Assembly: GCF_002288005.1 (NCBI RefSeq)
Contig: NZ_CP016771.1
Span: 806,001 to 870,000, forward strand
DNA length: 64,000 bases
Reading direction: 5' to 3'
Source: Candidatus Nanopelagicus hibericus
Lineage (GTDB): Bacteria; Actinomycetota; Actinomycetes; Nanopelagicales; Nanopelagicaceae
Part shown: in pieces, positions 1-64,000 of the stretch
Layout: each line of letters opens with the position of its first letter
Position numbering within the stretch: position 1 is the stretch's first letter
Position numbers and translations under genes: made by a program
Notes under the pieces: generated by a model
Told to the model about the DNA's origin: nothing
The model's database searches: none
What the model saw: only the letters and a program-made list of their open reading frames with translations

Positions 1-411
1 TATCTTTGCAATACTTTGATGGACCAGTAGCCAGGTGGGATGATCGGTAATGCTCACTAATTTTGCAACATCAGTCGGATCTGTTTCAACTAATCTGCGT
101 AAGGCCAAATCTTGGCTAATTGAGATAGAAAGTATCTCCAGCGCCGCCTGCCTAGAGGGTGCTGCGAGCGCAGCTGCAGTGAGCCTTAGTACCTCAGATT
201 CAACTAAACACTCCACCATCTCTGCCTTATCAGCAAATTGATTATAAATAGTTGCCTTTGATACCTGCGAGCGAAGTGCGATATCGGAAATATTTGATTG
301 ATAATTGCCGACCTCAGCAATTACTGATTTTGCGCCAGCAAAAATAGCGGCTCGAGATTTATTGCTTGTTGCAATTTGGCGGGCGTAATTAAGCGCCGGC
401 TCGGCAGACAA
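1..411 (-). CDS. TetR-family transcriptional regulator (3' end cut by window edge)
   Basis: The first 137 codons of a minus-strand gene run off the left edge. The N-terminal third reads as a TetR DNA-binding domain: a helix around KSRAAIFAGAKSVI, then the turn and recognition helix ISDIALRSQVSKATIYNQF, and a following KAEMVECLVESE helix. The rest would be the ligand-binding domain. The only usable start is TTG at 411, because an in-frame stop lies at 427-429 and no ATG or GTG occurs before the HTH. That TTG begins one base after the clgR stop, so translation is probably coupled to clgR. Too short for the usual 60-residue ORF cut-off to place it properly. Ligand and target are unknown. Confidence 0.8.
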   Translation of the reverse strand, partial: MSAEPALNYARQIATSNKSRAAIFAGAKSVIAEVGNYQSNISDIALRSQVSKATIYNQFADKAEMVECLVESEVLRLTAAALAAPSRQAALEILSISISQDLALRRLVETDPTDVAKLVSITDHPTWLLVHQSIAKI

Positions 412-412
412 C

Positions 413-697
413 TTAAGCTGCGGTCTCTACCACTTGCAAAGTCGAGATTGTTAATACTGGGGATTCGTGGGTTTTAACCACAGTGGCAACATCAACCAAG
501 ATTGTGGAAAGTGATAGATCAAGGGCTGAACAAATTGCATTTAATAACTCACTAGATGCCTCTTTGTGACCACGCTCAACCTCAGATAGATAACCAAGTG
601 AGACTCGAGCACTCTTTGCAACATCGCGCAAAGTGCGATCTTGCTCAATTCGGGCAGCACGAAGTGCACTACCAATATGGGTTCGAAGAAGTATCAC
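413..697 (-). CDS. clgR: ClgR-like XRE-family transcriptional regulator
   Basis: A 94-residue protein that is almost entirely one helix-turn-helix domain: [17 protein letters not shown], then [19 protein letters not shown] with recognition helix [11 protein letters not shown], which is the wording typical of actinobacterial ClgR. In Corynebacterium, Streptomyces and mycobacteria ClgR activates clpP/clpC protease genes and some DNA-repair genes. Its position directly after cinA is also the usual one. The start codon is GTG at 697, overlapping the cinA stop by four bases (GTGA), so it is translated from the rimO–pgsA–cinA transcript. Family assignment is firm; the regulon here is inferred. Confidence 0.85.
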
Positions 698-1170
698 GGC
701 TTAAGAGTACGCTCTAGGGCTGCCAATGCGCTATTAATAATGGCGTGGCGAATGGAATTGCGATCACCAGCCAAGGATAAAGCCACTGCAAAGGAGGTTT
801 TTTTGCTGGCAAGGCCCACCCAGGCGGTTCCCACTTTTTGTCCATAAGCTGCCCCTGGTCCTGCTACGCCAGTAGTTGAGATCGCAAAATCCGATTTGAA
901 TTTCTTACAAGCTGCTTGCGCCATTGCAATCGCAACCTCCTCTGACACTGCGGTGTATCTCTTTAAATCAGATTTACTTACTCCTAATTGTGAAACCTTT
1001 AACTCATCGGAGTAAACAATAACTCCGCCCAGAAATACCTGGGAAGCACCAGCTACCTCAGTTAAGGCGCTTGCCAATCCGCCTGCGGTGACTGATTCAG
1101 CAACTGATAATGTGCTTTTACTTTTAGCCAATAACTTAATGACCGCTTTAGCCAATAATTGCTCACTCAT
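694..1170 (-). CDS. pncC: CinA C-terminal domain protein, nicotinamide-nucleotide amidohydrolase
   Basis: A 158-residue stand-alone CinA C-terminal domain. Such proteins deamidate NMN to nicotinate mononucleotide in pyridine-nucleotide salvage. Family signatures are visible: [20 protein letters not shown] near residue 23, [11 protein letters not shown], and [20 protein letters not shown] near residue 97. The N-terminal molybdopterin-binding-like (COG1058) domain of full CinA is absent, as in PncC. The ATG at 1170 overlaps the pgsA stop by four bases and its own end overlaps clgR by four, so it is tightly coupled in the operon. Confidence 0.9.
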
Positions 1171-1709
1171 TTTTTAAGAACTCGCCTAAAGTAATCCACC
1201 CCAGTTGCAATTGTTAGATAAATAGCAACCCCCATGAAGATATCTCGGGGAAGAAATAAACCCTCAGGCAACGGCAAAATATAAAAGCCTACCCCGAAGT
1301 TTTGAAAGAAGGTTTTTAGCTTTCCACCACGACTTGCCGGGATAACCCCAGCTTTGATTACTGCAAATCTTAGAACTGTTACCGCCACCTCACGGATTAA
1401 AAATATGCCAGTGACCCACCAAGATAGTAGACCCAACATCGATGCGCCTATGGTTGCAGTTGCTAGCATCGCTTTATCTGCAATTGGATCCAACAACTTA
1501 CCAAATTCAGTAATTTGATTTCGATCCCTGGCAATTTTGCCATCTAATACGTCACTTAATCCCACAACAAAAAAGAGAGTAAAGGCGATAATTCGCCAAT
1601 TAGCATCATCGCCACCACTTTTGAATAACGCATAAGCACAAATTGGCAGAGCAAGTATGCGAAGTATCGTGAGTGTGTTTGGCAGATTTGGCCGCGCAAG
1701 ATTTATCAT
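1167..1709 (-). CDS. pgsA: CDP-alcohol phosphatidyltransferase (PgsA-like)
   Basis: A 180-residue integral membrane protein of the CDP-alcohol phosphatidyltransferase family. It carries the full catalytic signature D-x2-D-G-x2-A-R-x8-G-x3-D-x3-D: DVLDGKIAR, then FGKLLDPIAD, at roughly residues 53-78. Most likely it makes phosphatidylglycerol phosphate from CDP-diacylglycerol and glycerol-3-phosphate, which fits its place between rimO and cinA. Several hydrophobic helices flank the active site. The ATG overlaps the rimO stop by four bases. A related enzyme such as phosphatidylinositol phosphate synthase is less likely from context. Confidence 0.88.
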   Translation of the reverse strand: MINLARPNLPNTLTILRILALPICAYALFKSGGDDANWRIIAFTLFFVVGLSDVLDGKIARDRNQITEFGKLLDPIADKAMLATATIGASMLGLLSWWVTGIFLIREVAVTVLRFAVIKAGVIPASRGGKLKTFFQNFGVGFYILPLPEGLFLPRDIFMGVAIYLTIATGVDYFRRVLKK

Positions 1710-3115
1710 AAAACCTGCGCTATCAGATCAACCCCTGCCACATCACTAACCATGGCATCAACATACTCACCTACTAGAAACTTGTTACGGGATTTAATAA
1801 AAGTTGAACCATCTACATCAGGTCCTTGATGCTCAGCCCTACCCTCCTGCTCCGCCTCATCCTCAATCAGAACTGAAATCTTCTCACCGATTCGCATCTG
1901 GGCGCGTTCAGTAATTAACTCATCAACTATGGTTGATAACTCACTCACCCGTTCTTTAATTACCTCACCACTTATCTTATTTCCCAACTCCATTGCCTCT
2001 GTCTTATCCTCATCGGAGTAGCCAAAGACACCAATTGCATCTAATTGAGCGTTGGCTAAAAACTCCACCAACTCCATAAATTGCTGATCACTCTCCCCCG
2101 GAAATCCCACAATAAAATTAGATCTAATTCCAGCCTGCGGATTGAGCGCCCTAATTTGTGAAATTAATTGCAGAAATTTCTCACCATCACCAAATCGGCG
2201 CATGCTTCTTAGCAAATCTGCATTTGCATGTTGAAAGGATAGGTCGAAGTAAGGAACTACCTTTTCTACTGAAACCATTGCCTGCAGTAATGATGGCCTA
2301 ACCTCTGCAGGTTGTAGATAAGACAAGCGGATCCGCTTAATTGCCGATATTTTTGATAGCTCAGGCAGCAACTTTTCCATCATCTTTAGATCACCAAAAT
2401 CCTTGCCGTAGGAGGTGGTGTTCTCACTAACTAGATATAACTCTGAAACGCCATTATCTGCCAACCATTTGGCCTCTTCAATAATCTCATCTGGCTTGCG
2501 GGAAATAAATGAACCACGAAAGTAAGGGATGGCACAAAATGAGCATCTGCGATCACAACCACTGGCGATCTTCAATGGCGCAATGGGTGCATTATCTAGC
2601 CGCTTGCGCAGAACTGTGCCCAAAGGTTTTACATCTATATTTGATAGCTCTCGAGTATTAGCACGTTCGATCGGTGCTATTGGCAGTAAAGCTCTGCGAT
2701 CTCTGGGGGTGTGCGTTTTTACCTTACCGCCCTCAATAATTGTATGTAATCTGGCAGAGATATCTTTGTAATCATCAAAGCTAAGAATTGCATCGGCCTC
2801 AGACATCTCACTTGCCAACTCAGTACCATACCTATCAGCCATACAACCAACTGCAACCACCGCCTTTGTCACCCCATTACTCTTAAGAGATGAAGCTTGA
2901 ATTAATGCATCAATTGAGTCCTTCTTTGCATTTTCAATAAATCCACAGGTATTAATAACGGCGATCTCAGCCTTTGCTGGATCTGAAACCAATTGCCAGC
3001 CATCAGCAGCCAACCTGCCAGCTAACTCCTCAGAGTCAGTCTCATTACGGGCGCAACCCAAAGTAACCAACGCAACTGTGCGCAACTTTTTTTCATTGAT
3101 TATTTTTGAACTCAC
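1706..3115 (-). CDS. rimO: Ribosomal protein S12 methylthiotransferase RimO
   Basis: A radical-SAM methylthiotransferase of 469 residues that modifies the conserved aspartate of ribosomal protein S12. The N-terminal UPF0004 domain opens with TLGCARNETDSEELAGRL, the RimO form rather than the MiaB form. The radical-SAM cluster is CDRRCSFC (cysteines at about 187, 191 and 194), and a TRAM domain lies at the C-terminus (about residues 395-469). The start is GTG at 3115. The head of the rimO–pgsA–cinA–clgR–TetR run shows a TATCCT hexamer nine bases before this GTG and no clear ribosome-binding site. Confidence 0.93.
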   Translation of the reverse strand: MSSKIINEKKLRTVALVTLGCARNETDSEELAGRLAADGWQLVSDPAKAEIAVINTCGFIENAKKDSIDALIQASSLKSNGVTKAVVAVGCMADRYGTELASEMSEADAILSFDDYKDISARLHTIIEGGKVKTHTPRDRRALLPIAPIERANTRELSNIDVKPLGTVLRKRLDNAPIAPLKIASGCDRRCSFCAIPYFRGSFISRKPDEIIEEAKWLADNGVSELYLVSENTTSYGKDFGDLKMMEKLLPELSKISAIKRIRLSYLQPAEVRPSLLQAMVSVEKVVPYFDLSFQHANADLLRSMRRFGDGEKFLQLISQIRALNPQAGIRSNFIVGFPGESDQQFMELVEFLANAQLDAIGVFGYSDEDKTEAMELGNKISGEVIKERVSELSTIVDELITERAQMRIGEKISVLIEDEAEQEGRAEHQGPDVDGSTFIKSRNKFLVGEYVDAMVSDVAGVDLIAQVL

Positions 3116-3166
3116 TATGTACTAAGGATACCCTGCAGGGGTTGATGAAACTTCTAACCTAGAAAA

Positions 3167-3916
3167 TTACAGCGACTGATTTGCACCAAAATCTAAGCGA
3201 ACAACCTCACCATTAGCCCCAGCCACTCCTAAATCAGAGCCATTTACTTTTAAAGCAACTGCGCCGGCATTTCCAATTACCGCCTTTATCATTTGTGGAT
3301 CAGTAAAGGTCATTGACTCTCCAGCAGTGATTTGACCGTTAAAAACTGATTCGCCATTGGCATTTGTAAGACCAATCCAACTTTTGCCATCAACACCGCT
3401 GATTACTAAATTTACCCCAGCAGGCATAGTGATGGCTGCCACATTTTTTTCCACAGTTGGTCCATTAGCTGATGAGGTAAGAGTTGAACTTAAATTTTCA
3501 TTGATTGTAGATACGTTATTTATGGCAATCTGAGCAATAAAACCAATACTAAGTACTGCAGCGGAGATAGAGGCTAGGGTGCCAAACTTAATTCGCTTCT
3601 TCTCTTTTGGCTTTTCAGCAACATTTTCAGCATCTAATTTTTCAATAATACTTCTGCTGTCTAATCCTTGCACTGCTTCAAATTGGGCAACGATCTCATC
3701 GGCATTTACATTTTTACTCTTCGCCGATTTTTGGTTAATTAACTTAACAATAGCTCTTAGGTGTCCCCGAGCGTAGGCAATACCACCGCACTGCTCAACA
3801 GAATTATTTTCTAAATCTCTAATGATTGCAGCTCTTATATTTGTTTGATTTGCAATTTGTTCAACGGTTAAATTAGCAGCCTCGCGAGCTTGTTGCAATA
3901 AGGAAATCTCTGCCAT
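3167..3916 (-). CDS. RodZ-like helix-turn-helix membrane protein
   Basis: A 249-residue protein with an N-terminal HTH_25-type domain (LLQQAREAANLTVEQIANQTNI, then IRDLENN and YARGHLRAIVKLI). A charged linker follows (about residues 80-108), then one transmembrane helix at about 110-130 (FGTLASISAAVLSIGFIAQIA), and a C-terminal domain like DUF4115 (VNLVISGVDGKSWIGL to the end). This is the layout of RodZ, the MreB-linked cell-shape protein, and of the short HTH proteins that sit between ftsK and rimO in actinobacteria. Function is inferred from architecture; no MreB gene is in view. A 159-base spacer separates it from ftsK. Confidence 0.75.
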   Translation of the reverse strand: MAEISLLQQAREAANLTVEQIANQTNIRAAIIRDLENNSVEQCGGIAYARGHLRAIVKLINQKSAKSKNVNADEIVAQFEAVQGLDSRSIIEKLDAENVAEKPKEKKRIKFGTLASISAAVLSIGFIAQIAINNVSTINENLSSTLTSSANGPTVEKNVAAITMPAGVNLVISGVDGKSWIGLTNANGESVFNGQITAGESMTFTDPQMIKAVIGNAGAVALKVNGSDLGVAGANGEVVRLDFGANQSL

Positions 3917-4075
3917 AAGAATTACCGTTCACTTTGGGGAGCATAAGGGTAAGACTTCAACTGAGGTTTTAGCAATATTTTTATGGCAACTTTTGGGGGT
4001 CAGCACCCTAACAATTGGGAAAATTTAATATTTCACCCGCTAACTCACCCCTCCGAAAAAGAGAAAAGTGAATGA

Positions 4076-6409
4076 CTAGTTTCCTCTAATCGACTCCAAT
4101 ACATCTGGCATTTGCTCTGCGTTAATCAAAACCGTTCTAGCTTTTGACCCTTCACTTGGACCCACAATCCCCCGACTCTCCATTAAATCCATCAATCGCC
4201 CAGCTTTGGCAAAGCCAACTCGTAACTTTCGCTGCAACATAGAGGTTGATCCAAATTGCGTGGAAACAACTAATTGAATGGCTTCTAATAGCAGGTCAAG
4301 ATCATCGCCCACATCATCAGTAATCAGATTAGATTTAACTGGGGCATTTAAATCAATTCGATAGACAGGTTGGAGTTGAGATTTAACATGATTGACCACC
4401 GCCTCAATCTCTCTTTCTGAAACATAGGCTCCTTGAATTCGAACCGGTTTACTTGCGCCCATTGGTAGAAATAATCCATCTCCTTGACCAACAAGTTTTT
4501 CAGCGCCTGGGGTATCTAAAATAACTCTGGAATCAGCCAAGCTACTAGTTGCAAATGAAAGCCTTGATGGCACATTTGCCTTTATTAATCCAGTGACAAT
4601 ATCAACACTTGGCCGCTGAGTCGCAAGCACTAAATGAATACCTGCAGCTCTAGCTAATTGGGTAATTCGAACAATTGATTCTTCAACCTCTCGGGCTGCA
4701 ATCATCATTAGATCAGCTAACTCATCTACTATCACTAAAAGGTATGGATAAGGCTCAAGGGTGCGATCAGTACCAGCAGGTGGTGAGACCTTGCCAGCTT
4801 TTACCGCTTTATTAAAATCATCAATATGTCTAAATCCAAATACTGACAGATCGTCATAACGCATCTCCATCTCGCGTACTACCCAAGCCAATACATCAGC
4901 TGCTTTCTTAGGGTTGGTAATAATTGGCGCGATTAAATGCGGCACACCTTCGTAGTTTGTTAACTCCACCCGTTTAGGATCAATTAATACCAGCCGGACC
5001 TCATCGGGAGTAGCCCGCATTAATATTGAAACTACCAATGAATTAATCATGGAAGATTTACCAGCACCAGTTGCACCTGCCACTAATAAGTGCGGCATTT
5101 TTGCGAGGTTTGCACAAAGAAATAACCCTTCAACATCCTTACCTAATGCAATCAACATTGGGTGGGTATCACTACCTGAAACTGGTGATCTGAGTACATC
5201 ACCTAATGCCACTATCTCTCGATCTGAGTTTGGTATCTCAATTCCAACCGCAGATTTACCGGGGATAGGTGAGAGGATTCTTATCTCACCACTTGCTACT
5301 GCATAAGCAATATTTTTTGAAAGTGCTGAGATCGCCTCTACCTTCACGCCATTACCCAACTCCACCTCATACCTAGTCACCGTTGGTCCACGCATAAATC
5401 CAGTAACTTGCGCATCAACCTCAAACTGTTCAAAAACTTGTTTAAGGGCGGTAACTACAGTCTCATTTACCTTTGACTTGCCTTTTGCAGCTGGTCCACT
5501 TCTTAGTAAATCTGCAGGTGGTAATTCATACTTAACATCTGAGGACAAAAGCAATTGCTGGGGGCGAATACTCTCGCTCTTTGCCGGCTTATTGATTCGG
5601 GGAATTTTCTGAGTGATCTCATCAAAATCACCTAACTCAACCTCATAATCTAATTGAGCAGGTTCAAACTCCTCCACTAAATCCTTAACCAGTGGTGATT
5701 CAAATGGCGGGGTTTCACTTACTTCAAAATCTTGCGCAACTAATCGCTCTGCTCGACGTGCCCGTGCGCTGCTGATGCCAGATCTACCTAAGGTAAATAA
5801 CTTACCAATCTGCGTAAAAACCTTAGAGACTGGTGTTTTAGTTATTACCAGCACGCCAAAGATCAAAAAAATTATCAAAATAGGAATAGCAAGCACAGAG
5901 GTTACTAATGCAACCAGGCCAGTGGAGATGCCATAGCCAATCCAGCCACCACCTTCACGCATTGCAGTAGCACCAGTCCCTGTTGAGCCATTAATAATAT
6001 GTGCAAGGGCGGTGGTGCTAATTATTAGCAATAATGCGCCGATGCTGATTCGACCAATATCCCCAGAATCATCAGCTGATTTAAACAATCGGTAGGCAAA
6101 ATAAATAAGCAGCACTGGAACCGCATTGGCCAAGACCCCTACCCCACCAAAAAGAAATGCGTATATCCCTCCTCCTAAGAGATTATTTAGATCAAACCAA
6201 ACCCCAGCAGCTGAAATTAATGCCAAGATAAAGATAAAAAACGCCACACCATCTCGTTGATGCGCAGGATCTAACTCCTGAGAGGATCTAAAAATAAAGC
6301 GGATTGAATTGCCTAATCCTTTTGCAATTAACCGCCAAAGCCAACCAACTGCCCGTAGTAATGGCGCGAAAATATTTGATTTCTTTGCGGTGGTTTTTTT
6401 CTTTGCCAT
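4076..6409 (-). CDS. ftsK: DNA translocase FtsK/SpoIIIE
   Basis: A 777-residue chromosome-partitioning motor. Four or so transmembrane helices lie in the first 190 residues (for example VAFFIFILALISAAG and PILIIFLIFGVLVI). A variable linker follows, then the RecA-like motor with Walker A GATGAGKS at residues 445-452 and Walker B YPYLLVIVDELADLMM. A winged-helix gamma domain that recognises FtsK-orienting sequences lies at the C-terminus (LLLEAIQLVVSTQFGSTSML to the end). It pumps DNA at the septum and activates XerC/D recombination at dif; xerC is also in this window. Length is normal. No Shine-Dalgarno precedes the ATG; a TAGGCT hexamer lies nine bases upstream. Confidence 0.95.
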   Translation of the reverse strand: MAKKKTTAKKSNIFAPLLRAVGWLWRLIAKGLGNSIRFIFRSSQELDPAHQRDGVAFFIFILALISAAGVWFDLNNLLGGGIYAFLFGGVGVLANAVPVLLIYFAYRLFKSADDSGDIGRISIGALLLIISTTALAHIINGSTGTGATAMREGGGWIGYGISTGLVALVTSVLAIPILIIFLIFGVLVITKTPVSKVFTQIGKLFTLGRSGISSARARRAERLVAQDFEVSETPPFESPLVKDLVEEFEPAQLDYEVELGDFDEITQKIPRINKPAKSESIRPQQLLLSSDVKYELPPADLLRSGPAAKGKSKVNETVVTALKQVFEQFEVDAQVTGFMRGPTVTRYEVELGNGVKVEAISALSKNIAYAVASGEIRILSPIPGKSAVGIEIPNSDREIVALGDVLRSPVSGSDTHPMLIALGKDVEGLFLCANLAKMPHLLVAGATGAGKSSMINSLVVSILMRATPDEVRLVLIDPKRVELTNYEGVPHLIAPIITNPKKAADVLAWVVREMEMRYDDLSVFGFRHIDDFNKAVKAGKVSPPAGTDRTLEPYPYLLVIVDELADLMMIAAREVEESIVRITQLARAAGIHLVLATQRPSVDIVTGLIKANVPSRLSFATSSLADSRVILDTPGAEKLVGQGDGLFLPMGASKPVRIQGAYVSEREIEAVVNHVKSQLQPVYRIDLNAPVKSNLITDDVGDDLDLLLEAIQLVVSTQFGSTSMLQRKLRVGFAKAGRLMDLMESRGIVGPSEGSKARTVLINAEQMPDVLESIRGN

Positions 6410-6493
6410 AAGAAGATAAGCCTAAAGAACAACTTTACCCCTTGCGGTAATCGGCACGCACTTTAAGTAAAAAACTTAATCAAAATGGGATTA

Positions 6494-8176
6494 CTAAACC
6501 TCAATCACCAACGGAATAATCATCGGCTTTCGTCGATGCTCTTCCCCTACCCAACTGCCAATGGTGCGTCTTACAACTTGTGAAAGCTGATGGGTGCCAT
6601 TAAATCCGCCAGCAACCGCCTTACTTAATGCTTTTTCAATATCACCTTTAACATCATCAAATAATGTTTGATCCTCGGTAAACCCTCTAGCGTGAATATC
6701 AGGGCCTGCAACTATCTTGCCACTTTGGGAATCAATCACTACCACAACTGAGATAAACCCTTCATCACCTAGGATCCTTCTATCTTTTAATGAACTTTCT
6801 GTTATCTCACCAACACTTTGACCATCAACATACACATATCCGCAAGGAATTGATCCAGAAATATCTGCATGCCCATTGGCGACATCAATAGTTATGCCAT
6901 TTTCTGCAATTACTACATTGTGCTCTGATACTCCTGACTTAATTGCCAGATCAGCATTTGCTCTCATATGACGCCACTCGCCATGAACTGGTAATACGTT
7001 CTTAGGTTTAACAATCTCATAGCAGTGCAGTAACTCACCAGCCGAGGCATGTCCTGAAACATGCACCATGGCATTTCCTTTATGTACTACATGGGCGCCA
7101 AATCTAGTTAGCTCATTTATTACTCGATAAACAGATTTTTCATTGCCTGGAATTAGTGATGAAGCCAGTACGACTGTGTCACCTTTACCAACTTGTATTT
7201 CGTGGTCACCATTTGCAATTCTAGATAAGGCAGCAAGTGGCTCACCTTGAGAGCCAGTACAGATTAAAACAATCTTGTCGCCAAAGGTATCAATATCCTT
7301 GTAGTCAACCACCAAACCATTTGGCACCTTCAAATATCCAAGATCTTCCGCCAACTTCATATTGCGAATCATTGACCTGCCAACATATGCCACCTTGCGA
7401 TTAGCCTCATTTGCAGCGGTCAAGACCTGTTGAATTCGGTGTACATGAGATGCAAAAGATGTCACCACTACCCGCCTAGGAGTTTTTGCAATCGCCTCTT
7501 TAAGTGCTGGATAAATATCCTTTTCTGCGACAGTAAGTCCAGGAATATCAGCGTTTGTAGAATCAACTAGAAATAAATCAACACCCTCTTTACCTAATCT
7601 GGAAAATGTCTCTAGATCAGTGACCTTGCCATCTAATGGCATCTTATCCATCTTGAAATCACCAGTATGTAATACAACTCCAGCAGGTGTTTTAATTGCA
7701 ACCGCTAATGAATCTGGTATTGAGTGATTTACTGTTACAAATTCAAGGGTAAATGGTCCAACCTTTTCAATCTGCCCAGCTTTGACCTGTGTCATTGGCG
7801 CGGTCATTCTGCGCTCTTTTAGTTTTGGCGCAACAAATGCAAGGGTAAGTTGTGATCCAATAATACGAATATCACTTCGCTCGCGGAGCAAATAAGGTAC
7901 TGCGCCAATATGATCCTCATGTCCATGGGTTAAAAAGATTGCTTCGATATCATCCATGCGGTCTGTAAGATAGGAAAAATCTGGCAATATTAAATCAATA
8001 CCTGGCTGATCATCACCGGGAAAGAGGACACCACAATCAACAATAAGTAAGCGACCTTCATACTCAAAGACGGTCATATTGCGGCCAATTTCGCCCAAGC
8101 CGCCAAGTGCAACTATGCGAAGAGTTTTTTTAGCTAACTTTGCGGGGTATGGCAGGCCAGGATGGGGATGGTTCAT
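6494..8176 (-). CDS. rnj: Ribonuclease J
   Basis: A 560-residue metallo-beta-lactamase/beta-CASP nuclease with 5'-exonuclease and endonuclease activity in mRNA and rRNA turnover. The metal-binding motif HGHEDHIGA lies near residue 80, preceded by GGLGEIGRNM. A later DSTNADIPG, the beta-CASP region (SFASHVHRIQQV) and VSGHASAGELLHCYEIVKPK complete the active site. Length and the dapA–rnj neighbourhood are standard for actinobacteria. The ATG lies four bases after the dapA stop, yet a TAAAGT hexamer sits exactly six bases before it, so the gene may also have its own leaderless promoter. Confidence 0.95.
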   Translation of the reverse strand: MNHPHPGLPYPAKLAKKTLRIVALGGLGEIGRNMTVFEYEGRLLIVDCGVLFPGDDQPGIDLILPDFSYLTDRMDDIEAIFLTHGHEDHIGAVPYLLRERSDIRIIGSQLTLAFVAPKLKERRMTAPMTQVKAGQIEKVGPFTLEFVTVNHSIPDSLAVAIKTPAGVVLHTGDFKMDKMPLDGKVTDLETFSRLGKEGVDLFLVDSTNADIPGLTVAEKDIYPALKEAIAKTPRRVVVTSFASHVHRIQQVLTAANEANRKVAYVGRSMIRNMKLAEDLGYLKVPNGLVVDYKDIDTFGDKIVLICTGSQGEPLAALSRIANGDHEIQVGKGDTVVLASSLIPGNEKSVYRVINELTRFGAHVVHKGNAMVHVSGHASAGELLHCYEIVKPKNVLPVHGEWRHMRANADLAIKSGVSEHNVVIAENGITIDVANGHADISGSIPCGYVYVDGQSVGEITESSLKDRRILGDEGFISVVVVIDSQSGKIVAGPDIHARGFTEDQTLFDDVKGDIEKALSKAVAGGFNGTHQLSQVVRRTIGSWVGEEHRRKPMIIPLVIEV

Positions 8177-8180
8177 CTAT

Positions 8181-9071
8181 TTACTTTAATTTAACACCGC
8201 CAGCTTGTAGATCAATTTTTAGCTGGGAAATTTGGGCATCGGTTGCATCAACTAATGGCAATCTAGTAAATCCTCCTGGTAGACCCATCAAATTTAATGC
8301 AGCTTTAGTAAGAATTGCTCCTTGGGTTCTAAATGTTCCAGTAAATACCGGCAACAATTGTTGGTGGACCTCAAGTGCTTTATTTGCATCACCAGAGAAC
8401 CAAGCATCGAGCATAACTCGCAGTTGGGCTCCAACAGTATGTCCGCAAACTGAGACAAAACCAACAGCGCCAACAGATAGCAGTGGCAGATTTAATATGT
8501 CATCACCTGAATAAACCGGAATTGAAGATCTCTTGATAACCCAAGAGGTTGCTGCTGGGTTGCCCTTGGCATCTTTTAACGCTGCAATATTTTTGTGCTC
8601 CGCCAGTCTTACGATCGTATCTGATTCAATCTCTATTCCAGTTCGACCGGGAATGTCATAGATCATCACTGGTAAATCTGTTGCATCTGCCATCGCTCTA
8701 AAATGTGCCTCAATACCTGCCTGTGGTGGTTTGTTGTAATAGGGAGTCACTACTAATAAACCATCGGCGCCAGCTTTTGCAGCCCGCTTTGCCTGCTCCA
8801 CAGAGTGTGAGGTTTCATTGTTCCCAGCGCCAGCAATAATTTTTATTTTATCGCCAACTACTTTTCTAACCGTCTTTATAATCTGGTCTTTTTCATCATC
8901 TGATGTAGTTGGTGCTTCACCAGTTGTGCCATTTACTGCAATCCCATCATGACCTGTTGCAACTAAATGTGAAGCAATTTTCTCTATCCCAGCCCAATCA
9001 ATCTCACCTGATTTATTAAAAGGTGTGACCATAGCGGTAATTAACCTGCCAAATGGTGGTTTGATTTGCAT
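8181..9071 (-). CDS. dapA: 4-hydroxy-tetrahydrodipicolinate synthase
   Basis: Condenses aspartate semialdehyde with pyruvate, the first committed step to diaminopimelate and lysine. At 296 residues it is full length. Visible family features are GTTGEAPTTSDDEK near residue 48 (the substrate-binding threonine pair), GADGLLVVTPYYNKP near residue 103, IYDIPGRTG, and the Schiff-base lysine in ALKDAKGN near residue 165. thyX lies 20 bases upstream and dapB is 2 kb away. A TAGCCT hexamer exactly six bases before the ATG suggests its own leaderless promoter within the thyX–dapA spacer. Confidence 0.95.
   Translation of the reverse strand: MQIKPPFGRLITAMVTPFNKSGEIDWAGIEKIASHLVATGHDGIAVNGTTGEAPTTSDDEKDQIIKTVRKVVGDKIKIIAGAGNNETSHSVEQAKRAAKAGADGLLVVTPYYNKPPQAGIEAHFRAMADATDLPVMIYDIPGRTGIEIESDTIVRLAEHKNIAALKDAKGNPAATSWVIKRSSIPVYSGDDILNLPLLSVGAVGFVSVCGHTVGAQLRVMLDAWFSGDANKALEVHQQLLPVFTGTFRTQGAILTKAALNLMGLPGGFTRLPLVDATDAQISQLKIDLQAGGVKLK
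8183..8188 (-). promoter_or_regulatory. Candidate leaderless -10 hexamer for rnj
   Basis: Minus-strand TAAAGT followed by six bases (AAATAG) and the rnj ATG. It overlaps the last codons of dapA. No Shine-Dalgarno is present. Support comes from the same TANNNT-N6-start layout at nine other genes in this window. Confidence 0.5.
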
Positions 9072-9077
9072 GGTGTA

Positions 9078-9083
9078 AGGCTA
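9078..9083 (-). promoter_or_regulatory. Candidate leaderless -10 hexamer for dapA
   Basis: Minus-strand TAGCCT, six bases (TACACC), then the dapA ATG. It lies in the 20-base spacer behind thyX. No ribosome-binding site is visible. Confidence 0.55.
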
Positions 9084-9091
9084 CCGCTTAT

Positions 9092-9811
9092 TTATGGGGC
9101 TATGCGGCCAGATTTTTCAAATGCTCCGTAGGTAATCGGCATTAATTTGGCAAAATGTGCTTCCATTTTCTCTGCAACCATCTCAATCTCTCGTTGTGGA
9201 TAGGAAGGAAAATGTGAACCTTCTCTAGCTGTCCTAAGTGAAAGAAAATTCATCAGCGCTCTGGCATTCATAGTTACATACATAGATGAGTACAAAGTAA
9301 CGGGTAGCACTGCTCTGGCAACCTCGCGAGCAACTCCTGCGGTCAGCATTTTTTGGTAATTTGCATAAGCCAATTTGCAAGTTTCTTTGATTGCAGCAAC
9401 AGTAATCTCATACTGCTCTGGTGTGCCTTCAACAAAAGTATATGAACCAGCTTTTCCGATTTGCACTAATTTACGATCCTTACTCGGTATGTAAAAAACT
9501 GGCTTCAACTCTCGATAGCGACCACTCTCTTCATTGTAGGAAGCGATGCGATGGCGCATGAACTCTCTAAATACAAAGATTGGCGCAGAAATAAAAAATG
9601 TCATTGAGGTGTGCTCAAATGGAGAACCATGTCGTTCCCTAGCTAAATAATTTATAAGTCCCTCAGATTTTGATGCATCAACGCCAACATCTTCTAAGGA
9701 TTTATCACCTGCAGTTGAAACTCTGGCTGCCCAAATTACATCTGCATCACTTGCACTGGATTTAACCAGCTCAACCGACATATCCTCTCTAAATACGATC
9801 TCATCACTCAT
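9092..9811 (-). CDS. thyX: Flavin-dependent thymidylate synthase ThyX
   Basis: A 239-residue FAD-dependent enzyme that methylates dUMP to dTMP using methylenetetrahydrofolate and NADPH. The diagnostic ThyX motif RHR-x2-S-x-N-E-x-S-x-R is present as RHRIASYNEESGR at residues 86-98, with SPFEHTSMTF upstream and RAVLPVTLYSSMYVTMNARALMN-type sequence later. Placement between dapB and dapA is common in actinobacteria. A TAGGGT hexamer lies seven bases before the ATG. The gene is divergent from azlC across 52 bases. Confidence 0.96.
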   Translation of the reverse strand: MSDEIVFREDMSVELVKSSASDADVIWAARVSTAGDKSLEDVGVDASKSEGLINYLARERHGSPFEHTSMTFFISAPIFVFREFMRHRIASYNEESGRYRELKPVFYIPSKDRKLVQIGKAGSYTFVEGTPEQYEITVAAIKETCKLAYANYQKMLTAGVAREVARAVLPVTLYSSMYVTMNARALMNFLSLRTAREGSHFPSYPQREIEMVAEKMEAHFAKLMPITYGAFEKSGRIAP

Positions 9812-9818
9812 GGTTGCG

Positions 9819-9824
9819 ACCCTA
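9819..9824 (-). promoter_or_regulatory. Candidate -10 hexamer for thyX
   Basis: Minus-strand TAGGGT seven bases before the thyX ATG. One base off the six-base spacing seen at other genes here; no Shine-Dalgarno is visible. Confidence 0.4.
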
Positions 9825-9851
9825 TCTTTGGTAATTGGTGATTGGCTGGAT

Positions 9852-9857
9852 TAAAGT
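9852..9857 (+). promoter_or_regulatory. Candidate leaderless -10 hexamer for azlC
   Basis: TAAAGT, six bases (GTCGGC), then GTG at 9864. This supports the GTG as both transcription and translation start of azlC. Confidence 0.5.
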
Positions 9858-9863
9858 GTCGGC

Positions 9864-10526
9864 GTGTCAATTAATCCGAAGACAAATCCTATAGACCGAA
9901 CCGCCCTGAGTGTTGCTTTTACCGTAGGTCTTTACGGCGCCGCTTTCGGAGCTGCTGGTGTGACCGCCGGTTTTTCAATCCTGCAAACCTGTCTACTTTC
10001 AATCCTGCTTTTCTCCGGTGCATCGCAATTTGCCGTGGTGGGAATTATGGGTGCAGGTGGAGCAGCAATAAGCGCAATTGCTACCGCAACTTTGCTTGGA
10101 TTTAGAAACGCACTTTATGGTTTACAAATGGCGCCAGTCCTAAAAGTTTCTGGCATCAAAAGAATTCTTGCGGCACAAATCACAATTGATGAGTCAACCG
10201 CAGTGGCAACTTTGCAAGAAAATGACTCAGATCGACGGCGAGGTTTTTACATCACCGGTGTGGGAGTTTATGTTTTTTGGAATTTATTTACCTTCCTTGG
10301 TGCATTAGGAGCCAGCGCAATTGGTGACCCAGCTGTTTGGGGATTAGATGCTGCAGTTCCAGCTGCGTTTTGTGGATTGATTTGGCCAAGACTTAAAAAT
10401 AAAACTCATTTTATTGTTTCAGCTGCTGCGATTGCATGGGCTTTGGCCTTGACGCCAATTTCACCAGCAGGTGTACCTATAATTACCACCGTAATATTGG
10501 CGGTAATTTTTGGGCTAAAAAGATGA
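9864..10526 (+). CDS. azlC: AzlC-family branched-chain amino-acid exporter, large subunit
   Basis: A 220-residue polytopic membrane protein of the AzlC family, the large subunit of BrnFE/AzlCD-type exporters for isoleucine, leucine, valine and methionine. Visible family sequence includes a glycine-rich first helix (GLYGAAFGAAGVTAGFS), LLFSGASQFAVVGIMGAGG near residue 48, and FRNALYGLQMAP near residue 82. The start is GTG. The stop overlaps the next gene, azlD, in an ATGA. It is one of few plus-strand genes in this stretch and may balance the large branched-chain biosynthesis operon at 46-56 kb; that link is an inference. Confidence 0.85.
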   Translation: MSINPKTNPIDRTALSVAFTVGLYGAAFGAAGVTAGFSILQTCLLSILLFSGASQFAVVGIMGAGGAAISAIATATLLGFRNALYGLQMAPVLKVSGIKRILAAQITIDESTAVATLQENDSDRRRGFYITGVGVYVFWNLFTFLGALGASAIGDPAVWGLDAAVPAAFCGLIWPRLKNKTHFIVSAAAIAWALALTPISPAGVPIITTVILAVIFGLKR

Positions 10527-10831
10527 GCGCCATTTGGATTGCAGTAATTGGAGCAAGCATCACTGCATTTTTAAATAAATATATTGGCCACAGCGTGCCA
10601 GAGCGGTGGTTAAATAAGCCAAGAATTATAAAAATTAATGCCTTAGTTCCCATAGTCTTACTTAGCGCATTGGTAGCAGTGCAGACATTCGCCACTAAAA
10701 AAGAGCTTGTTATTGATCAGCGGGCAGCGGGTGTGGCAGTAGCTTTAATTGCTTTAAGGTTTAAGGCTTCATTTCCAGTTGTGGTGATATCTGCAGCAAT
10801 AACCTCTGCTGCAATTTATAACTGGTTTTAA
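10523..10831 (+). CDS. azlD: AzlD-family branched-chain amino-acid exporter, small subunit
   Basis: A 102-residue protein with four hydrophobic segments (SAIWIAVIGASITAFLN, INALVPIVLLSALVAVQTF, AAGVAVALIALRF, FPVVVISAAITSAAIYN), matching AzlD, the small partner of AzlC. The ATG at 10523 overlaps the azlC stop (ATGA); a longer reading frame extends further upstream but lies inside azlC and is not needed. The stop overlaps the convergent glutaredoxin-like gene by four bases. Confidence 0.82.
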   Translation: MSAIWIAVIGASITAFLNKYIGHSVPERWLNKPRIIKINALVPIVLLSALVAVQTFATKKELVIDQRAAGVAVALIALRFKASFPVVVISAAITSAAIYNWF

Positions 10832-11079
10832 AGAACTTTTAGCGCCTCTAGTTTGTCTTTCAAAGCGGCATCAGATGGCTCAGTAAGGTGTGTGCCATCA
10901 GAAAAAAGTATCACTGGAATTGAACGCATTCCGCCATTTATTTGAATAACTTTATCTGAAGCAGATGCATCTGCTTCGACATCAATATAGTTATATTTGA
11001 CATTATTTGCATCTAAAAATCTCTTTGATCTTCGGCAATCTCCGCACCATTCAGCGCCATACATTGTTATTTCACTCAT
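10828..11079 (-). CDS. Mycoredoxin/glutaredoxin-like protein
   Basis: An 83-residue thioredoxin-fold protein with a CxxC active site, AEWCGDCRRSKRFL (cysteines at about 12 and 15), then NNVKYNYIDVE and the cis-proline stretch RSIPVILFSDG. This pattern matches mycoredoxin-1-like proteins that reduce mycothiol mixed disulfides in actinobacteria. A role with mycothiol is inferred; no mycothiol gene is in the window. It overlaps dapB upstream by four bases (ATGA) and the convergent azlD stop by four. Confidence 0.78.
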   Translation of the reverse strand: MSEITMYGAEWCGDCRRSKRFLDANNVKYNYIDVEADASASDKVIQINGGMRSIPVILFSDGTHLTEPSDAALKDKLEALKVL

Positions 11080-11822
11080 TTCATATCCTCCATGTAATTC
11101 TCAAGACCAACTGTTAGTCCTGGATATTTTGCGACATTCCTAATTCCAATTAAAACTCCTGGCATAAATCCTGCGCGATTAATTGAATCGTGCCTAATGG
11201 TAAGCGTCTCACCGGCATCTCCAAAAATAACCTCTTGGTGAGCGACATAACCATGAGATCTGACTGAGTGAACTGGAACATCACCAACCTTTGTTCCCCT
11301 GGCACCCGATAACTCACTCTTCGTAGCATCAGGCATCGCACCCTTCTTGCTTTGCTTACGGGCATCGGTAATCATCTGTGCTGTTCTAATTGCAGTGCCA
11401 GATGGTGCGTCCACTTTATTTGCATGATGTAACTCAATTATTTCGGCGCTTTCAAAGTACTTTGCCGCGGTCTGTGAGAATTGCATCATCAAAACTGCGC
11501 CCAACCCAAAATTTGGTGCAATTAAAGCCCCAACCTTTGGATGCTTGCTTAACAAATCTTTCAGATTAGAAAGCTTGGCATCATTAAATCCAGTAGTTCC
11601 AACCACTACATGAATTCCATTACTAATCGCAAACTCTAGGTTTTTCATCACCGCATCTGGAGTTGTAAAATCAACCATAACCTCGGTGCCAGATTTAGTT
11701 AATTGCTCTAAAGGATCACCTATATCAAGGGATGCAGTAAGTGTTAAGTCAGATGCAGAATTGATTGCAGCAACAGATTCCATTCCCATTCTGCCCTTTG
11801 CACCAAGTACTGCCACTTTCAT
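11076..11822 (-). CDS. dapB: 4-hydroxy-tetrahydrodipicolinate reductase
   Basis: Reduces the DapA product with NAD(P)H in diaminopimelate/lysine synthesis. At 248 residues it is typical of actinobacterial DapB. The nucleotide-binding start is VAVLGAKGRMG (residues 3-13), then VMVDFTTPDAV, GTTGFN, and the catalytic/substrate region EIIELHHANKVDAPSGTAI near residue 130. A weak GAAAGG precedes the ATG by eight bases. A long inverted repeat stands about 35 bases upstream. Confidence 0.95.
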   Translation of the reverse strand: MKVAVLGAKGRMGMESVAAINSASDLTLTASLDIGDPLEQLTKSGTEVMVDFTTPDAVMKNLEFAISNGIHVVVGTTGFNDAKLSNLKDLLSKHPKVGALIAPNFGLGAVLMMQFSQTAAKYFESAEIIELHHANKVDAPSGTAIRTAQMITDARKQSKKGAMPDATKSELSGARGTKVGDVPVHSVRSHGYVAHQEVIFGDAGETLTIRHDSINRAGFMPGVLIGIRNVAKYPGLTVGLENYMEDMK

Positions 11823-11856
11823 TAGCTAAGCCTTTCAAAAGTTCTCATTGACCGTA

Positions 11857-11888
11857 ATTATCTCACTACCGTAAGGGTAGGAGATAAT
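11857..11888 (-). promoter_or_regulatory. 13-bp-arm inverted repeat upstream of dapB
   Basis: ATTATCTC, one unpaired A, CTACC, loop GTAAG, then GGTAG and GAGATAAT. The arms match at 13 of 13 pairs apart from the single bulge. It sits between the pnp terminator and dapB, 35 bases before the dapB start. On the minus strand the outer arm ends in GATAAT, which resembles a -10 element. It could be an operator, a leader hairpin, or both. No poly-T follows on either strand, so it is not a simple terminator. Confidence 0.55.
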
Positions 11889-11944
11889 GAGTGCGTTTGG
11901 CAGGTAATTTAAGTAGTTTGACCAATCTTCTAAAGCACAAAGAT

Positions 11945-11981
11945 AAAAAACTCCCGCAGCTTAAGGGTATTAAGCGCGGGA
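11945..11981 (-). terminator. Intrinsic terminator behind pnp
   Basis: On the minus strand a stem of TCCCGC plus GCTTAA/TTAAGC with one bulged base and a five-base loop is followed at once by six Ts. It begins about 20 bases after the pnp stop and closes the rpsO–pnp (and wider) transcript. Confidence 0.92.
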
Positions 11982-12002
11982 ATGATTAGATTTTGATTAA
12001 AT

Positions 12003-14198
12003 CTAGGCTTTTGCCTCATCTGGAAGATTTGCCGGAACTAATGAGTACTTACCCTTAGGGTCAATCTCATTAATTACTACCTCTATCTTATCTCCCACTT
12101 TCATAACATCTTCAAGGTTTTCAATGCGCTTGCCACCATGCATCTTGCGAATTTGCGAGATGTGTAGCAAACCATCTTTACCAGGAGCAAGGTTTACGAA
12201 GGCACCAAATGCTGCAAGCTTTACAACTGATCCATTGAACTTGTCGCCAACGGAGAGTTGTACTGGATTTGCAATCGCATTAATTTGTGCTTTCGCAGCC
12301 TCTGCTGCTGAACCTTCAACTGCTCCGATATAGATAGTTCCATCATCTTCAATGGTTATATCTGCGCCAGTCTCATCTTGAATTTGGTTAATCATCTTGC
12401 CCTTAGGCCCGATAACAGCGCCAATCATGTCTACCGGCACCTTGATTGAAATAATTCGTGGTGCAAGTAATGACATTTCATCAGGTGAGGAGATTGCTTG
12501 ATTCATTACATCAAGAATGGCAAGCCGTGCTTCTTTTGCTTGCAGCAATGCTGCTGAAAGTACTGAAGCTGGAATTCCATCTAGTTTGGTGTCTAATTGA
12601 AGTGCGGTAACAAACTCTTTTGTGCCCGCAACTTTAAAGTCCATATCACCAAAAGCATCCTCTGCGCCCAAAATATCGGTCAATGCTACATACTCAGTTT
12701 TTCCATCAAGATCATCTGAGATAAGTCCCATAGCAATACCAGCAACAGCTGCCTTAAGTGGCACACCTGCATTTAGTAGTGACATGGTGGAGGCACAAAC
12801 TGATCCCATGGATGTTGATCCATTTGATCCAAGGGCCTCTGAAACTTGGCGAATCGCATATGGAAACTCTTCGCGAGTTGGTAGAACTGGAACTAGAGCG
12901 CGCTCTGCGAGTGCACCATGCCCAATTTCTCGTCGCTTAGGAGATCCAACTCTGCCAGTCTCACCAACAGAATATGGTGGGAAGTTGTAATTGTGCATAT
13001 AACGCTTGTGATCTTCAGGTGAGAGCGTGTCTAGTTGCTGCTCCATCTTAAGCATATTCAAGGTAGTAACACCCAGAATCTGAGTCTCACCTCTTTCAAA
13101 TATTGCTGAACCGTGGACACGAGGAATTACCTCAACCTCGGCAGTTAATGCTCGGATATCACGCAATCCCCGACCATCAATACGGATTTTGTCCCGCAAC
13201 ACTCGCTGGCGTACTAATTTCTTAGTAACAGATCTAAGTGCTGCTGAAATCTCCTTGGTGCGCTCTGGAAAATCAGCGGTAATTTTCTCGGCCACACTCT
13301 TATTGATCTCATCTAGCTTGGTCTCACGATCTTGCTTACCTGCAATGGTTAATGCTTTTGCGAGATCATCCTTGGCAGCTTTTTCAACAACTGCATAGAT
13401 ATCCTCTTGGTAATCAAGAAACACTGGAAACTCTCCAGTTGGCTTTGCCGCTAATTTTGCCAATGCAAGTTGTGCCTCACATAGCGTGCGAATAAATGGC
13501 TTTGCTGCCTCAAGTCCCTGACCAACAATCTCTTCAGTTGGCACAGTTGCACCACCCTTGATTAGATCAATTGTTTTAGATGTTGCCTCAGCCTCAACCA
13601 TCATGATGGCGACATCACCATCAGAGATTCGGCCAGCAACTACCATGTCAAAGACTGCTTTTTCTAAATCAGAGTGATTTGGGAATGCAACCCATTGACC
13701 TTCGATAAGTGCAACACGCACACCACCAATTGGTCCTGAGAATGGCAAGCCAGCTAATTGTGTTGACATTGATGCAGCGTTAATTGCAATCACGTCATAC
13801 ATATGATCTGGGTTTAATGCCATAACAGTTACTACGATTTGAATCTCATTGCGCAATCCCTTAACAAAGGATGGGCGTAATGGGCGATCAATTAATCGGC
13901 AGGTAAGGATTGCATCCTCGGAAGGACGACCCTCTCTGCGGAAAAATGATCCTGGAATTTTTCCAGCAGCATACATTCGCTCTTCCACATCTACTGTCAA
14001 TGGGAAGAAATCAAATTGATCCTTCGGATTTTTTGATGCAGTAGTTGCAGATAGCAACATGCTGTCATCATCTAAGTAAACAACGGCGGTGCCCGCTGCT
14101 TGTCTGGCTAATCGGCCAGTTTCAAAGCGGATCTCCCGCTTTCCGAATTTACCGTTGTCTATTTTGGCAACGGCTGATTGCACATCTTGACCCTCCAT
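12003..14198 (-). CDS. pnp: Polyribonucleotide nucleotidyltransferase (PNPase)
   Basis: A 731-residue 3'-to-5' phosphorolytic exoribonuclease. Two RNase PH domains are visible. The first starts at [22 protein letters not shown] with [29 protein letters not shown]. The second contains [17 protein letters not shown] and the DFKVAGT catalytic region. A KH domain ([20 protein letters not shown]) and an S1 domain ([17 protein letters not shown]) end the protein. GGAG seven bases before the ATG serves as ribosome-binding site. It lies 132 bases behind rpsO with a strong hairpin in the spacer, as in many bacteria, and is followed by an intrinsic terminator. Confidence 0.97.
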
Positions 14199-14241
14199 GG
14201 GTCATCTCCATTTCTCAACACTTTATATCTAGAGAATGGAT

Positions 14242-14279
14242 CTTCGATCGAAGTTGCCGGAAAATCATTTTTCGGCAAC
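14242..14279 (-). promoter_or_regulatory. rpsO–pnp intercistronic hairpin and palindrome
   Basis: A stem of 12 pairs (GTTGCCGGAAAA against TTTTTCGGCAAC, one G-T pair, three-base loop) occupies 14253-14279. Overlapping its base is a perfect 12-base palindrome CTTCGATCGAAG at 14242-14253. No T-run follows, so it is a processing or autoregulatory structure rather than a terminator. In E. coli an RNase III hairpin in the equivalent place mediates PNPase autoregulation; the same role here is inferred from position. Confidence 0.5.
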
Positions 14280-14330
14280 CACTACCGAGGACCAAAACTC
14301 TTAGTGATAAAGTTTTTTGCTGATTGTTAT

Positions 14331-14600
14331 TTAACGGCGAAGATCGAGCTTTTCGATAATCGCTCTATAGCGCTCAATATCTGTCTTGGCGAGGTACTGC
14401 AAAATCCGACGACGCTTACCAACCATCAATAACAAACCTCTACGGTTGTGATGATCATTTTTGTTTGTCTGCAAATGCTCAGTTATCTCATCAATACGTT
14501 TTGATAAAAGTGCTACCTGTGCCTCTGGGCTACCTGTGTCAGTATCAGATGAGCCATACTTTTTTACTATTTCCTTAGTTACCTCTGGCGTTAATGCCAT
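14331..14600 (-). CDS. rpsO: 30S ribosomal protein S15
   Basis: An 89-residue S15 of normal length, starting [12 protein letters not shown]. Family signatures are [41 protein letters not shown] and [22 protein letters not shown]. It binds 16S rRNA at the central domain junction. AAGGAG lies eight bases before the ATG. A short imperfect hairpin at 14631-14651 in the 5' leader (CCTTCGTG/CACCGAGG with one mismatch, loop AATTA) could be an S15 autoregulatory site; that is speculative. Confidence 0.97.
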
Positions 14601-14725
14601 TTGTATTACTCCTTCTGTCTGTCACGATGGCCTCGGTGTAATTCACGAAGGCGCACTTTCTCGCTTTAGTGGGTAAAGATTACCAGCGCAGGTGTGGATA
14701 ATTAAAATCGAGTGAAAAACAGGCG

Positions 14726-15601
14726 TTATTTACGGGTTAATTCCCGTGCTTGATCACAATCTTTTTTCATTTGTGCAAGTAATGATGCTAGATCATCAAA
14801 TTTTAAAGTATCTCGCAGGCGATATCCAAACTCGATCATCCCCACTTGATCGTATAACTCCAATCCAACTTGATCAATTGCATACGCCTCAACCTGCCGA
14901 CCTCTTACACCAGGAAATGTTGGATTAGTTCCAATTGAAATTGCTGCTGGCCATTTGCTATCTCCCACACTTAACCAACCAGCGTAGACACCATCTGCTG
15001 GAATTGTGGCAAGAGGTGCCAAGCCAATATTTGCAGTTGGATAACCAATCTCTCTGCCACGCTTTTCGCCATGAATAACTGGCCCAACCAAATAAAAGCT
15101 TCTAGTCAATAACTCATTTGCGCGTTCAATCTCACCATCGATAACTAAATTTCTAATTCGTGAGGATGAAATTGAAGAACCCCGATCCTCCTGTAATTTA
15201 ACAATCGATACCCCAAAACCATACTTAGGGCCTACCTCAGACAAGTATTTTGGAGTTCCCTCCCCTTTGTATCCAAAGTTAAAATTTTCACCAATTACTA
15301 CATGTTCGGCTGCAAATCTTCCCACCAAGATATCTTCGATAAATTGATCGGGGGTAAGTTGCGAAAATTCCTTTGTAAAACTAATCACCTCAACATTTTT
15401 TGCCCCCGCCTGCTTTAAAAATTTAATTCGATCAGCAAGTGGTAATAGTTGAGTTGGTGTGCGTTCTGGTGCAAATACTGAGGTTGGATGTGGATCAAAG
15501 GTAATAACAGTTACTTCACCTTGATGTTTTGCAGTAGAGATTATTTGCTGATGCCCAGCATGCACACCATCAAATATGCCAATTGCAACCACTTTCTTCA
15601 T
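14726..15601 (-). CDS. ribF: Bifunctional riboflavin kinase/FAD synthetase
   Basis: A 291-residue enzyme that phosphorylates riboflavin to FMN and adenylates FMN to FAD. The N-terminal adenylyltransferase domain shows GIFDGVHAGHQQII near residue 7, FDPHPTSVF, and SSSRIRNLVIDGEIERA near residue 142. The C-terminal kinase domain carries GREIGYPTANIG, DGVYAGWL and FEY-like ending sequence. Upstream, AATAAT lies six bases before the ATG, close to the leaderless pattern seen elsewhere, and no Shine-Dalgarno is present. It follows truB by 22 bases. Confidence 0.96.
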   Translation of the reverse strand: MKKVVAIGIFDGVHAGHQQIISTAKHQGEVTVITFDPHPTSVFAPERTPTQLLPLADRIKFLKQAGAKNVEVISFTKEFSQLTPDQFIEDILVGRFAAEHVVIGENFNFGYKGEGTPKYLSEVGPKYGFGVSIVKLQEDRGSSISSSRIRNLVIDGEIERANELLTRSFYLVGPVIHGEKRGREIGYPTANIGLAPLATIPADGVYAGWLSVGDSKWPAAISIGTNPTFPGVRGRQVEAYAIDQVGLELYDQVGMIEFGYRLRDTLKFDDLASLLAQMKKDCDQARELTRK

Positions 15602-15623
15602 TTGCTTATTATTTCACAAATCA

Positions 15624-16502
15624 TCATTGTTCCGCTCCCTTGACCACAATCGGGGCTGCAACCATCTGTGCTCCCTGCAATTTATTTTCTAACAATGCAA
15701 TGAAATTATCTTGATTATCAAGTGCTGCTACTGGTCCAGATTGTGAGTTTTGCTCGATTGTCCTGCCAAATGAAATTTCACGAGCTTGGGCCAGATCAAC
15801 TTTTCGGATCGGAAATATTTTCTCAACCAGTGTAGAGATGGGAATTAACTCTGCTTTTGTGATTGCGCTACATTGATCTAAAGTAAATGGTGCCACTAAT
15901 GTGCGGCGAAGCGCGGTTAAATGTCCACCAACTTTTAGTATCTCCCCTAAATCTCGAGCGATTGCACGGATATAGGTGCCAGCAGAGCAAATAACTTCGA
16001 TATCTATCTCAATTGCTGTTTTAAGATTTCGAATTTCACTTAAGTTTATCTCATAAATTGTTATATCCCGCGCAGGGATATCAACACTCTCACCCGCTCT
16101 TACTCTGGCGTGCGCAGATTTGCCATCAATTTTTATTGCCGAAACTGAACTTGGCCGCTGCTTTATCTGACCAACGAATTTGGCGATCTGAGCATATATT
16201 TGCGCCTCACTAATCTTTGATAAATCTTCAACTTCAGCGGTAGCTATCAGATCACCATCTTTATCATCAGTATGAGTTGATTTACCAAGAGATATTGTTG
16301 CTTCATAAGCTTTTTTGCCATCAGTGATGTAGGTAAGTAATCGGGTTGCGATCCCAACACCTAAAACTAGGACCCCAGTGGCCATCGGATCTAAGGTGCC
16401 AGCATGGCCTACTTTTTTTGTATCAAGCTTTTTTCTCGCCATCGCCACCACATCATGGCTGGTTACTCCACCGGCTTTATCAATTAATAAAAAGCCATCC
16501 AT
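15624..16502 (-). CDS. truB: tRNA pseudouridine(55) synthase TruB
   Basis: A 292-residue enzyme that converts U55 in the tRNA T-loop to pseudouridine. The catalytic motif KKVGHAGTLDPMATGVL is at about residues 30-46 with the nucleophilic Asp; GFLLIDKAGGVTSHDVV opens the protein, and CSAGTYIRAIARDLGE is the later family motif. AAAAGGTG five bases before the ATG is a fair ribosome-binding site. It sits between rbfA and ribF as in other actinobacteria. Confidence 0.96.
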   Translation of the reverse strand: MDGFLLIDKAGGVTSHDVVAMARKKLDTKKVGHAGTLDPMATGVLVLGVGIATRLLTYITDGKKAYEATISLGKSTHTDDKDGDLIATAEVEDLSKISEAQIYAQIAKFVGQIKQRPSSVSAIKIDGKSAHARVRAGESVDIPARDITIYEINLSEIRNLKTAIEIDIEVICSAGTYIRAIARDLGEILKVGGHLTALRRTLVAPFTLDQCSAITKAELIPISTLVEKIFPIRKVDLAQAREISFGRTIEQNSQSGPVAALDNQDNFIALLENKLQGAQMVAAPIVVKGAEQ

Positions 16503-16513
16503 TAATTCACCTT

Positions 16514-16927
16514 TTAATTATGTTTTTTATATGGATCTTCAGCAACAGGTTTAGAGCCTGCTCTTAATTTCTCAAGCTCTGCATCTGATTTATGCATCTG
16601 TTCAATCAAATCATTCATTGCAGAGGCAGAATCAGCCATGCCATCTAAATAGAACTCCAAAGATGGAGTAACTCGAAGACCTAAAGATCTACCAACCTCT
16701 GATCTAAGCATTCCCTTTGCACTACTTAAGGCAGCAGCTGATGCTTCATGGGCAGCGGTATCACCTAATACAGTATAGAAAATTGAAGCTTGTTGTAGAT
16801 CACCTGTAACTCTGACATCTGTAACAGTGACAAAACCTAACCTGGGATCTTTTACTCTCGATTCCAGCGCGTTAGCAATTATCTCTTTAATCCGATCTGC
16901 AACCTGTAATGGACGCTTACTTGGCAT
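16514..16927 (-). CDS. rbfA: Ribosome-binding factor A
   Basis: A 137-residue 30S maturation factor with a KH-like fold. Typical sequence: VADRIKEIIANALESRVKDPRLGFVTVTDVRVTGDLQ region in the first 50 residues, and MLRSEVGRSLGLRVTPSLEFYLD in the middle. The C-terminal tail beyond residue 115 is charged and less conserved. Its ATG is two bases after the infB stop, so translation is probably coupled. Confidence 0.93.
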   Translation of the reverse strand: MPSKRPLQVADRIKEIIANALESRVKDPRLGFVTVTDVRVTGDLQQASIFYTVLGDTAAHEASAAALSSAKGMLRSEVGRSLGLRVTPSLEFYLDGMADSASAMNDLIEQMHKSDAELEKLRAGSKPVAEDPYKKHN

Positions 16928-16929
16928 TA

Positions 16930-19554
16930 TTAAGCCCGCTTTTTCTCACGGATCTCATAGGCTTGAATTACATCGCCAACTTGTAGATCCTTAAATGATC
17001 CAAGTCCAATACCACATTCAAATCCTTCACGAACCTCAGTGGCATCATCTTTAAATCTGCGAAGTGATTCGATGCTTAAGTTTTCACCTATTACCACCCC
17101 AGCCCGCATCGTTCGAACCTTGGCATTTCGTCGAATATTTCCATCAGAGACCATACAGCCTGCAATGTTTCCAAACTTGCTTGATTTAAAGATATCTCTA
17201 ACCTCAGCATTACCAAGGACCGCCTCTTCAAACTCTGGTTTGAGCAGACCCTTAAGGGAGGCTTCAATCTCTTCAATCGCTTTGTAAATAACGGTGTAAA
17301 ACCTAACCTCCACACCCTCATGTTCAGCAAAGATTGCAGTCTGTGGCTCTGGCTTTACGTTAAATCCAATAATTACCGCAGTAGAAGCTGATGCCAAGGT
17401 GACATCATTCTTAGTAATGGCACCAACACCACGGTGAATAACTCTTAAATCAACCTCGGTACCAACATCTAGTTGCACCAATGCATCCTCTAACGCCTCC
17501 ACCGAACCAGAGACATCTCCTTTTAATATCAGATTCAAAGTAGTTACCTTTGACTGCTCCATGAAATCCTCAAGTGAGACCTTCTTACGTGCTTTCGCCA
17601 AGGATGCGTTACGTGATGCCAGTTGCCGCTTTTCAGCAATTTGGCGAGAGGTGCGATCATCTTCAGCAACAATAAATGAATCACCCGCTCCTGGTACTGA
17701 TGTAAAGCCAAGTACCTGTACCGGCCGAGAAGGACCAGCAAACTCAAGTGTTTCACCATGCTCATCAAGCATCGCACGAACACGACCGTATGAACCACCA
17801 GCAACAATTGCATCTCCCACACGTAAGGTGCCACGTTGCACTAGAACTGTTGCAACTGGGCCCCTTCCCTTATCTAAATTAGCTTCAATTGCTACACCTC
17901 GGGCAATTCCATCTGCAACAGCCCGTAGATCTATCACCGCATCTGCAGTTAATAAAATTGCATCAATTAAGTCATCTATGCCCTTGCCCGAAAGAGCCGA
18001 GACATTAACAAACATTGTTTGGCCACCATACTCTTCAGCAATTAAGTTGTACTCAGTTAATTGTTGACGAATCTTGTCTGGATTAGCACCCTCTTTATCA
18101 ATCTTATTTACCGCCACCACAATTGGTACATCAGCAGCTTGAGCGTGATTCAACGCTTCAATTGTTTGTGGCATAACGCCATCATCTGCTGCCACCACCA
18201 GAACTGCAATATCAGTCACCTTCGCTCCACGGGCTCTCATTGCGGTGAAAGCCTCATGACCTGGAGTATCAATAAAGGTAATGGCTCGATTTGCGCCGTT
18301 GTGATCATGGTGAATCTGATAGGCGCCAATATGTTGAGTAATTCCACCAGCCTCAGATTTAACAACCTCAGTTGAGCGAATTGCATCAAGCAATCTAGTC
18401 TTACCATGATCAACATGTCCCATTACGGTAACGATTGGCGAGCGCACCACTAAATCTTCAGGATCAATCTCAGAGAGCTCTTGCTCAAGATTGATATCAA
18501 ACTCCTCTAGTAACTCACGATCCTCATCCTCTGGGCTGACAATTTGAATAATAAATCCCAGCTCTGCGCCCAATAATGTGAAGGTATCTTCATCAACTGA
18601 TTGAGTTGCAGTTACCATCTCACCTAAATGAAATAGCGCTGATACTAATGCTGCTGGATCTGCTGCAATCTTCTCGGCAAAATCCATCAAAGTGGCGCCA
18701 CGGCGCATGCGCACTACCGTCTTGCCGTCACCACGTGGAACTACCGCGCCACCTAATTGCGGTGCTGGTAAATTTTCAAAATCTTCACGTCTTTCTTTTT
18801 TACTCTTTTGTCCACGATTTTTATTTTTACCCTTGCCACCTTTACCAAATGCACCAGCTGCGCCACCTCTTTGTGGTGGCCGGCCGCCACCTTTGCCACC
18901 AAATGGTGCGCCAGATGGAGATGATGATGGTGTGCGATATGGCGATGATGATGAACCAGGACGAGTAGATGATGGTGCACCAGAGTTTGGTCTTGGATTA
19001 TTTGATGGTGGACGTGCTGCAAATCCTGGACGCACTGAGCCTGGACGAGCACCTGACATTGGTGGCCGTTGTCCTGGTTGTAATTTTCCGGGAGTTCTTC
19101 CAGCCTCTCCTGGACGAATTGGTCGGGCAGGTGGTCGTGGCCCTGCGCCACCAGTACTAAATGGATTATTTCCAGCTCTTGGCGGTCTTGGCATAGCAGT
19201 AGGTGTTGATGGTGTTGATGAAAATGGATTATTGGTTGGACGAGAAACAGGTGGCGTGGCAGGACGAGCAACTGGTGTGGCATCCTCAACCATTTTTTGT
19301 AACTCAGGTGGTAAATCTTCCACCTTCACAGTTTTCTTGGCAGCAACTTTTTTGGCTGGTGCTTTCTTAGCTTTGGGCGCAGTTTCAGCCGGCACTAAAT
19401 CTGGAAACTTATCCATCAACTTGCGCACTACAGGTGCTTCAACAGTTGATGATGCTGAGCGAACAAATTCGCCAACCTCTTGTAGCTTGGCTAGCAGCTC
19501 TTTACTTTCAAGCCCTAACTCTTTAGCTAACTCATAAACGCGGACCTTGGCCAC
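16930..19554 (-). CDS. infB: Translation initiation factor IF-2
   Basis: An 874-residue GTPase that places initiator tRNA in the ribosomal P site. An IF2_N module comes first ([20 protein letters not shown]), then a long low-complexity Pro/Gly/Arg/Ser-rich region (about 95-250) encoded by repetitive GATGATGG-like DNA. The G domain starts near residue 375 with [12 protein letters not shown], then [15 protein letters not shown] and NKIDK. Domains II, III and IV follow, ending [22 protein letters not shown]. The start is GTG with AAGGAG four bases upstream. Long antisense ORFs over its N-terminal region are shadows of the repetitive sequence. Confidence 0.97.
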
Positions 19555-19658
19555 ACTGCTCCTTCTTCTGGCCCCGCGTTATTTACGCGCGAGCCTAAAT
19601 AGACCTACTCATAATCTTGAAGTGCTCATTAGAGTGTCATTCTCGCTCGCTCCATACT

Positions 19659-19922
19659 TTATTTATTACTTAAATTCTTTAAGTAATCTGCCAAATCTTG
19701 ATACTTAATCTCACCTTCAAACTTAAAGGTGTGATTAAAAGATCCTCGCTCAGTTGCCACTTGGTAACAAGTTGCATGAAGCCATGCTCCCCTGCCACCC
19801 ATTCGGTGGTTTAAATCGACCTTCAACTGATTGCCGATTAAAACTGTGCGAATTAAAGCTGTCCTAATATCTAGCTTTCGACAGGCTATACAACTGCGTT
19901 GTCTCGGCTTTTTACTGAACAT
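19659..19922 (-). CDS. ylxR: YlxR/RnpM-family RNA-binding protein (DUF448)
   Basis: An 87-residue protein of the YlxR family, found between nusA and infB in most Gram-positive bacteria. Family features are RSCIACRKLDIRTALIR near the N-terminus and MGGRGAWLHATCYQVATERGSF later, close to the consensus GRGAYLC. The fold binds RNA and recent work on relatives links it to RNase P regulation; its role here is not established. A TAGAGT hexamer lies five bases before the ATG, inside the nusA–ylxR spacer, suggesting an extra promoter. Confidence 0.88.
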   Translation of the reverse strand: MFSKKPRQRSCIACRKLDIRTALIRTVLIGNQLKVDLNHRMGGRGAWLHATCYQVATERGSFNHTFKFEGEIKYQDLADYLKNLSNK

Positions 19923-19935
19923 CGCAAACTCTACC

Positions 19936-20964
19936 CTAAGCCCCTTCGATGGGTGAAATAGTTGCCACTTCCTCTACCTTTTCCGCCTTAATCTGAGTTA
20001 CTGGATTATCTGGATGGATATCAATTCGCCACTGGGTAAGCCGGGCAGCAAGTCTGGCATTTTGACCATCTTTGCCGATCGCAAGTGATAATTGGTAATC
20101 CGGCACAATTACCTTGGCTGATTTAGAAGCCAAATCAACAATTTCAACTGATGTCACCTTTGCTGGTGCTAACGCATTTGCCACATAGGTTGCAGGATCA
20201 TCAGAGAAATCAATGATGTCAATCTTCTCGCCATTTAATTCATTCATCACATTTTGGGCTCTACTTCCTTGCGGACCAATCAGTGCACCTTTGGCACTTA
20301 CGCCAGCACGGTGAGTTCTAACCGATAACTTTGTTCTAGCACCCGCCTCGCGAGCTATGCCCACAATATCTACCACTCGATCTTTAATCTCTGGAACCTC
20401 TAGTGCAAACAGCATCTTCACAAATGCTGGGTGTGACCGAGAAAGTGTTACCTCAGGTCCCTTTTCACCCTGCTTAACATCAACTACAAAACATTTAATT
20501 CGATCACCATGTTTAAACACTTCACCTTTTACCTGCTCAGCAGGTGGCACCTTTCCTTCAACTCTTCCCAGATTTACATAGATAAGTTCTGCCTCACGTC
20601 CTTGCTGCACAACACCACCAATAACATCACCCACGCTGCCTGAAAACTCAGTTACTACCTCAAGATCCTTCGCCTCTCGCATCTTCTCTTTAATTACTTT
20701 GCGTGCAGTTTTATCGGCAAGCTTTACAAAACCATCTGGATTATCAGTAACTGTATCGATGCGATCACCATCTGGACCAAGCAGTGGTACATAAATTACT
20801 AACTCACCAGTTTGTCGATTTAAAACCGCTCGCCCATGTGGCTTTGCAGTTGGCAGTTCGGCATAAGCCTTTGCCACCTCATTTTCAATGGCATTAATTA
20901 GTCGCTCTAACGGTAACTTCTTTTCTTGGGCAAGAATCTTTAACGCTTCAACATCAACACTCAC
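19936..20964 (-). CDS. nusA: Transcription termination/antitermination factor NusA
   Basis: A 342-residue elongation factor that binds RNA polymerase and nascent RNA. Domains in order: N-terminal polymerase-binding region (LKILAQEKKLPLERLINAIENEVAKAY), S1 domain (GDVIGGVVQQGREAELIYVNLGRVEG), and two KH domains (RTHRAGVSAKGALIGPQGSRAQ; LSLAIGKDGQNARLAARLTQW). The C-terminal acidic repeats of proteobacterial NusA are absent, as usual in actinobacteria. The start is GTG, overlapping the rimP stop by four bases. Confidence 0.96.
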   Translation of the reverse strand: MSVDVEALKILAQEKKLPLERLINAIENEVAKAYAELPTAKPHGRAVLNRQTGELVIYVPLLGPDGDRIDTVTDNPDGFVKLADKTARKVIKEKMREAKDLEVVTEFSGSVGDVIGGVVQQGREAELIYVNLGRVEGKVPPAEQVKGEVFKHGDRIKCFVVDVKQGEKGPEVTLSRSHPAFVKMLFALEVPEIKDRVVDIVGIAREAGARTKLSVRTHRAGVSAKGALIGPQGSRAQNVMNELNGEKIDIIDFSDDPATYVANALAPAKVTSVEIVDLASKSAKVIVPDYQLSLAIGKDGQNARLAARLTQWRIDIHPDNPVTQIKAEKVEEVATISPIEGA

Positions 20965-21407
20965 TTTTTCACCTGCTTAAACTCAACCTCTAGAGTTGCT
21001 CGCTTTATTTGTGAGAAGTTAACAACTGCTTCATCAACTTGTGCACTCTCTTGACTGGAATTCTTAATTCTCCCCAAGATTACATTTCCATCTAATAAAA
21101 CTACCTTAACTAACCGATCAATGTTTTTGTGCCAATGTCTTGGTTTACTTAAGGGGCGATCAATTCCAGGTGAGGTGACCTCTAATGTAAAGGGTGTTTG
21201 ACCTAAACTTTGAATATTTTCAACAATTTCACTTATTGCTTTGGTAGCCGCAGTTACCTGATCAAGTGATAAATGAACATCACCATCAACAATTACTGTA
21301 AGCATGCTGCGCTTTCCAGCGCTGGTTATATTTATGTCCTCTAGGTAAAAACCTAGAGCCTCTAGTGCGGGAGTAATCACCGCAGCTATCTCTTCCTTCT
21401 TTCCCAT
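20961..21407 (-). CDS. rimP: Ribosome maturation factor RimP
   Basis: A 148-residue 30S assembly factor, first gene of the rimP–nusA–ylxR–infB order. Recognisable parts are LEALGFYLEDINITSAGKRSMLTVIVDGD near the N-terminus and the family motif TLEVTSPGIDRPLSKPRHWHKNI near residue 78, then an SH3-like C-terminal half. GAAGGA precedes the ATG by five bases. It stands 36 bases after the TSUP gene start on the same strand. Confidence 0.93.
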   Translation of the reverse strand: MGKKEEIAAVITPALEALGFYLEDINITSAGKRSMLTVIVDGDVHLSLDQVTAATKAISEIVENIQSLGQTPFTLEVTSPGIDRPLSKPRHWHKNIDRLVKVVLLDGNVILGRIKNSSQESAQVDEAVVNFSQIKRATLEVEFKQVKK

Positions 21408-21443
21408 TTTTTCCTTCTTCGATATTAAGTTGTAGGGGCAAGT

Positions 21444-22211
21444 TTAACTTATAAAGGTATCCCAAGCAACGCGAGTGATTAAAAGAAATGTGACTGCAAG
21501 AAAGACTTTTCGTACTAAAGGTGAGCCACCTTTAATTGCAAGCCGAGAGCCAATAATTGCACCAGTCACATTTGCAAATGCAAGCAGCAAGCCCAATTGC
21601 CACCAGATATGGCCAGTTAATTGAAAACTCAATATTGCCCCAGCATTGGTTGCAATATTTACTAACTTAGCTGTTGCAGATGCTTTTAAGAAAGCAAACC
21701 CAATTGCTGAAACTAGGAAAAATACCAAAAATGTGCCAGTTCCTGGACCAAAAATGCCATCATAAAATCCAATCAATAAACCGATGACAGCAACAATTAC
21801 TAATCTTTTTCTATTTGTATATTTCAGATTTTCATTCATACCCAGATCAGGTTTACGCCAGGTATAAATCGCCACCCCTACAAGCAAGAAAACAATAAAT
21901 GGCTTGAAAAACTCTTTGGGAATAGTTGCCGCAAGGCCTGCTCCTGCCATTGAACCAGCAAAGGCTGGCACCATCATGGTCAGGGTTAATGGAATATCTG
22001 GCTTAATATTTTTAAAGTAGTTTCTGGCAGCTGCTGCCGTGCCGAAAATTGATGGAACTTTATTGGTTCCAAGAATTAACGGTAGATCTTTATTAGGCAA
22101 GCCAACTAGTAATGCTGGAAGTTGAATTAATCCGCCACCACCTGCCATAGCATCTACAAAACCTGCAAAACCTGATGCGATCGCTAAGAAAATAGCAATC
22201 TCAATACTCAT
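21444..22211 (-). CDS. TSUP/TauE-SafE family membrane permease
   Basis: A 255-residue polytopic membrane protein with about eight helices. It shows the repeated TSUP signature: GFAGFVDAMAGGGGLIQLPALLVGLP near residue 15 and IGFYDGIFGPGTGTFLVFFLV near residue 147. LGTNKVPSIFGTAAAARNYF is also typical. Family members move sulfite, sulfoacetate, taurine-derived or other organic anions out of or into the cell; nothing here fixes the substrate. Its ATG follows the proS stop by two bases, so the two are cotranscribed. Confidence 0.85.
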   Translation of the reverse strand: MSIEIAIFLAIASGFAGFVDAMAGGGGLIQLPALLVGLPNKDLPLILGTNKVPSIFGTAAAARNYFKNIKPDIPLTLTMMVPAFAGSMAGAGLAATIPKEFFKPFIVFLLVGVAIYTWRKPDLGMNENLKYTNRKRLVIVAVIGLLIGFYDGIFGPGTGTFLVFFLVSAIGFAFLKASATAKLVNIATNAGAILSFQLTGHIWWQLGLLLAFANVTGAIIGSRLAIKGGSPLVRKVFLAVTFLLITRVAWDTFIS

Positions 22212-22213
22212 AT

Positions 22214-23929
22214 TTACTTCACTAATGTTTTGACAACATCAGTAACCGCTACTTCTTGCTTAGCTGAAGATTTGCGATCTCTAATCTCAACTTTGCCATC
22301 CGCCAATGCTTTACCTACAATAATTATCTTCTGTATCCCAATTAATTCTGCATCTTTAAACTTCACCCCCGCAGATGCCTCCCGGCGATCATCCAGTAAT
22401 ACTTCAAGACCTTTTGCCTCTAGATCTTTCGCAATTTGCTCAGCCACATCAAATGGTTGATCCTCTTTACCAGTTGCAACAATATGAACATCAGCTGGTG
22501 CAACCTCAGCTGGCCAATTCAATCCAATCTCATCATGCGTTTGCTCAGCAATTGCAGCTACCGCCCTGGAAACACCAATTCCATAAGAGCCCATAGTTAC
22601 TACCACTGGTTTTCCCTCTTTATCCAAAACTGTAAGCCCTAATGATTGTGCATACTTTCTTCCCAATTGAAAAATATGGCCGATCTCTATTGCTCGATCA
22701 ATGATTACTGCTGATTCACATTTAGGACAATTATCTCCAGCCCTAACTTCAGCTGACTCAACATATTGATCAATTATAAAATCTCTGCCACAAGTCACGT
22801 TTTTAGCGTGCTTGTCCTTTGCATTCGCACCGGTAATCCAAACCGATCCTTCACTTACTCTCGGATCTGCATAAAGTCTTAACCCCAATGCTTTTGCATC
22901 TTGTGGACCAACATAACCTTTAACCAACTTTGGATTCTTGGCAAAATCAGCATCTTCAAATAACCGTAGGTCTTTCACACCAGCCAGATTTGCAGCCAGA
23001 CGTTTTAGGTCAACCTCACGATCTCCTGGAACTAATACTGCAATTGGTTTTTCATCTGCCATCAACAAAACATTTTTCAAAGTATCGCTTGCCGTTATTT
23101 TTGCGCCAAATTTGTTATTAAATACTGCAACCAAAGAATCAATGGTTGGGGTATTTGGTGTATCTAGAACTTCAATTGCGCCAACCTTTTCACCTTTGTA
23201 CGGCGCTACCTTAGTAACCATCGCCTCCACATTTGCGGCATACCCACACTTCTTGCACAAAACATAAGTATCTTCACCAGTTGGGCAAGGTGCTAAAAAC
23301 TCCTCTGATTTTGATCCCCCCATCGCACCGCTCATCGCTGAAACAATGTTGTATTTAAGTCCTAAGCGATCAAAAGTATTTATATAAGCTTGGCGATGTT
23401 TTTGGTAGGAAATTTCAAGTCCGGCATCATCAACATCAAAGCTATATGAATCTTTCATTACAAACTCACGTCCTCTGATAATTCCAGAACGTGGTCGTGG
23501 TTCATCTCGGTACTTAGTTTGAATTTGATAAATAGACAAGGGCAGATCTTTGTAGGAAGAAAACTCACCTTTGACCATTAAGGTAAACATCTCTTCATGT
23601 GTTGGCCCTAGCAAGTAATCATTGCCTTTGCGATCTTGTAATCTAAACAAATCTGGTCCGTACTCCGCCCAACGATTTGTTGCTTCATAAGGCTCTTTTG
23701 GCAGTAATGCTGGAAAGTGCACCTCTTGAAAGCCTGCTTTATCCATCTCTTGGCGAACAACATTTTCAATCTTGCGATAGGTGCGATATCCAAGTGGCAA
23801 CCAAGAGTAAATTCCGGCAGCAACTCTTCTGACAAAACCTGCTCTAACTAACAATCGGTGGGATGCAACCTCAGCATCAGCTGGATCATCACGCAAAGTG
23901 CGTAATAATAAGGTGGACATCCTTAACAT
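22214..23929 (-). CDS. proS: Prolyl-tRNA synthetase (bacterial type with INS editing domain)
   Basis: A 571-residue class II synthetase. Motif 2 is [21 protein letters not shown] (residues about 140-160, shown here in part), motif 3 is [18 protein letters not shown] near 445. Between them, at roughly 225-395, lies the insertion domain that clears mischarged Ala-tRNAPro. An anticodon-binding domain ends the protein. The start is ATG at 23929, preceded exactly six bases upstream by TAGGCT and by no Shine-Dalgarno, so a leaderless promoter in the 13-base ispG–proS spacer is likely. Confidence 0.96.
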
Positions 23930-23935
23930 AGGTAA

Positions 23936-23941
23936 AGCCTA
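23936..23941 (-). promoter_or_regulatory. Candidate leaderless -10 hexamer for proS
   Basis: Minus-strand TAGGCT, six bases (TTACCT), ATG. The same hexamer with the same spacing occurs before proA. Confidence 0.55.
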
Positions 23942-23942
23942 T

Positions 23943-25094
23943 CTATTGAACTGCAACAGTTGGCTCACCTGATGCCACTCCAGCGGCCTCCATTTCTTCT
24001 GCAAGACGCATCGCCTCTTCAATCAGCGTCTCAACAATCTGTGCCTCTGGCACAGTTTTAATTACCTCACCCTTTACAAATATCTGACCCTTTCCATTTC
24101 CAGATGCCACACCAAGATCTGCTTCTCTTGCCTCACCTGGTCCATTAACAACACAACCCATAACTGCAACGCGAAGAGGCACAGTCATTCCTTGTAATCC
24201 TGCCTGCACTTTTTCTGCCAAGGTATAGACATCAACTTGGGCTCTGCCACATGATGGGCAAGAGACAATCTCAAGCTTTCGTTGTCGTAGATTTAAAGAT
24301 TCTAAAATAGAAATTCCCACCTTGACCTCTTCAACTGGTGGGGCGGAGAGTGAAACACGAATAGTGTCGCCAATTCCTTCAGCAAGTAATATGCCAAAAG
24401 CAGTTGCAGATTTGATTGTGCCTTGAAATAGCGGTCCAGCTTCAGTAACACCAAGATGTAATGGATAATCACATTTTGCTGCCAATATCCGATACGCCTT
24501 CACCATTGTTACTGGATCATGATGTTTTACGGAAATCTTTATATCAGAAAAACCATGCTCCTCAAATAATGATGCCTCCCACAATGCGGACTCTGCTAAC
24601 GCCTCAGGTGTTGCCTTGCCGTACTTTGCGAGCAACCTTGGATCAAGGGAGCCTGCATTAACACCAATTCGAATTGGAATTCTGGCATCTCCTGCAGCTT
24701 TTGCTACCTCTTTAACCTTGTCATCAAATTGCTTAATATTTCCAGGATTTACCCGCACTGCAGCGCATCCAGCATCAATTGCTGCAAAAATATACTTTGG
24801 TTGAAAATGAATATCGGCAATTACCGGAATCTGTGATTTTTTAGCAATTGCAGCAAGTGCGTCAGCATCATCCTGGGATGGAACTGCCACCCGAACAATC
24901 TGACAACCAGAGGCGGTTAACTCTGCGATCTGTTGCAAGGTGGAGTCAACATCTGCAGTTAATGTCGTGCACATAGATTGCACTGAAACTGGTGCATCCC
25001 CACCAACTAAAACTGAACCTACTTTTAATTGCCGACTTTTGCGCCGTGGCGCCAAAGTAGGTGGTGGTGCTGCGGGAATTCCAAGATCAACCAT
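23943..25094 (-). CDS. ispG: 4-hydroxy-3-methylbut-2-enyl diphosphate synthase
   Basis: A 383-residue [4Fe-4S] enzyme making HMBPP in the methylerythritol phosphate route to isoprenoids. The TIM-barrel half begins [18 protein letters not shown]; cluster ligands are [10 protein letters not shown] and [11 protein letters not shown] in the C-terminal half, with the neighbouring EADLGVASG. Length is normal for the actinobacterial form without the extra central domain. dxr, an earlier step of the same pathway, is two genes upstream. TAAGAT stands exactly six bases before the ATG. Confidence 0.96.
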
Positions 25095-25100
25095 AAGTAA

Positions 25101-25106
25101 ATCTTA
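25101..25106 (-). promoter_or_regulatory. Candidate leaderless -10 hexamer for ispG
   Basis: Minus-strand TAAGAT, six bases (TTACTT), ATG, inside the 13-base rseP–ispG spacer. dxr has the same TAAGAT with the same spacing. Confidence 0.55.
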
Positions 25107-25107
25107 T

Positions 25108-26298
25108 CTAGAAATTAAGTCGAACTGGGTTGAGAATGTCTGCGGTAAGCAGCAGAAGTGATAAAGAAGCCATCAAAACAAAGACCACCATAGTAATTGG
25201 AGTGAGCCGTTCGACATCAAAGGGTGCTGGCTTAGCCAACCCTTTACGTCTTGCTCGTGTATTTCTTACCCCATCAGCGATCGCAACCGCCATATGACCA
25301 CCATCTAATGGCAATAATGGCAATAGATTAAACATGCCAACAAATAAATTGAGTGAGGAGATAATCAATACGAAGGTAGCTATTTTTTCTCTAGTAGTTA
25401 GCGCCTTTGTTTCAGCTGTCTCACCACTTACTCTGGCCACACCAACTACGCCAACTAGGCCCTCAGGATCTCGCTCTTCATTACCAAAGGTTTGATTAAT
25501 TAAATTAGGAATTTTGCTTGGCAATGAAATCAGCGCAGTTAAGCTATTTTGCAGTATCTCAATAGTAAATGAGCCGGCCTTACTAACCGCCGTAATTGGT
25601 CCATAGGTAATAGTGCCGACCTTATTAACCACACCTAACACACCTATTTTTTCACCATCGATTTCTCTAAATGCTGGGGTAATTAAAAGATTAAGCACAG
25701 TGCCGTTGCGATTTATATTTATTTCTAATTGCTTTCCAGCAGATGCTCTGATAACTCGCACCGCCTGAGCCCACTCGGCGTACTGCACGCCATTAATACT
25801 TATAATCTCATCATCCGCTAATATGCCAGCATTTTTTGCAGGCGATGGCGTGGATTTACTTGAGCAGCGCTCGGTGGCTGTTTGCGGAATGCAATCACTA
25901 ACTCTTTCAACCTGATTAGTCAGTGAGGTAATGCCAATTGCTGAAAATAAGGTCAAGAGCAGTACAAAGCCAATTACAAAATGTAGAAAGGATCCAGCAC
26001 CTAAAACAATTAGCCGCTGACCAACAGATGCTTTAACAAATGCTCGATCGGCATCTGCTTCACTTAATTGCTCCCTTGGTGTCATACCAGCTATACGGCA
26101 GTAACCACCAGCAGGAATTGCTTTTACCCCAAACTCGGTTTCACCACGGGTAGTTGACCAGATTTTTTGACCAAAGCCAACAAAAAATTCAGTCACCTTC
26201 ATGCCAAATCTTTTAGCAGTTAAATAATGTCCAGCTTCATGAATCATTACCGATAAGAGCAGGGCAACCACAAAAGCAATAACGCCAATGATCGCCAT
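25108..26298 (-). CDS. rseP: RseP/Rip1-type site-2 intramembrane metalloprotease
   Basis: A 396-residue zinc protease that cuts within membrane helices, usually of anti-sigma factors. The active site MIHEAGHYLTA (HExxH at about residues 21-25) lies in the first helix. A PDZ domain covers about residues 130-215 (PAKNAGILADDEIISINGV). The third zinc ligand lies in LLPLLPLDGGHMAVAIADG near residue 328, followed by a last membrane helix. It sits between dxr and ispG as in Mycobacterium. The ATG directly abuts the dxr-side stop with no gap. Confidence 0.93.
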   Translation of the reverse strand: MAIIGVIAFVVALLLSVMIHEAGHYLTAKRFGMKVTEFFVGFGQKIWSTTRGETEFGVKAIPAGGYCRIAGMTPREQLSEADADRAFVKASVGQRLIVLGAGSFLHFVIGFVLLLTLFSAIGITSLTNQVERVSDCIPQTATERCSSKSTPSPAKNAGILADDEIISINGVQYAEWAQAVRVIRASAGKQLEININRNGTVLNLLITPAFREIDGEKIGVLGVVNKVGTITYGPITAVSKAGSFTIEILQNSLTALISLPSKIPNLINQTFGNEERDPEGLVGVVGVARVSGETAETKALTTREKIATFVLIISSLNLFVGMFNLLPLLPLDGGHMAVAIADGVRNTRARRKGLAKPAPFDVERLTPITMVVFVLMASLSLLLLTADILNPVRLNF

Positions 26299-27426
26299 TT
26301 AATTTAGCTCCTTTATAATCTCACTTGCCTTCATCCGCGCACTTTGCTCTATCCCACTGACATCAGAGATATCTCTAATTGTAGTTGGAGTATTACTGCC
26401 AAATGCCTGGACGACCTGCTCCACAATATCAATTATCGCTGTGAATTTAATCTGTCCTGCTAAAAAGGCTGCCACTGCAACCTCATTGGCTGCGTTAAAT
26501 ACTGCCGGCAAACCTGCGCCTAATTTGCCACATAATTTTGCTAATGCAATAGCAGGATACTTTTCATGATCAATTGGCAGAAACTGCCAATTATGATTCT
26601 TACTCCAATCAATTGGCGCACAAGCTTTATTAATTCGCTCTGGATATGCCAATGCATATGCAATAGGGCCCTTCATATTTGGTGGTGAAGCTTGGGCAAG
26701 AGTCGAGCCATCGCAAAACTCAACTAATGAGTGCACTACAGATTGTGGATGGATCACCGCTTCAATATCATCATAATCAACTCCAAAGAGATAATGCGCC
26801 TCAATTATCTCTAGTCCCTTATTTAATAAAGTCGCTGAGTTAATACTTACTACCTCACCCATTGACCAGGTTGGATGATTTAGCGCATCTGCAACTGATA
26901 CTTGGGATAAATCATCTACATCTCTAAATGGTCCACCACTTGCAGTTAAAATCAGTTTTTTTATATCACTTGATTTGCCAGCTTGCATCACTTGAAATAT
27001 TGCAGAGTGCTCTGAGTCAACTGGAATTAATTTATCTGCGCCATACTTCATAACTAAATCACCACCTGCAACCAATGACTCTTTGTTGGCCAGCGCTACT
27101 TTGTTGCCCACTGCAAGTGCTGACAGGGTTGGCCCTAAGCCAATAGATCCGCTGATGCCATTTAAAACAATGTCACAAGGTAGGGCGGCAATCTCAACTG
27201 ATGAGTTTGGTCCATCAATGACCTGCACGCCAGAGGTTTTAGGGGCAGGGGCCATAGTGCCAACAATGGGTACATTAAATTTCTTTGCCTGCTGCATTAA
27301 TAACTCGGGGTTTTTTCGCCCTGCACTTAATCCAACCAGGCGAAATTTGTTTGGGTTGGCCGCCACAATCTCCAACGCTTGCACTCCGATAGAGCCAGTT
27401 GACCCCAAGACCACTACATCTCGCAT
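26299..27426 (-). CDS. dxr: 1-deoxy-D-xylulose-5-phosphate reductoisomerase
   Basis: A 375-residue NADPH enzyme that makes MEP, the committed step of non-mevalonate isoprenoid synthesis. The nucleotide-binding GSTGSIG is at residues 8-14, followed by LANKESLVAGG, the metal/substrate region PVDSEHSAIFQ, LTASGGPFRD, and NHPTWSMG. The operon reads dxr–rseP–ispG–proS. TAAGAT lies exactly six bases before the ATG, back to back with the gabT promoter. Confidence 0.96.
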   Translation of the reverse strand: MRDVVVLGSTGSIGVQALEIVAANPNKFRLVGLSAGRKNPELLMQQAKKFNVPIVGTMAPAPKTSGVQVIDGPNSSVEIAALPCDIVLNGISGSIGLGPTLSALAVGNKVALANKESLVAGGDLVMKYGADKLIPVDSEHSAIFQVMQAGKSSDIKKLILTASGGPFRDVDDLSQVSVADALNHPTWSMGEVVSINSATLLNKGLEIIEAHYLFGVDYDDIEAVIHPQSVVHSLVEFCDGSTLAQASPPNMKGPIAYALAYPERINKACAPIDWSKNHNWQFLPIDHEKYPAIALAKLCGKLGAGLPAVFNAANEVAVAAFLAGQIKFTAIIDIVEQVVQAFGSNTPTTIRDISDVSGIEQSARMKASEIIKELN

Positions 27427-27432
27427 GCACCT

Positions 27433-27438
27433 ATCTTA
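27433..27438 (-). promoter_or_regulatory. Candidate leaderless -10 hexamer for dxr
   Basis: Minus-strand TAAGAT, six bases (AGGTGC), ATG, in a 51-base divergent spacer shared with gabT. Confidence 0.55.
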
Positions 27439-27465
27439 ACTGCGCCATGACAATCACCCTTCAGA

Positions 27466-27471
27466 TAGTAT
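27466..27471 (+). promoter_or_regulatory. Candidate leaderless -10 hexamer for gabT
   Basis: TAGTAT, six bases (TTACGC), then ATG at 27478. No Shine-Dalgarno precedes the start. Confidence 0.55.
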
Positions 27472-27477
27472 TTACGC

Positions 27478-28827
27478 ATGTACTCAGAGGCTAGAAAACC
27501 AGTTACACAAAAGCGCAACCTGATTACTGCTATTCCTGGACCAAAATCTGCGGAGCTAATAAAGCGCAGAGGCGAGGCGGTCTCTGCCTCCCTCGGCACA
27601 GCTTTTCCAGTTTTTATTGATCACTCAGAGGGTGCAATTATTGTTGATGTTGATGGCAACTCAATTTTGGATTTAGGTGCCGGAATTGCAGTTTTAAATG
27701 TTGGCCACTCTGCCAAAGAGGTTAGAGAAAATGTTAAGCAGCAAATTGATTCATTTACTCATACCTGTTTTATGGTTGTTCCATACACCGGATATGTTGA
27801 GGTCTGCGAAGCATTAAATCGCTTAACTCCAGGTACTCATAAAAAGAAATCTGCTCTCTTCAACTCAGGTGCTGAGGCAATTGAAAATGCGGTAAAGATT
27901 GCTCGTAAATTTACTAAGCGATCTGCAGTTGTTGTTTTTGAGCATGGATACCATGGAAGAACTAATCTGACTATGGCAATGACTGCAAAAAACATGCCGT
28001 ACAAAAATGGATTTGGACCTTTTGCCCCAGAGGTTTATCGCATGCCATTGGCATATGCCTATCGATGTGATGCATGCACTAAACCTTGTGAGAGCTCTGT
28101 TTTATCCATGGTGCTACATAAAATTGAAAAAGAGATTGGCGCCAGTAATGTTGCTTGCATCGTTATCGAACCAATTCTTGGTGAGGGTGGATTCATAGTT
28201 CCCTGTAAGGGCTTCCTACCTGGGCTTGTGAAATTCTGTAAAGAAAACGGAATTGTTTTTATTGCAGATGAGGTTCAAACTGGATTTGGTCGAACTGGAA
28301 ATATGTTTGCCTGTGAGGATGAATCTATTACGCCAGATTTAATTGTCACCGCCAAAGGAATTGCTGCTGGTATGCCACTTGCTGGTGTCACCGGACGAGC
28401 TGAGATTATGGATTCAATTCACTTAAGTGGCTTAGGTGGCACATATGGTGGAAATCCAGTTGCATGTGCAGCAGCCTTAGGTGCAATTGAGATTATTGAG
28501 CGAGAAAATCTAGCTGAGCGGGCAAATAAAATTGGCAAGATATTAACTGATGCCTTAAATGCTATGGCAAAGAAGTATTCAATAATTGGAGAGGTACGTG
28601 GCCGAGGTGCTATGCAGGCGATTGAATTAATTAAGCCTGGCACTATGGATCCAAATCCTGAGGCATTAACTGCAATTCTTAAGTACTGCACTAGCAAGGG
28701 TGTGCTAATTCTTTCAGCTGGAACCTATGGGAATGTAATTAGATTGCTGCCACCATTAGTAATTGAAGAGGATTTACTGCGTGATGGCTTATCTGTATTG
28801 GATGAGGCGCTAGCAAGTATTAAGTGA
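27478..28827 (+). CDS. gabT: 4-aminobutyrate aminotransferase (GabT-like)
   Basis: A 449-residue class III PLP aminotransferase, the same length as the mycobacterial GabT I recall. Signatures: FNSGAEAIENAVKIAR near residue 122, FEHGYHGRTNLTMAMTAK, VIEPILGEGGF, FIADEVQTGFGRTG, and the PLP lysine in LIVTAKGIAAGMPL. It would pass the GABA amino group to 2-oxoglutarate, giving succinate semialdehyde, the last step of putrescine breakdown before the TCA cycle. A CxxCxxxC stretch (RCDACTKPC, residues 197-204) is unusual for the family. It overlaps the next gene by one to four bases and has its own promoter-like hexamer. Confidence 0.88.
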   Translation: MYSEARKPVTQKRNLITAIPGPKSAELIKRRGEAVSASLGTAFPVFIDHSEGAIIVDVDGNSILDLGAGIAVLNVGHSAKEVRENVKQQIDSFTHTCFMVVPYTGYVEVCEALNRLTPGTHKKKSALFNSGAEAIENAVKIARKFTKRSAVVVFEHGYHGRTNLTMAMTAKNMPYKNGFGPFAPEVYRMPLAYAYRCDACTKPCESSVLSMVLHKIEKEIGASNVACIVIEPILGEGGFIVPCKGFLPGLVKFCKENGIVFIADEVQTGFGRTGNMFACEDESITPDLIVTAKGIAAGMPLAGVTGRAEIMDSIHLSGLGGTYGGNPVACAAALGAIEIIERENLAERANKIGKILTDALNAMAKKYSIIGEVRGRGAMQAIELIKPGTMDPNPEALTAILKYCTSKGVLILSAGTYGNVIRLLPPLVIEEDLLRDGLSVLDEALASIK

Positions 28828-29312
28828 TGATTTCTCATTCAATACGAGAAATTGCAGAAACTGATGCAAATTGGATAGTTGAGGCTTGCCAAGACAAAGA
28901 GATTCTCTTTTGGACCACAGTCCCCCGTCCTTACAAATTGCAACATGCGCAAGGCTTTATAAGAGGTGAATTTCCAGAGTACAAAATTTGGGTTATTGAA
29001 GACAAAGAGGTTAGGCCAGTTGGCATAATCTCAATTCACGCAGTTGATGAAGCTGGAAACGCTGAAATTGGTTACTGGATAGCACCATGGGGAAGAGGAA
29101 AGGGAGCAACAAAGGATGCAATATCTTTGGTTGGAAATTATGCTAAAACTGATTCAAAAATTAAATTTTTACAAGCTTGTATCTCAGATTTAAATTTCGC
29201 TTCACAAAGGGTTGCAGAATATGCTGGATTAGTTAAGGCAGAGGCTGCTTGTAAAACATGTCCAGCAGGTGAAAAGCAGACTAGCTCTACATATTTCCGT
29301 AAAGCTGTTTAA
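28827..29312 (+). CDS. GNAT-family N-acetyltransferase (RimJ/RimL type)
   Basis: A 161-residue acetyltransferase. The acetyl-CoA-binding motif is WIAPWGRGKGATKDAISL near residue 90, preceded by EIGYW and followed by ACISDLNFASQRVAEYAGL, as in RimJ/RimL relatives that acetylate amino groups. The target is unknown; coupling to gabT in a polyamine island makes an amine substrate possible. ATG at 28827 overlaps the gabT stop (TGATG); GTG one codon earlier (28824) is an alternative giving a GTGA overlap. The stop is directly against the convergent agmatinase stop, with no gap. Confidence 0.8.
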   Translation: MISHSIREIAETDANWIVEACQDKEILFWTTVPRPYKLQHAQGFIRGEFPEYKIWVIEDKEVRPVGIISIHAVDEAGNAEIGYWIAPWGRGKGATKDAISLVGNYAKTDSKIKFLQACISDLNFASQRVAEYAGLVKAEAACKTCPAGEKQTSSTYFRKAV

Positions 29313-30311
29313 TTAACGATCTAGTAAGTTTCTAGTTGCAGAGTACTTACCGCCTGATTTCTTAAGCGCAATCGCACTAAGTGCCTCAAGCACCACTCGA
29401 TTAGCCAAGATTGCGGTGATGTCGGAGCTGTCATAAGCAGGTGCCACTTCAACTACATCAACACCAACAATTGGTAATTCAAAACAAATTCTTCTAACTG
29501 CTTCAAGTAACTCTCTACTTGTCATTCCCCCTGGCTCTGGTGTGCCTGTACCGGGCGCCATACCTGGATCTACCACATCAATATCAACAGATAAAAAGAC
29601 ACCATCACAACCATCGGTAAGAATCGCAAATGATTCATCAAGAACAGCTTTCATTCCACGGTGATGAATCTCAGTCATCTCATAGGATTTCATTCCTTTT
29701 CCTGCCATCCACTTTAAGGTGGCATCATCTGGCCAGTAACCACGAAGTCCTAATTGCAAAAAGCGATCCCCGCGAACAGATCCTGACTCAATTAATCTGC
29801 GCATTGGTGTGCCATGACCAATAAGAGCGCCAAATTGATCTTCGCCAGTATCAGCATGGGCATCAAAATGAATCATCGAAACTTTGCCTTTGCCTAAATG
29901 ATTTGCAATTCCCGCCACATCAGCTGAAGCAATGGAGTGATCTCCCCCCAATACAACTGCAATAGCCCCGGCTTTAGCAATTTTTTCAGTGGCAACCTCT
30001 AGAACCTTAAGTGAATTAACTAAATCTCCACCGGGCATTAATAAATCACCTGCATCAAAAATCTTAAGTTTTTTTAGCGGATCAATTCGCATTGCAAGAT
30101 GTGGCCTAGAGCCATCATGGGGAAGGTAATCACCCATGCGAATCGCTTGCGGTCCCATTTTTGCCCCTGATCGATGAGATGTTCCACTATCAATAGGTGC
30201 ACCAACAATAATTACATCAGCGCCTTTATAGCTCTCAGGCTTATCAAGATCACAACTTGGAATACCAAGAAAGGTGAAATCTGGGCCATACATATTGCCA
30301 ATATTTGTCAT
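29313..30311 (-). CDS. speB: Agmatinase-family ureohydrolase
   Basis: A 332-residue binuclear manganese ureohydrolase. Metal ligands are all visible: GGDHS near residue 122, HFDAHADTGE near 147, and SVDIDVVDPGMAPGTGTPEPGG near 241. The Asp-Val-Asp-Pro and GTPEPGG wording matches agmatinases and guanidinobutyrase-type enzymes better than arginases. It would split agmatine to putrescine and urea (or another guanidino compound). Its ATG overlaps the potC-type permease stop by four bases, tying it to the upstream transporter. Confidence 0.88.
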   Translation of the reverse strand: MTNIGNMYGPDFTFLGIPSCDLDKPESYKGADVIIVGAPIDSGTSHRSGAKMGPQAIRMGDYLPHDGSRPHLAMRIDPLKKLKIFDAGDLLMPGGDLVNSLKVLEVATEKIAKAGAIAVVLGGDHSIASADVAGIANHLGKGKVSMIHFDAHADTGEDQFGALIGHGTPMRRLIESGSVRGDRFLQLGLRGYWPDDATLKWMAGKGMKSYEMTEIHHRGMKAVLDESFAILTDGCDGVFLSVDIDVVDPGMAPGTGTPEPGGMTSRELLEAVRRICFELPIVGVDVVEVAPAYDSSDITAILANRVVLEALSAIALKKSGGKYSATRNLLDR

Positions 30312-31135
30312 GACTTCTTTCGTTGCCGGGAAACTACCTGCCCCACTATAACAATTATTAGAGCGATGAAGAACATCGCACTTCCAATCACATTTGCTTG
30401 AGCAGGAATGCCTCTGGCGGCTGAGACGTAAACAAATTTTGGAAATGTTGAAACTATTCCGGAGTTAAAGTTGGTGATAATAAAATCATCAAATGATAAG
30501 GAAAATGCCAGCAATGCTGCGCCGGCAATACCTGGCATCACAAGTGGTAATGTGACATATCTAAAAGTTTCTCGTTCATTTGCATAAAGATCCATCGCGG
30601 CTTGCTCCAGCCGTGGATCTAAGGATGCAATCCTTGCCTTTACTGTTACCACCACAAATGAGATGCAAAACATCACATGGGAAATAATGATTGTCCAAAA
30701 GCCTGGATTAATTCGCAGATTTAAAAACATTGCCAGTAGCGATGCTCCCAAGACCACCTCAGGCGTTGCCATAGGTAAAAAGATTAATAGGTTTGTGGTT
30801 TTGCGTCCCTTAAATTTATGACGACCCAATGCAAAGGCGATCATGGTCCCTAAAATAGTTGCTAATACTGTTGAGATAACACCAATCTGCAGTGAGTTAA
30901 CAACTGATTCACATACTTGAGCCGCACCACATGGATTCTTCCAATTATCTAAGGTAAAGCCCTGCCAGACCAGATTACTTTTGCCAGCATCATTAAATGA
31001 AAAAGTAAAGGTGTAGGCAACTGGAATGAATAGATAAATAAATGCCAGCCCTGCATAAATACGGATTAGATTCCGAGCAAACCACCGAGATGTGCGATGG
31101 CGAAGTGATGGCATTGGCGCAGATAAGGTGGTCAT
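30308..31135 (-). CDS. potC: Spermidine/putrescine-type ABC transporter permease (PotC-like)
   Basis: A 275-residue inner-membrane permease with six predicted helices. The EAA loop that contacts the ATPase is AAMDLYANERETFRYVTLP, with VMPGIAGAALLAFSLSFDDFIIT after it, wording close to PotC. It overlaps its partner permease by four bases upstream and the agmatinase by four downstream, so transport and ureohydrolase genes share a transcript. Confidence 0.88.
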   Translation of the reverse strand: MTTLSAPMPSLRHRTSRWFARNLIRIYAGLAFIYLFIPVAYTFTFSFNDAGKSNLVWQGFTLDNWKNPCGAAQVCESVVNSLQIGVISTVLATILGTMIAFALGRHKFKGRKTTNLLIFLPMATPEVVLGASLLAMFLNLRINPGFWTIIISHVMFCISFVVVTVKARIASLDPRLEQAAMDLYANERETFRYVTLPLVMPGIAGAALLAFSLSFDDFIITNFNSGIVSTFPKFVYVSAARGIPAQANVIGSAMFFIALIIVIVGQVVSRQRKKS

Positions 31136-32034
31136 ACCAGCTCATCCGTTCCAGATTTTCTAATATAAAGCGTTACTAAAATTAGAATAGTTGCCATCAA
31201 CGTAAAGGAAAGAGCTGCAGCAGTTGGGTAATCTACAACTGCAAAAAACCTTGATTCAATAACATTTCCAATCATCTTTGTGCCCGGATTTCCTAAAATC
31301 GCTGCGTTTACATAATCACCAGCTGCTGGAATAAAGGTAAGCAAGGTGCCGGCAACTACTCCTGGCATTGACAATGGCAATGTCACCTTTCTAAAGGTAG
31401 TAAATCCATTGGCATAAAGATCACCTGAGGCTTCCAAAGTTCTAGGATCAATCCGCTCAAGTGAGGCGTAAAGTGGTAGCGTCATGAAGGGTAGAAAGTT
31501 ATAAGCAAGTCCAATTACTACCGCAGTTGAGGTGTTATTAATTCGAAACATTTCATCAACAAAGGGCAACACTTTTATGGCAGAGACAATAGGTCCTGAG
31601 TCAGCCAAAATCTGAGTCCAAGCAATAGTTCTAAGCAGGAAGGATGTAAAGAAAGGTGCAATAACTAGCACCAGCAAAATATTGCGATACTTTCCAGATT
31701 TGAAGGCAATTGCGTAGGCAAGTGGATAGGCAATTGCTAAGGCCAACAACGTAGCAAAGGCTGCGTAAATAAATGATCTTAGGTACTGCTCTTTATTTGC
31801 TAGAAATGCATCCACATAATTAGCAAAACGCAGCTCTTGTACATATGTACCAATTTGAGCACCCTCTGGCCGCACCATAGTTGAGGTGCTGGCTAGTGAA
31901 AAAATCGGAATAATAAAGAAGGTAACTAACCAAATCAATCCAGGTGCTAGAAGTATGTAAGGGGTAAGTGACCTACTTTTTAATCCGCTCTTTGCGCCAG
32001 CGTGTGAGGTGCTTAAGCCATGCAGAAATGCCAT
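31132..32034 (-). CDS. potB: Spermidine/putrescine-type ABC transporter permease (PotB-like)
   Basis: A 300-residue permease with six helices and EAA loop EASGDLYANGFTTFRKVTLP, then SMPGVVAGTLLTFIPAAGDYVNAAILG, characteristic of PotB. It starts five bases after the ATPase gene. With the PotC-like permease it forms the membrane channel of a polyamine importer. Confidence 0.88.
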   Translation of the reverse strand: MAFLHGLSTSHAGAKSGLKSRSLTPYILLAPGLIWLVTFFIIPIFSLASTSTMVRPEGAQIGTYVQELRFANYVDAFLANKEQYLRSFIYAAFATLLALAIAYPLAYAIAFKSGKYRNILLVLVIAPFFTSFLLRTIAWTQILADSGPIVSAIKVLPFVDEMFRINNTSTAVVIGLAYNFLPFMTLPLYASLERIDPRTLEASGDLYANGFTTFRKVTLPLSMPGVVAGTLLTFIPAAGDYVNAAILGNPGTKMIGNVIESRFFAVVDYPTAAALSFTLMATILILVTLYIRKSGTDELV

Positions 32035-32038
32035 TTAC

Positions 32039-33166
32039 TCACTCTTCATCATCAAGATCAGCGCCAGCATTAATATCTTGAGCGCCATCTAATGCAAAAG
32101 TATGTTCCGGATCCCATTCAAGCGAGACTTTATCGCCAACCCTAAGATCATGTAATCCCTCATCATTTTGTTCAAAGACAACTAGATCTAAATCCCATGG
32201 CGATTTCACTAAGTATTGGGTTGAAGTGCCCACAAAAGAACGATCAATTACTACACAATCTTTGATGGAGTTAACCCCAGTATCATCAAGGCGTAGCTTT
32301 TCCGGCCGCACACCAACAAAAACCGATTCATTATCGGTTGCCACTCTAGATAACGGAACTTCAAAGGTGAGCCCCTTAGCTGAAATAACCGCTTTGCCAT
32401 TACCTCTGGAAGTAACTTTTCCTTTAATTAAATTACATTGACCTAAAAAGTTGGCCACAAAGGCGGTCTTTGGCGCTTCATAAAGCTCTGTTGCAGATCC
32501 CATCTGCTCAATTTTTCCTTCATTCATCACCGCAATAGTGTCAGCCATAGTCATCGCCTCTTCTTGATCATGCGTAACATGAATAAAGGTAATTCCGACC
32601 TCAGTTTGGATTCGCTTTAACTCTATCTGCATCTGCCGGCGAAGTTTTAGATCAAGTGCTCCCAGTGGCTCATCAAGCAGTAAAACCTCAGGGCGATTAA
32701 CAATTGCTCTGGCGACTGCAATTCTTTGTTGCTGACCACCAGATAATTGATTTGGTTTACGTGCAGCTAAGTGCCCCATCTCAACAAGATTTAAGGCATT
32801 TTCTACCTCAGTTTTTACATCTTTAATTCCACGCCGCCTTAACCCAAATGCAATATTTTCAAAGATTGTAAGATGTGGAAAAAGTGCGTAATTCTGAAAT
32901 ACTGTATTTACATTTCGTCGATATGATTTTTGGGTAGTAATATCAGTATCACCGATAGATATTGTGCCTGCAGATGGTTCCTCTAATCCTGCCACCATAC
33001 GAAGTGTGGTGGTCTTGCCACATCCTGATGGCCCAAGGAGAGCAAAAAATGAACCATCGGGGACTACTAAAGATAAATCATCAACAGCGCAAAAATCACC
33101 GTAATGTTTTGAGAGGCGATCTAACTTTAAATCACCAGTATCTTGCGAAACTTTATTGTTCGCCAT
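32039..33166 (-). CDS. potA: Spermidine/putrescine-type ABC transporter ATPase (PotA-like)
   Basis: A 375-residue ATP-binding subunit. Walker A GPSGCGKTT near residue 43, Q-loop FQNYALFPHLT, signature LSGGQQQR, Walker B VLLLDEPLGALDLKLR, and the H-loop in FIHVTHDQEEA are intact. A TOBE regulatory domain fills the last 130 residues. It lies 36 bases after the binding-protein gene. Confidence 0.92.
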   Translation of the reverse strand: MANNKVSQDTGDLKLDRLSKHYGDFCAVDDLSLVVPDGSFFALLGPSGCGKTTTLRMVAGLEEPSAGTISIGDTDITTQKSYRRNVNTVFQNYALFPHLTIFENIAFGLRRRGIKDVKTEVENALNLVEMGHLAARKPNQLSGGQQQRIAVARAIVNRPEVLLLDEPLGALDLKLRRQMQIELKRIQTEVGITFIHVTHDQEEAMTMADTIAVMNEGKIEQMGSATELYEAPKTAFVANFLGQCNLIKGKVTSRGNGKAVISAKGLTFEVPLSRVATDNESVFVGVRPEKLRLDDTGVNSIKDCVVIDRSFVGTSTQYLVKSPWDLDLVVFEQNDEGLHDLRVGDKVSLEWDPEHTFALDGAQDINAGADLDDEE

Positions 33167-33202
33167 TACCGGATACTTATCTGATCCTTAGCTAGTTGGT
33201 AC

Positions 33203-34402
33203 TTAATTACCGATAGCTTCGTCAAAAGCTGTCTGGAATGTGGTTGCTTCATCAGCAGAGAGTGATCTAAATACCTTTACCTTTGCCAAGGTAGCCGCAT
33301 CAGGGAATATGAAAGGACTTGCAGCTAGTTTAGGATCAATTTTTTCCATCTCAGCTTGCGCAGCTTCAACTGGGCAGATGTAATTTACATAAGCAGCTAC
33401 CTCTGCGGCCACTGCCGGCTCGTAGTAATAATTTATTAAGCTTTCCGCATTTTTCTTATGAGTTGAAGTTGATGGAATCAGCATATTATCGCTCCATAAT
33501 GTGCCACCAGATTCTGGGATGGCAAAATCAAATTGGCCATCACTTTCTGCTCTTAGAATAAATATGTCACCAGACCAACCAATTACTGCGTTAGCATCTC
33601 CACGTTTTAGATCCTCAGAGTAGGAGTTACCTTTCACTTGGCGAATAAAGCCATCTTTAATCTTTCCTTTTAGAAAATCAATCGCATTCATGTATTGATC
33701 CTCAGTGAAGTTGGAGGATGGATCAACGCCTTGATAAAGCATGATTACACCAATTGTGTCCCGTAGCTCTGATAGCACCACAATCTTGCCTTTATTTGCT
33801 GGGGCAAATAATTGATCCATGGTGCGAACACCCTTTGGAAGTTTTTTCGTGTTCCAACCAAAACCAGCAAAACCTGATTGCCAGGTTAGTGAGTACTGAC
33901 GACCTTTGTCATAACCAACATCAGCAAGAACTGCGCGAATATTTGATTTGTTTGGAATATTTGCAGCATCAAGTTTTTGCGCATATCCCTGCTCGATAAA
34001 TCTTGCTGCCATCCAATCAGTTGGTGTAACAATGTCATAGCCAATATCGGTACCGATTGAAAGCTGTCCTTGTACTTTTCCATAAAAAGTATTGTTGTCA
34101 TCAATATCTTCGGTGTAGGTAGCTTTAAGACCACTCTGCTTTTCAAAGGCAGCAAGAGTTGGATAAACCTTTGTATCCTCATTAAAATCTAAATAAAGTG
34201 GCCAGTTTGCCCAGCGAACTATTTTTTCAGTATCACTCACATCAACAATTCCTTCAGCAGTAGTTGAAGTACCGGTTCCACAAGCAGCAAGTAATCCAGC
34301 AGCGGATACTGCTCCGACTCCTGCAAGAACTGAACGGCGAGAAACCTGAGCGCGGATAATCGCGCGAGCTTCAGGAGATATTGAGTTGATGTCTTTCTTC
34401 AT
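33203..34402 (-). CDS. potD: Polyamine ABC transporter substrate-binding lipoprotein (PotD-like)
   Basis: A 399-residue extracellular solute-binding protein. The N-terminus has twin arginines (SRRSVLAG, residues 21-28) and a lipobox LLAAC ending at Cys41, so it is probably a Tat-exported lipoprotein. The mature part resembles PotD: VRWANWPLYLDFNEDT, ATYTEDIDDNNTFYGKV, DIVTPTDWMAARFIEQGYAQKLD, and GWSGDIFILRAESDGQFDFAIPESGGTLWSDNMLIP-type sequence. Aromatic and acidic residues typical of polyamine pockets are present, but the exact ligand (putrescine, spermidine, agmatine) cannot be told. AAGGAAGAG lies seven bases before the ATG. Confidence 0.9.
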   Translation of the reverse strand: MKKDINSISPEARAIIRAQVSRRSVLAGVGAVSAAGLLAACGTGTSTTAEGIVDVSDTEKIVRWANWPLYLDFNEDTKVYPTLAAFEKQSGLKATYTEDIDDNNTFYGKVQGQLSIGTDIGYDIVTPTDWMAARFIEQGYAQKLDAANIPNKSNIRAVLADVGYDKGRQYSLTWQSGFAGFGWNTKKLPKGVRTMDQLFAPANKGKIVVLSELRDTIGVIMLYQGVDPSSNFTEDQYMNAIDFLKGKIKDGFIRQVKGNSYSEDLKRGDANAVIGWSGDIFILRAESDGQFDFAIPESGGTLWSDNMLIPSTSTHKKNAESLINYYYEPAVAAEVAAYVNYICPVEAAQAEMEKIDPKLAASPFIFPDAATLAKVKVFRSLSADEATTFQTAFDEAIGN

Positions 34403-34749
34403 TATTTCTCTTCCTTATTTATCTCGAGGTTGTGTTAGTTGGGTAGGGATCTGGGGAAAATCTATCAGGCGTATAGGTTTGCCACTTTCATAGAGGCTTA
34501 ATCTACGCATGAATTTCCTGATCTGCTAGTAAATTCCTAAGATTTTTTGAAATTGGTTTAGAAGTGGTCTATTGATTTTAAGCGTTAGGCAGCGCCTCTA
34601 AGGCCCTAGTTGGCCAGACTCAATCGTGGGTTGCAAACCCACCGCCTAATTCACAAGCAAAATTGTTATACATTTTGAATTGTTCATCTAGCAAAGTGGG
34701 TCCCGGCATTAGAGGGTGAGATACCCTTTAAGGCGTCAGAGAGCAGGGG
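34403..34749 (+). other. 347-bp divergent spacer between potD and the nitrilase gene
   Basis: One of the two long non-coding stretches. It must hold the potD-operon promoter (minus) and the nitrilase–APC promoter (plus). Visible items are the structured element at 34584-34650 and an AT-rich TTGTTATACATTTTG at about 34663-34677 whose TATACA could be a plus-strand -10. No ORF worth reporting was seen. If TATACA is the plus promoter, the structured element lies upstream of that transcript and would belong to the minus-strand potD leader. Confidence 0.6.
34584..34650. ncRNA. Candidate structured RNA with tRNA-like T-arm and closing stem
   Basis: A six-pair closing stem, TTAGGC (34585-34590) with GCCTAA (34644-34649), encloses a small GCC-TCTAA-GGC hairpin (34594-34604) and a strong hairpin at 34626-34642 that can be read as GTGGG, seven-base loop TTGCAAA, CCCAC. 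That is the geometry of a tRNA T-arm next to an acceptor stem, but loop positions 56-57 are swapped against consensus and no proper anticodon arm forms. It may be a decayed tRNA, a leader element for potD, or chance. Strand is undecided. Confidence 0.3.
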
Positions 34750-35613
34750 ATGTCAAAGAAGATATCAGTTGCGGCAGCGCAGGTTACACAGCGCAAATTT
34801 ACATATGAGCTCAGTAGTTATGCCCAAGATATAGCGGAAATTCTTAGCCGCTCCCCTGGGACCAAAATGGTGGTTCATCCAGAGCTTCATTTATTTGGCT
34901 CGGATATGAGTGCAGCTGCGTTGCAAGAAATCGCACAGTCACTAGATAGCAAATTTGTAAGTGAACTAGGTGAAATAGCCAAGCGCTTTGGCATCTGGTT
35001 AATTCCAGGAAGTATCGTAGAACCTGCACCCAATGTTGGGGTCTACAACACCGCCCTGGTGTTTAATCCCGCTGGAGAATTGGTTTCATTTTATAGGAAG
35101 ATCTTTCCATGGCGTCCTTCTGAGCCATTTACCATGGGGAGTGAATTTTCAGTATTTGAACTACCGGGATTAGGTCGTGTTGGTTTAAATATTTGCTACG
35201 ACATCTGGTTTCCGGAGGTAACTCGACAATTGACTTGGATGGGTGCGGAATTAATAGTCAATCTTGTTAGAACAACAACTCCAGATCGAAAACAAGAATT
35301 AGTCTTAGTTCAAGCCAACTCAATTGTAAATCAAGTTTATATCTTAAGCGTAAATGCAGCTGCTCCCATTGCAATGGGTAGATCTTTAGTTGTAGATCCA
35401 GATGGTGATGTCCTTGAGCAAGTACTTGATGATAGTAATTCAGTTATTTACACCGTCATTGACTTTGATCGTGTTGCACAGATTAGACGTGATGGTACGG
35501 CAGGAGTTAATCGAATGTGGGATCAATTTCTGCCGAATGATCCAGAGATAAATCTTCCCATTTACACCGGACGAATAAATCCACGGACATGGCGTCCGGG
35601 AATGAATAAATAG
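34750..35613 (+). CDS. Carbon-nitrogen hydrolase (nitrilase superfamily amidohydrolase)
   Basis: A 287-residue nitrilase-fold amidase. The Glu-Lys-Cys triad is visible: Glu in HPELHLF (residue about 41), Lys in FYRKIFPW (about 117), and Cys in LNICYDIWFPEV (about 151). Such enzymes hydrolyse amides, N-carbamoyl amines or nitriles. In this amine-related island an N-carbamoylputrescine- or amide-hydrolysing role is possible, but no agmatine deiminase is nearby and the substrate is unknown. GAGCAGGGG precedes the ATG closely. It is followed 18 bases later by an amino-acid/amine permease, forming a two-gene operon. Confidence 0.85.
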   Translation: MSKKISVAAAQVTQRKFTYELSSYAQDIAEILSRSPGTKMVVHPELHLFGSDMSAAALQEIAQSLDSKFVSELGEIAKRFGIWLIPGSIVEPAPNVGVYNTALVFNPAGELVSFYRKIFPWRPSEPFTMGSEFSVFELPGLGRVGLNICYDIWFPEVTRQLTWMGAELIVNLVRTTTPDRKQELVLVQANSIVNQVYILSVNAAAPIAMGRSLVVDPDGDVLEQVLDDSNSVIYTVIDFDRVAQIRRDGTAGVNRMWDQFLPNDPEINLPIYTGRINPRTWRPGMNK

Positions 35614-35631
35614 CAAAAAGGAGAAAATAAG

Positions 35632-36954
35632 ATGACAACACTGGAACGTACGCTGGGCTTGCGCTCAGTTGTGCTTTTCGGCCTGGCTTATATGACACCA
35701 ATTATTGTTCTTGGAATATTTGGTATCACGGCCGATCTAACCTTTGGAGCAAGCGCTGGTGCATATGCGCTTGGTTTGATTGCAATGCTCTTTACTGCAT
35801 ACTCATACGGACAGCTGGCTCGGGTATTCCCTGTTGCCGGCTCTGCTTATACCTACGTTCGTAAATCCATCAATGATCATCTTGGATTTTTGGTTGGCTG
35901 GGCAATTTTGCTCGACTACCTATTCTTGCCGATGGTTATTTGGCTAATTGGAGGTGCTTATCTACAAGCGCAATTCCCATCAATTCCATTTGCAATTTGG
36001 ATTCTTCTATTTATTGCACTTACAACCGCACTAAATATTATTGGTTTTAAAGTCGCAGATAAAGCAAATTTTGCACTGATGGCCTTCCAAAGTTTGGTGA
36101 TGATTATTTTCATCGGACTTTGTATCGCTTACGTTGCTGGTGGTGATGGTGCGGGAACCTTATTCTCAGTTGAGCCGTTTTATGCCAACACAACTACCTG
36201 GACCGCTCTAACAGCAGGAGCTGCAGTTTCTGCTTATTCATTCCTTGGATTTGATGCGGTCACTACATTGACCGAAGAGACAAAGGATCCAAAGAACACT
36301 ATTCCAAGAGCAATCATGCTGGTTGCATTAATTGGCGGTGCAATATTCATAGTGACTGCTTACTTCACTACTTTGGCAAAACCAGGAAATGAATTTGAAG
36401 AAGTTGGTTCTGCTGCATTTGAGATTGCAAAAATGATTGGCGGTGCCTTCTTTAGCTCAGTATTCGTTGCTGGTTTAGTTGTAGGCCAATTCGCTAGCGG
36501 GCTTGCAGCTCAAGCGAGTGCCAGTCGATTGATCTTTGCAATGGGTCGCGATGGAGTTCTTCCTAAGGGCCTTTTTGCGAAATTAAACGATGCATATAAG
36601 ACGCCAGTTCCTGCAATTATTGCCGTAGGAGTAGTTGGCCTCCTGGCGCTCCGGTTAGATATTGCAACTTCAACTTCATTTATTAGCTTTGGTGCATTTA
36701 CCGCATTTACCTTGGTAAATATCTCAGTCATAGCTTATTACCTGAAGAACAAAAGCTCAGATAAGAACATCTTAGGATGGGTACTTATACCTATTATCGG
36801 AGCAGCAGCTGATGCATATCTGCTTATGCAATTAGATGATAATGCAAAACGACTTGGGTTAATTTGGCTAGGGATAGGAATCGTACTTCTGATAGTAATT
36901 ACTAAGGGATTACGTCAGAAACCTCCTCAGATGAGCGATCCAGTTGGTATGTAA
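35632..36954 (+). CDS. APC-family amino acid/amine permease
   Basis: A 440-residue transporter with about twelve transmembrane helices. The first helix has the APC substrate-binding pattern (VVLFGLAYMTPIIVLGIFGI), and GSAYTYVRKSINDHLGFLVGW and AYSFLGFDAVTTLTEETKDPK are family motifs. It resembles the PuuP/YeeF-like putrescine and amino-acid importers. AAGGAG lies eight bases before the ATG. Cotranscription with the nitrilase-fold enzyme suggests it imports that enzyme's substrate or removes its product. A two-way terminator follows. Confidence 0.85.
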   Translation: MTTLERTLGLRSVVLFGLAYMTPIIVLGIFGITADLTFGASAGAYALGLIAMLFTAYSYGQLARVFPVAGSAYTYVRKSINDHLGFLVGWAILLDYLFLPMVIWLIGGAYLQAQFPSIPFAIWILLFIALTTALNIIGFKVADKANFALMAFQSLVMIIFIGLCIAYVAGGDGAGTLFSVEPFYANTTTWTALTAGAAVSAYSFLGFDAVTTLTEETKDPKNTIPRAIMLVALIGGAIFIVTAYFTTLAKPGNEFEEVGSAAFEIAKMIGGAFFSSVFVAGLVVGQFASGLAAQASASRLIFAMGRDGVLPKGLFAKLNDAYKTPVPAIIAVGVVGLLALRLDIATSTSFISFGAFTAFTLVNISVIAYYLKNKSSDKNILGWVLIPIIGAAADAYLLMQLDDNAKRLGLIWLGIGIVLLIVITKGLRQKPPQMSDPVGM

Positions 36955-36966
36955 GACTAAATAAGC

Positions 36967-37007
36967 AAAAAATGAGGTGGGCCCAAAAAAGGCTCACCTC
37001 ATTTTTT
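36967..37007. terminator. Bidirectional intrinsic terminator between APC permease and aldehyde dehydrogenase
   Basis: AAAAAATGAGGTG and its exact complement CACCTCATTTTTT flank a short inner GCC/GGC pair and an A-rich loop. T-runs follow on both strands, so it can end the plus-strand permease transcript and the minus-strand aldehyde dehydrogenase-side read-through from the other direction. Confidence 0.93.
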
Positions 37008-37065
37008 ATGTAATCTATTAAAACACTAGTGAGTAGTGGTTAGGGTTAGCTAAGAATTTTATTAA

Positions 37066-38493
37066 TTAGGCGTTGAGGTTTGTCATCACATGTTTGATTC
37101 GGGTGTACTCCTCAAATCCATAAGCAGAAAGGTCCTTGCCTGTACCTGAGTGCTTAAATCCCCCGTGTGGCATCTCTGCCACCATTGGAATATGGGTGTT
37201 GATCCACACGCAACCAAAGTCAAAGGCCTTGGCCATACGCATTGCCCGGCCATGATCCTTAGTCCAAACACTTGAGGCCAATCCATACTTAACTCCATTG
37301 GCGTAACGAACAGCCTGGGCCTCATCGGTGAACTTTTGCACAGTAATAACTGGCCCAAATATCTCACTTTGAATCATCTCATCATCTTGTTTTAGATCTG
37401 CCACCACAGTTGGATTCCAGAAGTAGCCAGGGCCTTTAATTGCACTTCCACCAGCAGTAACTCTGGCGTGAGTTGGTACCCGATCTAAGAATCCTTGCAC
37501 TCTTGCTAATTGATTTGCGTTATTAACTGGACCAACTAATACATCTTCATGTGGCATACCAACCTTAATAACATTTTTTGCTTGCTCAGAAAGCAAGGCC
37601 ACCACATCATCATAAGCACTTGCCTCAACTATTACCCTAGTTGCTGCGGTGCAATCTTGACCGGCGTTAAAGTAACCAGCCACTGCAATCCACTCACACG
37701 CTGCCTGCAAATTAGCATCATCAAAGATCACTACCGGTGCCTTGCCACCTAACTCAAGGTGCAACTTCTTTAAATCTTTAGCAGCACTTCCTGCCACCTC
37801 CATACCAGCTCGCACTGAACCAGTAATAGAGACCATCTGTGGAATCTCATGTTCAACTAATGCCCGACCAGTATCGCGATCACCAATTACTACATTGATT
37901 ACACCCTCTGGTAAAAACTCCTGCATCAACTCTGCCATCCAAAGAGTTGAAACTGGTGTGGTATCACTTGGCTTTAACACCACTGTATTTCCTGCAGCAA
38001 TAGCAGGTGCCCACTTCCAAACCGCCATCATCATTGGATAATTCCATGGTGTTACCTGCGCACAAACTCCAATTGGCTCTCGTCGTATAAAAGATGTGTG
38101 CCCTTTAAAGTATTCAGCTGCAGATTTTCCCTCTAGATTTCTAGCAGCCCCTGCGAAAAATCTAATTTGATCAAGCATCGGACCAATTTCCTCTGCCCGA
38201 GTTACCGCAATTGGTTTACCGGTATTTTCAGATTCAATTCCAATGAGCTCTTCACTTCGCGCCTCTATTGCATCCGCAATTTTATTTATCGCTTTCTGGC
38301 GCTCACCTGGAGTGGACTCCTTCCAAACCTCAAAGGCACCTGCTGCAGATTTCATAGCCTTATCAACATCGGCGGCATTTGATACTGGCGCTTTAGCGAA
38401 TACCTCCCCAGTTGATGGATTTATTAAATCCTGCACCTTATCTGAGGTAGCACTTACTTTTTTTCCATTTATAAAATTTTGCAAAGTTTTCAA
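37066..38493 (-). CDS. Aldehyde dehydrogenase, probably gamma-aminobutyraldehyde type
   Basis: A 475-residue NAD(P)-dependent aldehyde dehydrogenase. Visible features are VTPWNYPMMMAVWKWAPA near residue 141, the glycine pair in SITGSVRAG, the catalytic Glu in LELGGKAP and catalytic Cys in FNAGQDCTAATRV. The sequence resembles aminobutyraldehyde/betaine-aldehyde dehydrogenases such as PatD or PuuC, and with gabT it could complete oxidation of 4-aminobutanal to GABA and then succinate semialdehyde. The start is TTG at 38493 with a perfect AAGGAG six bases upstream; the nearby ATG is followed directly by a stop. Confidence 0.85.
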   Translation of the reverse strand: MKTLQNFINGKKVSATSDKVQDLINPSTGEVFAKAPVSNAADVDKAMKSAAGAFEVWKESTPGERQKAINKIADAIEARSEELIGIESENTGKPIAVTRAEEIGPMLDQIRFFAGAARNLEGKSAAEYFKGHTSFIRREPIGVCAQVTPWNYPMMMAVWKWAPAIAAGNTVVLKPSDTTPVSTLWMAELMQEFLPEGVINVVIGDRDTGRALVEHEIPQMVSITGSVRAGMEVAGSAAKDLKKLHLELGGKAPVVIFDDANLQAACEWIAVAGYFNAGQDCTAATRVIVEASAYDDVVALLSEQAKNVIKVGMPHEDVLVGPVNNANQLARVQGFLDRVPTHARVTAGGSAIKGPGYFWNPTVVADLKQDDEMIQSEIFGPVITVQKFTDEAQAVRYANGVKYGLASSVWTKDHGRAMRMAKAFDFGCVWINTHIPMVAEMPHGGFKHSGTGKDLSAYGFEEYTRIKHVMTNLNA

Positions 38494-38561
38494 TTACATC
38501 TCCTTGGGTGCTGAGTTAAGTAAAGTCTAGTAATTACCGGAATCCTTATCAAGAGTTTGTT

Positions 38562-39677
38562 CTACTCGTTGGAGTTGTTACTCAACTGTGATGCTGCAAG
38601 TTGCCCACAGGCACCATCAATCTCACGTCCTCTGGTATCTCGCACCGTTACCGGCACGCCATATCCTTCTAATGTTTCAACAAAAGCTGCCTCATCCTCA
38701 TGCCGGGATGCGGTCCACTTTGATCCTGGCGTTGGGTTTAATGGAATTAAATTCACATGAGCATTTTTATTTTTCAGCAATCTGCCCAACAAATCTGCCC
38801 GCCACACTTGATCATTAATATCTCTAATTAATGCGTACTCAATTGAGTATCTCCTACCAGTCTTTGCTTCATACTTATCAGCAGCTTGTAATACCTCTTT
38901 TACCTTCCATCTTGAGTTAACTGGCACCAATGTGTCACGGAGTTCATCATCTGGGGTGTGTAATGAGATGGCAAGTGTTACTGGTAGATCCTCTTCAATT
39001 AACTTCTCGATTCCAGTTACTAAGCCAACCGTTGAAAGGGTCACAGATCTTGCGCCAATTCCCAAACCATTAGGTTGCGGATTTGTAATATTCCTTATTG
39101 ACTGCATCACCGCTTTGTAATTTGCCATTGGCTCACCCATTCCCATGAAGACCACATTTGATAATCGAGTAGGACCTCCTGGTAACTCACCTAAATCACA
39201 TGCCTTAGCTGCCATCACTACCTGAGCGGTTATCTCACCAGCGGTTAAATTTCTAGTTAACCCTGCCTGCCCGGTGGCACAAAATGGACAGCCCATGCCG
39301 CAACCAGCTTGAGATGAGATACAAACAGTAGTGCGGTCGGTATAGCGCATCAAGACCGATTCAACTAAGACTCCATCATGTAAACGCCATAAATCTTTTC
39401 TAGTTTTGCCACCATCGCAGGTAACTGATTTAACTAGCGTTAATAACTTTGGTAAAAAAGCATCAGCCAGTGACTTGCGTAGCTCTTTTGGAATATCGGT
39501 AAAACTTTCTACATCATCATTGTGATGGGTAAAAAAATGCACCGCTAACTGATTTGCTCTAAAGGCTGGCAAACCTAACTCTTCAGCCCGGACTTTTCGC
39601 TCTGCCACAGTTAAATCTGCTAGATGTACTGGACTCTTCTTCTTAACAGCAGGAGCATCAAATACTAAATCAACCAC
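38562..39677 (-). CDS. rlmN: Dual-specificity RNA methyltransferase RlmN
   Basis: A 371-residue radical-SAM enzyme that methylates C2 of A2503 in 23S rRNA and A37 of some tRNAs. The cluster motif CGMGCPFC lies near residue 127 after [20 protein letters not shown] and [10 protein letters not shown] follow, and the C-terminal active-site cysteine is in [12 protein letters not shown]. The GTG start shares one base with the cdsA stop (TAGTG). It is the last gene of the rpsB-to-rlmN series. Confidence 0.95.
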
Positions 39678-40525
39678 TATAAGTACCGATTAATTAGCTC
39701 AAATGCAAACCAAACAGCTGGGGCGGTAAAGAGAGCAGAATCTAGCCGATCCATTATGCCGCCATGGCCGGGAAGTAAATTAGACATATCTTTAATAGCT
39801 AGATCACGTTTAATTGCCGATTCAATTAGATCGCCACAGGTAGCAGTTACTACACACATTAATCCAATCACCGCTCCTACAAACCATGCAGTTTCAAAAA
39901 AGTAATGAAAGGTTGCAGCCCCACCAACAACTGCAGCCACTGCGCCGCCAATTAATCCTTCCCAACTTTTCTTAGGGCTTATTTTTGGTGCCAACTTATG
40001 TTTTCCGATTGCAATACCGGTGAAGTAGGCGAATGTGTCATTGCAGGCAATTAAAGCAACCAGGGCAAAAATTCGAGTAGGACCATCTTCATGGTTTGCA
40101 AGCAAAAGAATAAATCCACCTAAAACTGCTAAGTAGAAGGTGATAAATACTGCTGAGGTTGAGCGCTTAATAAAGTCACTCTGCGATATAAGTAATAAGG
40201 TAAACATTAAAATCGGTATGGTAAGTCCAGCTGAAACCGCCAGTCCTTGGGTATTTCCAAACCAGGTAGCAAACAGTAAAACGGATGCTGCGCTCATCAA
40301 TGCTAAATCTGGTAATTCAATTCCACCAGTGCGATAAGCGTGGGCTAACTCCCTGACTCCCAGCATGATTACCACCCAAATTAATAGAAAAAACAGCAAT
40401 GGCTCAATGATTATTGAGCCGAAGATCAAGCCCAACAGAAATAATGAAACAAAAATGGATGGTAGTAGTTTTCGACCTGCGCGTTTGTTTATTGCATCAT
40501 TTATAGCGTGCAGATCCGCCATCAT
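39677..40525 (-). CDS. cdsA: Phosphatidate cytidylyltransferase
   Basis: A 282-residue polytopic membrane enzyme that makes CDP-diacylglycerol, the substrate of pgsA. The CdsA signature is complete near the C-terminus: [19 protein letters not shown] then [23 protein letters not shown] precedes it. The ATG shares one base with the frr stop (TAATG). A second in-frame ATG follows at once. Confidence 0.94.
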
Positions 40526-41088
40526 TAAACCTCTAGCAACTCAGCTTCTTTATGCTTTAACAACTCATCAATCTTGGCCACATGATCACTGGTAGTTTTT
40601 TCTAACTCTTTTTCTGCTCTTGCCAAATCATCTTTACCAACCTTGCCATCTTTTTCAAACTTTTCCATTGCCTCTTTCGCAGCCCGCCTGATAGCACGAA
40701 TGGCAACCTTTGAATCCTCTGCTTTTCCCCTTGCCACCTTAATAAACTCTTTACGTCTCTCCTCAGTTAATTGCGGGAAATTGACTCTAATCACATTGCC
40801 ATCTGAGCCCGGATTTACCCCTAAGTCAGAATCTCTAATTGCTTTTTCAATCGCCGCCATGGCGCCCTTGTCATAAGGAGTAATCATGGCAAGACGAGCC
40901 TCTGGAACTTGAACTGTTGCAAGTTGTGAAAGTGGTGTGCCAGTTCCGTAGTAATCAACCATTAACTTAGCAAACATTGCCGGGTGCGCTCTGCCAGTTC
41001 TGATCGTGGCGAAATCCTCTTTAGCAACCTCAATTGCTTTATTCATTTTAGTGTTGCACTCTGCCAGTGAGGTAGTTAAATCTGCCAT
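40525..41088 (-). CDS. frr: Ribosome recycling factor
   Basis: A 187-residue factor that splits post-termination ribosomes with EF-G. Typical sequence: MNKAIEVAKEDFATIRTGRAHP near the N-terminus, YYGTGTPLSQLATVQVPEARL, VIRVNFPQLTEERRKEF, and the closing coiled coil. I chose ATG at 41088 because GGGAG lies nine bases before it and the protein then matches family length; the longer reading frame (to 41127) adds 13 residues with no support. Confidence 0.96.
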   Translation of the reverse strand: MADLTTSLAECNTKMNKAIEVAKEDFATIRTGRAHPAMFAKLMVDYYGTGTPLSQLATVQVPEARLAMITPYDKGAMAAIEKAIRDSDLGVNPGSDGNVIRVNFPQLTEERRKEFIKVARGKAEDSKVAIRAIRRAAKEAMEKFEKDGKVGKDDLARAEKELEKTTSDHVAKIDELLKHKEAELLEV

Positions 41089-41151
41089 TTTATTTACTCC
41101 CTTTATTAAATCACACTCTACTAGCAATCTAGCAGAGTGGGTAAATTAGGC

Positions 41152-41868
41152 TTAGGAAACTAAAGTTCCAATGCTCTCACCAGAGACCGCTCGCTTGATA
41201 TTGCCCTTATTTTTAAGATCAAAGATCACAATTGGCAGTTTGTTCTCACGGCATAGTGCAAATGCTGCGGCATCTGCCACCGCTAGTGATTTACTTAAAA
41301 CTTCATCAAAGGAAATTGAATCATATTTTTTCGCAGATTTGTCTTTGCGAGGATCAGCTGAGTAAACCCCATCCACGCCACTTTTTGCCAACAGCAGCGC
41401 CTGCACACCAATCTCAAGTGCTCTTTGAGCTGCAACTGTGTCGGTAGTAAAAAATGGCATACCAGCACCGGCACCAAAAATTACAACTCTTCCTTTTTCT
41501 AAATGTCTGATTGCTCGACGTGGCACATATGGCTCTGCCACCTGTCCCATTGTGATTGCAGTTTGAACCCGGGTTTCAATTCCCTCTTTTTCTAAGAAAT
41601 CTTGTAGCGCTAAACAATTCATTACTGTGCCCAGCATTCCCATGTAATCTGCCCTGGCGCGATCCATGCCCCGTTGTTGCAGCTCTGCGCCTCTAAAGTA
41701 ATTTCCACCGCCAACTACTACTGCAATCTGAGTACCAGCTCTCACCACCTCAGCGATTTGATTGGCTACATCATGAACTACATCAGGATCTACTCCGATG
41801 CCTTTTTCACCACCAAATACTTCACCAGATAATTTAAGAAGCACTCGTTTATATCCCTTGCGTGACAT
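41152..41868 (-). CDS. pyrH: Uridylate kinase (UMP kinase)
   Basis: A 238-residue amino-acid-kinase-fold enzyme converting UMP to UDP. Signatures are [12 protein letters not shown] at the N-terminus, [34 protein letters not shown], and [23 protein letters not shown] at 41868 is preferred over GTG at 41874 because GGAAGGAG stands five bases before the ATG and would abut the GTG. It follows tsf by 34 bases. Confidence 0.96.
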
Positions 41869-41902
41869 GAGCACTCCTTCCCTAATTATGGTGTTGAAAA
41901 GT

Positions 41903-42730
41903 TTACTGTCCTACCCGGAATCTATTAAAGGTGGACACGGCAGTCTTCGCCTCATCTAAAATTTGCTGCACGGTTTTCTTGGCATCCTTGGCAAATGCTT
42001 GCTCTAGAAGTGAAACCTCTTTCACAAAGCCAGTAACTCGACCTTCAACAATTTTGGCAATTGAGGCCTCTGGTTTTCCTTCACCACGCGCTGTCTCCTC
42101 CGCTAACCTGCGCTCCTTTGCGATCTCATCAGCTGGCACTTGATCCCGGCTGACATAAACAGGTGCGAAGGCGGCAATATGTTGGGCAATATCTTTTCCA
42201 ACAATTTCAGCTGCATTTTTTAATTGCACCAAAACACCAACCTGTGGTGGTAGATCAGGGGATGTCTTATGTAGATATAAAGAGACTGGTGAACCAGTTA
42301 AAACACTAATTCGCTTGATCTCAATCTTCTCCCCCAACATCGCATTGCCCTCATCAATTACCTCTTGCACAGTTTGGCCTGATGAAAGTTTTGATGATGA
42401 AAACTTATCAAGCTCGGCAATCTTTGATGTTGATAAATGATTCAGTAGTTGGTCGGCAAGAGCTTGAAACTTATCCCCTTTTGCCACGAAATCAGTTTCA
42501 CAATTTAGTTCAAGCAGTACGCCAAGATCACCCTCTGCTTTACCAGCAACTAAACCATTTGAAGTGGCGCGTCCCTCGCGCTTGGTGACTCCTTTTTGAC
42601 CCTTGATGCGAATGATCTCTACCGCTTTTTGGTAATCACCATCTGCTTCATCCAATGCTTTTTTGCAATCAAGCATTCCGGCAGCGGTCTGCTCCCGTAA
42701 TTTCTTAACATCCTCTGCCGTATAAGCCAA
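41903..42730 (-). CDS. tsf: Elongation factor Ts
   Basis: A 275-residue nucleotide-exchange factor for EF-Tu. The N-terminal UBA-like module reads [25 protein letters not shown], then [29 protein letters not shown]-type sequence and a C-terminal dimer region. I place the start at TTG 42730, one base after the rpsB stop, because EF-Ts normally begins with Met-Ala just before this motif. The alternative GTG at 42739 overlaps rpsB by eight bases and adds three residues. Neither has a Shine-Dalgarno, so coupling to rpsB is likely. Confidence 0.93.
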
Positions 42731-42731
42731 C

Positions 42732-43547
42732 TTATGCACCCGCTGTTTCAGTTGGTTCTTTAATTAAATCTTTCTCCCAGTCAGCAAGTGGTTGCTCTGC
42801 TGTTTTTTCAGCAGCTGCTGCTGCCTCTGCCGCTGCCTTGTCAGCAATCTTTGCCGCATTTGCTGAGCGAATTTGTAATCCAGCTGCAATTGCATCTGTC
42901 ATTACTCGGGTAAGGAGTGCGATGGAACGAATAGCATCATCATTTCCAGGAATCTTAAAATCAACCTCATCTGGATCACAGTTGGTGTCTAAAATGGCAA
43001 TTACTGGAATGCCAAGTTTCTTCGCCTCAGCAACTGCAATGTGCTCCTTCTTAGTATCAATAACCCAAATTGCCGCCGGCAACTTAGTCATATTGCGGAT
43101 TCCATCTAGGTTTTTGTTTAGCTTCTCGCGCTCACGGCGAAGTACTAGCAACTCTTTTTTAGTTAATAATTGATCATTGGCGTTTTCAAGCGCTTCTAAC
43201 TCTTTAAGTCTAAGTACTCGCTTATAGACAGTTGGAAAGTTGGTAAGCATTCCACCTAACCATCGCTCCGTTACATAAGGCATGTTGACTCGAGCAGATT
43301 GCTGCTTGATTGGCTCATGTGCTTGCTTCTTCGTGCCAACAAAAAGAATGTGGCCACCTTTAGCAACTGCATCTTTAATAAACTCATAAGCAGCATCAAT
43401 TAGCGCTAATGATTGTTGAATATCGATAATGTAGATACCGTTGCGCTCAGTAAAAATAAAGCGCTTCATCTTTGGATTCCATCGACGAGTCTGGTGACCA
43501 AAATGAACACCACTGTCGAGAAGTTCTCGCATTGTTACAACCGCCAT
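42732..43547 (-). CDS. rpsB: 30S ribosomal protein S2
   Basis: A 271-residue S2. Typical sequence: [24 protein letters not shown] at the start, [60 protein letters not shown], and an Ala/Glu-rich tail. I chose ATG at 43547 because AAGGAG lies nine bases upstream and the family start fits; the upstream in-frame extension to 43598 is leader. The leader has three hairpins. Confidence 0.97.
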
Positions 43548-43583
43548 GGCGGCACACTCCTTTTTCACTCCTTTATTTACCGC

Positions 43584-43680
43584 TGTGTTTTCACACATTT
43601 AGTAACAAAGAGCACTCGGTTTGTGATCAAGCAATTTGCTAGATCCCTAGCATCTAGAACCGAGTAGTTATTGCTAACTA
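43584..43680 (-). promoter_or_regulatory. Structured 5' leader of rpsB
   Basis: Three consecutive hairpins precede rpsB. They are GTGT-GAAA-ACAC (43584-43595, small), an eight-pair stem ACTCGGTT/AACCGAGT (43614-43665) enclosing GCTAG-GGAT-CTAGC, and TAGTTA-GCAA-TAACTA (43665-43680). No T-run follows any of them. Ribosomal protein S2 represses its own mRNA in other bacteria, so this is a plausible autoregulatory leader; I cannot assign it to a described leader family. Confidence 0.4.
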
Positions 43681-43856
43681 CACCGAACAGGTCCATAAGT
43701 TATTAATTAGTAATTAATTAATCACTTTAAGATACGTGAAGTCACGAAACTTTTGATTCCGTGCTGAGATGAATCCTACCTGAATATTTCTGCCCAATTT
43801 TCCACACCCAAACCCCCACCTACACGCAGAAATTACTGTTGCTGCAAGATTGGCAG
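43681..43856. other. Non-coding spacer upstream of rpsB and the small ORF
   Basis: AT-rich, with runs such as TTATTAATTAGTAATTAATT near 43700. It should hold the rpsB promoter (minus). A second reading frame here (to a stop near 43944) lacks a start codon and was not accepted. No tRNA, terminator or further hairpin was recognised. Confidence 0.5.
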
Positions 43857-44018
43857 GTGAAACTGACCTATCTAATCACCACCCCACTTACCACTTTGGC
43901 GATTGGACTAATAATTGGGGTTGGAATTGGGAATTATCAGGTAGTTGATTGTGAGGTAGTAAGTGAAAGTGGGTACTGCCAAAATCTAGGACCGGCTGAT
44001 CTGCGTCGCAGCTTTTAA
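43857..44018 (+). CDS. Possible small single-pass membrane protein, 53 aa
   Basis: A 53-codon plus-strand frame starting GTG. It encodes a short polar start, one clear hydrophobic helix (LAIGLIIGVGIG within about residues 5-27), and a polar tail with two cysteines ending GPADLRRSF. CAAGAT lies six bases before the GTG, near the leaderless pattern of this genome; no Shine-Dalgarno is seen. The end overlaps the convergent methyltransferase by 33 bases. I do not recognise the protein. Upstream TTG codons could extend it. It may be a chance ORF. Confidence 0.4.
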   Translation: MKLTYLITTPLTTLAIGLIIGVGIGNYQVVDCEVVSESGYCQNLGPADLRRSF

Positions 44019-45164
44019 CTCATCTGCTAGCAAATTTGCAAGGTATGGTTTTATCTGCCAATCATTGATCAATTGGTGAAACCTTTGTTTATCAAGATCA
44101 GAGGGCGCAGCGCCAGTTTTCACAGCTCTAATTAAAATGTTACGTGCAGTATGTTCTCCGCCAATAAACTCCACAATATCAACCCTAAAGCCAAGTAACT
44201 TTAAGATCTGCGCCCGCAGTGAATCAGTCATCAGATCAACCAACCGCTCTTTCACAAGTCCATACTTTGTTAATAATCCCCATGGTTCAGGTGACTCTTT
44301 GATCTGAGTTTGCAATTCATGCATACAACAAGGAGCAGCCATAATTACCTTGGCATCATTTTTCACCGCCCAATAAATTGCATCATCTGTGGCGGTGTCA
44401 CATGCGTGCAGTGCTATCGCAATATCAACTTTTTGATCTGGTGTATCAGCAATTTTGGCAGCTAGGAATTTGGCCTCAATTTTTAACTTAGCTGCCACCT
44501 TTTCATTATGTTGCTTAGAATCCTCTCGCTCATCTACCCCAAGAATTGATACTTTTTTGTACTTATCCTTCAAGAACTCCTGTAATGCAAAAGTAAGGTA
44601 TGCATGGCCACACCCTAGGTCAACAACTTTTATCTCATCGCCGGAGATTAAAGGGGTATTTAAAGTTTGATCAATTAACCGTAAAAACTCATCAACTTGT
44701 TTGTACTTATCCATTTTGCTGGGCTTAATTCGCCCCAAAATGTCTGCCATATCAAGTGCTTTGAAAACCTGATTTCCTTCGGCCAGCATCCGCTGCTTTT
44801 GCCGGTCATGAGCTAACTCTCTACTTAACTTCACCTTACTGACAGATAAAAGTGCCTCATCTTTTTTAGATACTTTTACTTGAAAGGATTCAGTTTCAGT
44901 ATCAACTAGCAGGTTGGCATAGCCAGAGTTAAGTAATTGCGCAAAATCAAAATCCGCTGCCACATTTTTGGTGAAATCTTTCTTGCCATCACTACTTATA
45001 ATTTGAAGCTTGACTCCATCTTTAAGCATTACTGGTTTGATATCAATCCTAAGATACTTGGGTTGCAGATTACGGCGTTGACCAGAGAGAACTGCTCTAA
45101 CAAATTGTGGTGATCTTATTTTTTCTACTAATTGCGCAATTGCATCTGGCAACTGAGTTTTCAT
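43986..45164 (-). CDS. SAM-dependent methyltransferase (Methyltransf_32-like)
   Basis: A 392-residue protein with a Rossmann methyltransferase domain in the second half: VVDLGCGHAYLTFALQEFL near residue 180 is the SAM-binding motif, LGVDEREDSKQHN follows, then ALHACDTATDDAIYWAVKN and the characteristic MAAPCCMHELQ. That His-Ala-Cys and Pro-Cys-Cys pattern is typical of the METTL25/GSTCD-like group, whose bacterial members are thought to modify RNA or protein. The substrate is unknown. The N-terminal 150 residues are not recognised. It starts three bases after the xerC stop. Confidence 0.78.
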   Translation of the reverse strand: MKTQLPDAIAQLVEKIRSPQFVRAVLSGQRRNLQPKYLRIDIKPVMLKDGVKLQIISSDGKKDFTKNVAADFDFAQLLNSGYANLLVDTETESFQVKVSKKDEALLSVSKVKLSRELAHDRQKQRMLAEGNQVFKALDMADILGRIKPSKMDKYKQVDEFLRLIDQTLNTPLISGDEIKVVDLGCGHAYLTFALQEFLKDKYKKVSILGVDEREDSKQHNEKVAAKLKIEAKFLAAKIADTPDQKVDIAIALHACDTATDDAIYWAVKNDAKVIMAAPCCMHELQTQIKESPEPWGLLTKYGLVKERLVDLMTDSLRAQILKLLGFRVDIVEFIGGEHTARNILIRAVKTGAAPSDLDKQRFHQLINDWQIKPYLANLLADELKAATQISRS

Positions 45165-45167
45165 TAG

Positions 45168-46067
45168 CTATGCCCGTGGGTGTGCTTGTTTATAAGCTGA
45201 TTGCAATCGCTCGGGTGATACATGGGTGTAGATCTGAGTGGTGGATAAAGAGGCGTGCCCAAGAATCTCTTGCACAGTTCGCAAATCAGCACCGCCTTCT
45301 AGTAAATGTGTTGCAGCGCTATGACGAAGTCCGTGTGGCCCCATAGATGCACCAACTGCTTTCATCGCCTCATAAACCACCTCACGTACTGTGCGCTGAT
45401 CAATTCGCTTCCCTCGAGAGCCAAGAAATAAAGCTTCAGCAGATTGTTGATTAACAAACTCACCTCTAGCGTTGCTTAAATAGCTTTCAATTGTTCGCAT
45501 TGCAGGCAAACCTAATGGCACTACCCGCTGCTTATTTCCCTTACCAATAACATTTAAGGTATTCCTAGATCTATCTACATCACTAAGGTTTAAGCCACAA
45601 AGCTCAGAGACTCGAATACCAGAGCCATATAAAACTTCAACTATGGCCAAATCCCGTCTATTAATTGCTGTCGGCTCCTCAATAGCTTTGAGTTCAAGTG
45701 CTTTCATAACAGTTGCAGCCTCTTCAATATTTAAAACTTCGGGTAATACCTTGTGCGGCTTGGGAATAGCCAAAGTTGCTCCTAAATCTGAGGTGAGCCA
45801 ACCATTTGCTGCTGCCCAGTTTGTGAAGGCGCGAATGGAAACAATTCTTCGAGTTAAGGTGGATCTGGCAACTCCAGTGCTTTGTAGATTAGCTAGCCAA
45901 GATCTAATGTGTTCTATTTCTAATTGATTAAACTCAACTATTCCTAGTTTTTCCATATGCCTTAAAAATGATTCTAAATCCGTGACATATCCCCTAATTG
46001 AGTTGTCAGATAAATTTCTGACTAATGCCAGGTGCTCCTCATACTGGGTGATTAGGGCAGCGGACAT
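45168..46067 (-). CDS. xerC: Tyrosine recombinase XerC
   Basis: A 299-residue site-specific recombinase that, with XerD, resolves chromosome dimers at dif. The catalytic residues are all visible: Arg in GSGIRVSELCGL, Lys in GKGNKQRVVPL, His and Arg in HGLRHSAATHLL, His in LGHASLSTTQIYTHV, and its Tyr nucleophile. The N-terminal SAM-like core-binding domain is normal. It follows cimA by 10 bases. No phage genes, attachment repeats or cargo are nearby, so this is the housekeeping enzyme. Confidence 0.9.
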   Translation of the reverse strand: MSAALITQYEEHLALVRNLSDNSIRGYVTDLESFLRHMEKLGIVEFNQLEIEHIRSWLANLQSTGVARSTLTRRIVSIRAFTNWAAANGWLTSDLGATLAIPKPHKVLPEVLNIEEAATVMKALELKAIEEPTAINRRDLAIVEVLYGSGIRVSELCGLNLSDVDRSRNTLNVIGKGNKQRVVPLGLPAMRTIESYLSNARGEFVNQQSAEALFLGSRGKRIDQRTVREVVYEAMKAVGASMGPHGLRHSAATHLLEGGADLRTVQEILGHASLSTTQIYTHVSPERLQSAYKQAHPRA

Positions 46068-46077
46068 GATCAGCAGA

Positions 46078-47667
46078 TTACTCGGGTTTTCGTCCCTGCC
46101 TTAGTAAGCCATAGGTAACCGCGTCATCTAATGCCATTGCTGAGGCTGCAATCACATTTTCATGCACGCCTACTGTGCTCCACTCGCCATTGCCATCACT
46201 GGTCTCAACTAAAACTCTAGTCACCGCACCAGTTCCTAAACGACCTTCCAAAATACGCACCTTGTAATCAGTTAGCTCAAGTTTTGATAACTCTGGATAA
46301 AAACTTTCTAATCCAGATCTTAAAGCGTTATCGATAGCATTAACTGGGCCATTTCCCACACCATTTGCAGAGATGCTTTCACCCTTTGCTTTAATTTTAA
46401 CTGTTGCCTTACTTGTTACTTTTCCAGATTCATCCTGATGAACCGTGGTTTGCCAATCTTCAATGGTAAAAAAGCTTGGCCGCTTGCCCAAAACCTCAGT
46501 ACGAAGCAGTAATTCAAAGGAGGCATCAGCTGCTTCAAAGGTAAAGCCTTTTCCTTCAAGCTCTTTAACCTTTTCAACTACTCTGGCAATTAAATTCTTA
46601 TCCCCACCCAAATCAATGCCAAGCTCTACTGATTTCAATTCAATTGAAGCACGACCAGCCATCTCAGAAACCAACATTCGCATGTCATTGCCTACTGATT
46701 CTGGTGTTTCATGTTGATACATCATGGGATCAACTTTTATTGCGGAGGCATGTAATCCTGCTTTGTGCGCAAAGGCTGAGGTTCCAACATATGGCTGACG
46801 GGCACTTGGCGCCACATTTGTAATCTCAGCGACTGCATGTGAAATACGAAATGCCTCTTGCAATTTGCCATTAGGTAAGACAGTTTTGTTCTTTTTTAGC
46901 TCAAGATTTGCAATGATATTTACCAAATCAGCGTTACCTGTTCGCTCACCATATCCATTCAATGTTCCCTGCACATGGGTTACGCCAGCAGAAATTGCCG
47001 CTAATGAATTTGCAACTGCGCAGCCAGTGTCATTATGACAATGAATTCCCAGCCGTGCCTTCGACATCGTTAATACTTCATGCACAATATTTGATAACTC
47101 ATCTGGCAACATGCCACCATTTGTGTCACAGAGCGCAACTACATCAGCACCGGCCTCCGCCGCCACTCTTACCACCTCAAGAGCGTAAGCTTTATTTGAA
47201 ATATAACCATCAAAGAAGTGCTCAGCATCTAAGAAAACTCGTTGTCCACCAGATTTTAAAAATTTAATTGAATCAGCGATCATTGCTAAGTTTTCATCTA
47301 ATTGAGTCTTTAATGCCAGGTCAACATGGCGATCATGGCTTTTTGCCACCAGTGTGACAGCTGCTGCTTTTGAATCAACCAAGGCTCTGAGCAGTAGATC
47401 ATCGGCAGCTTTAACACCAGGGCGCCTTGTCGCACCAAATGCAACAAAGGTGGCATTTTTCAGTTTCAACTCAGTTTGCGCTAGTTTAAAAAATTCAGTG
47501 TCTTTAGGATTCGCTCCTGGCCAGCCACCTTCAATAAAACCAACACCTAAGTCATCTAAGTGTCTGGCAATAGTTAATTTGTCATGAACTGAAAGATTTA
47601 AACCCTCTTGTTGGGCGCCGTCACGAAGTGTGGTGTCATAAATATGAAATGAATCATTAATTGGCAT
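46078..47667 (-). CDS. cimA: (R)-citramalate synthase
   Basis: A 529-residue HMGL-like enzyme that joins pyruvate and acetyl-CoA to citramalate, giving 2-oxobutanoate for isoleucine without threonine dehydratase. The N-terminus has YDTTLRDGAQQEGLNLSVHDK and FIEGGWPGANPKDTEFF, the CimA rather than LeuA wording; the HxH metal motif is GIHCHNDTGCAVANSLAA. A LeuA-type allosteric domain follows from about residue 400. It is translationally joined to ilvE (shared base) as the distal gene of the branched-chain operon. Confidence 0.92.
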   Translation of the reverse strand: MPINDSFHIYDTTLRDGAQQEGLNLSVHDKLTIARHLDDLGVGFIEGGWPGANPKDTEFFKLAQTELKLKNATFVAFGATRRPGVKAADDLLLRALVDSKAAAVTLVAKSHDRHVDLALKTQLDENLAMIADSIKFLKSGGQRVFLDAEHFFDGYISNKAYALEVVRVAAEAGADVVALCDTNGGMLPDELSNIVHEVLTMSKARLGIHCHNDTGCAVANSLAAISAGVTHVQGTLNGYGERTGNADLVNIIANLELKKNKTVLPNGKLQEAFRISHAVAEITNVAPSARQPYVGTSAFAHKAGLHASAIKVDPMMYQHETPESVGNDMRMLVSEMAGRASIELKSVELGIDLGGDKNLIARVVEKVKELEGKGFTFEAADASFELLLRTEVLGKRPSFFTIEDWQTTVHQDESGKVTSKATVKIKAKGESISANGVGNGPVNAIDNALRSGLESFYPELSKLELTDYKVRILEGRLGTGAVTRVLVETSDGNGEWSTVGVHENVIAASAMALDDAVTYGLLRQGRKPE

Positions 47668-48752
47668 CAGATAACTCTTTTATTCCAGCCATGCTTATCT
47701 GCTGCTGTGCCATGTTGAATCGCTAGCAATGCTGCGCGTATCTCATTTGTGATAACACCTGGTTGACCATTACCAGTTTGCCAAGTGCCGTGAATGCTTT
47801 TTGCAGCACCTACTGCCGAGACAACTGCTGCTGTGCCGCAAGCAAAAATCTCTGTGATCTCACCTGATTTAACGCCATCGCGCCAATCATCAATTGAGAT
47901 CATCGCCTCTTCGGTTTTGTATCCAAGATCTGCTGCCAAAGTTAATATTGAATCTCGAGTGATGCCAGGAAGTAATGTGCCGGTTAATTTTGGTGTGATG
48001 ATTTTGGCGCTCTTTCCACTTCCCTTAATAAAGTAGAGATTCATGCCACCCATCTCCTCTACCCATTTTCGTTCAACTGCATCGATATAGGCAACTTGAT
48101 CACAACCCTCTTTAGCTGCTTGCTTTTGCGCGAGCAAAGACGCTGCATAATTTCCGCCACACTTTGCCTCACCGGTACCACCTAATGCTGCTCTCACATA
48201 CTCAGTTGAGATCCAAACTGTTACCGCTTTTGCAGCGTTGAAGTAAGCAGCCGCTGGAGTGGCAATTAAAATATAGGTCGCATGATTGGAAGGCCGTACT
48301 CCTAAACCAACCTCAGTTGCGATCATAAATGGGCGAAGGTATAGAGATTCACCAACCTTCTTTGGTACCCAACCAGCATCTGCTTTTACTAACTCTTCAA
48401 CAGTTTTTACAAAAAAATCAACTGGCATTTCAGGCAATGCAATACGAGCAGCTGATTTTGCAAACCGTTTTGCGTTTGCATCTGGCCTAAATAATGAAAC
48501 TCCACCATCTGGTTGTGAGTAAGCCTTCATTCCTTCAAATATTTCTTGACCATAATGAAAAACCATTGCCGCCGGATCTAATGTAATTGGACCATATGGT
48601 TGCAAATTTGCATCAGCCCAACCAGCTGTCTCACTCCACTCAGCTACCACCATATTGTCGGTGTAGTACTTACCAAAACCTGGCTCTGCTACTCGTTTGT
48701 CTCGTTCAACGGCTGAAACTGGATTTGAATTTGCATTACTAATTACCTTCAT
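47667..48752 (-). CDS. ilvE: Branched-chain amino acid aminotransferase
   Basis: A 361-residue fold-type IV PLP enzyme for the last step of valine, leucine and isoleucine synthesis. Typical sequence: [52 protein letters not shown] and [22 protein letters not shown]-type region, with [15 protein letters not shown] near the end. The ATG overlaps the leuB stop by four bases. Confidence 0.95.
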
Positions 48753-49782
48753 AGGACTCCAGCCACTAATGCGTCGCCAATTTCGGTGGTTGATCGCTTC
48801 TTCTCACCACGTGCAGCTAAGTCCTTAGCCACCGCAACCTCCACATCACTTGCCGCTTTCGCTTGCCCAAGATGATTTAACATCATAGCAATTGATAAAA
48901 CTGTTGCAGTTGGATCAGCTAAATTCTTGCCGGCAATATCTGGTGCTGAACCATGGACAGGCTCAAACATCGAGGGAAACTGTCCGGTTGGATTGATATT
49001 TCCACTTGCTGCTAAACCAATTCCCCCACAAATTGCTGCAGCAATATCAGTAATAATATCGCCAAATAAATTATCAGTTACCACTACATCAAATCGCTCT
49101 GGGTTGGTAACAAAGAACATTGATGCTGCATCTACATGTAGGTAATCAGTTGTAATTTGTGGGAAATCCTTAGCCACCTCATTAAACACTCGGGTCCAAA
49201 GTCCACCCGCTCTAGTCAATACATTGTTTTTATGAACCAGAGTAAGTTTTTTGCGGGGACGATTCATTGCTCGATTAAAAGCATCTCGAATCACCCGCTC
49301 CACACCCTTATAGGTATTTATTGATTCTTCAATTGCCAACTCTTTATTTGTTCCCTCATCTTTCAATGAGCCAGCACCAACATATAACCCCTCGGTCCCC
49401 TCTCTAACTACAATGAAATCAATTCCCTTGTTGTTTGTAATTGGGGATGTAACTCCTGGGAATAATTTTGCCGGCCTTAAATTAATGTAATGCTCAAATG
49501 CAAATCTCAGCTTTAGTAATAAGCCTCGCTCCAACACTCCACTTGGTACGGTGGGATCGCCAACTGCGCCTAACAAAATCACATCGGCTTTCGCTAACTC
49601 TGCCATAACCGAATCTGGCAAAGTTTCCTTAGTTTTATGCCAGTAGGCTGCGCCCAGTTCGTAATTTGTTTTTTTAAACTCTAAATCATATTTTTTAGCA
49701 ACGGTATCTAAAACCCGCAAGCCTTGAGTTACGACTTCAGGTCCGATTCCATCTCCTGGAATTGTTGCTAAGTTGTAGGTTT

Positions 49783-49786
<4 letters not shown>
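48749..49786 (-). CDS. leuB: 3-isopropylmalate dehydrogenase
   Basis: A 345-residue NAD-dependent decarboxylating dehydrogenase for leucine. Typical sequence: [19 protein letters not shown] at the N-terminus, [70 protein letters not shown], and [18 protein letters not shown]. leuA, leuC and leuD are not in the window. It could also act on the citramalate branch, as LeuB does in organisms using CimA. It overlaps serA by four bases. Confidence 0.93.
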
Positions 49787-52429
<2,643 letters not shown>

Positions 52430-52981
52430 TTAATTCTGGTAATCAGCAGTTGAGCTATTTGGATCTGACTCGTTAGCAGTTCCCATAGTGCTTAGCGTAC
52501 GGTCCGCCAGGGTGTGATCTCCCCGCTCTAGCGCCACTAAGCCTGATTGAACTAACTCACGAATTCCGCTTGGTTTTAAATCATTTAACAATGCTTCAAT
52601 CGCAGCAGAGCTTCCGACCGCTTCAATTGAAACGGTGGTGGCAGATTCATCTGCAATTACCGCTTGGTGCTTCTTAGCAATTTCTTTATTGGCAGGGGTG
52701 TTGGCAACCTTCACTAATAAAATCTCGCGCTTTAGGGAGTCAGAATCCTTCATTTCAGAGATGCCAATAACATTTACTAATTTAAATAATTGCGCACTTA
52801 CTTGATCAAGAGCGTGCCCTTCTAAGTTTAAAACAATAGTCATTCTAGAAACTGTTGGGTTTTCTGTTGGACCCACTGCAAGTGAATCAATGTTGTAGCC
52901 GCGACGAGAGAACAAAGATGCTACTCGCGCTAGAACACCAGGTGAGTTTTCTACCAAGACAGCCAATGTGTGAATTGCCAT
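52430..52981 (-). CDS. ilvN: Acetolactate synthase small (regulatory) subunit
   Basis: A 183-residue regulatory subunit that confers valine feedback control. The N-terminal ACT domain reads HTLAVLVENSPGVLARVASLFSRRGYNIDSL (shown here only in part: ENSPGVLARVASLFSRRGY), with TVSRMTIVL later. The C-terminal half matches the ALS_ss_C domain. Its ATG shares a base with the ilvB stop (TAATG). Confidence 0.95.
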   Translation of the reverse strand: MAIHTLAVLVENSPGVLARVASLFSRRGYNIDSLAVGPTENPTVSRMTIVLNLEGHALDQVSAQLFKLVNVIGISEMKDSDSLKREILLVKVANTPANKEIAKKHQAVIADESATTVSIEAVGSSAAIEALLNDLKPSGIRELVQSGLVALERGDHTLADRTLSTMGTANESDPNSSTADYQN

Positions 52982-54720
52982 TACAACTCCTGTGAATCCC
53001 AGACAGGTGCCATTGATCTGGCAACGGTAATATCATCATTAGATGTGCCAGCTGCCACCATTGGCCAAACCATCGCATCACGATGGACATTAAAATCAAC
53101 TACTACTGGGCGATCATTAATCGCCATAGCTGCCTCAATAGTCTTATCAACATCCTCTGGCTTCTCACATCGCATTCCAACACAACCCATCGCCTCTGCT
53201 AACAATTTGAAATCAGGAACTCGCTTTGAATGCAGATCAGTATTTGAGTAGCGCTCGTTATAAAACAGTGTTTGCCACTGGCGAACCATTCCTAATGATT
53301 CATTATTAATCACCGCTACCTTAATTGGAATATTATTTAACGCGCAGGTCACTAACTCTTGATTTGTCATTTGGAAGCAGCCATCACCATCTATTGCCCA
53401 CACAGTTGTGTCAGGTGCGCCAACCTTTGCACCCATTGCCGCTGGAACTGCGTACCCCATCGTGCCAAGACCACCTGAGTTAAGCCAGGTTCTTGGTTTC
53501 TCATAACCAATAAATTGTGAGGCCCACATCTGATGTTGACCAACACCGGCTGCAAAGATTGTGTCAGGGCCTGAAATCTTGCCAATTCTTTCAATTACAT
53601 ATTGCGGTGAAACAGAACCATCTGCTGGTTTGTCATAGCCAAGTGGAAATTTTTTGCGCCACCCATAAACCTCATTAAGCCATGGAGTTAAATCGGGAGC
53701 AGATTTTGCTAGCGCTGCTTTGGTTGCTGGGTTTAGCACCTTTAATATGTTTTTCAAATCACCAATCAATGCCACATCAGCATGACGATTTTTACCAATC
53801 TCGGCTGGATCAATATCAGCATGAATTATCTTGGCATTTGGTGCAAAGGTTGAGAGCTTGCCAGTAACTCGATCATCAAATCTTGCGCCTAAAGTTATTA
53901 GCAGGTCTGCTTTTTGTAGCGCAGTTACAGCAGCAACTGTGCCATGCATACCAGGCATTCCAAGATGTTGGTTATGAGAGTCTGGGAAAGCACCTCTTGC
54001 CATCAAGGTAGTAACTACTGGTGCGCCAGTTATTTCAGCAAGCTGCATCAACTCTCGTGCGGCATTTGCCTTAATTACACCGCCACCAACATAAAGCAGA
54101 GGTTTCTTGGATTGAGCAATCAGCGCAGCTGCATCTCTGACCGCTTCACTTTTTGGCTCCAACACTGGGTTATAGCCTGCAAGTGAAACAGTTTTTGGGT
54201 AATTAAAAGTCGTCTCCTTTTGAAGTGCATCCTTGGCAATATCAACTAATACCGGACCAGGTCTGCCGGTGCTGGCAATATAAAAAGCTTCTGCAATCGC
54301 CTGTGGAATATCATCCGGATTTGTTATTAAATAATTGTGCTTAGTTATTGGCATGGTTACACCACGAATATCTGCCTCTTGAAACGCATCGGTACCAATC
54401 GCTGCTGAAGGTACTTGTCCAGTAATTGCCACCATTGGAACTGAATCCATCTGGGCATCAGCAAGTGGGGTTACTAAATTTGTTGCGCCCGGACCTGAGG
54501 TTGCAATACAAACACCAACTCGCCCAGTAGCTTGGGCATAACCAGTTGCTGCATGTCCCGCGCCTTGTTCATGCCTTACTAAAATATGTCGAATCTTAGA
54601 ATCAAAAATTGGATCGTAGGCAGGAAGAATTGCGCCCCCTGGGATGCCAAACATGACATCAACACCAGCGGCTTCAAGTGCGTTAACTAAGCTTTGCGCA
54701 CCGTTCATCTTGCCCATCAT
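52981..54720 (-). CDS. ilvB: Acetolactate synthase large (catalytic) subunit
   Basis: A 579-residue ThDP enzyme, first common step of branched-chain synthesis. The catalytic Glu is in [21 protein letters not shown] region GMHGTVAAV and [12 protein letters not shown]; ThDP motif [15 protein letters not shown] to VINN near residue 430. AAGGAAGG precedes two consecutive ATG codons (54720 and 54717). Upstream, a leader peptide and intrinsic terminator control entry into the ilvBNC–serA–leuB–ilvE–cimA operon. Confidence 0.97.
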
Positions 54721-54743
54721 TTCCTTCCTTTATTGCTCCCGTA

Positions 54744-54773
54744 ATACAAAACCCCCCAGTTTTATCTGAGGGG
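54744..54773 (-). terminator. Attenuator terminator of the ilvB leader
   Basis: On the minus strand CCCCTCAG pairs with CTGGGGGG (eight pairs, one T-G) around an A-rich loop and is followed by TTTTG. It lies between the leader peptide and the ilvB ribosome-binding site, the position expected of a transcription attenuator. Confidence 0.85.
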
Positions 54774-54803
54774 TGCGAACTAACTATTGCTGTTAGCGCG
54801 CAC
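54773..54803 (-). promoter_or_regulatory. ilvB leader hairpin containing the leader-peptide stop codon
   Basis: GTGCGCGCTAAC pairs with GTTAGTTCGCAC around a seven-base loop (ten of twelve positions pair). The leader peptide's last codons and TAA stop form its first arm. A ribosome stalled at the Val/Ile codons just upstream would mask that arm. It abuts the terminator stem by one shared base. I did not identify a convincing alternative antiterminator pairing. Confidence 0.65.
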
Positions 54804-54867
54804 GCTCGATAATCACTACGACCACTGATGTGATCGAAAGTTGTGAGATTAGCGATGTCTTCTTCAT
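54793..54867 (-). CDS. ilvB leader peptide, Val/Ile-rich
   Basis: A 24-residue ORF with ATG at 54867. It begins MKKTSLISQL and ends SVVVVIIERAR, so four consecutive valine and two isoleucine codons come just before the stop. Two leucine and two further isoleucine codons come earlier. The stop codon lies in a hairpin that is followed by an intrinsic terminator and then ilvB. This is the layout of ribosome-mediated attenuation sensing charged Val- and Ile-tRNA, as known for ilvB in Corynebacterium and other bacteria. GAAACT six bases before the ATG and no Shine-Dalgarno suggest a leaderless start. Confidence 0.85.
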   Translation of the reverse strand: MKKTSLISQLSITSVVVVIIERAR

Positions 54868-54873
54868 AGGCGT

Positions 54874-54903
54874 AGTTTCGCAGGTCAGATATCAGGTAGT
54901 CAA
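54874..54903 (-). promoter_or_regulatory. Candidate promoter of the ilvB leader
   Basis: Minus-strand TTGACT (54898-54903), an 18-base spacer, and GAAACT (54874-54879), then six bases and the leader-peptide ATG. The -35 matches five of six consensus positions; the -10 is weak. Confidence 0.5.
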
Positions 54904-54907
54904 ACCC

Positions 54908-54923
54908 TGAGATAGTGATCTCA
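54908..54923. promoter_or_regulatory. Inverted repeat beside the ilvB promoter
   Basis: TGAGAT, four bases, ATCTCA: a perfect six-base-arm repeat five bases upstream of the -35-like TTGACT. It could be an operator for a regulator such as an Lrp- or GntR-type protein; no T-run makes it a terminator for ilvD. Confidence 0.4.
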
Positions 54924-54954
54924 TTATTTGAGCGTGCTTATAACAAAAGTGCAA

Positions 54955-56646
54955 TTAATCGCAGACCGCACCCTTTGAAGCACTGCCCACTAGTTTTGAA
55001 TATTTCGCTAATACACCACGACGGTACTTATGTGGAATTGGCTTAAAGCTTTTCTTTCGCTCATTCATCTCTTTTTCATCAACTACTAAATCTAAAGTAC
55101 GTTTTTTAATGTCAACTCTGATCAGATCACCATTTTTGATAAATGCTATTGGTCCTGCATCAACCGCCTCTGGTGCAACATGGCCAACACATAATCCAGT
55201 AGATCCTCCTGAGAACCGCCCATCTGTTAATAGCAAGACAGATTTACCAAGACCTGCCCCCTTAATGGCGCCAGTAATCATCAACATCTCTCGCATACCA
55301 GGACCACCTTTTGGTCCTTCGTATCGAATTACTACAACATCTCCTGCCACAATCGCACCACTTTCTAATGCATCCATCGCAGATTGCTCACGCTCGAAAA
55401 CCTTTGCTGGACCCTCAAAAAATTCAACATCTATTCCCGCTGTTTTACAAACTGCACCCTCTGTCGCCAACGACCCATGAAGGATTGTTATCCCACCACC
55501 CAAAGCAAGTGGATTTTTCACCGCTTTTAATATTTCACCATCAGCATCAGGTGGTTTAATATTCTTTAAGTTCTCCGCCATACTTTGTCCAGTAACAGTC
55601 AAACAATCTCCATGTAGTAGACCTGCATCTAGCAGCGCCCGAAGAATCACTGGAATTCCACCAACTTTATCGAAATCAGTCATTACATACTTTCCAAATG
55701 GTTTTAAGTCACCAAGTAATGGCACCTTAGAACCAACTCTGTGAAAATCTTCAAGTGTTAAATCAACCTCTGCTTCATGAGCAATTGCAAGCAAGTGAAG
55801 TACGGCGTTAGTTGATCCACCTAGTGCCATAACAACTGTGATTGCATTTTCAAAAGCTTTTTTGGTAAGAATCTGCCTGGTGGTAATTCCCTTGCGAATT
55901 AACTCCACAACCGCAGCTCCTGATTTAACTGCGTAATCATCACGGCGGCGATCAATAGAGGGAGGGGATGCTGAACCAGGCAGTGATAAACCAATTGCCT
56001 CACCTACTGCCGCCATCGTGTTAGCGGTGTACATACCACCACATGCACCTTCACCTGGGCAAATAGCCCTTTCAATTTTATCAACCTCCTCCTGCGAGAT
56101 TAATCCGCGAGCGCAAGCACCAACCGCCTCAAATGCATCAATGATTGTGACATCTCTGCCATCTATCTTTCCTGGCATGGTGGAACCTGCATAAACAAAA
56201 ACACTTGCCACATCCATCCGTGCTGCTGCCATCATCATCGCTGGCAAAGATTTATCACAACCAGCAAAGGTGACCATGCCATCGAATCGCTCTGCCTGCA
56301 TCACAGTCTCAACTGAATCAGCGATTACCTCTCTTGATACCAGAGAAAAATGCATTCCTTCATGTCCCATAGAAATTCCATCAGAGACTGAGATCGTGCC
56401 AAATTGCATTGGAAATCCACCAGCATCAATTACGCCCTTCTTTGATGCTTTGGCTAATCTATCTAGGGATAAATTACAGGGTGTAATTTCATTCCAAGAG
56501 GATGCAATACCAATCTGTGGCTTAGCAAAATCCTCATCCTTCATACCAACAGCACGCAACATTCCTCGTGCCGGAGCTCGCTCCATACCATCTGTAACTA
56601 AGCCAGATCGTGGCTTCATTTTATTTGGTAGATTTTTTTCGCTCAT
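54955..56646 (-). CDS. ilvD: Dihydroxy-acid dehydratase
   Basis: A 563-residue iron-sulfur dehydratase, third step of valine and isoleucine synthesis. Signatures are [20 protein letters not shown] near residue 46, [34 protein letters not shown], and [19 protein letters not shown]. The three cluster cysteines are in those motifs. It lies between gatB and ilvB. TAAACT stands exactly six bases before the ATG, overlapping the gatB stop, so it has a likely promoter of its own. Confidence 0.96.
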
Positions 56647-56652
56647 GAGATT

Positions 56653-56658
56653 AGTTTA
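56653..56658 (-). promoter_or_regulatory. Candidate leaderless -10 hexamer for ilvD
   Basis: Minus-strand TAAACT, six bases (AATCTC), ATG. It includes the last codons of gatB. Confidence 0.5.
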
Positions 56659-58152
56659 TTGCCCTAAATGCTTTAGTAATAGTTCTCTCACCTTAGCCGC
56701 ATCTGCTTGGCCACCTGTTAATTTCATCACCGCACCAATCAAAGCACCCGCTGCTGGGATATTGCCACTGCGAACCTTTTCAGCTGTATCAGGAGCGGCA
56801 GTGATTGCTGCTTCGATCGCCTTCATAAGTGCGGAATCATCAGAGACAACCTTAAGTCCACGTTTTGCAATTACCTCAGTAGGTGATCCTTCACCTGCAA
56901 TTACACCCTCAACAACTTGCCGAGCTAATTTGTCAGTTAATTCACCCTTACTTATCAATTCAATTATTTGAGCAACATCCTTCACTGATATTAATTCAGT
57001 TGCTAACACCGCGCGATCATTGGCAATTCGAGAGATCTCACCTAACCACCAAGATCTAGCCTTTGTTGGATCCGCGCCAAGTAAAACTGTTTGCTCAACA
57101 GTATCTAGCAACTGCGCATTAACCATCGCTGCCATCTCTTTATCTGGCACATCCCATGCAGTTTGTAATCGTTTGCGACGCTCAGCTGGTTTTTCTGGTA
57201 GCAATTTACGTAACTCTTCAATCCATTTACTATCTGGTGCAACTGGAACTAAATCTGGCTCTGGAAAGTATCGGTAATCCTCCGCCTGCTCCTTAGATCT
57301 ACCTGGCCTAGTTTGACCACTCTCCTCTAAGAAGTGACGAGTCTCTTGCACAATTTTTTCACCACTTTCTAATCTATTTCCCTGGCGCACCGCCTCACCA
57401 CTTACCGCTCTTTCAACTGAGCGCAGTGAATTAACATTTTTTGTCTCACTTCTAGTACCAAGTTTTCCACTGCCAGATTTAGAAAGTGACAGATTCACAT
57501 CACATCTAAGTGAACCTTGCTCCATCTTTACATCAGAGACTTTTAAAGCTTTCAAAATATCCCGCAAAGTGGCTACATAAGCCTTGGCAACAGCTGGTGC
57601 GTATTTGCCAGTATTCGGCACCATCTTGGTAACAATTTCTACCAACGGAATTCCTGCCCGGTTGTAATCAAGGAGTGAGTAATCAGCGCCATGGATTCGC
57701 CCAGTTGAGCCACCGACATGAAGTGATTTACCAGTGTCCTCCTCCATATGCACTCTTTCAATCTCCACTCGAAAAGTTTTACTACCCTCATCAGTTTCAA
57801 CCTCAACATCTAAATACCCGTTGGTGCAGATTGGCTCGTCATACTGGGAGGTTTGAAAATTCTTAGGCATATCTGGATAGAAGTAATTTTTACGAGCAAA
57901 TCTTGAGAAGGGTGCGATGGAGCAATTCAAAGCTAGGCCAATTAATATTGTGCTTTCGATCGCCCGCTTATTAACAACTGGCAACGCACCTGGTAACCCC
58001 AAGCAGACTGGACAGGTTTGGGTATTTGGCGCCGCCCCAAAATCAGTAGCACAACCACAAAACATCTTTGATTTGGTATTCAACTCAACATGTACTTCAA
58101 GTCCTAATGTTGGCTCATATTTTTCTAATACTTGATCATAATTTAAACTCAT
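56656..58152 (-). CDS. gatB: Asp/Glu-tRNA(Asn/Gln) amidotransferase subunit B
   Basis: A 498-residue subunit that binds mischarged Glu-tRNAGln or Asp-tRNAAsn and activates the acid. Family sequence: [20 protein letters not shown] with [15 protein letters not shown] at the zinc site, [19 protein letters not shown], and [11 protein letters not shown]-like [15 protein letters not shown]-terminal YqeY-like tail domain is present. ATG at 58152 overlaps the gatA stop (ATGA) and is preferred to the longer frame to 58200, which lies inside gatA. Confidence 0.96.
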
Positions 58153-59648
58153 TTTGAACCCACTAACTTTGGTGCGAAATCTAGAATAGGTTTTTTCCAC
58201 TTAGCCAGCAGTGCTGCCTCAAGTGCTCCGCCAACTAAATACATTCGATCATCTTTCATTGCAGGTGACATGATTTGAAATCCAACCGGTAAATTATCCT
58301 CATCTGCTAAACCACAAGGCAGACTCATGCCGCCAATACCAGCCATATTTACTGGAATTGTTGCAATATCATTTAAATACATCGCAAGTGGATCATTACT
58401 TTTTTCACCAATTTTAAATGCCGTAGTCGGAGTAGTTGGTGAGACTAATACATCACATTTAGCAAATGCTTTATCAAAATCTTGCTTGATTAGTGTGCGC
58501 ACCTTTTGGGCTGAACCATAATAAGCATCGTAATAACCAGAGGATAAAGCGTAGGTGCCAAGAATAATTCGCCGCTTCACCTCACGACCAAACCCAGATT
58601 GTCTAGTTAAATTCATTACCTCCTCGGCGCCCCTTGTCCCATCATCGCCCACTCTTAAACCAAATCGAATGGAGTCAAATCTTGCTAGATTTGATGAGCA
58701 CTCACTCGGTGCGATTAAATAATAAGCAGCAAGTGCGTACTCAAAATTTGGACAAGATACTTCAACAATTTCAGCCCCTAATTTCACTAACTCAGCAATC
58801 GCTTCATTAAATTTGTTTTCAACACCTTTTTGGTAGCCATCTCCTGCTAATTGTTTAACTACACCAATCTTGACTCCCTTTACATCAAGTTTCTTAGCAG
58901 CTGCAACTACATCTGGGGTTACCTGATTTATGCTAGTTGAATCCTTTGGATCAAAGCCGGCAATAACTTGGTGTAAAAGTGCTGCATCTAAAACTGTTCG
59001 AGCACAAGGTCCTGCCTGATCAAGTGAGGATGAGAATGCAACTAATCCATATCTAGAAACTGCGCCATAAGTTGGCTTTACGCCAACAGTTCCGGTAACA
59101 GCTGCAGGTTGGCGAATTGATCCACCAGTATCAGTACCGATTGCAAGTGGTGCCTGAAATGCTGCAAGTGCTGCTGATGATCCACCGCCTGAACCACCAG
59201 GAATTCTAGATAAATCCCAAGGGTTATGAGTTGGACCAAATGCTGAGTTCTCAGTTGATGATCCCATCGCAAACTCATCCATATTTGTTTTACCTAAAAT
59301 TACAATCCCAGCAGCTTTTAACTTACTAACCACAGTTGAGTCATATGGTGGTTTCCAGCCCTCTAAAATTTTAGAGCCACAAGTTGTCGGCACATCTTTT
59401 TGCACCATTACATCTTTCAAAGCAAGTGGCACGCCTGCAAGAGGTGATAATTTCTCACCAGCAAGGCGCTTCTTATCTACTAACTCTGCTTGCGCTAAAG
59501 CACCTTCTTTATCTAAATATAAAAAAGCATGTACATCTTTATCGACTGCATTAATTTGATCAAAATGCTGATTTGCTAACTCAACTGCGCTAACTTCTTT
59601 TTTATTAAGGGCAGCTGCCATTTCTGAGGCATTATCTCTAATGCTCAT
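58149..59648 (-). CDS. gatA: Asp/Glu-tRNA(Asn/Gln) amidotransferase subunit A
   Basis: A 499-residue amidase-signature glutaminase. The Ser-cisSer-Lys triad is visible: Lys in ALKDVM near residue 77, the glycine/serine-rich [13 protein letters not shown] near 152, and [12 protein letters not shown] near 172. It supplies ammonia to GatB. It directly follows gatC with no gap and overlaps gatB by four bases. Confidence 0.96.
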
Positions 59649-59945
59649 TTACTCTTCACCTAAAATTTGTGGCACTTTAAATCTTTGCTCAGCAGTTGCT
59701 GGCGCACCAGATAAAGATTGCTCTGGCGACAGACTTGGGGTTACTACATCTTCACGGGTTACATTATTGACATCAAGTGGATGCGATGTTGGTTTGACAT
59801 CTGCTGATGCCACCTCTTGAACTCGCTTTACCGCACCAAGAATTACATCCATCTCACCAGCTAAATGATCTAGCTCTTCATCCGACATTGAGATTCGGGC
59901 TAGCCGGGCTAGGTTTGCTACTTCATCGCGGGAGATTGCAGCCAT
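59649..59945 (-). CDS. gatC: Asp/Glu-tRNA(Asn/Gln) amidotransferase subunit C
   Basis: A 98-residue stabilising subunit. [22 protein letters not shown] at the N-terminus and [20 protein letters not shown] later are the family motifs. It is the first gene of gatC–gatA–gatB. TATACT lies eight bases before the ATG and no Shine-Dalgarno is seen. Confidence 0.94.
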
Positions 59946-59953
59946 AATTGGTG

Positions 59954-59959
59954 AGTATA
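59954..59959 (-). promoter_or_regulatory. Candidate -10 hexamer for gatCAB
   Basis: Minus-strand TATACT, a near-consensus -10, eight bases before the gatC ATG and within the 26-base proA–gatC spacer. Confidence 0.5.
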
Positions 59960-59971
59960 ACTGGTGCTAAT

Positions 59972-61240
59972 TCACTCGCGTATTTGCCCGCTACCGCTAA
60001 CAATCCATGTTGTTGTTGTCATTTGCTCAAGTCCCATCGGCCCTCGAGCATGCATTTTTTGATTTGAAATTCCGATTTCAGCACCAAATCCCATCTGTCC
60101 ACCATCGGTAAATCTTGTCGAGGCGTTTACCATGATCGCAGCGCAATCATTTAAAGAGGTAAATTTAGAGATCGCATCTTGATCACTAGCCACAATTGCC
60201 TCAGTATGTTTTGTGCCATACCTAGCAATATGATCAATCGCTCCCATTACATCACTGACCTGAGCTACATTTATTTCTAAGGTTCCATACTCAGTTGACC
60301 ATGATTCTTGGGTTGCAAGATTTACCTTTATTCCAGTTTTATCGGCAATCTTCTTACTTTGTTCATCTGTATTAATGATTACACCAGCCGTTTTCAGCTC
60401 CTTGAAGACGATTGGTGTGAACTCATTAGCAATATCCTGATGAATAAGTAAGGTCTCAGCTGCATTACAAACACTTGGCCGATCACATTTGGAGTTTATT
60501 AAGATTGCGATGGCTTTTTTAAAATCTGCAGATTTATCTACATACACATGACAAACCCCAGCACCAGTCTCAATTGTTGGCACAGTTGCTTCATCAACCA
60601 CGGAGCGAATCAATTCAGAACTTCCTCGGGGAATTACCAAATCAATTTTTCCTCTGGCGGTAAGCAATGCGGTGACTGTGCTTCGATCTGTTGCAGGAAT
60701 AAGCTGAAGAACCTCACTTGATATCGGCGTACTATTAAATGATTTCTTCATAACATCTATCAGAACTTGATTGCTATTTACTGCAGTTGATGAGCCCCGT
60801 AAGAGTGCAGCATTGCCAGACTTTATTAAGATTACTGCTGCATCAACTGTGACATTTGGGCGGGCTTCATAAACCATACCCACAACGCCAAAGGGCACGG
60901 AGATCTGTTTTAGATTTAAACCATTAGCTAAATTGCGTTCCACAATAATCCTGCCTAGCGGATCAGGTAACTTTGAAATATCACGCGCAGCTTGCGCCAT
61001 CGCTTTTACTCTATTCGGCGTAAGCAATAGCCGATCTTGTAGCGATGAATTAATGCCAGCACTCTGTGCTGCCTGCATATCTATTTGGTTAGCCTTTAGA
61101 ATTAAATCTAGGTTTATTTCTAATTGATCAGCAATATTGAGTAAAACTTGATTGCGCTCTTTTGCAGATGAAGATGCTAGGGTGCGCGCTGCAGAGTTGG
61201 CTTTATTGGCAATTTCTGCAATTACCGTAGTGGCATCCAT
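59972..61240 (-). CDS. proA: Glutamate-5-semialdehyde dehydrogenase (gamma-glutamyl phosphate reductase)
   Basis: A 422-residue NADPH enzyme, second step of proline synthesis. Family sequence: VPFGVVGMVYEARPNVTVDA near residue 116, IETGAGVCHVYVDKSADF, the catalytic Cys in CDRPSVCNAAETLL, and the ending RGPMGLEQMTTTTWIV. proB lies across the intervening plus-strand serine hydrolase gene. TAGGCT stands exactly six bases before the ATG. Confidence 0.96.
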   Translation of the reverse strand: MDATTVIAEIANKANSAARTLASSSAKERNQVLLNIADQLEINLDLILKANQIDMQAAQSAGINSSLQDRLLLTPNRVKAMAQAARDISKLPDPLGRIIVERNLANGLNLKQISVPFGVVGMVYEARPNVTVDAAVILIKSGNAALLRGSSTAVNSNQVLIDVMKKSFNSTPISSEVLQLIPATDRSTVTALLTARGKIDLVIPRGSSELIRSVVDEATVPTIETGAGVCHVYVDKSADFKKAIAILINSKCDRPSVCNAAETLLIHQDIANEFTPIVFKELKTAGVIINTDEQSKKIADKTGIKVNLATQESWSTEYGTLEINVAQVSDVMGAIDHIARYGTKHTEAIVASDQDAISKFTSLNDCAAIMVNASTRFTDGGQMGFGAEIGISNQKMHARGPMGLEQMTTTTWIVSGSGQIRE

Positions 61241-61246
61241 ACCCTT

Positions 61247-61252
61247 AGCCTA
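61247..61252 (-). promoter_or_regulatory. Candidate leaderless -10 hexamer for proA
   Basis: Minus-strand TAGGCT, six bases (AAGGGT), ATG; identical in hexamer and spacing to proS. Confidence 0.55.
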
Positions 61253-61260
61253 CGGTGAAA

Positions 61261-61266
61261 TATAGT
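61261..61266 (+). promoter_or_regulatory. Candidate leaderless -10 hexamer for the serine hydrolase
   Basis: TATAGT, six bases (AAGCAG), ATG at 61273. It is nine bases from the divergent proA hexamer, so the two promoters are almost back to back. Confidence 0.55.
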
Positions 61267-61272
61267 AAGCAG

Positions 61273-62433
61273 ATGATGCGGCTATTTCGGATCCTGCGTA
61301 ACACAGTTGTTTCAATCGCCATTTTATACGTGGCTCTTTTTATCTTTACCCGAGTAATCCACTACCCCGAGCCAATTGCGACTATAAAATTAGGATTAGC
61401 GCCGGCATCAAAAACTCCCACTTTAATGCCTTGGCATGTAATTGATCCTTCAAAAAATCCCATCACACTGCCGGTGGCTTCCGAAAAAATGCCAGCAGAG
61501 CTTATGTATCAGGGCACCTCGCTACCCTTCAATGAGTTTCTCAAAAAAACAGATACAAATGCATTTCTGGTGATCAGAAATGGTGTGATGACATATGAGT
61601 GGTATAAAGATGGTGTAACGCAAAGTAGTCAATTGCCTTCATACTCGGTAGCAAAAACTATGACCTCAATAATGATTGGCCAACTAATTAATCAAGGCAA
61701 GATTAAAGAGAGTGATAAATTTGTTGATTTCTTTCCCGATTTAAAAGCCGGCAGTAGCTTTGATTTAATAACAATAAAGGATCTGCTTAATATGAAAGCT
61801 GGTGTGGGAGTAAGTGATAATTACCCATCAGGTCCTTCTGGCTGGGGAGTTGCAATTGCGCAGATGTATGCCACAACAGATTTAGATCGGTTCTTAAAGA
61901 ACAATCGCAAAATGGCATTTGAACCTGGCAGTAAAGCTGAGTACCGAAGTGTAGACACACAGATGCTTGGCATGATTATCAAAAAAGTGACTGGAAAAAG
62001 AGTTGCTGATTACTTTAGTAAAAATGTTTGGCAAGTTGCAGGCGCTAAGTACCCCGCCACTTGGAATGTTGATCGGGTGGGGGGTACAGAGAAAACCTTT
62101 TGTTGCTTTAATGCCTCCGCAATAGATTATGGTCGAATTGGCATGCTCTTCTTAAATGGTGGTTACGCTGGTCCAAATAAAATAATTGATAAAAACTGGC
62201 TAAATAGAATGTCAACTCCTGTAACAACCCTAGATCACAACTGGGGATACGGCGCGCAAACTTGGCACCCATACCCAAATACAATTATGGCAGAGGGACT
62301 TCACGGTCAATTTATATTTGTAAATCCGGCCACCAGAACTGTAATTGTAAAGTTAAGTGATAACCCCACTGATTCAAATCACGAAGAAGATACTGTATCT
62401 ATACTTCTTAAAATATCTAACCTAAAAAACTAA
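61273..62433 (+). CDS. Beta-lactamase-family serine hydrolase (class C/penicillin-binding type)
   Basis: A 386-residue protein with an N-terminal membrane anchor (VVSIAILYVALFIFTRV), so the enzyme domain is probably outside the membrane. The nucleophile motif SxxK is SVAK in LPSYSVAKTMTSIM (near residue 126); Tyr lies in EYRSVDTQMLGMII, and GLHGQFIFV takes the place of the KTG box. Relatives include esterases, D-aminopeptidases and 6-aminohexanoate-dimer hydrolases; true beta-lactamase activity is unlikely to be inferable. ATG at 61273 is chosen because TATAGT lies six bases before it; GTG at 61255 is an alternative. The stop overlaps convergent proB by four bases. Confidence 0.8.
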   Translation: MMRLFRILRNTVVSIAILYVALFIFTRVIHYPEPIATIKLGLAPASKTPTLMPWHVIDPSKNPITLPVASEKMPAELMYQGTSLPFNEFLKKTDTNAFLVIRNGVMTYEWYKDGVTQSSQLPSYSVAKTMTSIMIGQLINQGKIKESDKFVDFFPDLKAGSSFDLITIKDLLNMKAGVGVSDNYPSGPSGWGVAIAQMYATTDLDRFLKNNRKMAFEPGSKAEYRSVDTQMLGMIIKKVTGKRVADYFSKNVWQVAGAKYPATWNVDRVGGTEKTFCCFNASAIDYGRIGMLFLNGGYAGPNKIIDKNWLNRMSTPVTTLDHNWGYGAQTWHPYPNTIMAEGLHGQFIFVNPATRTVIVKLSDNPTDSNHEEDTVSILLKISNLKN

Positions 62434-63212
62434 TTAGGGTAAAAGTAAGTACCAACTTCACCACCAGCTAAAGCAGATGGTAGATCAGATAAGCTAGTAA
62501 GCAACATACCAATTCCGGCTTTAGTTACCACCTTAGCTGCTTCAATTTTTGTAATCATGCCGCCGCTACCCACTCCTGCAGCACCAGCGCCACCAAGTGT
62601 CTTGATATCAATCTTTGAAATATCAGATACGCGGTGAATTTGTTTAGCACTAGCATCTTTTGGATTAGCATCATACAAACCATCAATATCGGTAATAAGA
62701 ATAAGTAAATCTGCTGTGATCAATGTTGTTACTAGCGCTGCTAGGCCATCATTATCGCCATACCTAATCTCATCGGTGCCAACCGTGTCATTTTCATTAA
62801 TAATAGGGACAACACCTAGTTTTAATAAGGAGTTCAGCACGCCCTTAATATTTTCAACATGTCCTTGACGCTTTATATCCTCTATCGTGATTAAAACCTG
62901 TGAGGTAGTTATTTTAAATCTATTAAAGGACTCGGTATATCTGGCCATCAGCAACCCTTGACCAACTGAGGCAGCTGCTTGTTGGGTGATGAGATCTGAA
63001 GGGCGAGAGGACAAACCAAGTGGAGATAAACCTGCTGCAATAGCACCGGATGAAACCACAATTACTTCTTTATTTTCTTTTCTTAATTTTGCAACTACAT
63101 CAACTAAATTATCAATTGCTTTTGGATCTAGGTTGGCACCGGCGTTGCCAGTAAGAGTTGATGAACCAACTTTTATTACAACTCGGTTGCAACTGCTTAA
63201 ATCAACGGACAT
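62430..63212 (-). CDS. proB: Glutamate 5-kinase, single-domain form
   Basis: A 260-residue amino-acid kinase for the first step of proline synthesis. Visible: VVIKVGSSTLTG near residue 10, VSSGAIAAGLSPLG, NENDTVGTDEIRYGDNDGLAALV, LITDIDGLYDANPKD and GSGGMITKIEAAKVV. The protein ends right after the kinase fold, so the C-terminal PUA domain of the usual 360-370-residue ProB is missing. ATG at 63212 (or 63218) is chosen; it overlaps the obg stop by 11 bases. The longer frame to 63281 lies inside obg. Confidence 0.92.
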   Translation of the reverse strand: MSVDLSSCNRVVIKVGSSTLTGNAGANLDPKAIDNLVDVVAKLRKENKEVIVVSSGAIAAGLSPLGLSSRPSDLITQQAAASVGQGLLMARYTESFNRFKITTSQVLITIEDIKRQGHVENIKGVLNSLLKLGVVPIINENDTVGTDEIRYGDNDGLAALVTTLITADLLILITDIDGLYDANPKDASAKQIHRVSDISKIDIKTLGGAGAAGVGSGGMITKIEAAKVVTKAGIGMLLTSLSDLPSALAGGEVGTYFYPN

Positions 63213-64000
63213 CTTCATCCACCCGAGGGTTTCTTGGATTTGCCACGTTGTACTCCCATTGCATTTCAATCTCATCATCACTTAATTGATCAATATCATC
63301 CTCTAATAAATCCATCCGCCACGGAGTTGAAAGACGAAGATCCTCTCCTCTTGGGCCACCAGCTAGTAATTCAGCACCGGCTTCAATACTTGGCTCCCAA
63401 TCAAAAATAACTGCTTCATCCCCTGAACCAATCCTCACTTCATCCCCTGATTTAGCACCCTGCTTAAATAACTCTTTCTCAATACCGTAGGAGGCAAGTC
63501 GATCTGCTAAGTAACCAATCGCTTCAGCATTTGCAAACTCTGTTTGCTTAACCCATCGCTCGGGTTTATCACCAGTGATATTGAATGTGCCATCCTTATT
63601 TGCAATAACTTCAAAGCCAGCATCATCAACTGCAATAGGTCTGAGCACAATTCTGGCAACCTGAGCCTCTTTTTGCACTTTGCGAACTTTTTGAATTATC
63701 TGTGCCATGGCATAAATTAATTCTTGGACACCTTCGCGGGAGGCAGCAGATACTTGAAATACTAGAAAACCACGATCCTCTAATGTTTTTTGCACCATAT
63801 CTGCCATTGCTTTACCATCTGGAAGATCTATTTTATTTAACGCAATAATTCTTGGCCGATCTGCTAAGCCACCGTACTCTTTTAATTCCTCTTCAATAAC
63901 ATCAAAATCTTTTACTGGATCTCGATCAGTTTCAAGAGTTGCACAATCCAATACATGAACCAGAGCTGCACATCGCTCGACATGGCGCAAAAACTCATGT
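63202..64000 (-). CDS. obg: Obg/CgtA GTPase (N-terminal part beyond window edge)
   Basis: The C-terminal 265 or so residues of Obg, a ribosome-associated GTPase needed for 50S assembly. The frame enters at the right edge within the G domain (HEFLRHVERCAALVHVLDC). It then shows the NKID motif (ALNKIDLPDG), the SA(A) motif VSAASREGVQELI, and an OCT domain (residues after about KTEFANAEAIGYLADRL-like WVKQTEFANAEAIGYLADRL). An acidic tail follows. The glycine-rich Obg fold and Walker A are off the edge. proB overlaps its 3' end by 11 bases. Confidence 0.94.
   Translation of the reverse strand, partial: HEFLRHVERCAALVHVLDCATLETDRDPVKDFDVIEEELKEYGGLADRPRIIALNKIDLPDGKAMADMVQKTLEDRGFLVFQVSAASREGVQELIYAMAQIIQKVRKVQKEAQVARIVLRPIAVDDAGFEVIANKDGTFNITGDKPERWVKQTEFANAEAIGYLADRLASYGIEKELFKQGAKSGDEVRIGSGDEAVIFDWEPSIEAGAELLAGGPRGEDLRLSTPWRMDLLEDDIDQLSDDEIEMQWEYNVANPRNPRVDEDVR

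Follow-up and report, generated by a model that had tools for sequence, protein, structure and literature searches.

Control of ilvB by attenuation was predicted for Actinobacteria in 2005 (PMC1262725), and attenuation through a leader peptide has been shown experimentally in Corynebacterium glutamicum (PMC11857589) and Mycobacterium tuberculosis (PMC13236596). Upstream of ilvB-ilvN-ilvC, the M. tuberculosis ilvB1 leader has a short open reading frame (ORF) rich in codons for branched-chain amino acids, followed by an intrinsic terminator, and in the proposed model the antiterminator is masked when the ribosome occupies the stop codon; a short terminated RNA is seen, and changing the control codons from LVVI to AAAA abolishes induction (PMC13236596). 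In the ilvBNC operon of C. glutamicum, replacement of leader Val by Ala abolishes valine-dependent expression, and mutations in the terminator raise ilvBNC expression (PMC11857589). The antiterminator there overlaps the terminator by only three bases at the boundary, which was explained by rapid switching (PMC11857589), and the leader start lies one nucleotide from the transcription start (ilvB-II motif; PMC11857589, PMC10272879). Morbach et al. 2000 name leader translation without a ribosome-binding site in their title. Among streptomycetes, ilvL of S. lividans (PMC8079986) and the ilvB leader of S. coelicolor encode the leaderless peptide MRTRILVLGKRVG and continue through hairpins and a U-rich terminator into ilvBHC. 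For S. coelicolor, substitution of the candidate control codons was reported to be without effect (PMC1262725).

The locus described here lies upstream of ilvB in Candidatus Nanopelagicus hibericus, within the whole 64,000-nucleotide stretch of DNA that was analyzed (the window), which comes from a genome of 1.22 Mb in a single contig. Directly upstream of ilvB, it carries a short ORF rich in Val/Ile/Leu codons, with an intrinsic terminator between this ORF and ilvB, and the membership of this putative attenuator in the already known actinobacterial ilvL type is well supported. The M. tuberculosis leader, which we liken to it by description, shares both features and the proposed action of the ribosome at the stop codon, but its control codons read LVVI versus VVVVII here and its leader is 166 nt long. 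The C. glutamicum leader, likewise compared by description, has the start position predicted here, Val/Ile/Leu codons, a terminator, and, like the proposed H2, an antiterminator overlapping the terminator by only a few bases; unlike the window leader, it encodes MTIIRLVVVTARRLP, and its modelled motif is restricted to Corynebacterium. The leaderless start predicted here, the hairpins, and the U-rich terminator are shared with S. lividans ilvL, whose leader, unlike that of the window, has one Val, one Ile, and two Leu codons. As in the trp and ilv attenuators of E. coli, the position of the ribosome on the leader ORF would decide the fate of the terminator. Exclusion between antiterminator and terminator is complete in E. 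coli, where the leader also carries a Shine-Dalgarno site; in the window, the leader appears to be leaderless and the exclusion partial.

Organization of the ilvB leader region

All features of the module lie on the minus strand, and coordinates are window positions. The elements run from the ilvD stop (54955), the upstream neighbor, through a promoter, a 24-codon leader ORF, a hairpin around its stop codon, and an intrinsic terminator to ilvB. A palindrome, TGAGATcactATCTCA (54908..54923), a candidate operator matching its consensus at 12 of 12 positions, lies 4 bp 5' of the -35 hexamer TTGACT (54898..54903), and a spacer of 18 nt separates this hexamer from the -10 element GAAACT (54874..54879; family consensus GAnAAT). 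Six bases lie between GAAACT and the ATG (54867-54865) of the leader peptide ORF (MKKTSLISQLSITSVVVVIIERAR plus TAA; 54793..54867), in which the control codons GTG GTC GTA GTG ATT ATC (Val4 Ile2) occupy 54808..54825. The TAA (54795-54793) sits within the 5' side of a hairpin, H2, whose core (54773..54803) is the proposed antiterminator core. The terminator stem-loop, ACCCCTCAG-ataaaa-CTGGGGGGT (54751..54774), is the only terminator found in a scan of 54600-55050 and ends in the T-rich tail TTTGTATT (54743..54750). The ribosome-binding site AGGAAGGA precedes the ATG of ilvB (52981..54720; acetolactate synthase large subunit; NCBIfam NF005860, 1070.9 bits), the first operon gene, which starts at the ATG at 54720 or possibly at a second one at 54717.

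An initial annotation, made from the letters of the window, had named the two promoter-like hexamers, the 24-codon leader with Val4-Ile2 near its end, the hairpin enclosing the stop codon, the terminator, and the ilvB ribosome-binding site 3' of it. Direct reading agrees on the hexamers and the leader, and the hexamers recur in 125 relatives. The hairpin is borne out by sequence, folds, and covariation, the terminator by the scan and its retention in the same 125 relatives, and the ribosome-binding site by sequence. The palindrome was absent from that description, as were the contact between H2 and the terminator and the separate switch that cimA appears to have elsewhere in the class.

Conservation of the promoter and the leader

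When 151 genomes of the family were queried with IlvB, 147 matched; 130 ilvB upstream regions were taken, of which 125 were parsed automatically. Two others come from contigs that end too early (L019, L027) and three escaped the pattern (L050, L056, L115), although in L056 and L115 a leader is visible by eye. An in-frame leader, a hairpin, and a terminator are retained in all 125 parsed relatives.

The distance from TTGAC to the leader start codon (ATG in 120, GTG in 5) is 35–37 nt in every parsed relative, which would place the transcription start on the start codon. Relative to that codon, the -10 region has T at -7 in 124/125 and A at -11 in 108/125. A generic promoter scan of the region missed the ilvB promoter, since GAAACT scores poorly as a -10 under the E. 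coli rule; the predicted promoter is supported by conservation and not by consensus score. By promoter geometry in 125 genomes, the leader ORF is predicted to be leaderless. The initial annotation had called this start notable, yet it is ordinary for the type, being published for ilvB of C. glutamicum and S. lividans.

Leaders range from 8 to 30 residues with a free N-terminus, and Val, Ile, and Leu account for 43% of leader residues versus about 23% in the operon's own proteins. Runs of at least three Val/Ile/Leu occur in 122 of the 125. We also looked for relatives keeping neither the Val/Ile codons nor the terminator, a pattern that the initial annotation had held to speak against attenuation, and found adjacent Val/Ile codons in 122/125 and the terminator in 125/125. 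Among 13 distinct 24-codon leaders of the window's genus, codons 15–24 show 12 differences at position 1, 12 at position 2, and 64 at position 3. This third-position bias is as would be expected for coding sequence, with RNA structure constraining the same stretch.

Three relatives of one genus (L111, L121, L122) have the leader MLSRISVRLERAS, which lacks adjacent Val/Ile codons, and retain the promoter spacing, hairpin, and terminator; in them, the switch may be decaying or may respond to another signal. Codon choice is also uneven. GTT, the commonest Val codon in the operon genes (144/309), is avoided among the Val control codons of leaders L002–L131 (25/296, with GTG at 196/296). Both tRNA-Val UAC and tRNA-Val GAC are present among the tRNAs scanned in the genome, and the window leader, GTG GTC GTA GTG, draws on the codons of both tRNAs and lacks GTT. 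Selection for codons that are sensitive to starvation may explain this avoidance, or RNA pairing alone may.

A palindrome upstream of the -35

The sequence TGAGATN4ATCTCA stands exactly 4 bp before TTGAC in 101/125 relatives and occurs with at most two mismatches in 110/125, compared with 5/2500 shuffled regions. Its copy in the window is the sole exact site in the genome; across 80 relatives, the majority of exact copies lie at ilvB, and the half-site TGAGA[CT] is kept at a similar place in some loci outside the family. We regard it as a candidate operator for a DNA-binding regulator. The genome encodes an IclR-type regulator (L142), but NdgR/LtbR was rejected as the reader of the palindrome, whose sequence the published NdgR/LtbR motif, KTYCRSMWYSYGRRM (PMC8222616), does not fit. 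One genus has further sites where a coding sequence resembling a CCA-adding enzyme begins; these appear coincidental and were rejected as a second target.

Strong conservation, fixed spacing to the -35, and uniqueness in the genome, together with the weak -10 and the ineffective codon substitution in S. coelicolor (PMC1262725), could mean that a regulator bound at the palindrome exerts the main control, the leader and hairpins being real but the attenuator weak or vestigial. We consider this unlikely. The leader codons, stop position, and terminator are conserved equally to the palindrome, which is unlike a vestige, and the homologous switch is functional in M. tuberculosis (PMC13236596) and C. 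glutamicum (PMC11857589).

Geometry and covariation of the hairpins

H2 begins 11–23 nt past the first control codon in 115/122 relatives, so that a ribosome stalled on the control codons would leave it free. It also starts between -16 and +4 nt relative to the leader stop codon in 123/125, so a ribosome at the stop would cover the 5' arm of H2 and leave free the terminator, which starts at least 20 nt past the stop in 125/125. By these same two counts, the family has trp-type geometry: the 5' arm of the proposed antiterminator lies under a ribosome at the stop and outside a stalled one. An arrangement of this sign is what derepression upon starvation requires, and it matches the scheme published for M. 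tuberculosis ilvB1.

Covariation was scored in an alignment of 51 diverse sequences (A1), with 11 pairs in H2 and 7 in the terminator. Across both helices, 91.8% of cells are paired and 9 pairs show changes on both sides, 7 of them among the 11 pairs of H2; in the terminator, 98.6% of cells are paired. None of 500 shuffles reaches this level and slid controls are much lower; the slid control weighs more, since the shuffle keeps relatedness in. A covariance model across relatives (R1), the check proposed in the initial annotation, was built from the covarying hairpin and terminator, and it finds the module across the class. R1 recovers the module in 75 of 297 genomes of the class, and 20 matches outside the family were examined, of which 16 precede ilvB and the other 4 cimA. 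One match upstream of ilvB (L224; 32.4 bits, E 4.1e-4) encodes MRTRILVLGKRVG, identical letter for letter to the published leaderless S. lividans IlvL. Retention of the module in a streamlined genome, which had also been called notable, is ordinary given that the module is ancestral in the class.

Weaker R1 matches in the organism's own genome are ordinary terminators at the groEL and glnA ends. The weak score at groEL speaks for a simpler account, in which a plain terminator closes transcription of ilvD and the product of the ORF is a small protein that functions independently, and the terminator does lie downstream of ilvD. We judge this account very improbable: leader length (8–30) and N-terminus vary, whereas the Val/Ile run, the spacing from stop codon to terminator, and the fit to the promoter stay constant, and the promoter is located between ilvD and the hairpins.

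Folding of the leader RNA

The leader RNA folds at -43.1 kcal/mol versus a shuffled mean of -30.8 (z -3.7), with 0/200 shuffles as low. Folds for a stalled ribosome were computed on the RNA as it stands before the 3' arm of the terminator exists. With the ribosome at the first Val codon of the window leader, the minimum-energy fold of the exposed RNA (-20.2 kcal/mol) is an extended H2, the proposed extended antiterminator (54762..54812), in which GAG:CUC and UUAUC:GAUAA lengthen the hairpin into the 5' arm and loop of the terminator. For the window's genus, pairing of the terminator 5' arm is 0.66 in this state versus 0.03 with the ribosome at the stop. Averaged over 122 genomes of the family, sequestration of this arm is 0.295 versus 0.271 with a shuffled arm; as this average is not above its control, we rejected a family-wide antiterminator that reaches the 5' arm. 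No antiterminator was identified in the initial annotation. For the window's genus, one that excludes the terminator can be drawn, though not generally in the family, and it is only in this genus that the folds predict clear exclusion by pairing.

What holds throughout the family is proximity. H2 and the terminator abut within one base or overlap by up to 5 nt in 125/125, the overlaps being upper limits with the terminator taken at its longest. At equilibrium, the pairing probability of the terminator core is near 1 even with H2, only the outer pairs being weakened, and the two can coexist in most genomes. Any antitermination must therefore be kinetic or act at the junction. We infer that H2 would serve as the antiterminator.

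An Rfam search of the region returned no family at gathering score and no credible match at a relaxed E-value, and with the coding pattern within the leader and the lack of a ppGpp response when the Corynebacterium motif was tested (PMC10272879), it makes a metabolite- or tRNA-binding RNA acting with no translated leader (ppGpp riboswitch, T-box, or LEU element) scarcely credible, even though ppGpp riboswitches control ilvB in some Firmicutes (PMC10272879). Elsewhere in the window, an Actino-pnp RNA lies at 14236-14296 on the minus strand (66.5 bits, above gathering score).

Extent of the operon and the case of cimA

Downstream of ilvB, ORF coordinates and NCBIfam scores above cut-off place ilvN, ilvC, serA, leuB, ilvE, and cimA on the minus strand (46078..52981), and curated models confirm the assignments of these genes, of ilvB, and of ilvD upstream. 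By ORF coordinates, the operon genes overlap or lie at most about 25 bases apart, and terminator-like sites over the ilvN–cimA region, counted on both strands, are not beyond chance (12 versus 10.5 expected), so control by the attenuator of the whole operon through cimA is likely. Internal promoters, which C. glutamicum has (PMC11857589), may be present here too. A tie between serine synthesis and branched-chain supply would require a single transcript that includes serA. For other Actinobacteria, an ilvB-serA1 operon has already been listed (PMC1262725).

In the window, cimA overlaps ilvE, which leaves no room for a switch of its own, so it would fall under the ilvB attenuator, whose leader includes two Ile codons. 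Elsewhere in the class, cimA upstream regions of 40 genomes outside the family (L225–L264) have a detectable terminator in 34, and by inspection 33 of these 34 have a leader in which two or more Ile codons stand side by side. Such leaders end Ile-Ile(-Ile), for example MTYSLIIS, VAQTLIIE, and MSTITIICERVG. R1 itself matches upstream of cimA in L206, L209, L211, and L212. One cimA leader, MASTCITT (L235), has a single Ile and then two Thr codons in place of Ile-Ile. Citramalate synthase serves isoleucine only, and control codons thus appear to follow the pathway of the controlled gene, being Val-rich for ilvB and Ile-Ile for cimA. These sequences suggest that elsewhere in the class a separate Ile-Ile attenuator precedes cimA, one that is absent from the window, where cimA is fused into the ilvB operon. 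No description of a cimA attenuator turned up in the papers searched, a body of literature that takes in few subscription journals.

Discussion

Anatomy, conservation, geometry, covariation, and homology are the basis for reading this module as an attenuator. Ribosome-mediated attenuation by Val and Ile charging, as the initial annotation had proposed, is the best-supported reading given the conserved leader, the geometry, the covariation, and homology to proven actinobacterial attenuators, and we are highly confident that the module is a transcription attenuator of the actinobacterial ilvL type sensing Val/Ile charging. The codon substitutions reported as ineffective in S. coelicolor (PMC1262725) speak against carrying the proven cases over directly. 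From these observations, we infer the following course of events. Transcription would start on the leader ATG or no more than one base away, and the leader peptide would be translated with no Shine-Dalgarno site ahead of it. While the tRNAs for Val and Ile are charged, the ribosome would reach the stop codon and cover the 5' arm of H2; the downstream terminator would then fold and transcription would end before ilvB. With uncharged Val or Ile tRNA, the ribosome would stall in the VVVVII run and H2 would form, lengthened in the window's genus into the 5' arm of the terminator. H2, once formed, would prevent or delay the terminator, and polymerase would continue into ilvBNC-serA-leuB-ilvE-cimA.

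A broader reading for the whole class can be advanced more tentatively. Antitermination may depend on a hairpin that abuts the terminator, acting through the junction or by blocking terminator folding at the polymerase exit and not through fully exclusive pairing. Ancestral switches at ilvB (Val/Leu/Ile) and cimA (Ile only) may have merged here when cimA joined the ilvB operon, and an additional regulator may act at the palindrome. We see this combination as possible but less likely than not.

The comparison of 125 genomes provides a ready alignment and model for a switch missing from Rfam. It also makes two questions directly testable, namely how a hairpin that barely overlaps a terminator could prevent it, and which protein reads the conserved palindrome. 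For the organism itself, the attenuator reading would mean that a small-genome, freshwater-type bacterium retains sensitive, codon-based control of the largest of its operons for branched-chain amino acids.
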